A DNA stretch of 64,000 bases from contig NC_051072.1 of assembly GCF_004664715.2 (NCBI RefSeq), positions 124,001 to 188,000 on the forward strand, read 5' to 3'. The position numbers were made by a program, and so were the translations under genes. Below, one piece after another: positions 1 to 64,000 of the stretch (position 1 is the stretch's first letter; the number at the start of each line of letters is the position of its first letter). The stretch is from Peromyscus leucopus. Taxonomy: Eukaryota; Chordata; Mammalia; Rodentia; Cricetidae. Under the pieces are notes generated by a model. The model searched no databases, was not told the DNA's origin, and saw only the letters and a list, made by a program, of their open reading frames with translations.

Positions 1-664
1 GACAAAAATTAGAATCACCTGAAGATATTAGTATGGGGACCACCTGAGATTAGCTCTAAGGGAAAACAACAAACCTCTTAAGACAGCAAAACCTCTCTAA
101 GTTCTCTTTCAAGCTTTAAAAATCCTCCCTGCAATGCAGGAGGCAGGACAATTTCCTAAAAGCCTCTTCTAAGCTCTGTCTCTTCAAGCTCGTAAAAGAC
201 AGTGGGTCAGAGTCCCCTGAGGGAAACGCTTGGGAGAGTGTGGGTGCAGAGCTACAGAGAGCCCAAAAGGGCAGGAAACTTTACCTGAGAAGAGCAAAAA
301 AGCCAAGCTTTTCAGTTACAGCCAAGCTGAGGCATCAAGGGTTTTGTTTCTGAGTGAGCATTTCAGAATGAAAAGGTGCTCCTAATCATCCTAATGCAAA
401 GATCCCCTGAAGTAATGCAAACTGTTAGCATTGTATCCTTGCTTCTGAACAAAAACCCAGAGGCGACTGGCCAGCGTCTCTGAGTTGGAGTGCATTTTGG
501 GGACACTAGGGTTCCTGCAGTTGTAAACTTCCTGGAGCACAGAGCTGAGGCAGGAAGGTGCAGGACCCAGGGGAAGATTGCTAATGAACAAACAAAGCTA
601 AAGCTGGTGGGAACAGCATAGTTGTCTGCTTTCCTAAAAGTTCCAGGTTGATAGGTACACAGCT

Positions 665-720
<56 letters not shown>

Positions 721-1063
721 TTCTTATCAGAGTAAGGACCTTTCTGGGAAAACAGTAAAGCTGAACTGTGTCTGAAGCAGTTGTGTTGCTGAGTCAGAAC
801 ACTGTCTGGGGAAAGAGCCCAGCCAGGGCAGAACAGAACTATCCAGGAGAAAAGCTTTCTTTTCTGTCAGAGAAAGCACCTCTTTGAGAAAAGCTTTGTT
901 TCAACTAACTCTGATGAGATGAGGGAGTGCAGCCCTGAGGGGTGATTGCCTCTGGCATAAGGTCTGTTCTTGCTAAATATCACAGCTGCTAATAACATCA
1001 GGAGTTAAAGCTAATGAAGTAAAAATACTAAATCCTGAAAATGCTTTTTCTCAAAGTAAGCTA
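1..1063. other. Non-coding stretch with a 51-nt poly(A) run
   Basis: I recognise no gene here. An uninterrupted run of 51 A lies at 667-717. The DNA from about 960 onward leads into retroviral pol remnants and probably belongs to the same provirus, but I cannot align it to a known region. The short open frames have no recognisable domains. Confidence 0.5.
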
Positions 1064-2090
1064 ATGAAGGATACGTTTCATGAAAGAACATTTATGTTCT
1101 TGACTCCTTTGAATAGTAACAGTTTTGGTGAAAATATTGGAACTAACAACAATCAAGTCAAATTGTTTCAACAAACTCAAGACGCTATCCACAAAAGAAA
1201 GCTGCCATGCTTTATGGGCCATAATAGAGCTCAGTCCAATCCTCCTGGTCCTTTAGCTGAGGGTAATGCAATGGCTGATAAGTTAACAAAGATAGTAGCA
1301 TTATCCCAAGTGGAAATGGCTCAACAGTCATATGCTGTTCTTTATCAAAATAGCAAAAGCTTAAGAAAGTAATTCAATCTTACCAAAGAAGCAGTTTGTC
1401 AAATAGTTAAATGATGTGGGATATGTCAAATATTTCCTATTCCTCACTTAGGGGTAAACCCTTGAGGTCTTCTTCCCAATCATGTATGGCAAATGGATGT
1501 TACGCATATTGCAGAATTTGGCATTAAAATATATACATGTGACCACTGACACTTATTCGGGATTTTTAATGGCTAGTGCATAACCCGGGGAAGCTATAAA
1601 ACATGTAATTATGCACTGCTTGAAGTGTTTTTCATATAGTAGTAAGGCATTTCAACAATTTTGTACCCAATGGGAAATCGTACATAAAACAGGTATTCCT
1701 TATAATCCTCAGGGACAAGGTATTGTAGAAAGGGCTCATAGCAGTCTTAAAATTTCAAATAATAAAAGGAAGAAATTTACCCTCAATAGCTACATAATGC
1801 ATTAAATCATACTTTTTGGTCTGAACTTTTTGAATATGGATATCTGTGAACAGTCTGCCGCAGATAGATTTTGGCACAGTGGCACCCAAGTGACTTTCGA
1901 TCAAGTGAAATGGAAAGATCCCTGCTCGGATTATGGAAGGGTCTTGATCCTGTTTTAATGTGGGGTCAAGGACATGTTTGTGTCTTTTCACAAGAGGAGA
2001 ATGAAGCTCGGTGGTTACCAAAGCATCTGGTAAGGAGTGTGGAACTAAGAAATGTCAGCTCCAATGACTTTCCTATAAAGGAACCAGAAT
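1064..2090 (+). pseudogene. Class II ERV pol remnant (RNase H end and integrase), provirus 1
   Basis: This is the 3' part of a betaretrovirus-like pol gene. The first open piece (1064-1372) has the family's RNase H/integrase boundary wording (PGPLAEGNAMADKLT). From about 1443 there is the integrase core entry, with the first catalytic aspartate in WQMDVTHI. From 1690 comes the [17 protein letters not shown] motif carrying the catalytic glutamate, and at 1870-2035 the C-terminal integrase domain (WGQGHVCVFSQEENEARW). Stops and frameshifts separate these pieces, so no functional enzyme can be made. The same integrase segment recurs at 5700-6405 in a second, diverged copy on the same strand. Confidence 0.85.
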
Positions 2091-2402
2091 GAAAGTGGCT
2101 CGATTAGTATTTCTGAGGTTTTGTCACTGGTTAATGCAAACAGTGAGGAAACAGAGTTCAGAGCTGAGCCGCTTTTGGCTTTACTAGCTTCTTTAGAAAA
2201 ATACTTTATATCACCTAATAGCTGTGCAGTTTTTGGGTGAAGAGCTATACAGCAGCTAAATACGGTAATTTCACCCTCAGCGTGAAGTGAAGTTTTTGGT
2301 AGAGCCAACCAAAAGTACTGCTGTAATAGAAACATTTGTCTGATTGAAGTACTTAGGGGACCATTATGAATTTGGGTGAAGGGACAGCCTCTAGTTAAAA
2401 AC
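2091..2402 (+). pseudogene. Probable start of env remnant, provirus 1
   Basis: An ATG at 2091 follows directly on the integrase C-terminus, where env begins in class II proviruses. The frame is soon broken and I recognise no diagnostic env motif, so the call rests on position. A B1 SINE interrupts the sequence at 2412. Confidence 0.3.
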
Positions 2403-2411
2403 CGTCTACCA

Positions 2412-2587
2412 TAGCCAGGCGGTGGTGGCGCACGCCTTTAATCCCAGCACTCGGGAGGCAGAGGCAGGTGGATCTCTGTGAGTTTGAGGCCAGCCTGGGC
2501 TACCAAGTGAGTTCCAGGAAAGGCGCAAAGCTACACAGAGAAACCCTGTCTCGAAAAACCAAAAACCAAAAACCAAAAACCAAAAAA
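2412..2587 (+). repeat. B1 SINE
   Basis: A full-length B1 begins GCCAGGCGGTGGTGGCGCAC, has the TTTAATCCCAGCACTCGGGAGG core and ends in a (CAAAAAC)-type tail. It is flanked by the 9-bp duplication cgtctacca (2403-2411 and 2588-2596). The 3' half with the ggaaaggcgcaaagctacac wording is typical of cricetid B1. Confidence 0.95.
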
Positions 2588-2596
2588 CGTCTACCA

Positions 2597-4010
2597 CTGA
2601 CAGTACATTTCTGCCGGTTCCAGAAAGGCTGAGAGAACTCAGCAACTTTGGGGTGTGGCTTTGTCCCGAGAATGCTACAATCCCCTAGCAACAAATATCA
2701 CAACTCTATAATGACAACACTCATTAAATCCCAGTGCTTTATAACAAAGCTGACTATAAACTCTAAACTTTAGAAATGATGTATGTACTTCCTGTCTAGT
2801 TAAGAGACTCTTTCTAATAGAGATGGTGATAATAATTAAGAGTAAGAAGTAGAAAGACAAAAATAAGATATGTGAGTTTGTAGAAATTATTCTGTCTTGT
2901 TAGATCTGTGTTAAGAAATCTTTAGGTGTTTGCTAAGTTGGATACATGCTAATGGTAGCCTATATAAGTTTGTAAAATAGATCTATAGAATTCCTTTAAG
3001 AATATAAGCTTGCAAGAAGTATCTTAGGTAGTCTTAAGACATGTAGTAATAAGCTTGTAAGATGCTAGTTGTAAATGTAAGTTTAAATAAGAAATAAGAA
3101 GAATATAAGTATATAAGAATTAATAAGAAATATATTTGCTAAAGTAGTTCTATAGTTTCCTTAAAGTATAAGTAGATGTTAATATGTTATATGTGAGTTT
3201 GTAAAAATGTGTAAATGTTGAGTGAGTTTATGCTTAAGCACATGTTATGTGAGTTTGTAAAAAAGTGTAAATGTTAAGTGTGAGTCTATTCTTTTTTTTT
3301 TTTTTTTTTTTTTTTTTTGGTTTTTCGAGTCAGGTTTCTCTGTGTAGCTTTGCGCCTTTCTGGAACTCACTTGGTAGCCAGCTGCTCGAACTCACAGAGA
3401 TCCGCCTGCCTCTGCCTTCCAAGTGCTGGGATTAAAGGCGTGCGCCACCACCGCCCAGCGTGAGTCTATTCTTAATGTATATGGTGAAAGAACCTGAGAC
3501 ACAGAAGTTAATGTCCTAGTAGACTGCAAAGCAGGCAGTCTGAATGGTTTCAAAAGCTCCAGAAGCCACTAAGAAGCTAAGAATGGCATACGCCAGAACC
3601 AGCACAACAAGGCATCCGCAGCTGAGATCCATGGAAAATTGATGCAACACAGAAAAACCTGAGCTAACATCAAAAATGGTGTGGTTTAGAATGCTACTGT
3701 ACCTAAAAAGGTCTCTGTCTGTGAGAATAAAAGTTCAGAGACACTTGTTTGAACAAAAATTGTTAACTGCAAAAAGTTTTGGTTGAAAAATGTCTCTTCA
3801 TATTTGGAAGTGAAAGCCTGATACCAGAATTTATTTCTTGTTTGAACTTTTTGAACTTAAAATGAGATAAAATTACAAAAAGATTTTGGCTATGGATTTC
3901 TCATATTTGGAAGGCTAGTACCAGAATTTATCATTTAGTTTTAAGAGTTAAGAAATGAAATAAACAATAGAGATTTCATTGCAATGGAAAAATTTGAGTA
4001 ATGACCTAGG
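2597..4010 (+). other. AT-rich 3' part of provirus 1, no coding sequence
   Basis: No protein motif is visible. The DNA is AT-rich with imperfect internal repetition of a gtgagtttgtaaaa-like phrase (2871-3275). It lies between the pol remnant and the 3' LTR at 5407 and is probably decayed provirus sequence. A B1 interrupts it at 3294-3459. Confidence 0.45.
3294..3459 (-). repeat. B1 SINE, minus orientation
   Basis: The plus strand shows a T run followed by the reverse complement of B1 (GGGATTAAAGGCGTGCGCCA). A perfect 14-bp duplication gtgagtctattctt flanks it at 3280-3293 and 3460-3473, so the insertion is well preserved. Confidence 0.96.
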
Positions 4011-4356
4011 TGCTGTGGATATCACTCTATATAAATAAAACACTGATGGCCAGTGACCAGGCAGGAAGTATAGGCGGGACAAGGAGAGAGGAGAATTGGG
4101 GAAACAGGAAGAAGGAGGGAGAGACACAGCAGCCACCACCAGGACAAGCAGCATGTAAAGACGCCGGTAAGCCACAAGCGACGTGGCAAGGTATAGATTC
4201 ATAGAAATGGGCTAATTTAAGATAAAGAACAGTTAGCAAGAAGCCTGCCACGGCCATACAGTTTATAAGTGATATAAGCATCTGAGTGATTATTTTATAA
4301 GTGGATTGTGGGACTGCGGGGCTTGGTGGAAGCTGGAGAGAAGCCCTCCAGCAACA
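4011..4356 (+). mobile_element. Solo LTR, family starting TGCTGTGGA
   Basis: The element runs from TGCTGTGGATATCAC to CCAGCAACA, with TG/CA ends. It is flanked by a perfect 6-bp duplication cctagg (4005-4010 and 4357-4362), the size made by class II retroviral integrases. The same family occurs at 63642-63992 and as the paired LTRs of the 53349-56313 element. It inserted into the 3' part of provirus 1. Confidence 0.92.
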
Positions 4357-4362
4357 CCTAGG

Positions 4363-5406
4363 AACGGTGTTCTGGAATTGGGTTAAAAATGGAACTGTTT
4401 AAATGAAGAAATGTATTTCTACTTAGAATCAAGATGCAGTTTTGTGTATGCATATATGCTTTATTAACAGGTGATTTATGAATTGTTTTATGGAACTGTT
4501 TATGTAAAAATGGAATTAAGTTCAGAACTGGTTTTGTGTTACAAATGGAAATGTTTAAATGGAAAAGTTTGGGTTTTCTAACTAGGCTTGAGATTTTGCT
4601 TAAAAAATTATAAAGAAAAGGGAGAGTTAATATTCATTAGTCTAATTTCAAAAATTGTTTGAGTGGATTAATGTCATGTTTTGTTAGTAAGAAATGAAAA
4701 TGGGGTATACTAAGAGACTACTTTTAAAGTGTAAAAAAAATTATTATAAAACTGCTTTTGGAGGTTTTGCTGAAAGTTTTCAAAGCGTTAATGGTTAGGT
4801 TGAGAATACTGCATTTCTATATGAGCATATAGGAACTGTGTAAGTTTGGGTTCCTCTAGGTTTGAGATTTTGTTTAAAAAATTATAAAGAAAAGAGGAGT
4901 TATGACATTGAATTATGTTCACAGAAACCTATTGATATTAATGCACCCTGGTTTTGTGGAGTTAAGGAAATCTTTAAGTTTGATGTGAATACATCGAAGT
5001 TTTTCCTATGTTCTGTTAACAAGAAAATTCAAATGATTGAGTTAAAGTTGTAAGCAGAGAAAATTAACTATATATAGCACCATATATGCTAATTCAAATG
5101 CTTCTGTTAAGAGTTTGCTTTGAGTTGTAAGATTGAGAGAATTGTGCCTATGTATAGCAATATTTATGTTAACCTGTTAATGGTAATGATGAAGCTAAGG
5201 GATTCTTTAAGTTTGTAGTCACCTTAAGAGTTTTTGGTTTAGAAAGGGCTTGAGGCAGCTAAGACTGCTGTAGACACCTTGGACCTAATTCAAAAGAGAA
5301 ATGCCATCTTTATCATCCTCTACTCCCATACTGGGAGGTGTAACAGATATGGAGATTGCTGTAAGCCATTAATAGTTATTTTTTTTATATATTAAGAAGG
5401 GGGACA
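4363..5406 (+). other. 3' non-coding part of provirus 1, ending in polypurine tract
   Basis: This is AT-rich sequence. The 63-codon open frame at 4862-5053 has no recognisable domain. The stretch ends in a purine-rich tract (about 5392-5404, aagaaggggga) immediately before the LTR, the position of a retroviral polypurine tract. Confidence 0.5.
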
Positions 5407-5698
5407 TGTGGGAGCCCATTCTCGGGTTCCTCATGGCTTTACCCAGCAGGGTCTGAGATGGTCTGCACTTGGCTGTGCTGGAGGAGGAGGTCTTTTGCTC
5501 CACCCCTTGGCGTCTCTATAAAAACCCTGGGCCAGAGACAGTCGGGGCCCGTTGGAATAGGTTCCAGACCCTCTCAAGGCTATCCTTTATTTTCTATCTG
5601 TTTATCTCTGAAATAAATCCTTCTATCTAATATTTCCTGCTGCTCACACTCAAGAAAACTCTGGGGGAACTGTGGGGATGGTGGGTAAACGCCCCACA
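5407..5698 (+). mobile_element. 3' LTR of provirus 1
   Basis: The LTR starts TGTGGGAGCCCATTC and ends GCCCCACA, directly after a polypurine tract. It contains a TATA-like CTCTATAAAA near 5514 and a polyadenylation signal AATAAA near 5611. A diverged relative with about 44 extra bases is the solo LTR at 44696-45031. Sequence right of this LTR is integrase DNA of a second provirus rather than host DNA, so provirus 1 probably integrated into the pol gene of provirus 2. Confidence 0.88.
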
Positions 5699-6410
5699 AC
5701 CAAATTGTTAAAAAATTTGCTACATGTCCTCAACATTTAATTGTACCTCATTTTGGAGTAAATCCTCGAGGTTTTCCTCCTAATCATTTTTGACAAATGA
5801 ATGTCACTCATATTATAGAATTTGGAACACTGAAACATGTACATGTAACAATAGATACTTATTCAGGATTTTTAATGGTTACTGCTCAAATTGGTGAGGC
5901 TATTAAGCATGTAGCTGATCATTGCCTAACGTGTTTCTCCTATATGGGGATACCAAAAGTTATTAAAACTGGTAATGGATCTGGATATGTTAGTAAAGCT
6001 TTTTATCTATTTTGTTTTCAATGGCAAATTGAATATAAAACAGGGACTCCTTATAATCCTCAAGGAAAAGGTATTGTTGAGAAAGCTTAGAGCAGCCTCA
6101 AGATACATCTTAAAAAATTAAGGAAGGGGGAGTTATACCCCCAGTCACCACACAATGCTTTAAATCAGGCCTTATTTGTTTTAATTTTTTAAATGTGGAT
6201 GCTTCTAGAAAATCTGCAGCTGATCAATTTTGACATGAAGACACCACTAAATTTGATCTAGTTAAATGGAAAGATCCCTGTGCTGGCTTATGGAAGGGTC
6301 CCAACCCTCTATTGATATGGGGACTAGGGCATGTTTGTGTTTTTTCACAGGAAGAAAATGAAGCTCGTTGGTTGCCTAAACGATTGGTGCGGTGTATGGA
6401 GTAGAGAGAG
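5699..6410 (+). pseudogene. Class II ERV integrase remnant, provirus 2
   Basis: This is a second, diverged copy of the integrase seen at 1440-2040. The longest open piece is 97 codons (5797-6090). The family motif containing the first catalytic aspartate reads MNVTHI, so that residue is Asn here. The second (TDN in the family) reads TGN, so it is Gly. The glutamate in GIVEKA is present, then a stop truncates the frame. The C-terminal domain (WGLGHVCVFSQEENEARW) follows at about 6270-6400. The enzyme is dead by point mutation as well as by frame loss. The 5' half of this provirus is outside the window. Confidence 0.88.
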
Positions 6411-8095
6411 GCTGGCCCTGATGTTGCTGATGACCGTCCAGAGATGCCAGAGTGAGACCTATTGGGCCTGTGTTCCTGATGCACCAATTTACATCCTGCC
6501 ACTTGGAAAGGAAAAGGAATTGTGGTTGTGGTTAAGGATACCGGGCTGTTAGATCGACCTTTCACCCAAGAGTTCCAGATTACTCACAATTTTTCTTATA
6601 TTGGATATGGTAAAGGGATCCCTATATGTTTTACAAAAGATACTACTTTAGAGGGATGTCTTGGAATGTTTCCAAAACAAGTATTGGAACATGATAAACA
6701 ATGTACCAGTTATACAAAGTTATTGCTTCCTCAGGGTAATTGGACAAGTAATACTTCACCATCCAACGATTTCCTTCATGCACAAAAGAACTGCGAGAGT
6801 CTAACAGAACTTTGTTTTGGAGATGATGTACTGGCATTGTTCCTTTAAGGTACAACATCACAGGGATACAACAGTATATTCTTGACTGGTCTGGAAATCA
6901 GGAAGACTATAGTGACTCTTATGCTGTGTCTACAGCAGAATCTTGGGACTAAGGAATGTCAGCTGGAATTTGTGGAATTCCAGTACTGGATCTCCACAAA
7001 CTTATGTTTGGAAAATTGCTGCTGCCATGGGAACAGTCAGAGGACGTTCCAGGCATTTGAAACCTGTTTGTCCTTTGAAAGGAACTGTTTTAGCTTGTGT
7101 TAAAATGCCCTATGTTCTTTTAGTTGGTGAAACAAATATTTCTATGAATGGTTCTGTGTTTAATGTATCATTTTGACCGATTGTATTTCCCAAATGGATA
7201 ATCACATTCGTGTAATAATTTAAAACAACCTTTATTTGTTATATTGTCAGTATATATGAATGATCCATGGTTTGATGATAAAGGGCTATAAGAAATTGAA
7301 GAAACTGGGGCTGGAGAGATGGCTCAGCGGTTAAGAGCACTGGCTGTTCTTCCAGAGGTCCTGAGTTCAATTCCCAGCAACCACATGGTGGCTCACAACC
7401 ACCCATAATGAGATCTGGTGCCTTCTTCTGGCCTGTAGGCATACATGCAGGCAGAATACTGTATGCATAATAAATAAATAAATAAAGAAAGAAAGAAAGA
7501 AAAAGAAATTGAAGAAATTAAGAAAGCTTTAAGCAGGCAGAAGCATGTTGCTGGATTAGTTATATCAGGAATTGCAGCTCATGTTACTATGCTTGCTACT
7601 ACTACGGTGGCTTCAGTGGCTTTGTCTCAATCCATTCAGACAGCACGGTTTGTAAATCAATTGTCTATGAATGTCTCTATGACATTAGAGACACAAAAAG
7701 ATATTGATGTAAAAATGGAACATAAATTGAATGCTTTATATGATATGGTACAATTTTTGGGAGATAAACTCCAAAGTCTGAAAGCTAGAGTGCATTTGAA
7801 ATGTCATGCTAATTATGAATGGATTTGTGTTACATCGTCTGTGTACAATGAAAGTGCAATTGGATGGGAAAAGGTTAAGGCACATCTTAAAGGAATTTGA
7901 CATGATTCTAATCAATCCTTAGATTTGGCTAAATTACATCAAGAGATTATAGAAATGAGAAAGGCTAAATTGGATTTTGATGCAGTTAAAACAGCTAAAG
8001 ATAATCTAGAACAATTTAAAATGGATACCACATCATTGTCATCATTTATTTCCTTCTTAAGTAGTGTTATAGCTATTGGGGCATTATCTTAGTAG
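6411..8095 (+). pseudogene. Class II ERV env remnant (surface and transmembrane parts), provirus 2
   Basis: Several broken open pieces represent a betaretrovirus/HERV-K-type envelope gene. Surface-subunit pieces lie at 6522-6848 and 6943-7176, with several N-glycosylation sites. The transmembrane-subunit piece (7589-7900) has an alanine-rich hydrophobic start, a heptad region and the cysteine pair region around KCHANYEWIC, followed by a VYNES glycosylation site, which matches the order in class II transmembrane proteins. A stop at 7898, further breaks, and a B2 SINE at 7305-7503 interrupt it. Confidence 0.8.
7305..7503 (+). repeat. B2 SINE inside the env remnant
   Basis: B2 begins GGGGCTGGAGAGATGGCTCA and contains the tRNA-derived A and B boxes. 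It ends in a (TAAA)/(GAAA) tail at 7470-7503. A perfect 14-bp duplication agaaattgaagaaa flanks it (7291-7304 and 7504-7517). Confidence 0.96.
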
Positions 8096-8383
8096 ACATA
8101 ATTTGTTTGCCTAAAATTCTCAAGCTGATTTTGAACTCATTACAGAGATTGGGCTCATAACTCCACAGAGTAAAACTCTGCATATTCCTCTGATTCAACA
8201 CCAGAGGCTGGTAGCTAAGGATGGGTAACTTTTCTTTGCCTCCTTTCAACCTAAGACAGGACGTGAATGATGAAATTCATGCTGCCATGATGGGTAAGAT
8301 TGGAAGGTGATAAGAAAACACCTAAGACAGGCATGGTCATCTGAGAGATTCAAGAGTCTTAAAATAAATAAAAAAGGAGGAAT

Positions 8384-8838
8384 TGTGGGAGCCCACAACT
8401 GGCTCAGTTTTCCAGTTTGAATCTGAAGTCTATTCTGAGTCAATAGAGTTCAAGATTGTCTGCTCCAAGGCTGTGAGAAAGTTCTGATTAGCCCACAGAG
8501 TCTCCTTGAAGGGCTGTGAGAAAGTCCTGATAAGCCCATATTAGGGAATATACTATCTAGCTAGATGCAGGCTGTTGCTGCCTTCAGTAGTACATTGAGA
8601 TAGAAAATGAAACTGCCTATTCCTGGATGCAAGGCAGGATAGACAATGATTGAATGCCTGTGCTGTGCATTGTTTTACCTCTGTCCTTCAAAACTGTATA
8701 TAAGCTGCCTGAAAACTGGGGGCTGTGCAGCATTGACCAGCAGACCTCTCGACTCTTTTCTGTATTCTTCATTGTCTCTACAATCCTCACACCTCTACCC
8801 AGCTACCCAGATGACTGTCAGAAGGCTATGATATTACA
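8384..8838 (+). mobile_element. 3' LTR of provirus 2
   Basis: The purine tract aaaaaaggaggaat (8370-8382) precedes TGTGGGAGCCCACAACTGG, and the LTR ends near GATATTACA. A TATA-like TGTATATAAGC lies near 8696. Immediately to the right begins DNA shared with 45385 onward, so the LTR end at 8838 coincides with the first base of recognisable host sequence. Confidence 0.82.
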
Positions 8839-10929
8839 GGAGTCCACTCACTTGATCCCTCATGATGCCTTCCCAGGAGGATGCTGACCCTCTATAAATA
8901 TTATGATGGCCAGATGCATGTGCTGTAATCATTCTTAAAACAGGTCAGTATAAATATGTCTAAAACCAAAAAGGGTTAAAATGATATTTACTTGGGGAGA
9001 ATTTAATACATGTATGTTAAATGTTTTATTTAATCCCCACATTTCTTCACCTGTTGTTTCTTACCCTTAAAAACACTTTACTCTCCCTATTTGGTTGGCT
9101 TTTTCTGTGTTATTTCTTCATTCCTCTTAGTGCTCCCTCCATGTGTAGGGGTGCAGGACAGTTGACTGGAACCTGGAACACTCCAAGAATGACTGTCTCC
9201 CTCAGGAGCCATCAATTGCCAAATAGCTCCTCCACAGGGTGAGACATTGTGAGACCCTTATGCAACCATGCTTATTGTATGCTGGGGTATAGCCTGTGGA
9301 AGTGTTGTATAGGTAGCAATAGTCACAGTATGTTCAAGTGTAGACTAATTGAAAAAGGTCTTTATCCTACAAAAATATGAAGCCAGATAGTGGGGTAAAT
9401 TCTGAAAGATCAGAGAGACAGAACAAGCCACAGCCAACTTCACCTTGCCAACCTCTCAGCTGATCTTGTCTCCTTAGATGGCAGGGTTCTGAGTCTTCAC
9501 CCAAACGGATCTTAGCTGAACTCCTGCTCAAAAGCCTAAAAGCTTAAAAGCGTCTAGTTCCTGGTCCTCATGTCTTGCATACCTTTCTGCTTCCAGCCAT
9601 CACTGTCTGGGATTAAAGGTGTGTGTCACCAAGTCTGGCTGTTTCCAGTGTGACCTTGAACTCACAGAGATCCAGATGGATCTCTGCCTCCCAAGTGATG
9701 GGATTACGGGCATGTTTACCAACATTTTCTGGCTTCTATGTCTAACTAAGCTGGTGGCTGTTCTGTTCTTCGACCCCCGGATAAGCCTATTGGGTTACAT
9801 AATATATCAACCACATTCAAGCATGAAATGGTACTGACATTTCTACCAATGTTTCACTGTTCTAAAAATGATTCAACGTTTCTACTGTCTCACTGCAGAC
9901 ATCTATTTCTTCCTCTGACCTTTCTAACTCTATTCTCTCAGATTTCCCTGACTTTTAGCTTTAGATAAGTGTAAGAAACCTCTTTCACAATGTGTGACAC
10001 AGGTATCACTTTTAGATCAGGGCCCTCCACAGGCTAATATTCTCTATACTTCGACCAGTGTGCATCTGTGTATTATTCTCTATCTACAACACAACTAATA
10101 TTTTCTGGTGGGTGTTGAGAGGTGCCTGACTCTGTGGGATAAAGATAAGAACTTGGGTTCCTGACTCTGTGGCATAAAGATGAACCTTGGGCTCATTTAG
10201 TTAGTATCCACTTATTAGAATAACAACATTCAATTCTCTCTAGGTCATATCACCAAGCTGAGCTAAAGTATATTACCAAATTAATATCACATCAGTTATA
10301 ATTTGTGGAATAAGCATTAAATCCAACCAGAAAAATCATTGATTACTCTCATAACATGTCTGTCATTATTGCTCTATGGGCACTGTTGTTTTTTATCTGG
10401 GGCACAGCAGCTGCACCTCATACTATCGATGCCTCAGCTGATGACTTCACCTCTTCAGCTGCAGCTGCTGCCTTGACGCTGAGGCCTTAGACTGGAAGAG
10501 CCTTCCTGTAGTTTTAACTAAGTCATTGTCTTTTATTTTACCAATAAGGATTCTGGAGCCAGATGCTGGGTGAAAACCTGCTAGCTCAGAGAGAAAAGAG
10601 TTTTTTGCACACCAAGGGGAGATGTTACAGGAGTTTAGATGACTCCACTGGGAAAAACAACAGTAACTATGCCACAGCCCAGATTTCAGATTCCAGGTAC
10701 CCAGGGGACAATTTCAGGGCATGGTAAAGGTTTCAGAGAACATTTATAGTTACAGAAGAAAGAGGCTCATTAATCAAGGCAAGTTTCAAACACACTGCTT
10801 GGACAAATTGTTGGGGTTAGCAAAGAGAAATCTCTACAGCTCTCTGATGACATTCTTAACATTTTTGCTATTGGAAGTTAGATGTTCTTGCTGACATTCC
10901 AAAATGATTCCTAACATTCTCCACTATGG
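8839..10929. repeat. Segmental-duplication flank, copy 1 (downstream of ZNF copy 1)
   Basis: Apart from the LTR at 9339-9815, this DNA aligns by eye with 45385-47714. Shared stretches include the AGTCCACTCACTTGAT start, the GTGCTCCCTCCATGTGTAGG phrase near 9130/46165 and the GCAGCTGCACCT phrase near 10405/47180. No gene is visible. It is the 3' flank of the zinc-finger gene on the minus strand. Confidence 0.85.
9339..9815 (-). mobile_element. Solo LTR (B1-containing 0.5-kb LTR family), copy-1 specific
   Basis: On the minus strand the element starts TGTGGTTGATA and ends CTACA; it carries B1-derived internal phrases (CTTTAATCCCAGACA-like). A perfect 6-bp duplication ttcaag flanks it (9333-9338 and 9816-9821). 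The paralogous site near 46365 is empty, so it inserted after the duplication or was lost from copy 2. Confidence 0.9.
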
Positions 10930-11239
10930 ATTCATTGAGGTGGATAAGATCTGAATTGTTAGCAAATATTTTACCACACTTCACACACTCATGGAGTTTG
11001 AGTCAGAATAAATCATTTGATGTATTTCAAGGGTTGAAAAGGTAAACATTTTAAGACATTTGTAGGATACTTCTTCCATATGAACTATATCATGTGTTGA
11101 GTAAGCACATAAAGATTAACAAAGTTTTTGATACATTGCCCACAATTTTAGGGATTGTCTTCAGAATGAATTTCCTTTTCTTTTTTATTTTGTCTAAAGG
11201 ATGAAGGTGAAGAGAACCTTCTGTCACATATTCACAGTT
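10930..11239 (-). pseudogene. Decayed zinc fingers downstream of the ZNF copy 1 stop
   Basis: Just after the stop codon the minus strand keeps finger-like wording (reverse complements of CACACTTCACAC and TCTTCAGAATGAAT phrases) but with broken frames. The matching region in copy 2 is 47715-48019. The ancestral array was therefore longer, and both copies now end at the same stop position. Confidence 0.7.
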
Positions 11240-13014
11240 TTAGGGATTCTCTCCAGTATGAACTGTCTTGTGTCTCATAAGGGATGAGATATAATAAAAG
11301 GCTTTGTGACATTCTTCACACTTGTATGGTTTCTCTTCAGTATGAACTGTCTTGTGTCTCATAAGGGATGAGAGATAAAAAAAGGCTTTGTGACATTCTT
11401 CACACTTGTAGGATTTCTCTCCAGTATGAATTGTCTTATGTTTCATAAGGGATGAGAGATAATGAAAGGCTTTGTGACATTCTTCACACTTATAGGATTT
11501 CTCTTCACTATGAACTCTCTTGTGTTTCGTAAGGTATGAGAGATAACAAAAGGTTTTGTTACATTCTCCACACTTGTACGGTTTCTCTCCAGTATGAACT
11601 CCCATGTGATTCTTAAGGGATGAGAGATAACGAAAGGCTTTGTGACATTCTTCACACTTGTAAGCTTTCTCTCCAGTATGAATTGCCTTGTGTCTCCTAA
11701 AGCCTGATTGATAATGAAAGCCTTTGCCACATTCTTCACACTTGTACAATTTCTCTCCAGTATGAAGTGTTTGATGTTCCTGAAGATCCCTAGAACAGGA
11801 ATATCGTTTGTCACATTGTACACAGGTATAAGGATTGTCTTCAGAATGGATAGTTTGATGTGCTCTAAAACATGCATCTGAGGAAAAACATCTGCCACAC
11901 TCTTCACACTTGTAAGGGTTGTCTTCATAGTGAATTATTTGATGTCGTCTAAGACATGAAGCTGAGGAAAAATATTTGCCACACTCTTCACACTTGTATA
12001 GTTTCTGTCTAGTATGAACTACCTTGTGGTTCTTAAGTGATGAGTGATAAAGAAAGGTTTTGTGACATTCTTCACACTTGTATCGTCTCTCTCGATGAAT
12101 TTTACTATGTTTCTGAAGGATTGCAGAATGGGAAAACCTTATGCCACACTCCTCACACTTGTAGGGATTGTCTTTGTAGTGAACTGTTTGATGTTGAGTA
12201 AGGTATGAAAATGAAGAAAATAAACTGCCACACTCTTCACACTTGCATGGATTCTCTCTAGAATGAATTCTTTGATGTTGCTTCAGCAGTGAAGGAGTAA
12301 AAAAAGATTTGCCACATTCTTCACACTTGCATGGTTTCTCTCCAGAATGAATTCTTTGATGTTGCTTCAGCACTGAAGGTTTATAAAAGGATTTTCCACA
12401 TTCTTCACATTTGTAAGGTTTCTTTCCAGAATGAATTTTTTGATGTTGCTTCAGCACTGAAGGAGTGTAAAAGGATTTGTCACATTCTTTACACTTGTAG
12501 GGTTTCTCTTCAGAATGAATTCTTTGATGTTGCTTCAGTAATGAAAAATTATAAAAAGTTTTGCCACATTTTTGACACTTATATGGTTTCTCTCCAGAAT
12601 GAATTCTTTGATGTTGCTTCAGGAATGAAGGATCATAAAAAGCTTTGCCACATTTTTCACACTTGTGTGGTTTCTCTCCAGAATGAATTCTTTGATGTTG
12701 CTTCAGCATTGAAGGATAGTAAAATAATTTGCCACATTCTTCACACTTGTGTGTTTTTTCATCAGTATGATTTTTCTGGTGTATAAAAAGTGATGAGCGA
12801 GTATTGAAGGCCTTATGACATTCCTTACATGTATAGGATTTTTCTCCAGTATGAAGTCTCTGGTGTATGGAAAGTGTTTTATAAGAACTAAGGCCCTTAC
12901 CACATTCTTTACACTGGTAGGGTTTCTCCCTTGTATGAATTCTCTGGCTTTGAATACTTAATGAGTTACAGTCAATACCGTTGTTGTAATCATTATAATC
13001 ATTGAATGTTGTTC
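11240..13014 (-). CDS. C2H2 zinc-finger terminal exon, 20 fingers (KRAB-ZNF copy 1)
   Basis: This is the DNA-binding exon of a KRAB-type zinc-finger repressor acting in the nucleus. The exon start is set at 13014, where the minus strand reads a pyrimidine-rich tract ending TCAACAG; the frame stays open through it. After a 30-residue linker and a degenerate half finger, 20 fingers follow, each C-x2-C-x12-H-x3-H, about 28 residues apart, joined by TGEKP-like linkers (several altered to SGEKP, SEEKP or YEDNP). One linker (before finger 11) is a residue short. Fingers 3-8 share a framework (FY.PS.LKQHQ) and differ mainly at DNA-contact positions -1 and +3. The frame ends at TGENP then stop; decayed fingers lie beyond. 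Compared with copy 2 it has four extra fingers (5-8) and a longer C-terminal block (16-20). The KRAB exon is 8.4 kb upstream. Confidence 0.9.
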
Positions 13015-13559
13015 CTGTTGACCAAAAATTGAGAAATGAACAAAGGCTTGGAAATAAGTTCATACTTATAATGCTTATCTTTTTCAAAGAAAATATATAC
13101 TCATATATATTAAAGCATCAGTGAGAAACTACAGTGCATTTCAAAACCTACAGGGACTAAGCATAAATGATAAAATATTATAGGCAGAAATAATCTAGAC
13201 TTCTACTAGAATAAGGGCATGACCAAAAAGAACCTAGACATAATGGCATAGTATTCAAAGTTTAATAGCTAAGAAAGTTGTAAGGAAATTTTACAACAGA
13301 AGTAAACCCATTAAACAGGATATGATATATGGCCAGACAACCCTGAAATTATAAGGTAACCAAGCTGAGCAAAGAGAAAGTTAATTGTGACTATATGAAT
13401 TTGAGCCATCATCTAAATAGAACATTTTTATCCTCCACATAGAGTATTATTTTGGCAGGTAAAGAAGATATGCTGCACAAGAAGTAGATGGTCCCACAAA
13501 AAGATTAAATTTCTTGCTTAAAAATTTAGGACACTATTTTATGGTTTATTTTGATGAGA
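13015..13559. repeat. Segmental-duplication intron DNA, copy 1
   Basis: Intron sequence immediately upstream of the finger exon on the minus strand. It aligns by eye with 49123-49608 (shared AGTAGATGGTCC and TTATCCTC phrases). No exon is recognised. Confidence 0.75.
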
Positions 13560-14165
13560 AGAATATATAAAACAGAATCCTCCAGCTCTGACTGGACCAG
13601 GAGGTGAGTGACTCTTCTCCCTGCCTCAGTCCTAAGCTCCAAGGCAGAATGAATGCTCTACCATTCCCACCCATTGCTGCCCCAGTTGCAGTCCAGTAGG
13701 GAAGACTCTGGCAGGCAGATCTCCCCACCAATACCCACTAGGGACCCTGCAATCTGTAAGACCCCCTCCCTCCCCCAAACCCACCCATCCCCCTGTGACC
13801 TCAGGGGCAACCTGAGACACACAATCTGAGAAATGAAAAATTCCCTTAAAGAAATTGAGGAAAAGACAAACAAAACTTAGAAGAAATCAACAAATCCCTT
13901 AAAGAAAGCAAAGAAAACAAAGGAAAAGCAATCAAACAGGTGAAGGGAAGAGTTCAAGAACAAAAATTGAGGCTGAAGCAATGAAGAAGACACAGAGCGA
14001 AGGAATGCTGGAAATAAAAATCTGAGTAACTGAGCAGGAACTAGAGAAGCAAACAAACACATGATACAGAAGACAGAATATTGGGCATGGAGGATATGCT
14101 AGAGGAAATAGATCGGTCAGTCAATGAAAACACTTCAGTCAAGAAAATCATAACTCAAGACATCA
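13560..14165 (+). mobile_element. LINE-1 fragment (5' region and start of ORF1)
   Basis: The phrases CAGTCCAGTAGGGAAGACTC and GGGACCCTGCAATCTGTAAG correspond to the L1 5' region seen again at 14880-14990. It then runs into ORF1-like coiled-coil coding DNA (AAAGAAATTGAGGAAAAG) with stops. It is truncated at both ends. Confidence 0.8.
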
Positions 14166-14857
14166 TGTTCACTTTGGTATGAGATCTTTCGGCTAGAGTC
14201 TGCTCTCAAATTCTAAAACTAAATGACTCCCAGTCTGACCAGCACTGAGTTCTCCTTCCCTGAGTCTTACACTACAATGGAGAATCAACAAAGAGACAAA
14301 TCTTGGAAGGCACTGCAATAGGAGCCGGCTAGTGAGTTATTCTTGGGGAAATACAAAGCTTAAGAGACATAAAGCACCAGAAACTTCTGAGAGATGAGCT
14401 TCGACAACAAAGACATGAAGGACAGACCCAAAGAATGACTCCCACAGTGTCATGTTCCAGGGTGATGGGAAAGCCTGCCTTTCTGGGGGATATTTGGACC
14501 TCAACCCTGGCCCCAAACCCCTCATTCCTACACACCTGGCTGCACGTTGGCTGCTGCTTGTCTCTTCACATCAGAAGAGTCTTGTCTTTGCTCCAAAAGT
14601 GTCACCAGGTGTGGCTTAGACACAGCAAGACCTGTTTGCAGAAAAAGAAGGAACAAGATTGTTTATGTGTTCTTTTACTTGGAATTGACATGTTCCTTCC
14701 AGTACATGGCTTATAAGGAAAGAGATGATGAAATAAATGATTGCAGACAATCAGTTCCTTAAATATTTTCTGACAGAATCACTACATTACATAAAGGAAT
14801 TTACAATAACCAGATTGTGAGTTTCATTTAATGATAAGAAAAACTCAGTAAAACTGA
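14166..14857. repeat. Segmental-duplication intron DNA, copy 1 (pairs with 57078-58020)
   Basis: The first part (14166-14273) looks like the 3' end of an LTR (CTGACCAGCACTGAGTTCTC to ACACTACA). From 14383 the two copies match closely. The plus strand holds an open frame (14547-14762; up to 121 codons in copy 2 at 57578-57943) with several cysteines, but I recognise no domain and it is antisense within the ZNF intron. I regard it as probably non-coding. Confidence 0.6.
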
Positions 14858-15032
14858 TTGTCAGGCCCCTAGGACCCATCCCAGGGACACAACCACCCAA
14901 ATCGGTCCCTGTTGCCAGACAGTAGGCAAAACTCCTACTGGAAGAACCACCTCACCAAAACTCCACACTGGACCCTGCAATCTACATGCCATGCCCCCAT
15001 ACCCATCTGCCTGAGACCCCAACAAATTCCTG

Positions 15033-15487
15033 ATGCATAGAAACCAAACCGCTGGCTCCCATTGGACCAAGAGAGGAGGAGATGGGCAGATGTCAAGGCA
15101 AAAATCATACAAAAACCTAAAGAGCAATACGGCATCACCAGAATCTAGCCCTCCTCCAACAGCAATAGCTGAACCTCACATGGTAGAAGAAGCAGAAGGA
15201 AGTGACCTTAAGAACAGTATCATGAAGATGCTAGAGGCCTTTCAAGAAAAAATCAAAAATGAAATGGAGGAAAAGAGAAACAAAAAATTGGAAGAAATCA
15301 ATAAAGAAATAGAGGAAAAGATAAGTAAAAAATTGAGCTGGGCAGTGGTATCGCACTCCTTTAATAACAGCACTCGGGAGGCAGAGGCAGGTGGATCTCT
15401 GAGAGTTCAAGGCTAGCCTGGTCTACAAATCAAGTTCCAGGAAAGGCACAAAGCTGCATAAAGAAACCCTTTCTCCAAAAACCAAAA

Positions 15488-15526
<39 letters not shown>

Positions 15527-15975
15527 CAAATAAATGAAAGAGATCAATAAATCCCTTAAAGAGAGCCAAGAAATCCATGAAAAGGCAATTAAACATGTGA
15601 GGAATATAGTTCAAGACCTGAAAAGGGAAATAGAATCAATGAAGAAGACACAAAGAGAAAAAATGCTGGAAATAGAAATTCTGAGTAAATGAACAGGAAA
15701 CACAGATGCAAGCATAACCAACAGAATACAAGAGATGGAAGAGAGGATCTCTGGTGTAGAGGATACAATAGAGAAAATGGATTCAGCTGTCAAAATACCA
15801 AAGCCAAAAAAGTCATCCCACAAAATATCCAGGAAATCTGGGACACCATGAAAAGGCCAAACCTACAAATAATAGGGATGGAAGAAGAAGAATACCAACT
15901 CAAAGGCACAGAAAATATATTCTACGAGATCATAGAAGAAATCTTTCCCAAGGTAAAGAAAAAATGCCTATGAAG
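15033..15975 (+). pseudogene. L1 ORF1 (RNA-binding protein) remnant
   Basis: ORF1p is the nucleic-acid chaperone of L1. The open part (127 codons from 15033) has the Lys/Glu-rich coiled-coil start (EAFQEKIKNEMEEK). A B1 SINE (15337-15527) splits the coiled coil; the rest continues at 15528-15975 with stops and frame changes. It cannot encode the full protein. Confidence 0.88.
15337..15527 (+). repeat. B1 SINE with (TAAA)n tail, inside L1 ORF1
   Basis: A diverged B1 (GCTGGGCAGTGG start, CACTCGGGAGGCAGAGGCAG core) ends in a regular (TAAA)n microsatellite at 15485-15526. It is nested in the L1 and therefore younger than it. Confidence 0.93.
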
Positions 15976-16439
15976 ATACAAGAAGCCTATCGAACACCAA
16001 ACAGACTAGATCCCCCCAAAAGTCCCCTCGCAACATGATAATTTAACAACTAAATATACAGAATAAAGAATATTAAGAGCAGCAAAGGAAAAAGGCCAAG
16101 TGACTTATAAAGGCAAACCCATCAGAAAACACCCAACTTCTCAATGGAGATTTTGAAAGCCAGAAGGTCCTGGACAGATGTAATGCATACACTAAAAGAC
16201 CATGGATGCTGGCCTAGACTAATATACCTAGCAAAATTTTCAATCACCATAGACGGTGTGAACAAGACATTCCAAGACAAAACCAGGTTTAAACAATCTT
16301 ATGCACAAATCCAGCCCTACAGAAAGCACTAGAAGGAAAATTGCAACCAAACAAGTCAGATACACCCACAAAGACAAAGGCAATAGATAATCACACAGCA
16401 GTAAATCCCAAAGAAGAGAAGTACACACACACTACCACC

Positions 16440-19405
16440 AAAAGATAACAGGAACTAACAATCACGGGGCATTAATAACCCTTAATATCAATGGACTTAA
16501 TTCACCTATAAAAAGGCATAGGCTAACAGAATGGATATGAAAACAGGACCCATCTTTCTGCTGCATACACCTCAATTTCAAAGATAGACACTACTTCAGA
16601 ATAAAAGGCTGGGAAAGGTCTTTCTAATCAAATGGTCTTAAGAAGCAAGCTGGAATAGCTATCCTAATATCCCACAAAATAGACTTCAAACTAAAATCAA
16701 TCAAAATGGATAGAGAAGGGCATTACATACTCATCACAGGAAAGATCCACCAAGATTGAAGTTTCAATTCTGAACATTTATGCCCCAAACACAAGGGCAC
16801 CCACATATGTAAAAGAAACATTACTAAAGCTTAAATCACACATTAAACTCTACACATTAATAGTGGGAGACTTCAACACCCCACTCTCACCACTGGATAG
16901 GTCTGCCTAATTGAAACTTAACAGAGAAATAAGGGACTTAACTTATGTTATGACTCAAATGGACTTAATGATATCTACAGAACATTCTACCCTAACAAAA
17001 AAGTATATACCTTCTTCTCAGCAACCCATGGATCCTTCTCTAAAATCAAACACATACTCGGTCACAAAGCAAATCTCAATAGATACAAAAATATTGGAAT
17101 AACCTCCTGTATTCTATCAGACCACCATGGCTTAAAGTTAGATTTCAACAACAACAAGGATTACAGAAAGCCTACAATCTCATGGAAACTAAATAATGCT
17201 CAACTGAATCACCAATGGGTCAAGGAAGAAATAAAAAGAGAAATTAAAGACTTCCTAGAGGTCAATGAAAATGAATATAGTACTACCCAAACTGATGGGA
17301 CACTATGAAAGCAGTGCTAAGAGGAAAATTCATAGCACTAAATGCCCACATGAAAAAGTTGGAGAAATCTCACACTAGCCACTTAACAGCACACCTGAAA
17401 GCTCTAGAACAAGAAGAAGCAAAGTCACCCAGGAAAAATAGACACCAGGAAATAATCAAATTGAGAGCTGAAATCAATAAAATAGAAACAAAGAGAATAA
17501 TACAAACAAAGAGGAATACATGGAACATACCTAAACATAATAGGCAATTTACAGCAAGCCAACAGCCAACATCAAAGAAAATGGAGAGAAACTCAAAGCA
17601 ATTCCATTAAAATCAGGAATAAGACAAGGCTGTCCACTCTCCTCATATTTATTCAATACAGTACTTGAAGTTCTAGGTAGAGCAATAAGAGAAAAAAGGA
17701 GATCACAGAGATACAAATTGGAAAGGAAGAAATCAAACTTTCACTATTTGCAGATGACATATAATATACATAACTGACCCACAAAATTTGACCAAGGAAC
17801 TCTTACAGATGATAAACACCTTCAGTAGTGTGGCAGGAAACAAAATTAACTCAAAAAAATCAGTAGCCCCCCTATATACAAATGACAAACGGTCTGAGAA
17901 AGAAATCAGAGAAACATCACCCTTTACAATAGCCACAAATAATATAAAATACCTTGGGGTAACTCTAAGCAAGTGAAAGAACCTGTATGGCAACAACTTT
18001 AAGTCCCTGAAGAAAGACATTGAAGAAGATATCAGAAAATGGAAAGATGTCCCATGCTCATGGATAGGTAGGATTAAAATAGTAAAAATGGCAATCCCAC
18101 GAAAAGCAATCTACAGATTCAATGCAATCCCCATCAAAATCCCAACACAATTCATAACAGACCTGGAAAGAACAATACTCAACTTCACTTGGAAAAACAA
18201 AAACCCAGGATAGCCAGAAGAATCCTGGACAATTAAACAACCTCTGGAAGCATCACATTCCCTGACTTGAAGTTCTACTATAGAGCTACAGTAATAAAAA
18301 ACAACTTGGTACTGGCATAAAAACCGTTAATGTGGACCAATGGAATTGAACTGAAGACACTAACAATACACACATGTATGAACACCTAATTTTTGACAAA
18401 GAAGCCAAAACTGTACAATGGAAAAAAGAAAGCATCTTCAACAAATAGTGCTGGTATAATTGGATGTCAACATGTAGAAGATTGCAAATAGATCCCTATC
18501 TGTCACTGTGCACAAAACTTAAGTCCAAGTGGATCAAATCTCAACATAATTCCAGTTACTCTGAACCTGATAGAAGAGAAAGTAGGAATTAGTGTAGAAC
18601 TCATTGGCACTGGATATCACTTCCTACATATACCACCAGGGGCACAGACACTGAGAGCAACAATTAATAAATGGGACCTCTTGAAACCGAAGAGCTTTTG
18701 TAGGGCAAAGGACACGGTCAATAAGACAAAATGACAGGCTACAGAATGGGAAAAGATCTTCACCAACCCCAAATCTGACAAAGGCTGATATCCAAAATAT
18801 GTAAAGAACTCAAGAAACTAGACATCAAAATACCTACCAGTCCTATTAGAAAATGGGCTATAGAGCTAAACAGAGAATTCTCAAAAGAAGCTCAAATGGT
18901 TGAAAGACATTTAAGGAATTGCTCAACATCTTTAGTTATCAGGGAAATGGCAAATAAAAAGGATTCTGAGATACCATCTTACACCTGTCAGAATGGCTAA
19001 GATCAAAAACACTAAAGACAGCTTATGTTGGAGAGAATGTAGAGCAAGGGGAACATTCCTACACTGTTGGTTGAAATGCAAACTTGTACAGCCAGTTTGA
19101 AATCAGTAAAGGGCTTTCTCAGAAAATTGGGAATCAATCTCCCTCAAGACCCAGCTATACCACACTTGGGCATATACCCAAGGAATGCTCAATCACAGCA
19201 CAAGGACACATGTTCAACTATGCTCATAGAAGCATTATTTGTAAGAGCCAGAACCTGGAAACAACCTAGATGCTCCTCAACTGAAGAATGGATAAAGAAA
19301 ATGTGGTACATATACACACTGGAGTACTACTCAGCAGAGAAAAACAATGACATCATGAGGTTTGCAGGTAAATGGATGGAACTAGAAAAAAATCATCCTA
19401 AGTGA
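16440..19405 (+). pseudogene. L1 ORF2 (endonuclease/reverse transcriptase) remnant
   Basis: ORF2 starts near 16450 with the endonuclease wording (NINGLNSPIKRHRL near 16483). The reverse-transcriptase core is visible from 17620 (RQGCPLS, then FADD at 17747-17758), and the C-terminal part from 19067 to 19405 (WWKC-like start, YYSAEK, WMELE). Many stops, frameshifts and the internal deletion near 17520 make it non-functional. Confidence 0.9.
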
Positions 19406-20413
19406 GGTAACCCAGACTCAGAAAGACAAACATGGTATGTACTCACTCATACGTGGATACAAATGTAAAGCAAAGGATAAGCAGACTGCAACTCACAGCT
19501 CCAGGGAAGCTAGCTTGTAAAGAGGACACTAGAAAAGACACAAATATCGCATAGCGATGGAGAAATGGATGAGTTCTACATGAGGAAGCTGGGGGTGATT
19601 ATGGGCAATAGAGGCCAAGGGTAGGGAGAAAGAGAGCTTAGGGTTTCGGGAGGTCCTAGCTGGATTAGGAATAGAGTGGGAGAACAAGGAAAGAGATACC
19701 ATGATAAATGAAGACTGCATGCGAATAGGAAGAAGCAGAGTGCTAGAGAGGTCCTCAGGAATCCACAAAGATACCTCCACTGTAGACTACTGGCAATGGT
19801 TAGGAGGGTGCCTGAGCTGACCTACTCTGGTGATCGGATGGCCAAACACCCTAAATGTCACAGAACCCTCATCCAATGACTGATGGAAGCAGATGCACAG
19901 ATCCATGACCAAGCCCCAGGTGGAGCTCCAGGAGTCCAATTAATGAGAGAGAGGAGGGATTAAATAGCAAAAGATATCGACACCATGATTGGAAAAAGTA
20001 CAGAGACAACTAGCCAAACTAGTGGAAACACAAGAACTGTGAACCAATAGCTGAGGAGCCCCCATGGTACTGGTCTAGGCCCTCCAGATGAGCAAGACAA
20101 TTGTTTAGCTTGAACTGTTTAGGGGGCCCCCAGGCAGTGAGACCGGGACCTGTCCTTAGTTCCTCAACCTGGCTTTTTGGAACCTGGGGCCTATGCTGAG
20201 ACACTTAGCTCAGCCTTGGCACAGGGAGGAGGGGACTGGACCTGCCTCATCAGAATCTACCACACTCTGCTGACTCCACAGGGAAGACATTGCCTTGGAG
20301 AAGGTGGGAATGGAGGGTGGAGTGGGGGGAGGGAAGTCTGGGTGGTGGGAGGAGGGAGACAGGGGAATCTGTGGTTGATATGTAAAATGAATAGAAAATC
20401 TCTTAATAAAAAA

Positions 20414-20727
20414 TAAAAAGTTGGCCAGTGGCATGCACCTGAAACCCCAGACTAGGTGGGCAAGACAGGCAGGTCCTAGGGGCTTGTCAGCCCACAAGTC
20501 CAGCTGAAATGGCAGCTGCAGGTTCAGTGAGAAACTGTTTTAAAGAATAGCCGGCCGTGGAGGCTCATGCCTTTAAAGTGGCTGTTCTAAGTGGATCAAG
20601 TTGACCTACATGGAAGCACTCATCTCTGTCAGCCTGGACTGTCCAGAGTCAAAAAGGGGAGGCAAAAATACAAAAAACAACAAAAAGAAACAAAACAAAC
20701 CAACCAAACAACAACAACAAAAAACCC
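20414..20727 (+). other. SINE-like flank between the L1 3' end and a second A-rich tract
   Basis: About 310 bp follow the L1 poly(A) signal and end in a second A-rich tract (20660-20726). Copy 2 resumes homology right after it (20728 pairs with 58033). It contains B1/B4-like phrases (GAGGCTCATGCCTTTAAAG near 20570). It may be DNA carried along by the L1 (3' transduction) or separate SINE insertions. Confidence 0.45.
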
Positions 20728-23081
<2,354 letters not shown>

Positions 23082-23594
23082 TGTAGCAGGAATCTTAAAA
23101 GTTCTTATTAATAAAATCAAACCCGAGACAAGTTATTGGGGTCCATGCTGGTAGATCAGAGAGACAGAACAAGCCACAGCTATCTCACCTCGCCTGATCC
23201 TCAGCTGGTCTTGTCTCCTCAGACTGGAGGCCTCTGAGTCCTCATCCGGAATGGGTCTCAGCTGAATTACTGCTCAAAAGCCTGAATGCTTAACCAGCCA
23301 AAATCTTCTAGTTTCTGGTCCTCACGCCTTATATATCTTTCTGATTTCTACCACCACTTTCTGGGATTAAAGGCTGGCTTTCTGGGATTAAAGGTGTGTG
23401 TCACCAAGCTTGGCTATTTCCAATGTGGCCTTGAACTCACAGAGATCCAGAGGGATTTCTATCTCTGGAATGCTAGGATTAAAGGTGTGAGTGCCACGTT
23501 TTTCTAGCCTTTGTATCTAGTGGCTGTCTGTTCTCTGACCCCCAGATAAATTTATTAGAGTACACAATATTTTGGGGAACACAATACCACCACA
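23082..23594 (-). mobile_element. Solo LTR (B1-containing family)
   Basis: On the plus strand it reads TGTAGCAGGAATCTTAAAAG to ATACCACCACA. A perfect 6-bp duplication cagtgg flanks it (23076-23081 and 23595-23600). Two B1-derived CTGGGATTAAAGG phrases lie inside. Confidence 0.95.
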
Positions 23595-24113
23595 CAGTGG
23601 AACCTCTGGAGTAAGGACAGGGGAAGGTATCCCTGCTGCAGCGGCAGAAAAAAAAGACCCAGGAATGTAACCAGAATAGCCACATCAGTCAAGAACTGCA
23701 GAATGGAAATGAAGAAATAATGGAGTCTCCGATTAGATATGAAAGGAGCAAACTGGAAGAAATCAGTGAAACCAGAAGAAATCAGCATCAGGTCATAACA
23801 TTGACAAACAGATTAAATTACAAAAAGAATGAACAATCACTACACACAGAATGTTTAAGCAAGGCAATGAGAATTCTTCCTCACATAGTAAATGCTAACA
23901 ATTATCTAATCTCCAAAAGCTAATGTCTTCAACAACAACAAAAAAGCATGTTAGTGAAAAACCATTAAATTACATGTGAAATGTGTCAACAGACGTTAAT
24001 CACAAATAGTTCTTAAGTCAGCAATGTGCTGATTGCATGGATTTCTCATGGCGCTCACTGTAAGAAACATGAACGTAGAAAGTGTTTCTCATGACCTTGA
24101 ATTAAATGTTTTC
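23595..24113. other. Unique intron DNA between two LTRs
   Basis: No recognisable gene or repeat. A 67-codon open frame (23720-23923) has no known domain. Confidence 0.5.
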
Positions 24114-24623
24114 TGTAGCAGGAATCTTAAAAGTTCTTATTAATAAAATCAAACCTGAGGCGAGTTTTTGGGGTCCATGCTGGTAGATCAGAGAGACAGA
24201 ACAGCCACAGCTATCTCACCTCACCGGATCCTCAGCTGGTCTTGTCTCCTCAGACTGGAGGCCTCTGAGTCCTCATCCGGAATGGGTCTCAGCTGAATTA
24301 CTGCTCAAAAGCCTGAATGCTTAACCAGCCAAAACCTTCTAGTTTCTGGTCCTCACGCCTTATATATCTTTCTGATTTCTACCACCACTCCCTGGGATTA
24401 AAGGCTGGCTTTCTGGGATTAAAGGCGTGTCACCATGCTTGGCTATTTCCAATGTGGCCTTGAACTCACAGAGATCCAGAGGGATTTCTATCTCTGGAAT
24501 GCTAGGATTAAAGGTGTGAGTGCCACCATTTTCTAGCCTTTGTATTTAGTGGCTGTCTGTTCTCTGACCCCAGATAAATTTATATAGAGTACACAATATT
24601 TTGGGGAACACAATACCACCACA
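24114..24623 (-). mobile_element. Solo LTR (B1-containing family)
   Basis: A close relative of 23082-23594 in the same orientation. The flanks (gttttc left, catgaa right) do not match, so one end may have been altered by recombination or deletion after insertion. Confidence 0.9.
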
Positions 24624-25299
24624 CATGAATACACACATTCTGTGAGTTCTTCCTCACCCTGCTGACCTGACAAAAAAGCCTGGCACTGGAACCCAATGCC
24701 ATGAGAGTTTTTCATCTGTTCCTAGAGACCCTGCTTATGGACTAGCTCAACACTTCAAGACAAGATCAAGACATGTTGACACAACCACTGTGGTCCACCC
24801 GACAGAAAGGATGGAAGACCTTTCAAAGTTAAGAAAACCCAGTCCTTAAGTGAAGCCTGGAGTCAGCTTCTCCAGTTCCCATTCTTCCTGCAGAGGGTCT
24901 GTGTGTGTGTGTGTGTGGGGGGGGGGTGTATGTGTGTTCTCTCACCCCGAGTCAAAGCTTCTCTGTTGCACCGGATTCTGACAAATCTGTTGACTGCTTC
25001 CCGAATTTCCAACATGGGACTTTTGTTTCACCTCGAAATTTTTCTCTCTTAATTCTCTGACTGGCAGAGATCACAATCATAACCTCAAGACTGTTACACT
25101 AGCCCAGTCTACAGAGTTCAGGAAGGACCAGACCCCGTTTGCTCTACAGATTCTGAGAAATCTGACAGCGTCCATGTGAGAACCGCTCAGCTAGAGAAGC
25201 ATGCTTCCCCACCAAAGCTGCTCACTGAGCTCCCAGCTCCACCACAGGAGCAGGCAGTCAGCTGAGCATCATTAGTTTGCAGTCCTGGACTCTGCACTA
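24624..25299. other. Unique DNA with a (GT)n/(G)n microsatellite
   Basis: The (GT)n run followed by a G run lies at about 24899-24927. No gene is seen. The right end grades into the CpG-richer promoter region of ZNF copy 1. Confidence 0.55.
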
Positions 25300-25760
25300 T
25301 CATCTACTCCGCGCTACCAGGCAGCTCTCCCGTCCCAGAAGCCCGAGGCAGACTCGGGTGGCAAGCGGCGACCTAAAGAAATTACTTAAGACACAGTCCC
25401 TATCGCCCCCTCCCCAGCCCTAACCTGCAACCTCACGTGACCCAGCCAATTCAGCACAGAACCCCCAAGGCAGCTTCTTCCGCCCTCCCACCCAGCCCAG
25501 GTCCGCTCCCTCCAAGACGGACCCCCGCACCCCGCACAGTGACTCAGGCTGCGCTGCACCCTGGACCAACCTCCATGTCAGAGACGCAACACAGACGTAC
25601 AGCAGGCAGGACTCTCGCCCAACTTTGGGAAAACTGCTAATGTGTGGACTGAAGTCCAGAAGAGAATTTCCTGGATGGCTTACCGTGACGTCATAGTGCT
25701 ACAGACTACATTTCCCAGAAGTCAATGCGCAAGAATTCATGGAACCAGGGCATGAAGTTT
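25300..25760 (-). promoter_or_regulatory. Probable promoter and first exon region of ZNF copy 1
   Basis: This is the most CpG-rich stretch around the gene and lies 4 kb upstream of the KRAB exon, the usual place for a KRAB-ZNF first exon. It holds a perfect cAMP-response element TGACGTCA (25686-25693) and a ZNF143/SBS-type motif actacatttcccagaagtc (25705-25723) followed by a CpG. A TCACGTGAC E-box lies at 25434-25442. The ZNF143-type motif is common in KRAB-ZNF promoters. The exact start site and the first exon donor cannot be fixed by eye. Confidence 0.65.
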
Positions 25761-26016
25761 TCTCCTATTGTGGATTGGATTCTGGCCCCTTGTAGAAGAA
25801 TTTTGGAGGAAGAAGCCCAGTCAGCAGGACATCTCTGGGGCATGAGCCTGGTGTTCACCTCCAGATCCACAACATAAAAAGTATGAGTGTGAGTCGAGCC
25901 TTTGACAGAAATATTAGCCCTGTAAAATTTCTGGCCCATATTTTGTAATTTGAATCTTACTACAGCGTTTAAAAATCATGTTGACTCTGTTTTACTTTAA
26001 ACTAAGGAAGCAATAC
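25761..26016. other. Upstream flank of the promoter, unassigned
   Basis: A 77-codon minus-strand open frame (25706-25939) overlaps the promoter region. I recognise no domain in it. It could be part of an upstream exon or chance. Confidence 0.35.
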
Positions 26017-26516
26017 TGTAGCAGGAATCTTAAAGAGTCTTATTAATAAAATCAAACCCGAGCCAGGTACTGGGGTCAACGCTGGACAATCAGAGAGACT
26101 GAACAGGCCACAGCTTCCTCACCTTGCCAGTTCCTCGGGTGATCCTCAGACTCGATGGCTCTGCATCCACATCCAAAATGAATCTCAGCTGAACTGTGAT
26201 GCTGGAAAGCCTGAAAGCTTAGCCAGCCAAATGCTTCTAGTTCCTGGTCCTCACGCCTTATATACCTTTCTACTTTCTACCACCACCTGGGATTAAAGGC
26301 TCACTTTTTGGGATTAAAGGCGTGTGTCACGTTGCCTGGCTGTTTCCAATGTGGCTTTCAACTCACAGATATCCAGAGGGATTTCTGCCTCAGGAATGCT
26401 AGGATTAAAGGCGTGTGCTACCATTGCCTATCCTCTATGTTTAATATGGCTGCCCTGTTCTCTGACCCCAGATAAGTTTATTAGCACAATATTTTGGGGA
26501 ACACAATACCACCACA
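26017..26516 (-). mobile_element. Solo LTR (B1-containing family), head-to-head with the next element
   Basis: On the plus strand it runs TGTAGCAGGAATCTTAAAG to ATACCACCACA. Its presumed duplication is caatac on the left and aaatgc on the right, a 4 of 6 match. The right copy was reused as the target site of the younger element at 26523. Confidence 0.88.
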
Positions 26517-26522
26517 AAATGC

Positions 26523-27050
26523 TGTGGTGATATTGTGTTCCCCAAAATATTGTGTACTCTAATAAATTTATCTGGGGTCAGAGAACAGACAGCCACTAAA
26601 TACAAAGGCTAGAAAATGGTGGCACTCACACCTTTAATCCTAGCATTCCAGAGATAGAAATCCCTCTGGATCTCTGTGAGTTCAAGGCCACATTGGAAAT
26701 AGCCAAGCATGGTGACATACACCTTTAATCCCAGGAAGCAAGGCTTTAATCCTAGGGAGTGATGGTAGAAAGCAGAAAGATATATAAGGCGTGAGGACCA
26801 GAGACTAGAAGCATTTGGCTGGTTAAACATTTGGCCTGGTTAAGCTTCAGGCTTTTGAGCAGTAATTCAGCTGAGACCCATTCCGGATGAGGACTCAGAG
26901 GCCTCCTGTCTGAGGAGACAAGACCAGCTGAGGATCAGGCAAGGTGAGATAGCTGTGGCTTGTTCTGTCTCTCTGATCTACCAGCATGGACCCCAATAAC
27001 TGACCTCGGGGTTGTTTTTATTAATAAGAACTTTTAAGATTCATGCTACA
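26523..27050 (+). mobile_element. 5' LTR of the non-autonomous LTR element
   Basis: The 528-bp LTR runs TGTGGTGATATTG to TTCATGCTACA. It equals its 3' partner in length and differs from it at about 18 positions by my count, with no length change. It holds two B1-derived segments. A tRNA-Lys-type primer-binding site TGGCGCCCAACG follows at 27053. Confidence 0.95.
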
Positions 27051-28343
27051 TCTGGCGCCCAACGTTTATGTTACGAATTCATGAAAAAGCTGTTTGCCTG
27101 TGGCCTTGTGAGCCCCAGCTCAGGCCCAAGCTACACTCAGGCGGTTGTGGTGGCGCACACCGGTAGGATTTGCTGAAGGAGACAGAGGCAGTAGGATCCC
27201 GAGTTTGAGCTGGCCTAGGAGGCTTGGGAGAAGCTTTGGCCTGGACTGAGCCACAAACAGTGGTGGGACCATGGAAGCAGTGGCTACTGCTCCACGTTGC
27301 CAGCTCCTTCTCATCGTGTTGGTGACTACGGTGATGCTGCTACCTGGGACGAAGGGTTTACTGCTGCTGATTCAGAGAAGAATTGCCAGGACCATCGTGT
27401 TACAAGAAAGCATCTGCAAAGGTCAGTTTGGAAAAGTTTGGCAAGACAAATGGTGGGGAAAAATTGCTGTGAAGATTTTCTGTTCTAGGGAAGAATGTTC
27501 ATGGTTCCGAGAGACAGACATTTATTTATCAGACTGTGATTGCTCCAAACCACAGAGGAGGCACAAAAAAAAAAAAAAAAGTCTGCATGGAACCATGACC
27601 ACACCTAACAGCAACTTTGAAATCTTCAAAAGGACTATGGTAAAGCCATTAAGCTGATTAACACCACGGAAAGATCTGCTTTGGACTACAAACTGCTTAG
27701 GACAATTTTGAGATGGCTAGCTGAGATGATCCAGCCTGACAGACTACTTGAACAAAGACTTGAAACAAGCCCTGAACTTTCCTTTTATGCAAAGACTGGA
27801 CAAATGATACAGGACTTGACAATTAACCCAAAAAATTTCTTTTCAAGATTCCCTAAAGATGTCTTCACCCCTAGAAAGCAAAAAGAAAAAGAGAATATAG
27901 ATATGAGATAGATCATGAATCTACTCTGAGGAAAAAGATAAAGAAATAATAGGATAAATAGGTAGATCACTGAATCTACACTGAAGAAAAAGGGGAAGAT
28001 ACAAAAACGACAAAAGGTAGACTAATGAATCTATTATGAAAAGAAAAGAGAAAGAATATGGATATGATAAGATAAAAAGGGAGATTATGGAATCTACTTT
28101 TAAAAAGGAACTACTTGTTTTAAATAAGATAAGTAATGAAAATTTTTTAGTCTGAGTTTACCAGATGTTACTGGACTGGACATTGTTAATATATATAATG
28201 GAGTTTTTTGTCTGGATCTGTCAAATGTTAATGGACTAGACATTGTTAATATAATCTTGACTGTATATTGCATATGCTTATTGAAGATAGTTTTTCTTGT
28301 ATTAGTTATAAGCTTTTTTAATTTTAGACAAAAAGAGAGGAAA
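27051..28343 (+). mobile_element. Internal region of the LTR element with captured host sequence
   Basis: The 1.29-kb interior has no gag, pro or pol. It begins with the primer-binding site (27053-27064), then carries TGF-beta type I receptor mRNA-derived sequence (about 27245-27550), and then unassigned DNA (27590-28320). Part of the latter (GCTGAGATGATCCAGC near 27720) recurs near 54681 in the other LTR element. It ends with the polypurine tract tagacaaaaagagaggaaa (28325-28343). The whole unit 26523-28871 is flanked by a perfect 6-bp duplication aaatgc (26517-26522 and 28872-28877). Confidence 0.9.
27245..27657 (+). pseudogene. Tgfbr1: Captured, truncated TGF-beta receptor type I (ALK5) mRNA fragment
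   Basis: TGFBR1 is the membrane serine/threonine kinase receptor for TGF-beta. The open frame (128 codons from 27271) starts like its signal peptide ([18 protein letters not shown]). It then jumps to the end of the GS region and the kinase N-lobe ([13 protein letters not shown], then VAVKIF-like IAVKIF with the ATP lysine, then [10 protein letters not shown]). The ligand-binding and membrane-spanning parts are absent without an intron remnant; the join (near 27355) fits skipping from exon 1 to the exon that starts at the GS-region end. DNA before the ATG also resembles the receptor 5' UTR. The glycine-rich loop has lost its first Gly (Cys instead). Host similarity stops near 27550, before an A-rich run. 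No working kinase can result. Confidence 0.85.
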
Positions 28344-28871
28344 TGTGGTGATATTGTGTTCCCCAAAATATTGTGTACTCTAATAAATTTATCTGGAGTC
28401 AGAGAACAGACAGCCACTAAATACAAAGGCTAGAAAATGGTGGCACTCACACCTTTAATCCTAGCATTCCAGAGATAGAAATCCCTCTGGATCTCTGTGA
28501 GTTCAAGGCCACATTGGAAATAGCCAAGCATGGTGACACACACCTTTAATCCCAGAAAGCCAGCCTTTAATCCCAGGGAGTGGTGGTAGAAAGCAGAAAG
28601 ATATATAAGACGTGAGGACCAGAGACTAGAAGCATTTGGCTGGTTAAGCATTTGGCCTGGTTAAGCTTCAGGCTTTTGAGCAGCAGTTCAGCTGAGACCC
28701 ATTCCGGATGAGGACTCATAGGCCTCCAGTCTGAGGAGACAAGACCAGCTGAGGATCCGGCGAGGTGAGATAGCTGTGGCTTGTTCTGTCTCTCTGATCT
28801 ACCAGCATGGACCCCAATAACTGACCTCGGGTTTGATTTTATTAATAAGAACTTTTAAGATTCATGCAACA
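28344..28871 (+). mobile_element. 3' LTR of the non-autonomous LTR element
   Basis: 528 bp, starting TGTGGTGATATTG right after the polypurine tract and ending TTCATGCAACA. About 18 of 528 positions differ from the 5' LTR (roughly 3.4 percent), a fairly recent insertion. Confidence 0.95.
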
Positions 28872-28877
28872 AAATGC

Positions 28878-29136
28878 ACTAATGTGGGAATGAGAAGTAC
28901 CTTTTAAAATGATTTTGAAACCAGCCGTCATCTGTCAATCCTTGCTTCTAGCTGCTCTGCGGTTTCCTTGACAAATGGACCAGAGTTGATGGTCTGGACT
29001 GGGAAATTTAAAGAGACCTTGCATCTAAGTAAAAAGGGAAAGTCAAAACAAAACAAAATGAAACAAACACATGTGAAAGTATTTGAGTACAAAGTCGCCT
29101 TTGTCTGAATATGCTGTCCTACGAATAAGTAAATAA

Positions 29137-29176
<40 letters not shown>

Positions 29177-30189
29177 CCTGTTCCTCTGCACTGACACTCT
29201 GTGTGAGCCATACATGGGTCTGACTCCACGGCTTTTAAAAAGTTTTGTGAGAACATTGGCATCTCTACAGTGTATTGATGAGGGACACAGTGACTGTATA
29301 ATCACTGAACAAAGTTAAATGTCCAGCTCTCTGACACTTACTTGCAAAGATCTCCCATAATCCATCTCAGGAGTTTTCCACCTGTACTTCTTTCCTTGAA
29401 AACTTTCAACTAGTAATCTCTGAAAGCCATTTAGTTTTTGTGAGAGCCCTACTAGAATTTTACCAGTGTCTCCATGGTTTTTCACAAACTCAGGTCCATA
29501 TTCATCACCTGTGTACTAGAAGCTCATGCTTACCTCCCTAGTGAAGGGTCACTGGTCCTGGGTCATTCACTCAGGACTGAAGCACAGATAGTTTAAACTA
29601 TCTAAACAGTCCAGTTTCCTATAGTTGAGTCAGGAGTACATGGTGGGGTTCCAATTCCACTTAGTGATCACCATGTTCCATGAAGTGTGACCTCAGAGGG
29701 ACAGTTAGGAGGGACACTGAACATCTGACCAGTTATATGGTGAGGCTGTTCTCTTTAATAGTGCTGCAGAGAGTCATGGTGACCTCCAGGGTGCACTTCC
29801 TGTCTACACATCTAGTACAATGTAGACAGTGCTGTCATGTTCTACTGTCTTGGGACAGTGTCAGCCCCATCACACAGTTTCCTTCTACTTTGGGTGCTGA
29901 CCCCAGAGAAACTTTCCTAGAAGTACAGTTTTGAGCCTGAGCTTCTGCAGTGGTCTTCAACTTGCAAATGAAATTGCACTTTCACCAGACAGAGACTCCA
30001 CGGATATGCTCTTGGTTCAGAGCACAATTAGGTGTGGTCAGTATGAAGTGCCAGGTTTGTCCATATTGGAGTTAATCTCCCTGACAATTACAGCTGATTT
30101 CACATGGTCTATAACTTTAAAGTCACTGTGGTTTAGAATGAGAATGTTACCTACAGGTTCATACAATAGAATGCTTGGGCCCCAGTTGG
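28878..30189. other. Unassigned DNA with a (TAAA)n microsatellite
   Basis: The microsatellite lies at 29128-29175. From 29650 there are long open frames (84 and 186 codons, plus strand) without any recognised domain, and a 61-codon minus frame (30038-30223). I cannot assign them. Confidence 0.4.
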
Positions 30190-30649
30190 TACATCTTGTC
30201 CTGATTCCAGTTATGTTGAACATTTCTCAGCCCTATAAACTTCTTCCACGTACATGGATTCTGCTGTTCATCAACCATGTCTTAATGCCTGAGGGACAAA
30301 CAATTTTCCATATTACCCCTCCATCTTGTTTGCAGTCTCAGTTTCTGTCTGCACTCTATATACTGTTCATCCTGTTACATAGAAATATATTGTTCAGTAG
30401 CTTCAATATAGTTTCCTACTTTTTGCAATATCAGTCATTTCCTGTGGAAATTTTTGCAGTTTGGGTACTTATACATAAGGCTATAACTTGACGTGTATTT
30501 CTGTAGTATAATGCCAGCGTCTAATTTGTTTAAGACAAAACAGTCATTATTTCCATAACCACACACAAGAGACCTTCCTATCAAACTGTAGGGACACATG
30601 TGGGCCACATGACAATGTGTAATGTGACTAAGTAGGTGTGGAGCAAGTC
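30190..30649 (+). repeat. Low-copy segment X, copy 1 (pairs with 39755-40205)
   Basis: It shares the order of phrases CTTGTCCTGATTCC, TGCAATATCAGTCATTT, TCTAATTTGTTTAA and GTAATGT.ACTAAGT with 39755-40205 in the same orientation. It may be part of the segmental duplication or an unnamed repeat. Confidence 0.6.
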
Positions 30650-31090
30650 TGTGGTGATATTGTGTTCCCCAAGATATCATGCACCCTAATAAATTTATCT
30701 GGGTCAAAGAACAGAACAGCCACTAGACAGACATAGAGGCCAGGAAATGTTAGCACTCACACCTTTAATCCTAGCCTTCTGGAGGCTGAAATCCATCTGA
30801 ATTTCTGTGAGTTCAAAGCCATGGTGACTCATGCTTTTAATTCCATGAAGTAATGGCAGAAAGGTGTTTAAGGTGAGAGGACCAGGAACTGGAGCTGGTT
30901 AAGCTTTTAGGCTTTTGACCAGCACAGCTCAGCTGAGAGGCATCCAGTCTGAGGAAACAGGATCAGCTGAGGAAGTGGAAAGGTGAGGTAGCTGTGGCTT
31001 TCTCTGTTTCTCTGATCTTTCAGCATTCACCCCAATACCTGGATCCAGGTTTATTTTCATTAAAGAGACTTTTAAGATTTTTGCTGCACA
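30650..31090 (+). mobile_element. LTR (B1-containing family), older copy
   Basis: It starts TGTGGTGATATTGTGTTCCC and ends TTTTTGCTGCACA. No clear 6-bp duplication is present. The copy is shorter and more diverged than those at 23-29 kb. Confidence 0.82.
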
Positions 31091-31093
31091 AAT

Positions 31094-31124
31094 GAAGTGG
31101 TATTGTGTTCCCCAAAATATTGTG
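31094..31124 (+). mobile_element. 31-bp stub of the same LTR family
   Basis: GAAGTGGTATTGTG and the following bases match the first 30 bases of the B1-containing LTR family, then are cut by the start of provirus A at 31125. The rest of this LTR is not found at the far end of the A/B complex. Confidence 0.6.
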
Positions 31125-31542
31125 TGTGGTGGTATTCTAATTGTACTGAAATGTGATTTTGATTGTATGTTAATAAATAAAGTTGCCCGGGGGTCAGAGC
31201 TATTAGAGCCATAGACAAAGTGTGGCGGTGGTGGTACACGCCCTTAATCCCATAGATCTCTGTGTGTTCAGGGATACAGCCAGCATTGGAGACATATGCC
31301 TTTAAGACCTAGGGGGCTGTACATTCAGACAGTGACGAGGCAGTCACGTGTTTGGGTTTACAACCAATGAGAAGGCAGAATGACTATGGAACCAACTGAC
31401 ACACAAGGAAATAACTCTCTTTTGGGAAGCTGGGACAGCAGGAGGAAGGGTAAGATTTTAGCTCTGAGCTCTGACCTCTTGACTTTCTCTTTTACATTCT
31501 TTCTGTGTTGCTTATTTAATAAGACAGTTGGTTACATCTACA
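31125..31542 (+). mobile_element. 5' LTR of provirus A (class II, MYS/MYSERV-like)
   Basis: It starts TGTGGTGGTATTCTAATTG and ends TTACATCTACA. A polyadenylation signal AATAAA lies near 31172, and a B1-like phrase in the middle. It is followed at 31545 by the tRNA-Lys-type primer-binding site TGGTGCCCAACGTGGGGA, with a T for C change in the first half. The family name is from memory and not confirmed. Confidence 0.88.
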
Positions 31543-31877
31543 TCTGGTGCCCAACGTGGGGAGAATCCATTAAAAACCGCTTGGCTTGGCGGCAGGTCCA
31601 CTTTCCCGCAAGGGCGGCAGGTGGCGGCAGGTGGCGGTTGGCTTCCTAGCCCGGATCTAGGTCTGCTTGACCTCAGACTGGACTAACTGTGAGCTGCTTG
31701 CTTAAAGCCGGTGTTACAGGTGTTACAAACAACTCAGACCTGCCCTGCCAAACAGGGCCTTGCCTGTAAAGCCAACACAGGTGGTCGGAGCTTAAGGAAA
31801 CCAGACCCAAGCCTTGACTCGGCACAAGAGGGAACACATGGCTGGATTTAAGCATTGGCCGGTTATGCTTTCTTGTG

Positions 31878-31934
<57 letters not shown>
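31543..31934 (+). other. Provirus A leader with primer-binding site and (CT)n tract
   Basis: The primer-binding site lies at 31545-31562. A pure 54-nt (TC)n microsatellite lies at 31881-31934, just before gag. The tract is read through by an open frame as a Ser-Leu repeat, which is probably not translated. Confidence 0.8.
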
Positions 31935-31939
<5 letters not shown>

Positions 31940-31981
31940 ACCTCGGACACTAGGTGGCTGTTTTGAAAATCCCCTTGGATT

Positions 31982-33385
31982 TCTACTGTTCTACGCAGAT
32001 TTGGTAAGTCATAACATATCAGATATTTTAAAGGAAACTCTAAAAGAGAATTTTTCCACATTAAAAAAAATGGGTTTTATGCGTACATTGGAAGAAAATT
32101 GGGTTTTGTTCGAAATTTTAGGCAGTCTGACAATGGAACAACTATATGAGATTAGCATTGGTGGAATTATGCAATTTATCACTATGCTAATCCTCATTTT
32201 AATATTTAAAAAGATAGTCAATTTAAGTGCCAGAATAACAGCTTTAGAAGAACTTGTTAAACCTGTAAAAATTCAGACAGAAGAAATTAACAGTGAAGTT
32301 GTTTCAAGTCTGGATCATAAGGTTACAGAAAGAAAGCCTGTTTTCACACAGTCACCCTTAATTTATCCTGTAACCGTACAGCAGATGCCTGATCAAATGG
32401 CTACACAAAATACCTGGGCTCCAATTGAACTGATGGATTTTAAAAGGTTTAAGGAGGCAATAGTATCTTATGGCATGCATTCCCCATATGTAAAGCAAAT
32501 GTTAAACTCTTGGTCAACATATAATAAGATTGTACCACAGGACTGGCGGGACCTTGCACAAGGTGTTCTGGAACCCATCCAGAGACTTCAATTTCTGACC
32601 TGGTTTAAGGAGGAGGCTAAAAACATAGAAAAACAATGGAGGGATAAAGGAATACAAGTTTGCCAGGATCAGCTTATTGGAGAAGGCCAATATGCTTCAA
32701 TACAAACACAATGTTTATATGATGTCCAAACCCTAATTTTATGTTGAATGGCAGCCTTGAATGCATGGGACAGAGTTGAGGAACCAGGAAAAAAATCTAA
32801 GTCATTTATAAAGGTGATGCAAGGCCCAAAAAAGTCTTTTACAGATTTTTTACAAAGACTGGCTTCAGCAGTAAAGAGAATGGTCTTGGATCAGAAGCTG
32901 GTAAGGCAATAATTGAATCTTTGGCCTTTGAGAATGCGAATGCAGCATGCAAAAGAATAATCAGGCCATTAAGTGCAAGATCTGCACCTATGGAAGATTG
33001 GATTAGAGAAACAATTAATGTTGAGGCTGATGAACATGATGATACGTGGGTAGGAGTAGTAATTTCAAAAGGTTTGAGGAGTGTTAGATGTTTTGGATGT
33101 GGAAAGCAAGGACATTTGAAAAGGGACTGTAGACAGGTCATTCCGAGAAACAATGTTTCTTCAAGGAACAATGGCAACAGAATGCCCCTTCCTTCTGGAG
33201 TATGCAGAAGGTGTGGTAAGGGAAAACACTGGACCAACAAATGTAGATCAACAAAGGACAGACAGGGTAATCCTTTGCCTCAGTCTTCGGGAAACTCCCA
33301 GAGGGGCCTTGCGCAGGCCCCCATTGCAAATCCAGTTCAAACCTTTCCTGCAGCCATAGAAGAAATCCCTGCTCTGAGCGATTAA
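31982..33385 (+). pseudogene. gag remnant of provirus A
   Basis: The matrix/capsid part is open up to a stop at 32745. It has a hydrophobic stretch (FITMLILILIF) and then capsid-like wording (FKEAIVSYGMHSPYVKQML, WRDLAQGVLEP). After the in-frame stop, coding similarity continues, with a frame change near 32890. The 3' piece (32921-33385) encodes the nucleocapsid with two CCHC zinc knuckles (CFGCGKQGHLKRDC and CRRCGKGKHWTNKC). Because of the stop and the frameshift no complete Gag can be made. Confidence 0.88.
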
Positions 33386-33393
33386 ATAACCAA

Positions 33394-35019
33394 ATGTCTA
33401 TTGGAATAAATCATGCTGGTCAGGATGATGAAACAGAGAGAATAGAAAATTCAGGAGAAAACATAAAGAAAATTTTTTGGCAAACTTCTATTAATGAACA
33501 AAGACCAAAATTAACGATAAAAATAAATGGTGTTTTGTTGTCTGGTCTGGTAGACACAGGTGCAGAAGTTACCATAATTGCACCAGAATTTTGGCATCCA
33601 AGTTGGCCTCTTCAGGAGGTAAACATTCAACTGTTAGGAATTGGGACATTATCTCAGGTGAAACAGAGTGCAAGATGGCTCGAATGCATAGGTCCAGAAG
33701 GACAGAGAGGAAAATTAAAACCATATGTGGCTAACATAAATATGAACCTGTGGGGTCGAGACTTGTTGCAACAATGGAATACTCAGATTAACATCCCTCC
33801 AATCTCAGAAACAAATCATAAACTAGCACATGTTACTGAGAGAAATATGAGAAGATATTGTTCTAATGAGTCGTCACCAGCCATCCATATTATACAAGAA
33901 CAGGGCACAATAACTGATGATCTTCCAAAGACACCAACAGCTCTACCTTTAAAATGGTTAAGAGACAAGCCTGTATGGGTCCAGCAATGGCCTTTAACAA
34001 CAGAGAAACTCCAGGCTTTAGAAGAGCTGGTAGAAGAACAGTTAAATGCTCAGCATATTGAAGAATCAACCAGCCCTTGGAATTCTCCTGTATTTGTTAT
34101 TAAAAAGAAATCTGGTAAATGGAGAATGGTAACAGACCTTAGAGCAATTAACAAAGTAATTCAGCCAATGGGCCCTCTACAATCTGGGATGCCTTTGCCT
34201 ACTCTATTACCAAAAGGATGGCCTCTCATAGTTATTGATTTAAAAGACTGTTTCTTTTCAATACCCTTACAAGAAAAAGACAGAGAAAGATTTGCTTTTA
34301 CAGTGCCTACTTATAATAATTCTCAACCAGTTAAAAGATTTCAATGGAGGGTCCTCCCACAGGGAATGTTGAATAGCCCAACTCTGTGTCAATATTTTGT
34401 ACAACAGCCATTGGAAGTGATATGTAAAAAATTTCCTAAATCTATAATTTATCATTATAAGGATGATATTTTACTAGCTGACTCAAATGCAGATACTTTA
34501 GACAGAATATTTGAAGAAGTAAAGAAAATTTTGCCTTGCTGGGGATTACAAATTGCTCCTGAAAAGATACAAAGAGGAGATTCTATTAATTATTTAGGAT
34601 ATAAAATAGAGCTACAAAAAATTAGACCCCAAAAGGTGCAAATTAGGAGAGATAGACTACAGACTCTTAATGACTTTCAAAGATTATTTGGAGACATTTC
34701 TCATCTACGAACTATTGTTGGGGTAAAAAAGGATGAACTGACTAATTTGTTCAAAACCTTAGAAGGTGACAAGGACTTAAATAGTCCAAGAGAATTATCA
34801 CCTGAAGCTGAGAAAGAATTGGCCTTGGTAGAAAGGAAAGTGCATGAAGGACACGTGGATCGTATTGATCCAAAGCTGGATTGCATTTTGGTTATTTTAC
34901 CTTCTAGGCGTTCTCCTACTGGAATATTAATGCAGAGGGAAGATATTATATTGGAATGGATATTTTTTCCAAACAAACCAAATAAAAAATTAAAAACTTA
35001 TGTAGAAAAAAATATCTGA
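33394..35019 (+). pseudogene. Protease and reverse transcriptase of provirus A, long open frame
   Basis: This 541-codon frame is the longest retroviral one in the window. An aspartic protease comes first (LVDTGAEVTIIA, catalytic Asp at residue 54). Reverse transcriptase follows, with motif A around VIDLKD (Asp 282), motif B-like LPQGMLNSPTLCQ, and the active-site box YKDD at residues 355-358, where Met is usual in the second position of related elements. A frame change at an A run near 35005-35010 ends it; the thumb continues in the next frame. Confidence 0.9.
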
Positions 35020-35020
35020 C

Positions 35021-35261
35021 TTGATTTACAAAGGAAAATTGAGACTTCGTCAATTAGCAGGCATAGACCCAGCAGAAATTGTCGTACCATTTACTAAGGA
35101 GGACATTGAAAAATTATGGACAGAAAGTGAACCTTGGCAAAGAGCTTGCAGTAATTTTTTGGGAGAAATTAACAGCAAATATCCCAAAAGCAATAGAATT
35201 GATCTTATAAAGAGAGCTGATTGGATCTTGCCTCGAATTGTACGGCACAATCCACCTTTCA
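35021..35261 (+). pseudogene. RT thumb/connection remnant of provirus A, cut at 35261
   Basis: The frame continues the reverse transcriptase of provirus A after a 1-nt shift (LRQLAGIDPAEIV, then WQRACSNF, then WILPRIVR). At about 35261 pol stops and minus-strand LTR sequence of provirus B begins. RNase H, integrase and a 3' LTR of provirus A are absent from the window. Confidence 0.85.
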
Positions 35262-35428
35262 CCAGTCCGCGTCCCAGCACCGAGAGAGTGCACAGAGAGA
35301 GCGCTGGCCCATCCAGCTCTAGGGTCCCCAGGCGCCTCCCCTCGCCCCGCCTCGTAGGTGTGACGGTTGCCAGAGTCTCAATGGGGGTTGGAACTTCCAG
35401 ATCCAAGCTGGAATGGCTACCCACTACA
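35262..35428 (-). mobile_element. Truncated 3' LTR of provirus B (minus strand)
   Basis: On the minus strand it starts TGTAGTGGGTAGCCATTCC right after the polypurine tract (complement of 35429-35445). Only about 167 bp are present; no TATA box or poly(A) signal is reached before it meets provirus A. Its first 103 bp recur at 38960-39063 with only a few differences. Confidence 0.85.
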
Positions 35429-37754
35429 TCTCCCCCTTTTTGTCTAAATAAGAAGGTTCTAAACTAATACAAGACTATATACAAAGGAATGGTTATCAAA
35501 TATTGTCCAGAAATAATGAGGGATAATGACCTAGATAAGATGTAACTACAACCAATGCAAACAATATCAAGCAAGAAACACATACTAAAATCCAGAGAAG
35601 TATAGAGCATAGGTAAACGGCATGTTATAAAGATCATTCAAAGGTGTCCTATCCTAAAGAACCTGAATCTAATACTTAATATGTTCTATCTAAGATATTA
35701 TATATACTAAGTTGTAACTATAACTGCTAGTCTTCAATCCCATCAAAGACCTGAGAAGGAACATAATGGTACCTGAGAAATGGTAGATGGATGCAAGCAA
35801 CTTTCGCGAATCTTGCAAGAGTAGACCAAGACAGCTGGCAGCCTGGCCAGTCACCTAATGTTTCTCAGCATTGTTGGTGCATTCAAATTGGCTACAGGCC
35901 TAGAGTATCTGACAGACCATTTTCAGAAGCAGGATTTCTGAAAGACCATCTTGCCCTGTCTTGGCAGAGTACAGTGGTCGCTTTCCTTGTGTCCCGCTTG
36001 TCCAGAAAGGACAGCATTGCATTTGTACTGTCAGCCATCAAGGCAAGGGCAGTTCTTTGCCCAGTAGGCCATTTTGTGCCAAAAAGACAAACTTCCAAAT
36101 GGAAATGTCTTAGAAGCCCAACATTCTCTTGGGTTCAATTGGTGCAGCCAGGAGCAATTGTGTCTCACGTCAACAGAATTCTAAGTTATTTAAATGCCAT
36201 ATTCTCTAGGTCTATGAAGTGTTTGAAGATTACCTGCCCATCTGACCTAAGTATCTGTAAATATGGATAACCTAACTAACGTAACTATAGAGATGACAGG
36301 CATAGGCGACTATAAATCTATAAATCTTATCTACCGAAATAACCTAAGGACTAAGGCTTCATGTAAATAAGGTAAACAGTCTATAAGCAAATGTATGGTG
36401 AAGAATGATGACTTCAAAATTGTGACAATACACAAGATATTTATAATAGAGATAGGAATATATAGTGTGATATGCAATATGACAATAATCTTAAATATAT
36501 ATCAATATACCGAATATCCTAAACAGAAGTAGAACATATATAAAGTATGACAGATATAAATTTACATTTGTATCAATATAAAAATGTTTCAAATAAGAGT
36601 AGAAATATATGTACATTATAACAATTATAGTTGTGTATTTGTATCAATATACAAATTATCTTAAACAGGAGTATAAAAATAGTTTACATTTGTATCAACA
36701 TATAAGAATCTATAACAGTACAAATTACAGTGCAAATTATCTAAGGTTGCTATTTTACTAAGTTTGTTTACTAGTATATACAATGATTTACCATCATATC
36801 TTATACCTATCTGTTCCATTTCTTCTTCCCCCCCTTTTTTTTTACAATACTGAGTTAATATTTTCTTCCACCCCAACCCTATAACCATCATCCATAACCC
36901 TGAGAATTATGAAACCTAAGGGAGAAGGGGCGTCGTTTTCTTAGAATTGCTTCCTGCCGTTTAGGGGGTGATGTTATCTGTTGGGTACTGTGAGAAAGCT
37001 CAGATAGTTAAATCTCAGTTAGACTAACTGTAGGTTCTGCAGCAAGTTTTAGAGTAATGGGTAAGATTGTCCGAATGTTTGGCAAGAAGTGTAGTATGAT
37101 GATGATTACCATGGCATCATTCTGGATTGGGTAGAGTTGTTGTTGTTGGGGCCCCATCTTCCTTCTGGAGACTTCTGAGATTGCTATTGGAAAAACTTAT
37201 TTGTTATCAAAAATGGGAGGTTTGGATTTAAAGAGGACATAGCATGTAAGAAAGGATTCTGAGAAATCAAGAGTAAGCATGGAGAGAATTAGAATTTAGA
37301 AGACAATGGTCCCTTTTTATTGGTTTCCTTCGGTCTCACACCAGAGGGCTCTTCTGATACGGGACTGAAGAATCTCTCAAACTTTTCTTTTAGCAATATG
37401 CTTGAGTTTAGAGAAGGAGTGAGCCAATTCCATCTCCAAAGCCAGCTTGGCTATAATTGAATTGGAACCACAACTTTTCTAGATTGATAGAGAGAAAGAT
37501 GTTAGACAGTGAGATTTTACCATGTGTAGATTGGTACCAATAGATTCTTCCTTTCTGCTGTAAACATCCGGATATCCAAGGCCTTATGAGTTTTGGAAGA
37601 TGGGTATTTCCATTATCCTGGAAAGACAAAAACAGAACCCTACCCCACCCTTTGATTGTTAAATTTTTCTTACAACTTGTAGAGATGTCACATTGGTGGA
37701 TGATCTTTTACTTCTCTTCATCAAGGGGTTTTTCCTGTTCGAATCAAATTTTTA
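35429..37754 (-). other. 3' non-coding region of provirus B, no env
   Basis: Between integrase and 3' LTR there are about 2.3 kb without recognisable env. A block at about 35770-36110 resembles 55355-55690 of the 53-kb LTR element (CTGTCAG.TA.TCT..GCCTGTAG and GTGACTG.CCAGGC.GCCA phrases). The 159-codon plus-strand frame at 35791-36270 is antisense to this block. The region ends with the polypurine tract tagacaaaaagggggaga on the minus strand. Confidence 0.7.
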
Positions 37755-38522
37755 TTATTTTGTTGGTATCCATAGCTTTTCTTCTCCTGCAGAAACAAAG
37801 GCAAAACCCCTTCCCCAACGTAGAACATATCCAGGTTTCCATTCTGAGGTCAGCACATCCTTGAAATAAACTGGTTGGTTTAGCTCAGGAGTTTTGTCTG
37901 TCGTCCAATGTCTCTCCGCAGCTGTTGTTCCTTTCTCATTAGCATTAAGAAAATTCAAGGTTAATAAAGTACTATGCAGTCTATTTCTAGGAGTCATTGT
38001 TACCTGTTGCTGTTTATTTAGCATATCCTTTAAAGTTCGATTGGATCTCTCTATGACTGCTTGGCCTGTGGGATTATGTGGTATAAATGTAACATGCTTT
38101 ATATTATAATAAGCAAAGAACTGTCTCATTTTATTGGAGACATATGCTGGGGCATTGTCTGTCTTAATTTGTACAGGTATTCCCATGATGGCCATAACTT
38201 CTAATAGGTGTGTAATCACAGAATCAGCCTTTTCAGAACTCATAGGAGTTGCCCATTGAAATCCTGAATAGGTGTCAATGGTATGATGTACATACTTTAA
38301 TCTTCCAAATTCTGCAAAATGAAACACATCCATCTGCCAAATTTCATTTCTTTGTATACCTTTTGGATTACTCCCTGCAGGTAATGGAGTTTGGTTATAG
38401 ATGGAACAAGTAGGACATTTTTTCACAATATCCTTAGCCTGTTGCCAAGTGATGGAGAAATCCTTCTTCAAACCTTTGCTATTTATATGGTGTTTCTTAT
38501 GACATTCTGAAGCTTCTAGCAC
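37755..38522 (-). pseudogene. Integrase of provirus B, open over 255 codons
   Basis: This is a class II integrase with its core features intact: a zinc-binding HHCC region (His 8, His 12, Cys 36, Cys 39), then the catalytic triad Asp 65 (WQMDVFHF), Asp 122 (IKTDNAPAY) and Glu 158 (GQAVIERS), with 35 residues between the last two. A C-terminal domain follows (YFKDVLTSEWKPGYVLRWG, WIPTK). Integrase is normally cut from a Gag-Pro-Pol polyprotein, and the 5' part is missing, so it cannot be expressed in the usual way. Confidence 0.88.
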
Positions 38523-38957
38523 ATTACCTATTAGTAACTGATCAATCTCATCATTACCTTGTGCTAAAGGTCCTGGTAGACCTGTATGGATCTGATATGT
38601 GTTATATATATAGGATGTTCCCTTTTTCTGATGATTTCCTGCAATTGTATGAATAATGAAGTTAATTCTGTATTATCAGGAATAAATTCAGCAGTTTCAA
38701 TATGTAAAACAACTCTCTCTGCATATTGAGAGTCAGTGACTATATTGAGGGGTTCTGTGAAGTCCATCAGTACCATAAGAATGGCATACAGTTCTGCCTT
38801 TTGTAAAAAGCTATATGGACTTTGCACCACTTTACTTAAGTCTCCTGATTTATATCCTGCTTTCCCTGATTTATTTGCATCAGTATAGAATGTGAGGACT
38901 CCAGAAATTGGCTTTTGTCGTACAATGTGAGGAAGGACCCATTCAGTCTTCTTTAGG
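38523..38957 (-). pseudogene. RNase H domain remnant of provirus B
   Basis: On the minus strand the piece begins EWVLPHIVR and continues with RNase H motifs: FYTDANKSG (first catalytic Asp), AELYAILMVL (Glu), VTDSQYAERV (Asp). A frame break near 38564-38590 separates it from integrase. Its 5' end joins LTR sequence at a short shared ACCCTA (38952-38957). Confidence 0.85.
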
Positions 38958-38959
38958 GT

Positions 38960-39063
38960 GCCCCAGGCGCCTCCCCTCGCCCCGCCTCGTAGGCGTGACA
39001 GTTGCCAGAGTCTCAATGGGGGTTGGAACTTCCAGATCCAAGCTGGAATGGCTACCCACTACA
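38960..39063 (-). mobile_element. 103-bp start of provirus B 5' LTR fused to pol
   Basis: On the minus strand, TGTAGTGGGTAGCC begins at 39063 and runs 103 bp, then jumps straight into RNase H. The rest of the LTR, gag, pro and RT are missing. The jump falls on a six-base ACCCTA present in both the LTR (next to 35325) and the pol flank. Confidence 0.85.
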
Positions 39064-39754
39064 GGGAAAACTCATATACACGTGCATCCGCAATACTAAA
39101 AATCTGAACTCAGATTAGCTGCATGCCTACAGCTCAGTGTATGACTTGCAGGCAGCTCCACTGATGATTGGTCGCCTCCTTTACAATCCTTACTGTTTAT
39201 AGTGCTTCCAGTAGGTCCTTAATGTGAATCTTGTATATGCTGGAAAATCCCCAAGGCCTATGACATGCATCCTTCCCAGGAGATAATGAGGCCCCTCCAG
39301 GATGGAATGATTCCCTTCAGAGGATATTGCTACTGGCCACATTGCATACACAGTCCCAACAGAGAGAACAATGAACACCTCTAATGAGCACTACTTATAC
39401 TGTCTAGGTAAACTCTAAAGTTTGGAGATATACACCTTTAGAGAGTATCTTCTTTCCTCAAGACGCAACTACTAAATTTCCCCAACAGACATTAGCAGAA
39501 GTTTGTCTCCTAGGTCATTTGAGATCTCATCAATGGACTGTCATGCCATTGGAATGACTGAGTTTGAAGCCAGGTGAAGCACAGGTGACTTCATCAGAGA
39601 TAGGTGTCCTGGGAGTGAGTTAGAGATGTACTTATCTTTTTTACCATACCTTACCTTGGAACATGGAGGTTACATGAACATGATGGATAGGAATCTGGAG
39701 AATCCCCAAAGATCAATCTGGACATGAGGCAATGCTTAAATGACTACCATCCAA
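39064..39754. other. Unassigned DNA right of provirus B
   Basis: No gene, SINE or LTR recognised. Presumed host sequence at the original integration site of provirus B. Confidence 0.45.
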
Positions 39755-40205
39755 CTTGTCCTGATTCCCTTTGTGTTTGCTTAACCACTTCTCAGTCCTC
39801 TACCCTTGTTTCACCTTTACAAGAATTCCGGTGTTTGTAAACCATCTATTAAGTTTGTGGGACAAGCACATTTCCATATCAGCCTGTGCAGTCTTAATTG
39901 CTCTATGTATTTTATACATTGTTTATCCTATTATTGAGAAATACATTGTTTAGTAGCCTCACTATAGTTTCGTGCTTTCTGCAATATCAGTCATTTGTTG
40001 TTGAAATACTGTTTTGGTAGTTGCATATATCTCATTGTTATGCATGAGGCTGTAACTTTTCCTATAGCCTTAGAACATCATGTTAGTTTCTAATTTGTTT
40101 AAAGACAAATTATATCCTTAGCCATATGTAAGGGACCAGTGTATCAAAAATGTAGAGACCCAAATGGGTCTTTAGTTTGTAATGTACCTAAGTGAGTGTG
40201 GGAGA
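39755..40205 (+). repeat. Low-copy segment X, copy 2
   Basis: This is the partner of 30190-30649 in the same orientation. No coding content is recognised. Confidence 0.6.
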
Positions 40206-40309
40206 AATCCATGAGTGCTTTAACTTGTTCTAACTCCAGGGTCCTCAGAGTAGCACTCCATGCCTCTTTCAGTTGTCATGTTCGCTCAGAATGTGCTGAC
40301 TCTTCTCTG

Positions 40310-40641
40310 TGCATGCGTTTTTCTTTTGGGCCACCACCTCACAAAAACCAACATGTAAACTTATTATTAATTAGGATAGCTCAGCTAAGGCTTGTCTACT
40401 ATCTCTTATAACATTAATTAATCTATTTCTCATCACCTACACGTTCCCACATGACTTGCAGTGTTTACCTCTCCTCCTGCATGTCTTGCTTCCTTGGAAT
40501 CTTCCTGGGGACTTTCCCTTCTTCTCAGCACTCTCTATCCAGAAGTCCAGGCTACTGACTGTTCAGCTTTTAATAAACCAATCAGAAGGTGCCTTAGCAA
40601 AAACATGTCTTCATAATGTACAAAAAGAGTATTCCACAACA
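40310..40641 (-). mobile_element. Solo LTR, family ending TTCCACAACA on plus strand
   Basis: On the minus strand it starts TGTTGTGGAATACTC. Flanks tctctg (40304-40309) and cctctg (40642-40647) match at 5 of 6 bases. Related copies lie at 43324-43847 and 60411-60858. Confidence 0.75.
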
Positions 40642-40647
40642 CCTCTG

Positions 40648-41389
40648 TTACACTAATCTCTCAGCCTGAAATGGGTCCCTGACTGACAAACTTTTAAATA
40701 GTTATCCAGTCCAATATCTAGTCATCTTTCCCTTTAGCACATTTGATAATCTCCTGAGACTCACTATCCATCATGTTATCCTGATAACAGCTGATACTGA
40801 ACAGTTCTGGGAATGGAATTAGTTATCTCAAATACTTCTCCTCCTGAGGTCACAAGGCTTTGACAAGCCATTATTGAGTGTCCAGTTACCTTAAAGGAAC
40901 CCAGTGCAAATGCACAGACTGGAACCTGGGCTGCTCTGTTGTCCTCACATCCTGTGGTGAGGGAGACCAGAGTGGATGGCCTGTGGTGGCTACAGGGGGT
41001 TCCTCAGGAGGAGGTACCATGTTAGAAATAGTAGAGTATTCACTCTGCACCTCTTTACCCTTCTGAAACCCTGATCATCCCATAGCCTAAGCACCTGGGA
41101 GGCCAGACCCCAACTCACAGTGGCTCTAAGGTGTAGGACCACTTCTTCTATGCTGCAAGGTCCCTTAGCTGTGTGCTTCTCCAGTTAGAGAAGATATACT
41201 GGGTCCCAGGTCTAGCTCTTTGTAAGTCTCCACGCCTGCTTCCTCTGTGATTGGATATTTCCTGTCTTTGAAATTTCTTTGCTGTATGACTGTGATCTGC
41301 CTTGATTTCTACCTCAACACATCTGGCTACTCTTGTTTATATTTCTACTTTTCAAATACATAGAAACAATTGCTTCTGGAGTATTGATG
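40648..41389. other. Unassigned DNA
   Basis: No recognisable gene or repeat. The open frames are short and without known domains. Confidence 0.45.
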
Positions 41390-41844
41390 TGTTGAGATAT
41401 TGTATACCCCAATAAAACTTATCTGTGGGTCAGAGGACAGGAGCAGCCACTAGATTAGAAATAGAGGCAAGACCGTAGTGTCAAACACAGTTAATCCTAT
41501 CACTCGGGAGGCAGAGGTTTGTCAGGATCTCTGTGAGTTCAAGGCCACACTGGAAACAGAGCCAGGCAGCAGTGGCACACACCTTTAATCCCATACTTGA
41601 GATCTCATGCCTTTGATGGGAAGCACACATCACACAATCCCAGGAAGTGATGTCTTGGCAAATGAAAGGAATATAGGGTGTGAGGAAATAGGAACTCACT
41701 TTCTTGAGGCTGAGGATTTTGTAGAAGTAAGAACATGGCTGGCTTATTCTGTTCCTCTGATCTTTCAGCTTTTGCCCCAATATCTGGCTCTGTTTTTTAA
41801 ATTTTTTTATTTTTATTAATAAGACATTTTAAGATCTATGTTAC
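41390..41844 (+). mobile_element. LTR (B1-containing family), old copy
   Basis: It starts TGTTGAGATATTGTATACCC and ends AGATCTATGTTACA, with diverged B1-like phrases between. No clear target duplication. Confidence 0.75.
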
Positions 41845-43323
41845 ATATTACTAATATTACATATTTATGAACATATGCTGTTAAAGGTAATATCTGGTGT
41901 CCATATATCAGCCCCAAGCATGTACATCTCTAAGGGTCCTCTAACTCTCCTGTCCTGAGTCAGTGCCCCTGACTTTGAGACAGGAAAAAGGAGATCAACA
42001 AAGAGTCATAGAAGACATTGTATGATTAAGAACAGCTAACAGGCTGCCTAGGTCCAACTGAATTTACTCTTGCTTATCTCCTGGTATAAAAGGTGATTGT
42101 AGAAATGCAAATGACAAATTGAGTCATTTTATCCCAGCTTGGAATATGTAGTTCAGCCATAAGTGCATGAAGCCTCAGGTTTACTGTGGAAGCAAGGTTG
42201 TACAGGGTATAAACATTAAAAAGAATGGTCACCATCAAAGCCATAGGAAAGCATCTGCAACCAAGATTTCCTTACAGTGACCTCAGAAATCAGTGTAGGT
42301 TCATATGGCTGCTGCTCAGCCAGGTGACCACATGGAGTCAAATCTTTGGTCACCTCTTGGACCCTGTGAGCCTGCTGGAGACAGGTACAAACTTAAGGTG
42401 CAGTGCAGTCTGTGGTTAGAACCACAGACCCAAAGTAGCCTCTGTGACACCACAGTATAGACTCTGGGTGCTGCAGTGACACCTGGAACCTCACAAGTCA
42501 GCACCTCACACCCATTATGACCTCACACCACAGGAACCAGGGCCCAGGTCTCTGCACTGTACCCACTGTTTCAGTCCTGGGCTATGCAAGGGACACTCAT
42601 ATATCACTACAGAGATCTTTGTACCTCTTGTTTATTGCTTGTAAATTCTCAATTGTAGAGAACCTGAATCAATGTACACGTCCATGAACATATCAATAGA
42701 AAATAAGTTGGTAAAGGCTTTATCATTTTGGAGGAGGGGATGAGAGGGTGGGGGGCACAGAGTAGGGCAGTGGAAGGAGGGATGAGAGGGGGATCTGTGC
42801 TTGGTTTTTGAAATGAATAAAAAAATTTTAATAAAAAAACATAAATTGCTAAGTATAAATGTATATGTTTATTATACACACAGAAAGAGGATTCTATTTA
42901 ACTCTATAAACGGAGAATCACAAAATTTACAGAAACATCGATGGACACGTAATGTATGTAAGTTGAGATCACACAGTCATATGAAGAAATACACTGCATG
43001 CTCTACCTGATATGGTTAGTATAGACAGTAATATATGTATATATGTGAAGAAATGTGTATGTGGGTATACTAAGTAGAAAAGAGAATAAGCATTAAATAT
43101 TAGGGGATGAGGAAGATTTAAAGCAGGTAATGAACATGGGTTGTTAAAGAGAACATAAGATAACTGATTTTCAAGTTCCAACTCTGTTGTGGATTTTAGT
43201 TTTCAGGGTGTATAAATGCATAAAATACATTCAGTGCAGACAGTGTCAAGTCCAATGTGAATGCCTCAAAGAGTTTGTTCTGAATGTCCCTTCTAACTGC
43301 ACAGAAGTTCATGATCTGTGTAG
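41845..43323. other. Unassigned DNA with an L1 3'-end-like fragment
   Basis: The G-rich tract and AATAAAAAAATTTTAATAAA at about 42710-42840 resemble an L1 3' end. The rest shows no gene. Confidence 0.45.
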
Positions 43324-43847
43324 TGTAACAGGCTGTCTCTCAGGCCACCAACCAGCTCCCCAATCATAACATGGAGACTTACTAGTTATAAATGCTTGGC
43401 CTTAGCTTAGGCTCATTTCTTGCTAGCTCTTATAACTTAATCTGTTTCTTTTCATGTACATTTTGTCTCGCAGCTCTTTACCCGTTTTTCTGTATATCTT
43501 GCTTTCCTGCTGTCTCCATGGCTGTCTGGAAGCTGCCTGGCTTCTGGCCCTGGGGTGTTCCCCTCTTCCTTGTTCTCCTTTTCCTCCATCTTAGATTTCT
43601 CTTCTTATTTATACTCCCTGCCTGTGAGTCTCACCTATCCCTCTCCAACCTAGGAATTGGCCATTCAGCTTTTTATTAGACCAATCAGGTGACTCAGGCA
43701 CGCAAGGTGAAACAAATGAACACATCTTTACATGGTTAACAAGGAAGAAGAAACTAAAGTAACACACCTTTACTCAGTTAAAGTAAGAGTCCACACCAGA
43801 AGCAGATGTAACACATCTTTGAATAGTTAAAATAACATTCCACAACA
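43324..43847 (-). mobile_element. LTR, family ending TTCCACAACA on plus strand
   Basis: On the minus strand it starts TGTTGTGGAATGTTATTT. It carries a CCAATCA box near 43680 and pyrimidine-rich DNA on the plus strand. Its flanks match weakly (4 of 6). Confidence 0.72.
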
Positions 43848-44695
43848 CTGTGGTTTCCAGGTATTGTTAATTTTCATATATGAATATTTTTTACTTTCAA
43901 AATAATAGGATTTAAAATTAAAGAGAGAAATGAGAAATGCAGGCTGAGATTATGAGTCCCTGCTGTACTATTAACTCCTGAGAGTGTTTCTGCTGTACTA
44001 TTTACTCCTGAGTGTGTCTGTCTCTGCTATACTATCTCCTCCTAAGTGTGAGAGCCTTTGTTGTATTATTAATTCCTGTGCATGTCTCTGCTAAACTATT
44101 TACTCCTGAGAGTGTGTCTTTGTTATATTTCTCACATGAGCTTGTACCTTGAGCAGCTTTCCCCACAGTCTGTAACTCTAAAAAACCATTCTCTTGTAGA
44201 ACAAATATACATCCATTAAGGTCATTTCCATTCATAAGGAAATCTCCCTCTGTGTTCTGAGGAAATTAATAACTAGGTCTACAGAGAATCCAAGCAGTGA
44301 GAGAACATCGACTCACATAACAAACTGGACCTTTGTTCAAGGTATATTGCTGACTACATCTTAGGCATTTTAAAAAACAGAACCTTCCCACACACAGCCT
44401 TTCTTTGTTATCTATGATGAAAATTAAAGCTGAAAGCTTAGACTCTCTTTGCCATGCAATCTAGATGGCTATTCATTTGTCTTCTCTAATGAGAATATGG
44501 CATTTACATGTTAATAAACTTCTTAGAATAATACAATGATAGAAGGTATGTGATGTAACTTTTTACCCACCAAGTTCATTTGACAGTTACATTTCTTCCC
44601 TAACTTTCATAATGACGAATATCTGTGACCACTATGGATGTAGGCGGGAGAAAAGGGGAGGTGGCAAGGCCACTGTTCATCACTCTGTTGTACTC
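43848..44695. other. Unassigned DNA with an imperfect minisatellite
   Basis: The minisatellite at 43950-44130 is listed separately. The remainder (44131-44695) has no recognisable gene or repeat. Confidence 0.5.
43950..44130 (+). repeat. Imperfect tandem repeat, unit about 35-45 bp
   Basis: The phrase CTGCTGTACTATTTACTCCTG (in varied form) followed by AGTGTGTCT recurs about five times in a row. Units differ in length and sequence, so the array is old. Confidence 0.7.
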
Positions 44696-45031
44696 TGTGG
44701 GGTGGCTACTCACCAACCCACAGTTCCCCAAGTTTTCTTGAGTGAGAGCAGAAAGAAATATTAAATAGAAGAATTTAGAGTGTAGAGATAAACAGATAGA
44801 AAATACAGGATAGCCTCGAGAAGGCCTGGAACCTATTTCAATGGGCCAGGATCGTCTCTGCCCCAGGGTATTTATAGAAACGCCAAGGGGTAGAGCAAAA
44901 GACCTCCCCTCCCCAGCACAGCCAAGTGCAGACCATCTCAGACACCTGCACTCAGGCCCTTGGTCCTAATCATCCTCTCTATGCAGACCTGCTGGGTAAA
45001 GCCACGAGGAACCTGAAAATGGGCTCCCACA
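44696..45031 (-). mobile_element. Solo LTR of the provirus 1 family
   Basis: On the minus strand it starts TGTGGGAGCCCATTTTC and ends CACCCCACA, matching the LTR at 5407-5698 along its length but with about 44 extra bases in the U3 part. Flanks gtactc (44690-44695) and gcactc (45032-45037) match at 5 of 6 bases. Confidence 0.9.
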
Positions 45032-45384
45032 GCACTCATGGCAAAACCAAGTAGAAGATACAAGGTGAGTCTGGCTGCATCTCATCTCTTCAAAGCCATC
45101 CCTGTCTCTTTCCTGAGGTTACACTGACATAGGGCTCTTTTTTATTAATTAATTAATTAATTTTTCTATTATCAGCTTTATACAGTATAAAATTTTATCT
45201 TAATCATGAAATGTTTCATTGAGGCTTGCTCAGTAATTGAGTAAAACCAAAGCTTATTATAAGCTACAGTCATCGAACAATCAGACTGCAACCCACAGAC
45301 TCATGGAGGCTATATATATAGAAGGGGGCGGCTAGGATACAGGGCTCTTTAGTCCTCAGCATCTGAGCCCTTCTAGCAGTCCAC
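45032..45384. other. Unassigned DNA with a short (TTAA)n run
   Basis: A short (ATTA)n run lies at about 45144-45166. No gene. At 45385 the segmental duplication (copy 2) starts. Confidence 0.5.
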
Positions 45385-45561
45385 TCACTTGATCCCTTAT
45401 GATGCCTTCCCAGTAGGATGCTGACCCTCTGTAAACTTTATGACAGCCAGATTCATGTGCTGTAATCACTGCTAAAACAGGTCAAGTTTGGACATATCCA
45501 AAACCAACAAGGTTTAAAATGATATCTAGAGAGAATTTAATACATGAATGTTAAATGTTTT

Positions 45562-46051
45562 TGAGGTGGTATTGTGTTCCCCAAAATATTGTGCACCGTA
45601 ATAAACTTATCTGGAGTCAGAGACAGATCAGCCACAATATTAAACATAGAGGATAGGCAGTGATAGCACATGCCTTTAATCCTAGCATTCCAGAGGCAGA
45701 AATCCATGTGTTCAAGGATACAGCCAAGCATGGTGACTCATGCCTTTAATCCCGGGGAGTGATGGTAGAAAGCAGAAAGGTATATAAGGCGTGAGGACCA
45801 GAAACTAGAAGCATTTGGCTGGTTAAGCATTTGGCTGGTTAAGCTTTCAGGCTTTGGAGCAGCACAGTTCAGCCGAGATTCATTCGGGATGAGGACTGAG
45901 AGGCTTCTAGTCTGAGGAAACAAGATCAGCTGAGAAGTTGGCCAGGTGAGGTTAGCTGTGGCTTGTTCTGTCTTTCTGATCTTCCAGTGTTCACCCCAAT
46001 ACCTGGCTGGTTTGATTTTATTAATAAGAACCTTCTAAGATTCCTGCTACA
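45562..46051 (+). mobile_element. Solo LTR (B1-containing family), copy-2 specific
   Basis: It runs TGAGGTGGTATTGTG to TTCCTGCTACA and is flanked by a perfect tgtttt duplication (45556-45561 and 46052-46057). Copy 1 near 9020 has the uninterrupted TTAAATGTTTTATTTAA site. Confidence 0.95.
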
Positions 46052-46422
46052 TGTTTTATTCAAATCTACACATTCCTTCACCTATTGCTTCTTACCGTTA
46101 CTTAAAAACACTTTACTCTCCCATCTTGGTGGGCTTTTTATTTATTATTTCTTCATTCTTCTTAGTGCTCCCTCCATGTGTAGGAGTGTAGGACAGTTGA
46201 CTGGAACCTGGAAGCCTCTCAGACTGACTGTCTCTCTTCGGAGCCATCAATTGTCAGTAGCTCCTCCACAGTATGAGTGACACACTGTGAGGCCCTTAGG
46301 CAACCATGCTTATTGTTTGGTGGGTTTTAGCCTGTGGAAGTGTTCTCCAGGAAATAACAGCCACAGTGTGCTCAAAAATGAAATGGTACTGACTTTTCTA
46401 GCAATGTTTCACTGTTCTATAA

Positions 46423-46597
46423 TTTTTTAAAGATTTATTTATTATGTATACAGTGTTATGTCTGTCTGCAGGCCAGAAGAGGGCACCAGATCTCATTACA
46501 GATGGTTGTGAGCCACCATGTGGTTGCTTGGAATTGAACTGGGGACCTCTGGAAGAGCAGTCGGTGCTCTTAATTTCTGAGCCATCTCTCCAGCCCC
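46423..46597 (-). repeat. B2 SINE, minus orientation, copy-2 specific
   Basis: The plus strand shows the reverse complement of B2 (GAGCCATCTCTCCAGCCCC end, TTTATTTATTATGTATACAG tail side). Copy 1 lacks it near 9862. Confidence 0.93.
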
Positions 46598-47714
46598 TAG
46601 ACATGATTTAACAATTCTACTGTCTCACTGCAGACATCTACTATTTCTGCCTCTGACATTGTTTCTAATTCTTTTCCCTCAGGATTCTCTGACTTTTGGC
46701 TTTAGATGTGTGTACGGGACCTCTTTAAAATGTGTGACACAAGTGACACTTTTAGATTTAGGTCCTCCACAGGCTAATATTCTCTACACTTTGACCAGTG
46801 TGTGTCTTTGTATTATTCTCCATCTACTACACAATTAATATTTTCTGGTGGGAGTTGAGAGATGCCTGACTCTGGGATAAAATGAGAACTTGGGTTCCTG
46901 ACTCTGTGGAATAAATATGAGAATGTGGGATCCTGACTCTCTGAAATAAAGATGAGAACTAGAGTTCATTTAGTTATTGTCCACTTATTACAATAACAGC
47001 ATTAAATTTTCCCCAGGGCTTATCACCTAGCCAGGCAAAAATATATCACCAAATTAATATCACATCAGTTACTGTTTGTGGAATAAGTATTAAATCCAAT
47101 CAGAAAGTGATTGGTTCCTCTCATAACTTGTCTGTCATTATTGCTCTATGGGCACTGTTGTTTTTTATTTGAGGCACAGCAGCTGCACCTGAGACTATCT
47201 CTGCCACAGCTGATGACTTCACCTCTTCAGTTGCAGCTGCTGCCTTGACGCTGAGTCCTTAGACTGGAAGAGCCTTCCTGTAGTTTTAACTAAGTCATTG
47301 TCCTTTTATTTCACCAATAAGGATTCAGGAGACAGATACTGCATGACAACCTACTAGCTCAGAGAGACAGAGATTCTTACACACCTAGGGAAGATATTAC
47401 AGGAGCTTGGATTACTCCACTGGGGAAAAAAAAAACCAGTAACTATGCTACAGCCCAGATCTCAGATTCCAGGCACCCTGTGGACAAAGTTAGGGCATGG
47501 TAAAGGTTTCATGGAACATTTATAGTTATAGAAGAAAGAGACTCATTAATCAAGGCAAGTTTCAAACACATTGCTTGAACAAACTGTTGGATGTTACAGC
47601 AAAGAGAAGTCTCTACTCTTCTCTGATGACATGCTTAGCATTTTTGCTATTGGAAGTTATAGGTTCCTGTTGACATTCAAAATAATTAATTTAATATTGT
47701 CTATTACGGATTCA

Positions 47715-48019
47715 TTTGAGTTGGATAAGATGAGAACTGTTAGTAAAGATTTTACCACACTTCACACACTCATGGAGTTTGCAGTCAGAATGAACCATTT
47801 GATGTGTTTTAAGGGTTGAAGTAAACTTTTTAAGACATTTGTAGGATTTCTCTCCCCTATGAACTAAATCATGTGTTGAGAAAGGACATAAAGATTAACA
47901 AAGTTTTTGTCACATTCTCCACAATTTTAGGGACTATCTTCAGAATGAATTTCTTTTTCTTTTTTATGTTATCTAATGGATGAACATGAAAAGAACCATC
48001 TCTCACACTCTTAATACTT
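47715..48019 (-). pseudogene. Decayed zinc fingers downstream of the ZNF copy 2 stop
   Basis: As in copy 1, finger-like wording continues beyond the stop with broken frames. The first position after TGEKP is a stop (TAA where TAC would be expected), followed by another stop. Confidence 0.7.
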
Positions 48020-49122
48020 TTAGGGTTTCTCACCAGTATGAACTCTCTTGTGTCTCTTAAGGCCTGAGTTATACCAAAAGGCTTTGTGACATTCTTCACA
48101 CTTAAAGGGTTTCTCTCCTGTATGAACTCTCTTGTGTCTCCTAAAGCCTGAGTGATAATGAAAGGCTTTGCCACATTCTTCACACTTGTACAATTTCTCT
48201 CCAGTATGAAGTGTTTGATGTTCCTGAAGATCCCTAGAACAGGAATATCGTTTGCCACATTGTACACAGGTATAAGGATTGACTTCAGAATGGATAATTT
48301 GATGTCCTCTAAGGGATAAATATGAGTAAAAACATCTGCCACACTCTTCACACTTGTAAGGGTTGTCTTCATAGTGAATTATTTGATGTCGTCTAAGGGA
48401 TGAAGCTGAGCAAACACATTTGCCACACTTTTCACACTTGTATGGTTTCTCTCCCGTATGAAATACCTTGTGGTTCTTAAGTCCTGAGTGATAAAGAAAG
48501 GTTTTGTGACATTCCTCACACTTGTATGGTCTCTTTCCATTATGAATTGTACGATGTTTCTGAAGGGTTGCATAATGGGAAAACCTCTTGCCACACTCCT
48601 CACACTTGCAGAAATTGTCTTTGGAGTGAACTGTTTGATGTTGTTTAAGGTATGAAAGTGAGTAAAAACATTTGCCACACTCTTCACACTTGCATGGTTT
48701 CTCTTCAGAATGAATTCTTTGATGATGCTTCAGGAATGAAGGATCATAAAAAGCTTTGCCACATTTTTCACACTTGTAGGGTTTCTCTCCAGAATGGATT
48801 CTTTGATGTTGCTTCAGCATTGAAGGATAATAAAATAATTTGCCACATTCTTCACACTTGTAGGTTTTTTCATCAGTATGATTTTTCTGGTGTATAAAAA
48901 GTGATGCGTGAGTATTGAAGGTCTTATGACATTCTATACACATGTAGGACTTTTCTCCAGTATGAAGTCTCTTGTGTATGGAAAGTGCTTTATGAGAACT
49001 TAGGCCCTTACCACATTCTTCACACTTGTAGGGTTTCTCCCTTGTATGAATTCTCTGGCGTTGCATAATTAGTGAGTTACAGTCAATGGCCTTGTAAATG
49101 TTATAATCACTGGGTTTTGTTC
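48020..49122 (-). CDS. C2H2 zinc-finger terminal exon, 12 fingers (ZNF copy 2)
   Basis: This is the paralogue of 11240-13014. The exon start is set at 49122 after a TTTTGCTCAACAG acceptor on the minus strand; the frame is open from there, and the first internal Met is at 49066. Twelve C2H2 fingers follow. Fingers 1-4 match copy 1 fingers 1-4; fingers 5-11 match copy 1 fingers 9-15; finger 12 matches the copy 1 C-terminal block. Copy 1 fingers 5-8 have no partner here. Finger 8 has Val in place of the usual aromatic core residue. The frame ends exactly at TGEKP. The upstream KRAB-A exon is frameshifted, so if the gene is expressed the protein probably lacks KRAB. The finger frame itself is intact. 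Confidence 0.85.
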
Positions 49123-49608
49123 CTGTTGAGCAAAAGTTGAGATATGAACAAAGGCTAGGAAATATTCCTCATACTTACAATGCTTATCTTTTTAAAAGAA
49201 AACATTTACTCATACATATTGAAGCATTTCAAAACCTATAGGCACTAAGAATAAATGGTAAAATATTGTAGGTAGAAATAATCGAAATAATAGAATAATG
49301 ACCAAAAAGAACCTAGGCATAATGGCATATTATTCAAAGTTTAACACCCACCTAAGGAAGTTGTAAGGGCATTTTACTAAGAGAAATAAGCCCATTAAAC
49401 AATAGAGATGTTATATGGCCAGACAACCCTAAAATAATAAAGTAACCAAGCTGTGAAAAAGAGAAAGGTAATTGTGACTGTGAATTTGAGCCATTGTTTA
49501 AATAGAACATTTTTATCCTCTACACAGAGTATTATTTTAGAAGGTACAAAAGATACGCTGCACAAGAAGTAGATGGTCCACAAAAAGACTAAATTTATAA
49601 CTAAAAAA
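49123..49608. repeat. Segmental-duplication intron DNA, copy 2
   Basis: This pairs with 13015-13520 in copy 1. It is cut at 49608 by a truncated LTR. No exon recognised. Confidence 0.75.
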
Positions 49609-49896
49609 TTTAATCCCAGGGAGTGATAGCAAAAACAGAAAGACATATAAGGTGTGGAGACCAGAAACTAGAAGCATTTGGCTGGTTAAGCTTTTAGGCT
49701 TTTGAGCAACAGTTCCGCTGAGATCCATTTGGATGAGGACTCAGAGGCTTCCAGTCTGAGGAAACAGGATCAGCTGAGGAATGGGCAAGGTGAGGTGGCT
49801 GTGGCTTGTTCTGCTTCTCTGATCTTCCAGCGTTCACCACAATAACTGGCTCCAGGTTTGCTTTTATTAACAAGACCCTTTAAGATTCCTGCTACA
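49609..49896 (+). mobile_element. 5'-truncated LTR (B1-containing family)
   Basis: It starts inside the family (AATCCCAGGGAGTGATAGC) and ends TTCCTGCTACA. It lies against the 5' end of an L1 fragment. Confidence 0.85.
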
Positions 49897-51868
49897 ATAG
49901 TTGTTTGTGAAAATTAACAAGATAGACGAACTCTTATCCAAACTAACCAGAAGGCAGAGAGAGAACATCCAAATTAACAAAATCAGAATTGAAAAGGGGG
50001 ATATAACAACAGACAATGAGGAAATCCAGAAAATCACCATACTTCAATAATCTGTACTCCACAAAATTGAGAAATGTAAAAGAAATGGACCATTTTCTAG
50101 ATAGGTACAACATACCAAAATTAAATCAATACCAGATAAACAATTTAAATAAAATGTATAACCACTAAGGAAATAGAAACAGTCATTAAAAGTCTCTAAA
50201 CCAAAAAAGCTCAAGATGAGATGATTTCAGAACTGAATTCTAGCAGAATTTCCAAGAAGAGCTAATACCAATACTCTTTAAATTGTTCCACACAATAGAA
50301 ACAGAAGGAACATTGCCAAACTTTTTATGAGGCTATAGATACCCAAACCACACAAAGATACAGCAAAGGAAAGGAATTACAGACCAATCTCCCTCATGAA
50401 CATTGATGCAAGAAATCCTCAATAAAATATTGGCAAACCAAACATAACACACTTCAAAAAAAAAAAAATCATCCACCATGATCAAGTATGCTTCATCCTA
50501 GAGATTCATGGATGGCTGAACATAGAAAAACCTGTCAATGTAATGCTGAAAGAAAAAAAAAAAGAAAATCACTAAAGACTTCGACAAAATTCAAGATCTC
50601 CTCACAATAAAGGTCTTGGAAAGATTAGGAATACAAGGAACATATGTAACATAATAAAGGCAATTTACAGCAAGCCAACAGCCAACATCAAACTAAATGG
50701 AGAAACTCAAAGGGATTTTACAAAAATCAGGAACAAGACAAGGCTACCCACTTTCCCCATATCTATTTAATATAGTACTTGAAGTTCTAGCTAGATCAAT
50801 AAAACAACAAAAGGAGATCAAGGGGATACAAATTAGAAAGGAAGAAGTCAAACTTTCCCCATTTGCAGATGATATGATAGTATACATAAGTGACCCCAAA
50901 AATCCTACCAGGGAACTCCTACAGCTCATAAACACTTTCAGTAATATGGCAGGATATAAGATTACCTCAAAACAATCAGTAACTCTCCTATAAACAAATG
51001 ATAAACAGGGCAAGAAAGAAATCAGAGAAATATCACCCTTTACAATAGCCACAAATAATACAAAATACCTTGGGGTAACTCTAACTAAGCAACTGAAAAG
51101 ACCTGTATGACAAGAATTTTAAGTCTCTCAAGACAGACATTGAAAAAGAGATCAGAAAATGGAAAGATCTTCCATGCTCATGGGTAGGTAGAACCAACAT
51201 AATAAAAATGGCAATCTTACCAAAAGCAATCTATAGATTCAATGCAATCCCCATCAAAATTCCAACACAATTCTTCACAGATCTTGAAAGAACAATATTC
51301 CATTAGGAAAATCAAAAAGCCCAGGATAGCTAAAACAATCCTATACATAAAGCAACTTCTGAAGGCATCACCATCCCTGACCTCAAGCTCTATTATAGAG
51401 CTATAGTAAAAAAACAACAAAAACAAACAAACAAACAAACAAAAAAACCAGCTTGGTATTGGCATAAAAACAAACATGCAGACCAATGGAATAGAATTGA
51501 AGACTCTTACATTAATCCATACAGCTATGAATCCCTGATTTTTGACAAAGAAGCCAAAACTACACCAATTAAAAAAGAAAGCATCTTCAACAAATGGTGC
51601 TGGCATAACTGGATGTCAACATGTAGAAGATTGAGAATAGATCCATATCTATCACCATGTATGAAACTCAAGTCCAAGTGGATAAAAGATCTCAACATAA
51701 ATCCAGTTACACTGAACCTGATAGAAGAGAAAGTAGGATGTACCCTAGAATGCATAGGCACAAGAGACCACTTCCTAAATATAACACCAGTAGCACAGAC
51801 ACTGAGAGCAACAATTAATAAATAGGACCTCCTGAAACTGGGAAGCTTCTTTAAGGTAAAAGTCATGG
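49897..51868 (+). mobile_element. LINE-1 fragment (ORF2 reverse-transcriptase region)
   Basis: Both ends are truncated. It covers the reverse-transcriptase region from before the palm (CCATTTTCTAGATAGGTAC near 50090) to the region after it. The open part at 50697-50993 (98 codons) has [11 protein letters not shown] and the FADD active site at 50862-50873. Stops and an insertion of (CAAA)n near 51415 break the rest. Confidence 0.9.
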
Positions 51869-52339
51869 TAATGTATTGTGTTTAAATTTTGTTTTGGTAT
51901 AAAAAGATTTCAATTCAACAACCATAATTTTAGAGTGTGAACTTTTTATCAGAGATGAATTACTTTCATTTATCAAGTCTTTCTGGTGAGGGTCACTAAT
52001 TGTAAGCTGTTACAACAAAGGTAACTAAGACAGAATAGTTAATGATGAGTCACCTAATCAATGGTGGAATATATTTAGTGTGCCCAGAGTTGTGTTCACA
52101 TTCATGCTAAATACAAATATAATTCATTTACAGACACAATATTAGAGGGAGAGAAAATTTCCTACCTTCCATTATCCAGTCCTCTGTACATGTCATCAAA
52201 GTTAAGCCTAAAGCAGGTAACTGAAACAATTTTAAGTTCAACTTTTTTTTTCCTTACTATGGAATAATATTAAAATCAGATGTATGTAGCTGAAATTTTT
52301 CTTGTGTGTTACAGATGTACTTAAAGTAAGTGGTTATTG
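51869..52339. other. Unassigned DNA
   Basis: No recognisable gene or repeat. Confidence 0.5.
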
Positions 52340-52476
52340 GGCTATACATGGTGACATACACCTTCAATCCTAGCACTCAGGAGCAGAGGCATAAAGATCT
52401 TTTTAAGTTCAGTGCCCACCTGGTCTACAAAGCCAGTTCCAGGCACCCAATCTAAAGAGAAAAACCCTGTCTTGAG

Positions 52477-52523
<47 letters not shown>

Positions 52524-52552
52524 AAGAACAGCAAAACAAAAATATAGAAAAC
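52340..52552 (+). repeat. Diverged B1 SINE with long A tail
   Basis: An old B1 (GGGCTATACATGGTGACATACACC) with an A run of about 45 nt at 52478-52522. The 9-bp duplication tggttattg flanks it (52331-52339 and 52553-52561). Confidence 0.88.
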
Positions 52553-52561
52553 TGGTTATTG

Positions 52562-53348
52562 AAATTGAATGCTTGAATGCTTGAGCAAAGAGTTCAGTCT
52601 ACACTACACCTGCATAGCAGGGCGCAACCAGATAAGATTAGCACACTTACCCTCAATGGAACAGAGTCCTACTGGAATTAATGGCATTGTAATTTCAACA
52701 CAGGATAAGGATGCATGGGGAATAGGACTTGTCAGTGTCTGCTGCTCCTGTCTCCCTCTGGCCTGTTAGCCAGACCAGGAAATCCTATTCCCTATCTGTA
52801 GGGAAGATGAATCACTCCTCAGGTCACACAAGACAGTGGGTGGATTCTCTCGTGCTGAGCAGGATCTTAGATTCTGCACCACATTCTAAATGTGCCAAGT
52901 AATGGAAACACTCATTGTAATTTTTCTGTACTCCATGTCTCCTGAACTGATAGTTGAGGATCTTATATACAGGAGAACCTGATACCTATGCCTGCTACCC
53001 AAATGGTATGTGAACTTCATGCTAGTTCAAACAGCCATGCCCTGTCCCCTGGCTTTCATTCCTCCTCCTAACAAAGCTAATCCCGGAGCTGAGATGTCAA
53101 TGTCTGATTGTGTAAGGAGTCCTCAGCAAAGTGGTAGATAATATAAGACAGCGGCTCAGCCACGGGTCCAGTCAGCACAGCAGGATGAACTATGGCACTC
53201 ATTTAATACTAAGTTGCAGTGCCATGTGTGGACCCACACATCAGGAAAGGAAAGCAATATGGCCTGAGGAAGAGGTGAAGTGGATGTGAAAGTTCACCCA
53301 GAGCAGTCATTCTGAGTTACCTTCCAGAGACATCTGGACCAGCTCTTC
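52562..53348. other. Unassigned DNA
   Basis: No recognisable domain in the 66-codon frame at 52569-52769; no repeat recognised. Confidence 0.45.
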
Positions 53349-53704
53349 TACTGTGGAATAATCTTTTTTGTACAATAGGAATATGTATTACTTTTATTGT
53401 TAATAGAAAGCTGATTGGCTGATGGCTAGGCAGCATTTTTCTGGGCAGAGAGAATGCTGGGAAGAAGGGCAGAGTGAGCTATGTGGAGTGCCAGCAGATG
53501 CAGAGAGAGACAAGACGAACAGACTGTGTGGAAAGACAGTGTCACCACATGACAGATGGTAGGAAAGAAACAGGATGTATTTAAAATGTAAGAGCTAGCT
53601 AAAAATCAGCCTAAGCTAATGCCTGAGCATTGATAATTAACATTAAGTCCCCGTGTTGGTCATTTTGGAGCAGCTACTGAGAGACAGGAAAACTCCACCT
53701 ACAA
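53349..53704 (+). mobile_element. 5' LTR of a second LTR element
   Basis: It matches the TGCTGTGGA family (first bases TACTGTGGAATAATC, so the TG end is mutated) and ends CACCTACA. Its partner is 55947-56313. A degenerate primer-binding site (TGGTGTTCCACCCTGG) follows. Confidence 0.85.
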
Positions 53705-55946
53705 ATGGTGTTCCACCCTGGTGCACCCACATCCCTATAAGGCCTGAGCAAGCTTAAAAATGGTTCTAAACATGCAAAAACAGAGCCACACACATCTGTT
53801 GAGTCTCCTGTTTCTCATGTGGGCCACACATCTATTGGCAGATGCCTCCAGATTTGAGCAGCCAGCAAGAGGTCCAATGTATGGGAGGTCTGGGGTTTTG
53901 CTCATGCAGACAGAAAAGATTACAGAGGCTCAGGAAGAACAGATCTAGATGGGAAAAAAAATCTCTAAATGGGTTACAGTATAAAAGACAGAGAGGAAAA
54001 AGAAAAAGAGTATATACAGTCATAAAAAATATATACATATTTTTAAAATAATAAAGTAAAAGTCCTTAAAAGGGGAGTAAAGTAATATAAAAGAAAAAAG
54101 CCACATAAAGATGGGAAATACACAGAGTGTCTGGATTCTGTATGTTGTTGTGTTGCCTTTGGATGTTCTGATTGCCAATGAAGGAACAATAGCTATTAAG
54201 ATGTATTGAACTATGAAAACTGCTAGATTAACTGTATATTTTAAAAATGTCTTGACTTTAAAAAGAAGTGAAAAACTATGTTATTTTTGAGAGAAAGGTT
54301 ATGCTTTTATTTCCACAGGAAATGAGAGCTGTGGATTTATTCCAGGTAGATATTGATCAGGTTTGATCAAGGAAGAACCCCATGAAAATCTTGGCTACAA
54401 ACATAAAGAAATAAACCTAGAAAAACTACAAATCACGTGATATATATTTTACCTGCTCAAACATAAAACAAAAAGTCATCTTTAGCTAACTTGTGAACAC
54501 CACACAGTCTATACTTGTATTAATACAGAAATGTATGTTACTTTTAAAAGTTTATGTATTTTCAGAACAAGGAGACCACACACCAATAAAAATGAATGGC
54601 CCAGATGATCTGACATCTCAGCAAACCTCTGTTGCAGTTTGCTTAGAATTATGAATCAAAAACAGTTTCAAGGCTTCTGGCTGAGATGATCCAGCATTAC
54701 AGACTACTCCAGACAAGACCTAACAATTATCCTAAATTTCTCAATGTTTCCCCAAAGATACCAGTGCCCACAGACAACAGGAAGTAGTCCAAAGAACAAC
54801 GCCCACATTTCCAAACTATGGGTTATGGATGTTTATTATCATTTAAAGGGGACTGGTTGGTTACAAGGTGTGATTGGTCTTAGTGGGAAAAAAAACGTCT
54901 AAACAAAAGAGTTAAATTCAAAGATCTCTTCTAAAGGAAAGAACCTGATATGATATAGAAATGATAAGATAAAGGGTAGATTACTGAATCTACTTTAAGC
55001 CAAAAGACAAGCATTAATCTCAAAATATTTTACACTGGTATGAATTTTAGTTTATTGATACAAATTGAAAGTTAATTTTTTATACTATATGTACATTTCT
55101 ACTCTTGTTTGAGGTATTGTGTTTATGCAGCTCATTTAAAAATGTAATGTATAATTAAAAATACAGGTTAGTAGTTAGTCATCTATAATAATCAAACTTA
55201 TAGTCATATTAGGTATATTTTCAAGGTCATAAACAGATGTATTTGGATAGACAGACTATCTTCAAACACTTCAAAGACCTTCAGTATATGTCATTTAAGA
55301 TGTTTTAATAACATAGGTTTTCTAGACAGAAAAACATGTCTGTTCCTGACAACACCAATTTACTTCAAAGAAGATGATGGACATTGAGGAAACTCCATAT
55401 GGAGTTTACTTTCTTTATGGCAAAAGCTACCCATTTGGACAAATGAATTGCCCTTGCCCCAAATGCTGACAGTATACTGTCCAAACTAGGCCAGCATGAC
55501 ATAAAGAAAGTGACTGCCAACCTTTGCCAAGACAAGGTAGCACAGTCCTTCAAAACTCCCTGCTTCTCAAAACTGTCTGTCAGGTATTCTATGCCTGTAG
55601 GTCAAAAATAAATGCCCCAACATTACAGAAAAACTTTGAGTGACTGTCCAGGCAGCCAGATGTCCCTGCCATTAGGCAACATTTCACCCTTCTAGAGTCT
55701 TTGATTGAGTTAAAAACTAAATAATTAGACTTAAAATTTTCCTTAGTTATGATAAAAGGTAAATTAGATATAAAACTTTTTTGACTCACAAAGACAAGAC
55801 AGATAATAAAATATTTTCTCTAAATTTGCCAAATACAAATGGACTGGATATTGTAATTGTAATGCTCATTTGACAACTGTTATTGTTATACATAGTTTTA
55901 CTATGTTAAAATTAAAATCCCCTTTAATTAGACAAAAAGGGGGAAA
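53705..55946 (+). mobile_element. Internal region of the second LTR element, non-coding
   Basis: No gag, pol or env is recognised in 2.2 kb. A 62-codon frame at 53760-53948 has a hydrophobic, signal-peptide-like start (LLSLLFLMWATHLLADA) but no further identity. A piece near 54681 resembles the element at 27.7 kb, and 55355-55690 resembles the 3' region of provirus B. It ends with the polypurine tract tagacaaaaagggggaaa (55929-55946). Confidence 0.8.
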
Positions 55947-56313
55947 TGCTGTGGAATAATCCTTCTGCACACTGTGAAGATGTTAATAAAACTCTCATTG
56001 TTAATAAATAGCTGATTGGCCCATGGCTTGGCAGGATTTTCAAGGCAGAGAGAATGATGGGAAGTGGAAGGGGAGAGTCAGGAGTCACCAGGATGCAGAG
56101 GAGAAAGAAATAAATAGGCCATATGAAGAAAAGGTACCACCACATGGCAGAGTATAAATAAGATATATGAGTTAATTTCAAATGTAAGAGCTAGTTATTA
56201 ATAAGCCTAAGCAATCAGCTGAGCATTTATAATCAATATTAAGTCTCTGAGTTGTTATTGGGAATGGCTGGTGGACAGAGCTGATCATGGTCCTGACCAA
56301 AAAAACACCTACA
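55947..56313 (+). mobile_element. 3' LTR of the second LTR element
   Basis: It starts TGCTGTGGAATAATCC and ends ACACCTACA. It differs from the 5' LTR by many substitutions and small gaps, so this insertion is much older than the one at 26.5 kb. Target duplication is only weakly visible. Confidence 0.85.
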
Positions 56314-57295
56314 CTCCTAAGCCACGCTCCCATTACAAATCTGGGGGTAAATGAAAATATACAGTTGGAGGAAATCTGAGAATCAACAGAGGACCTGGAG
56401 AAGAAGGGACTACAAGATCTCTTCATCCCATGGACTCATGGTAATAATAGCCATAATGCTTGCTATAGGACTAGCCACAGTGGCTATCCTGACTGGATCT
56501 GAAACAAAACATGTTACTAGCTCTGATGTATCTGGAAACATCAGATTTATATATAAAAGTTTCTAATTTCTCTAACAAGTTGTGACTGGGGATATGTCCA
56601 AATAACAGTTAGACCTAATATACCAAAAAATATATTAACTTGAAAAAAACAAACAAACAAAAAAAAAACTTCAAAAAACCATGGAGCCTTACAACACAGT
56701 GAAAGAGAGGCATGAGAGAGAGGCACACAATAACTGGACCCAGGACTAGTTTCATGGGCATCCCTGAATCAAGTGTAAGCCCTTGTAACTCATCCTGTCC
56801 TTGTCTTCCTAGGTCAGAAGGTCAGGACCTGCTGAATCTACTGGTGGTAAAAGTCTTGAAAAAAAACCAAACAGCTTCTCATGGCCTAATCCATCCCCTT
56901 CTATACTATTAATGCTTTGACTCTTCCCGAAGAGCAGTGGGGAATGGACTGTCCAAAGGGACTCAGATGGTCTGAGTTTTCTCCAGCTGCTCCCCACCCC
57001 CACATTGTTCTATTCAACAGAACTGTTCTGCCTCTCTGTGATGGAACTGTTGGTCTGGCTTAATAAACCCAATCATGCTCACTTTGGTACAGAGATCTTT
57101 CTGGCAAAATCTACTCTTAACCTCTGCTAATAAATAATTATTAGTCTGACCAGCACTGAGTTCTCTTTCTCTGAGTCTTATACTACAAAAAAGAATCAAC
57201 AACAACAACAAAAAAAAAAACCCTGGAAGTCACTTTTAATAGAAGCACAGCGATTGAGTAGTAGTTGTGGAACTACAAAGCTTACGAGAGTTAAG
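56314..57295. other. Retroelement-like DNA with an LTR-type 3' end, unclassified
   Basis: A 71-codon frame (56351-56566) has a hydrophobic segment (LMVIIAIMLAIGLATVAIL) like a leader or membrane anchor, identity unknown. From about 57046 the DNA looks like the end of an LTR (AATAAA near 57061, CTGACCAGCACTGAGTTCTC, end TACTACA at 57187). It pairs with 14166-14273 in copy 1. Confidence 0.45.
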
Positions 57296-57548
57296 CTAGG
57301 AGCCCAGTGCCTATGGTGGGACACTTTACACAGCCTTGGTCCAGGAGAGAGGGGCGTAGACCTTCCTGAACTGAGTGTATCAGGCTCTACTGACTCCCCA
57401 CAGGAGGCCTTGCCTTGGAGGAGGTGGGAACAGGAGTTGGTATGAGGGGAAAGTCTGGAGAATGGGAGGAGGGAGGTGAGGGGAATCTGTGGCTGGTATA
57501 AAAAATGAATAGGAAATTTCTTAGTAAAGAAGAAAAGAAATAAAAAAC
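57296..57548 (+). mobile_element. L1 3' end fragment, copy-2 specific
   Basis: The G-rich tract and GGGGAATCTGTGG, then AATGAATAGGAAATTTC, match the end of the L1 at 20300-20400. Copy 1 near 14378 is continuous across this point. Confidence 0.8.
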
Positions 57549-58916
<1,368 letters not shown>

Positions 58917-60410
58917 CTGAAATAAAGATCAATGAATGATACCACACTTTAATGTAATTAAAACCATGAATAATATAATATAAATACCAAGATGCATTGG
59001 GCTGGAGAACTTGACACTAGTTAGGGTCATTTCAGAAGAAAGAAACATAATTCAGAAAAGGCCTCCCTAGGACTGTCTGGTAGCCAAGCCTAATGGGCAT
59101 TTTCTTAATTACTGATTGAAATGACATAGCACAGCCCATTATGGGTGGTGCTTGTCCTGGGCAGGCAGTTCTATGTGGTGTAGGAAAGCAGGCTGGACAA
59201 GTCAGGAAGCAGTGTTCTTCTGTGGTCTCTGCTCCAGTTCTTGCCTCAGCTTCTTGCCTTGACTTCCCTCAGTGGTGGACTGTGACCTGAAGTTGTAGTC
59301 TAAAATAAACCTTTTCTTCTCCAAACTGTCTATAATCGTGGTCTTTATCACAGCAAGAGAAACCCTAACACAGGCATCATGTGCTTGTGGACACAAATCT
59401 AGATTTTGCCCAGGATGACAGAGAGCTGGAAATGTTTCTTACATAGGTGAGTAATATGACTGAAGTGGTCACATGATCTCACACTGAACCTTTCTTCAAG
59501 TAAAGACAAGGTAAAACATCCAACAAGCCAAGTTGGACATGATCTATTTAAGACAGAAATGTAAAATGAACACACACACATGGAACATGCATTTAGTGCC
59601 ATATGCTACTATACACCACACATACACACATATCTCACAGGAGGAAGTCATGGTGGGGGAGAAGGAATTTATCAACAGTTGATATGCACAGTCATGAATG
59701 TGAAGTGAAATGAACATACAGAGTCTGATGCAGCAGCTCGGGCTGTCATCTGGGTTTCAGGATTTCTACAGATTCACTGATGGTGCAAATGATGATGACA
59801 AGGGACATGAGAAGGAGCAGGCAGGGGCAGAACTCACAGACTGAATGTCATTTAAGTATCTGATCATGTGAGAAAACAGGCAAGTACAGGACTAACAACG
59901 CTGTTGAGATTTAACATAGAATACACATCACCGGATCTTTTGCCATTTTCCCTTGCTGTCTTTTCTCTGTCAGACATTGATTCAGGTGTTTGCGGTATTC
60001 CTAAAGCATGTTCTGCACATATAAAACCTGTGTATAAATGTGCTGAAGCTGAGAAATATAATTGATCATTCTATTTTTTATTTCAAATTTTTCTAATTTT
60101 AAAATTTATGTTTTTCATATTTTATTGAGTAAGTCCCAGAATGACCTATCGGAAAAGTCACAAATTAATTTTTCTTTGTATCAATACAGGGAATAACAGA
60201 TACTTATATAGTAATGAGGTATTTTGTAATAATTTCATGGTTAACCTTTGGATCCTCTTTCTCAGTTATGGTATGGTCACCTCCTCAAACACTATCTTCC
60301 AGGCTTCAGAATGTACCCTACATAATGCTTATACACATCCAGCATTTGGAACAGTACTGGGGGCTTCTCCCTCCTATCACACTACCCCAGAGCATTCATT
60401 CTTCAGGGAG
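58917..60410. other. DNA present in copy 2 only; repeat plus unassigned
   Basis: Copy 1 homology breaks near 58980 and resumes near 63155. At about 59000-59375 lies a common rodent interspersed repeat (wording TCTAAAATAAACC and CACAGCAAGAGAAACCCTAAC) whose family I cannot name. The rest has no recognised content. Confidence 0.5.
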
Positions 60411-60858
60411 TGTAGTTGGCATTTTTCTTTGGGACACAAACCAGCTCCCAAGTAAAGACATGGAGACTTCTTATTAATTAGGAAAGCTTGGCCTTTAGCT
60501 TATGCTTGTCCCACTCGCTCTTATAACTTCATTTAACCTGTTTCTATTCATCAGTTGGCCTTGTTTGCTTTTACTTTTCTTTCATCCTGTATGTCCTGCT
60601 TTCCTGCTTCTTCTGAGTCTGGCTGGCCCCTGGCAACTCCCTCTGTCTCTGTCTCCTAGATTTCTCCTCTTACTCTTTGCCCTGAAGTTCCACCTCTGCC
60701 TCCTGCATAGCTATTGCCCATCTAGGTTTTATTAGAGGGATCAGGTGCCTCAGGCAGGCAAGGTAAACAAATGCAACACATCTTTACATAGTTAAAGAAA
60801 TATTCTGTACACAAAGGCAAAACCATTAGTTGTAATGTTGAACTAATACTCCACAACA
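60411..60858 (-). mobile_element. Solo LTR, family ending CTCCACAACA on plus strand
   Basis: On the minus strand it starts TGTTGTGGAGTATTAG. Flanks agggag (60405-60410) and aggaag (60859-60864) match at 5 of 6 bases. Confidence 0.82.
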
Positions 60859-60864
60859 AGGAAG

Positions 60865-62613
60865 TCCCCAAGTGCTGGCTTCCTGAGGTCACTGGTCAAT
60901 AGAAAATCATTGCATCTCCAACCTCTGTCCCTTATGATTCTGTATGTGTAACATAGCTCTATCTTATATGAGTTTCAATTCATTACATTTAACATACTGA
61001 GGAGATCATGTGCTATTGACCTTTATCTGCCTGAAAGAACTTCCAGTTTCACCAATATTGTCACAATTGGCAAGAAAGTAATTTTTCTCTGAAAAGTTAC
61101 TGAATTAAAATATAAGGATGTCATTTTCCCTCTAACTTCTCACTGCAACTTCTCTCATGTCCCCCTACAGTCCATTTCAAATATGAACTTATTCTTGTCT
61201 AATTATTATTGCTATACACAGAGAGCATATATAAATAACTACATAAATATGAGCAGCCACTTCTGTGTTCCCTTGGGTATGTTTGAGGACTGACCACTTG
61301 TTAGTGGATGAACAGTAACAATCATCCTGGGAAGACTAATTCTCTCTCCCTCTCTTAGCAGTTCTCAGGTGCCTACACTTCGATGCTTGAGCCTCATGTG
61401 CAGGAACTGTGGTGCAGGGTATCTTTTGGGTCACAGCACCTCAGACAATAGTTCTGTGCACTTTGTAACTTTTAGTTTTCTGGAATGTTCTCTGTGCTGC
61501 AGAAAGAAGCGCCTTTGATGAGCAGTGACAGCTACACTCCACTGTAGGTCTAAGAGAAGTATTTGGAGTGCAGTTAGGGATTATAACAGTATAGTGGGAT
61601 TAGAATGTTATCCTCCATGATTTAAGACCTAACAAGTCATCAGAGGCAGCTCCAAGCATTCTGTAGGTCTCCTGTCCCCTCTTCGTCCCACTGACAGTTG
61701 CTGCTAAGGCTCAGATGTGAGAGGCGCTGTGGCACCTTTAGAGATATCATGGCACACTGGTCATTGTTGTAGTTCACGGTCATAACATCTAAGCAGGACT
61801 ATTTGTTGCTTCTCTCCCTTGGAACTTTCAAAGCATCCTCCAGCACTAAGAAAACTCACTGTTAGGCAGGAGACCTTCAGGTATGACCGAGCTTTAATCC
61901 CCTGAGTCTTGTGTCAGCATTGGGAGGAGGGAGGAGCTATTGTCACAAGACCTTTGGTACAGCAGAAATATATACTCTGTAAAGAGTGACCACACAAATA
62001 ATGTTGTTAAATAAAGGGCAAAGTTAATTAGCAACTGGGACAACACATCTCCAAGTCACCAGCTAACTGAAGAAAATCAGTGACTAGACCACCCAGTAAT
62101 TTCTCAAAGAAAAAAACAATCAAACTGTGTGAAAGCTTCTTCGTAGCTAGTAGAGCATGATCTTACCTTCACAAGGAAGGGGAAAAAACTTCGGATATGA
62201 CTCTCTTATTTATATGATCACCAAGAGCAGGGGAAAATAGTCACTGTGGAGAATGGAAAGAGCCCTGAGCACAGTGAAGATGGAAACATACTTCTGTGAG
62301 AGAAATAGTGTAGGTCCCCAATGGAGAACTAACTGCCAGGATCATTCCCTGTGCTGCCCAGCACTGTCTACCACCATTCCATGAGGAAGCGTCTGCTGTC
62401 TTGAGGTCAATCTCCTATGAGATGCTGTGGGTGGAGGGCAGTGCACCTGTAAACAGGAGAGCATTTAGTAGGAATTTTATCCAGTACAACTAATGGCAAC
62501 CATTTAAAGGGAATTTGAGCCTGGCAAAATTCACTTTCTATGGAGAAGAAATGCAAATAATGTCTGGTCTGAGGTGGGCAAAGTGTCGTTCATTAAAAAT
62601 TGCTAACATTCTC
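60865..62613. other. Unassigned DNA
   Basis: No recognisable gene, SINE or LTR in 1.7 kb. Confidence 0.45.
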
Positions 62614-63124
62614 TGTGGTGGTATTGTGTTCCCCAAAATATTGTGCACCCTAATAAATTTATCTGGGTTCAGAGACAGAACAGCTACTAGATAGAGAGGC
62701 TAGAAAATGGTGGCACACACACCTTTAATCCTAGCATTCCAGAGGTAGATATCTACCTCTGGATCTCTGTGAGTTCAAGGCCACATTGGAAACAGCCAGG
62801 CATGGTGACACACACCTTTAATCCCAAGAAGTGAGCCTTTAATCCCAGGGAGTGATGGCAAAAACAGAAAGATATATAAGTCTTGAGGACCAAAAACTAT
62901 AAGCTTTTGGCTGGTTAAGCTTTCAGGCTTCTAGCAGCAGTTCAGCTGAGATTCATTCTGGATGAGGACTCAGAAGCTTCCAGTCTGAGGAAACAGGACC
63001 AGCTGAGGAACTGGCGAGGTGAGGTAGCTGTGGCTTGTTCTGCATCTCTGATCTTCCAGCATTCACCCCAATACCAGGCCCTGAATTTGTTTTATTAATA
63101 AGACTTTTTAAGATTCATGCTACA
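62614..63124 (+). mobile_element. Solo LTR (B1-containing family)
   Basis: It runs TGTGGTGGTATTGTG to TTCATGCTACA with a perfect attctc duplication (62608-62613 and 63125-63130). Not present in copy 1. Confidence 0.96.
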
Positions 63125-63130
63125 ATTCTC

Positions 63131-63635
63131 ACCATAATTTTGAGGCAGAAATCTGTAGTCCACTTGAATAGAGACTGACCCTAGAGTCAAGCCTAAAACA
63201 ACAGAATGGACAGAGTAGATACATAAGAACTGCTGCATCTCCTGCTAGTATCCCTCAGAGATACCTTTTCAGAGAATCAGAAAAAACTGAAGATTGGTGG
63301 GAAGTCCAAGCCAGATGCAAAGGGAGGACTGGATTCCTGATCAGATTCCTAACAGCAGTGACCTTCCACTCAGATCAGCCTATGTCCTGATCAAAGGACA
63401 TAGTGCTTAAAATACACATTATACACATCATCAAGTCCCAACTCCTAGATCTCCATCCAGGCTCTATACTTGCATATGTGTGGCACGACTCATTAATATT
63501 TGCTATTAATTAAGCCAACATGTCTTGCAATTATATGATTCAGAAAGTGGAATAAACCATGAAAAATATGGGAGACCAATTGTAGTATCTCCTTTGGAAA
63601 CATGAATTACAGAAGTATAATTTAAATTTCAAAAT
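63131..63635. repeat. Segmental-duplication DNA, copy 2 (pairs with 21690-22340)
   Basis: Shared wording includes ACAACAGAATGGACAGAGTA and CCAGATGCAAAGGGAGGACT. The B1 found in copy 1 is absent. Confidence 0.85.
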
Positions 63636-63641
63636 ATTATC

Positions 63642-63992
63642 TGCTGTGGATGATTGTTTGATAAATAAAACACTGACTGGCCAGTAGCCAGGCAGGAAGT
63701 ACACGCAGGACTAACAGAGAGGAGAGAGGAAAGGACAGGAAGGCAGAGGGGGGGAGACACCAGCTGCCAGCCAGGGAGCATCATGTAGACGCAACAGGTA
63801 AAGCCACGAAACACGTGGCGACATATAGATTAACAGAAATAGGCTTAGTATAAGAGTAAGAGCTAGACAATGGTAGGCCTGAGCTAATGGCCGAGCAGTT
63901 TAAATAATATAAGAGTCGGTGTGTTTATTTTATAAGTGGGCTCCGGGACTGGTGGGGTTTGGTGGGAGCTGGAGAGAAACTCTCCAGCTACA
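63642..63992 (+). mobile_element. Solo LTR, family starting TGCTGTGGA
   Basis: It runs TGCTGTGGATGATTG to CTCCAGCTACA with a perfect attatc duplication (63636-63641 and 63993-63998). It matches the LTR at 4011-4356. Confidence 0.95.
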
Positions 63993-64000
63993 ATTATCCC

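Follow-up and report, generated by a model that had tools for sequence, protein, structure and literature searches.

The locus described here raises the question of how an intronless piece of the TGF-beta type I receptor gene (Tgfbr1) came to lie between the two long terminal repeats (LTRs) of a retroelement. In a 64,000-nt stretch of the Peromyscus leucopus genome (contig NC_051072.1; hereafter, the window), positions 26523-28871 are a complete non-autonomous LTR insertion that carries Tgfbr1 sequence, without introns and in the sense orientation, between its LTRs (Table 1).

Table 1. Features of the insertion and its borders (positions in the window)
Feature	Position	Strand	Evidence
Target-site duplication AAATGC, left copy	26517-26522	.	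Identical to 28872-28877
5' LTR, 528 bp, TATATA at 26781	26523-27050	+	510/528 identical to 3' LTR
Primer-binding site TGGCGCCCAACG	27053-27064	+	Read in sequence
Element leader	27051-27141	+	In 40/40 scored copies, mean pairwise difference 0.021; also in four long copies
4.5SH-like segment (nt 3 to ~81)	27142-27218	+	63/68 ungapped, 70/79 in longer alignment; presumed reference letters
Tgfbr1 5'UTR and exon 1 (start codon 27271, signal peptide)	27219-27355	+	Aligned to host exon 1
Tgfbr1 exon 4, first ~184 nt, with 4-bp duplication at ~27524-27527	27356-27540	+	Alignments to host gene and copies
Candidate splice donor AAAG/GTCAG within exon 4 part, GT at 27422	27418-27427	+	Use inferred solely from gene models of Scotinomys
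End part of Tgfbr1 exon 6	27541-27564	+	Alignment to host gene
A-run ((CA)n in older copies)	27565-27580	+	Sequence, copy comparison
ORF, 128 aa	27271-27657	+	Open reading frame
Element 3' region, ending in polypurine tract (~28330-28343)	27581-28343	+	Present in uncaptured relatives without receptor sequence
3' LTR, 528 bp	28344-28871	+	510/528 identical to 5' LTR
Target-site duplication AAATGC, right copy	28872-28877	.	Identical to 26517-26522

Organization of the insertion

The LTRs differ at 18 of 528 sites (10 transitions and 8 transversions, no gap; K2P 0.0349) and enclose an interior of 1,293 bp. TGGCGCCCAACG, which we take to be a primer-binding site of the tRNA-Lys type, starts two bases past the 5' LTR, and the purine tract abuts the 3' LTR. 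No Pfam retroviral domain was detected in the two interior ORFs that were scanned. A preliminary description of this locus had given the coordinates and numbers of the LTRs, the AAATGC duplication, the primer site and the polypurine tract, all of them correctly.

Other LTRs of the same family are present in the window. An older solo LTR in inverted orientation (26017-26516, 78% identity to the 5' LTR) abuts the AAATGC duplication, and because it ends exactly there, the element must have been inserted at its edge. The own flanks of this solo LTR, CAATAC and AAATGC, agree at 4 of 6 bases. Additional full-length, apparently solo LTRs were found at 23082-23594 (with CCACTG on both flanks), 24114-24623, 45562-46051 and 62614-63124, and the LTR start occurs nine times in the window when up to 3 mismatches are allowed. 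Part of the LTR (26617-26690, LTR positions ~95-168) recurs elsewhere in the window and also in Tgfbr1 introns, a behavior that resembles that of a SINE.

Origin of the Tgfbr1-derived sequence

When compared with solved TGF-beta receptor type I chains, the ORF gave a best E value of 1.3e-20 over residues 27-86. We located the host Tgfbr1 gene of P. leucopus on contig C2 with an ectodomain query and used the 110 kb around it to read the exon borders. Against this gene, the exon 4 part of the element aligned at 84% over 189 columns (2.4e-54), the 5'UTR/exon 1 part at 70% over 163 columns with 24 gap positions (3e-15), and 31 nt of exon 6 at 94% (1.2e-7). In the host gene, exon 1 ends with ..GACGGAGG/GTGAGC and the start of exon 4 reads ..TGTAG/GTTTACC. 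At the join, the element has GACGAAGG/GTTTACTG, which links the two exons precisely at their splice sites, in frame and with phase 1 on both sides. Exons 2 and 3 are missing from the captured piece, the introns are gone, and part of the 5'UTR is included. Thus, the alignment of the exons and their exact join bear out the preliminary view that a signal peptide had been joined directly to a part of the kinase in an intronless sense piece, and the match to Tgfbr1 of the same species, which had been proposed as a check, is a strong one.

The preliminary description had overlooked a second internal join, in which ~184 nt of exon 4 are followed by the end of exon 6, as well as what is apparently a second captured RNA upstream of the receptor sequence. 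In addition, the 4-bp duplication shifts the frame in the window copy, and therefore the last ~44 codons of the ORF are out of the receptor frame; none of the 27 other aligned copies has the same duplication.

A 4.5SH-like segment upstream of the receptor sequence

The receptor 5'UTR is immediately preceded by approximately 77 bp that resemble 4.5SH RNA, which is described as derived from B1/7SL (PMC10137851). The segment scored 111, whereas 300 shuffles of the RNA reached no more than 28 and B1 scored 29. For every 4.5SH alignment we used reference letters of the 94-nt RNA that we presume to be correct. In four older copies of the element (see below), the match begins at nt 1, 1, 2 and 5 of the RNA, that is, at its 5' end, and ends at nt 78-83, with 85-90% identity. 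A search of window positions 26000-29000 against Rfam returned no 4.5SH, and its only matches, all sub-threshold, were at the palindrome that the inverted solo LTR forms with the neighboring element LTR; these are the microRNA matches that this palindrome gives.

Nucleotides 1-52 of 4.5SH, with up to 2 mismatches, occur at 68 places in the P. leucopus genome (16 of them with one mismatch, and none for the reversed control), some of which lie ~200 bp from exon 1/exon 4 joins. Eleven places share an identical second version of the 52-mer, GCCGGTGG...GGCGGAGGCAG (e.g., C1:25255615, C12:41887342 and C24:1152204). 4.5SH genes typically form a tandem array, and no such array was visible among the 68 places. 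There was also no sign of constraint on this part of the element, as its variation among the 36 of 40 copies with a full match (0.054) exceeded that of the leader (0.021) and of the exon 4 part (0.028). Because these comparisons use a presumed reference, the case that the upstream segment represents a piece of 4.5SH RNA is strong but not closed.

Copies in the P. leucopus genome

We searched the P. leucopus genome (2.475 Gb) with a 541-bp query, which yielded 1,998 first-look candidates, and scored the best 40. All 40 scored copies (L001-L028 and L047-L058) were read; they are the closest in sequence to the window copy, so their ages are not a random sample. The exon 1/exon 4 join is present in 40/40, although a few have point changes there and L008 has lost 1 nt. 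A 30-mer crossing the join was found at 573 + 544 = 1,117 places in the genome (reversed control, 0), and this number is a lower bound, as the 30-mer fits the short form of the element and misses diverged copies. The capture itself stands, but it cannot be attributed to the window copy, being ancestral to a family marked at more than 1,100 places.

LTR pairs could be measured in 24 of the 40 copies, and K2P values ranged up to 0.057. Six of these pairs are identical, which points to recent activity of the family. The window copy, whose LTR difference of ~3.4% had been given correctly but read as a sign of a fairly recent insertion, ranks third in divergence among the 24. Perfect 6-bp target duplications flank 20 of these 24 copies; L020 and L055 have 5 of 6 matching bases, and L051 and L054 have no match. 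We best explain the window copy as one of the older members of an ERVK-like family in Neotominae rodents that is non-autonomous, large and recently active.

Comparison of the exon 4 part with the gene gave K2P values of 0.129-0.157 for 38 short copies, against a mean of 0.028 among copies; L047 and L055 were left out, as their ends could not be located. Young copies have a 33-nt stretch identical to Tgfbr1 exon 4 (29 of the 40 scored copies), and in one further copy the identical stretch is 44 nt.

Long and short forms of the element

One of the P. leucopus protein records (P0057), annotated as 'TGF-beta receptor type-1-like, partial', corresponds to a long copy of the element (L059, G000:C9:35049000-35052200) and not to the receptor gene. 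With this protein as a query, 1,793 candidates were found in the P. leucopus genome and 150 were scored. Among the matches listed, short copies span residues 1 to ~90, and older ones run on through exons 4, 5 and 6. Four long copies (L059-L062) contain, in the same order, the leader, the 4.5SH segment, the 5'UTR, exons 1/4-5-6, (CA)n and the 3' region. They do not have the second join, and their exon 6 match stops 6 nt short of the exon end. LTR matches were found on both sides of L060-L062 and on the 3' side only of L059.

In a phylogenetic tree, all 40 short copies are on one side of a branch with support of 100/99, the nearest long copy is L060 (94/86), and the inner forks are mostly weak. 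Because the long form retains the exon arrangement of the gene, and because of this tree, we conclude that the long form came first and that an exon 4-to-exon 6 deletion generated the short form that spread.

Occurrence in other rodents

The species distribution was examined by two protein searches. The window ORF detected 117 proteins, and the second search was assessed from 120 listed matches of 1,041. Scotinomys teguina gene models accounted for 113 of the 117, and the others included proteins of P. californicus, P. leucopus and Neotoma lepida. A regular expression for the exon 1/exon 4 join matched 103 of the 117 proteins, and for 12 of the 14 misses, which were inspected, the join was visible by eye. 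By the same approach, the short-form join IYQT-IAPN was found in 11 of the 117 proteins and a further shortened RETDH form in 27. The tails of Neotoma proteins (..GGTKTKTKTKSAVDHDHT and ..GGTHTHKNLQ) resemble the 3' junction of the element, and several Scotinomys tails include its 3' region (..DFEIFKRM..). Scotinomys, Neotoma and Peromyscus all belong to Neotominae. Since proteins of Scotinomys, Neotoma and P. californicus bear the same join, the capture probably predates these genera.

Uncaptured relatives of the element

An older relative of the 3' region that has not captured receptor sequence was found on C2, downstream of Tgfbr1 and on the opposite strand. Upstream of its 3' region are, in order, gag p24, RNase H (below the Pfam cut-off) and integrase zinc domains. 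These decayed ERV remnants (L045 ~8590 to L046 3245; C2, minus strand) lie ~25-30 kb past the last Tgfbr1 exon, and the gag/pol remnants are tied to the 3' region by order and strand only. Because gag and pol remnants occur in this relative upstream of the common 3' region, it appears that the host sequence took the place of gag/pol, the comparison with uncaptured relatives being that of the 3' side. No uncaptured element was found in which both the leader and the 3' region were comparable to the captured form.

We examined the 3' junction with a 551-bp query taken from an uncaptured relative and crossing the junction point. All 40 scored places, one of which is the query itself, cross this point without receptor sequence, and 14 of them begin at query base 66-93, upstream of the junction. 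Two of these relatives were read. One of them has ..TTAAAATGTCAGTTTTCTGCAGTGAACC at the position where the long copy L059 reads ..(AC)nAAGTTTTCTGCAGGGAACC, and the element sequence thus starts at approximately AGTTTTCTGCAG. The repeat preceding AGTTTTCTGCAG matches neither exon 6 (GGCACTAAAAG) nor the three uncaptured relatives that were compared. A splice fusion at this junction (exon 6 donor to ERV acceptor) had also been considered and was dropped, as the exon 6 match of the long copies falls 6 nt short of the exon border and is followed by (CA)n.

Probable mechanism of capture

In the preliminary description, an exon-skipped receptor mRNA was proposed to have been captured at the RNA level. 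The exact exon 1/exon 4 join, the absence of introns, the sense orientation and the location of the insert at the position of gag/pol in the relative all support this proposal. The probable route is template switching by reverse transcriptase onto packaged host RNAs. Packaging of host RNA and template switching are both described in reviews (PMC5408686, PMC4997597). We favor this route because of the exact join, the junctions common to the copies, the 5' end of the 4.5SH-like segment and the order of parts in the uncaptured relative.

We infer the following course of events, including their order outside P. leucopus. In an ancestor, during minus-strand copying in the particle, reverse transcriptase would have left the element RNA within the 3' region and copied a packaged Tgfbr1 transcript, from which exons 2-3 had been spliced out, through exons 6, 5, 4 and 1 to near its 5' end. 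The next switch would have been to a 4.5SH-like small RNA, copied to its 5' end, and the enzyme would then have returned to the element leader. Since the LTRs, primer-binding site, leader, 3' region and polypurine tract were retained, the proteins of another element could have mobilized the product in trans. The later exon 4-to-exon 6 deletion gave rise to the short form.

An L1-type tail would, however, also be consistent with the A-run or simple repeat found at the 3' junction. L1-made chimeras of small RNA with mRNA are known, and it is conceivable that L1 made a chimeric retrocopy (4.5SH-like RNA plus exon-skipped Tgfbr1, with an A-rich end) within an LTR element that had lost gag-pol, and that this composite subsequently multiplied in the manner of an LTR element. 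In the window, the receptor piece ends in a 16-nt A-run, and this run, like the (CA)n plus A in older copies, resembles a decayed tail. We nevertheless consider such an origin unlikely. A tail and a target duplication of its own had been named at the outset as marks of an independent processed pseudogene inside the element. While the 3' A-run is present in the window copy and other short copies, and (CA)n in the four older ones, no target-site repeat flanks the insert: the best common word at its edges in the window is 4 nt, which was reached in 995 of 1000 shuffles, and the older copies have just a 5-nt word, CTGCA, near both edges. Moreover, the four long copies have chiefly (CA)n rather than A at this junction, the transcript would need to end within exon 6, and an earlier loss of gag-pol at the same place would be required.

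A DNA-level accident (genomic deletion of exons 2-3 and the introns) or an assembly chimera, which might be suspected because DNA of a single assembly was read, is hardly credible given a join exactly at the splice borders, the absence of all introns of the captured span, the 1,117 places, the target duplications and the same join in proteins recorded for three other species.

Fate of the captured reading frame

Of the 40 scored copies, 35 keep the captured frame open as far as the A-run, and in L008, L012, L019, L052 and L055 the frame is broken. A loose test had given 36 of 40 (the frameshifted L008 being a false positive) and a second test, which misjudged L055 and L057, gave 35; the latter number was adopted. 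Among 28 copies, codon variants included 51 nonsynonymous, 14 synonymous and 2 stop changes, compared with ~45, 19 and 3.5 expected, and no purifying selection was seen (pN/pS 1.70). It looks like the frame is a passenger, whose product would consist of the signal peptide and part of the kinase N-lobe. A frame under selection, for example one encoding a secreted kinase-N-lobe decoy that aids the element or the host, might be suggested by the large number of open copies, but young copies are expected to be open anyway, the pN/pS value argues against it, the window copy is frameshifted and the catalytic loop is not retained. We regard a selected decoy as very improbable.

A different role might involve splicing. 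At the candidate donor, 38 of 40 P. leucopus short copies have GCAAAGGTCAG, and the host gene has GCAAAGGTCGG. In Scotinomys, 52 of the 113 models depart from the captured frame right after ..GK, and 50 of these 52 continue with G, A, D, E or V (background 0.29), as a phase-1 donor AAAG/GT demands. Eleven of the 52 return to element sequence, and 41 have no recognizable return. Gene finders put introns at GT regardless, and for this reason the models reveal the choice of donor and not the existence of transcripts. For Scotinomys, the annotation drew on RNA-seq together with three ab initio predictors (PMC10521431), and these fusion models may be either real chimeric transcripts or a habit of the predictors. 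It is possible, although rather doubtful, that the captured piece serves as a mobile first exon, with an LTR promoter, a host start codon, a signal peptide and the splice donor AAAG/GTCAG. If so, insertion in or upstream of genes could place a secretory signal on unrelated proteins.

Four Scotinomys teguina models (P0063, P0073, P0095 and P0102) combine the captured signal peptide start with Pfam domains of other genes, and P0063 and P0095 are among the models that leave the captured frame at the donor. We take the corresponding accessions to be SUI1, TH1, VWC/TSP1-type and RNase H.

Implications and relation to known systems

This family provides a junction-resolved mammalian case in which captured host RNA has grown into a large repeat family. 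Because there are two host RNAs in tandem, and because a single genome has both older and younger forms, capture, trimming and spread can be traced stepwise. The findings also call for caution in annotation, as long copies are recorded as 'TGF-beta receptor type-1-like' and short ones as hypothetical proteins. In addition, the 33-nt identity to Tgfbr1 exon 4 is long enough to ask whether small RNAs directed against the element touch the receptor mRNA.

The best-known captures of host RNA are those of a few oncogenic viruses. Capture of host mRNA by ERVs is already known; what is new is an exon-skipped message, trimmed and present at very high copy number in a mammal, and the small RNA is apparently also part of what is new. 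Our literature search, which was thin on subscription journals, found no published description of a Tgfbr1 capture.

The closest known cases are the crocodilian CrocERV29 and CrocERV31, which carry captured host mRNA for KIT-ligand and nectin3, respectively (PMC4299795). As in the Tgfbr1-bearing family, the host mRNA is in a multi-copy ERV common to several species, and nectin3 replaces a viral gene in CrocERV31. However, near-complete ORFs, purifying selection and few listed copies are reported for the crocodilian elements (PMC4299795), whereas the rodent family has an exon-skipped fragment with a second RNA in front, shows no sign of selection and occurs at more than 1,100 places in a mammal. 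Acute transforming retroviruses likewise acquired spliced host sequence through recombination by reverse transcriptase and lost viral genes (PMC4997597, PMC13297096), but these viruses are exogenous, rare and tumor-selected, whereas the family described here is inherited, and we suggest no oncogenic activity for its receptor fragment. LTR-mediated retroposition and maize Bs1 (PMC5408686) offer a further parallel, in which mRNA enters an LTR element by template switching and the LTRs are kept, so that the product can move again. In the same source, L1-linked retroposition is presented as dominant in mammals, and the Tgfbr1 family represents a high-copy mammalian case.

The non-autonomous ERVK subfamilies of the deer mouse are also similar, as they are abundant, lack gag-pol and have interiors replaced by non-homologous sequence; no host gene is named for them in the portions of PMC10089650 that concern us. 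The Tgfbr1-bearing family may be one of these subfamilies, and the capture may thus account for one deer mouse non-autonomous ERV family with an interior of unknown source. Finally, a retroviral recombinant that contains 7SL sequence (cited in PMC4997597) resembles our case in that a small RNA of the 7SL type was patched into a retroviral genome; it is a single recombinant, whereas the elements with 4.5SH-like and Tgfbr1 sequences form a multi-copy germline family.
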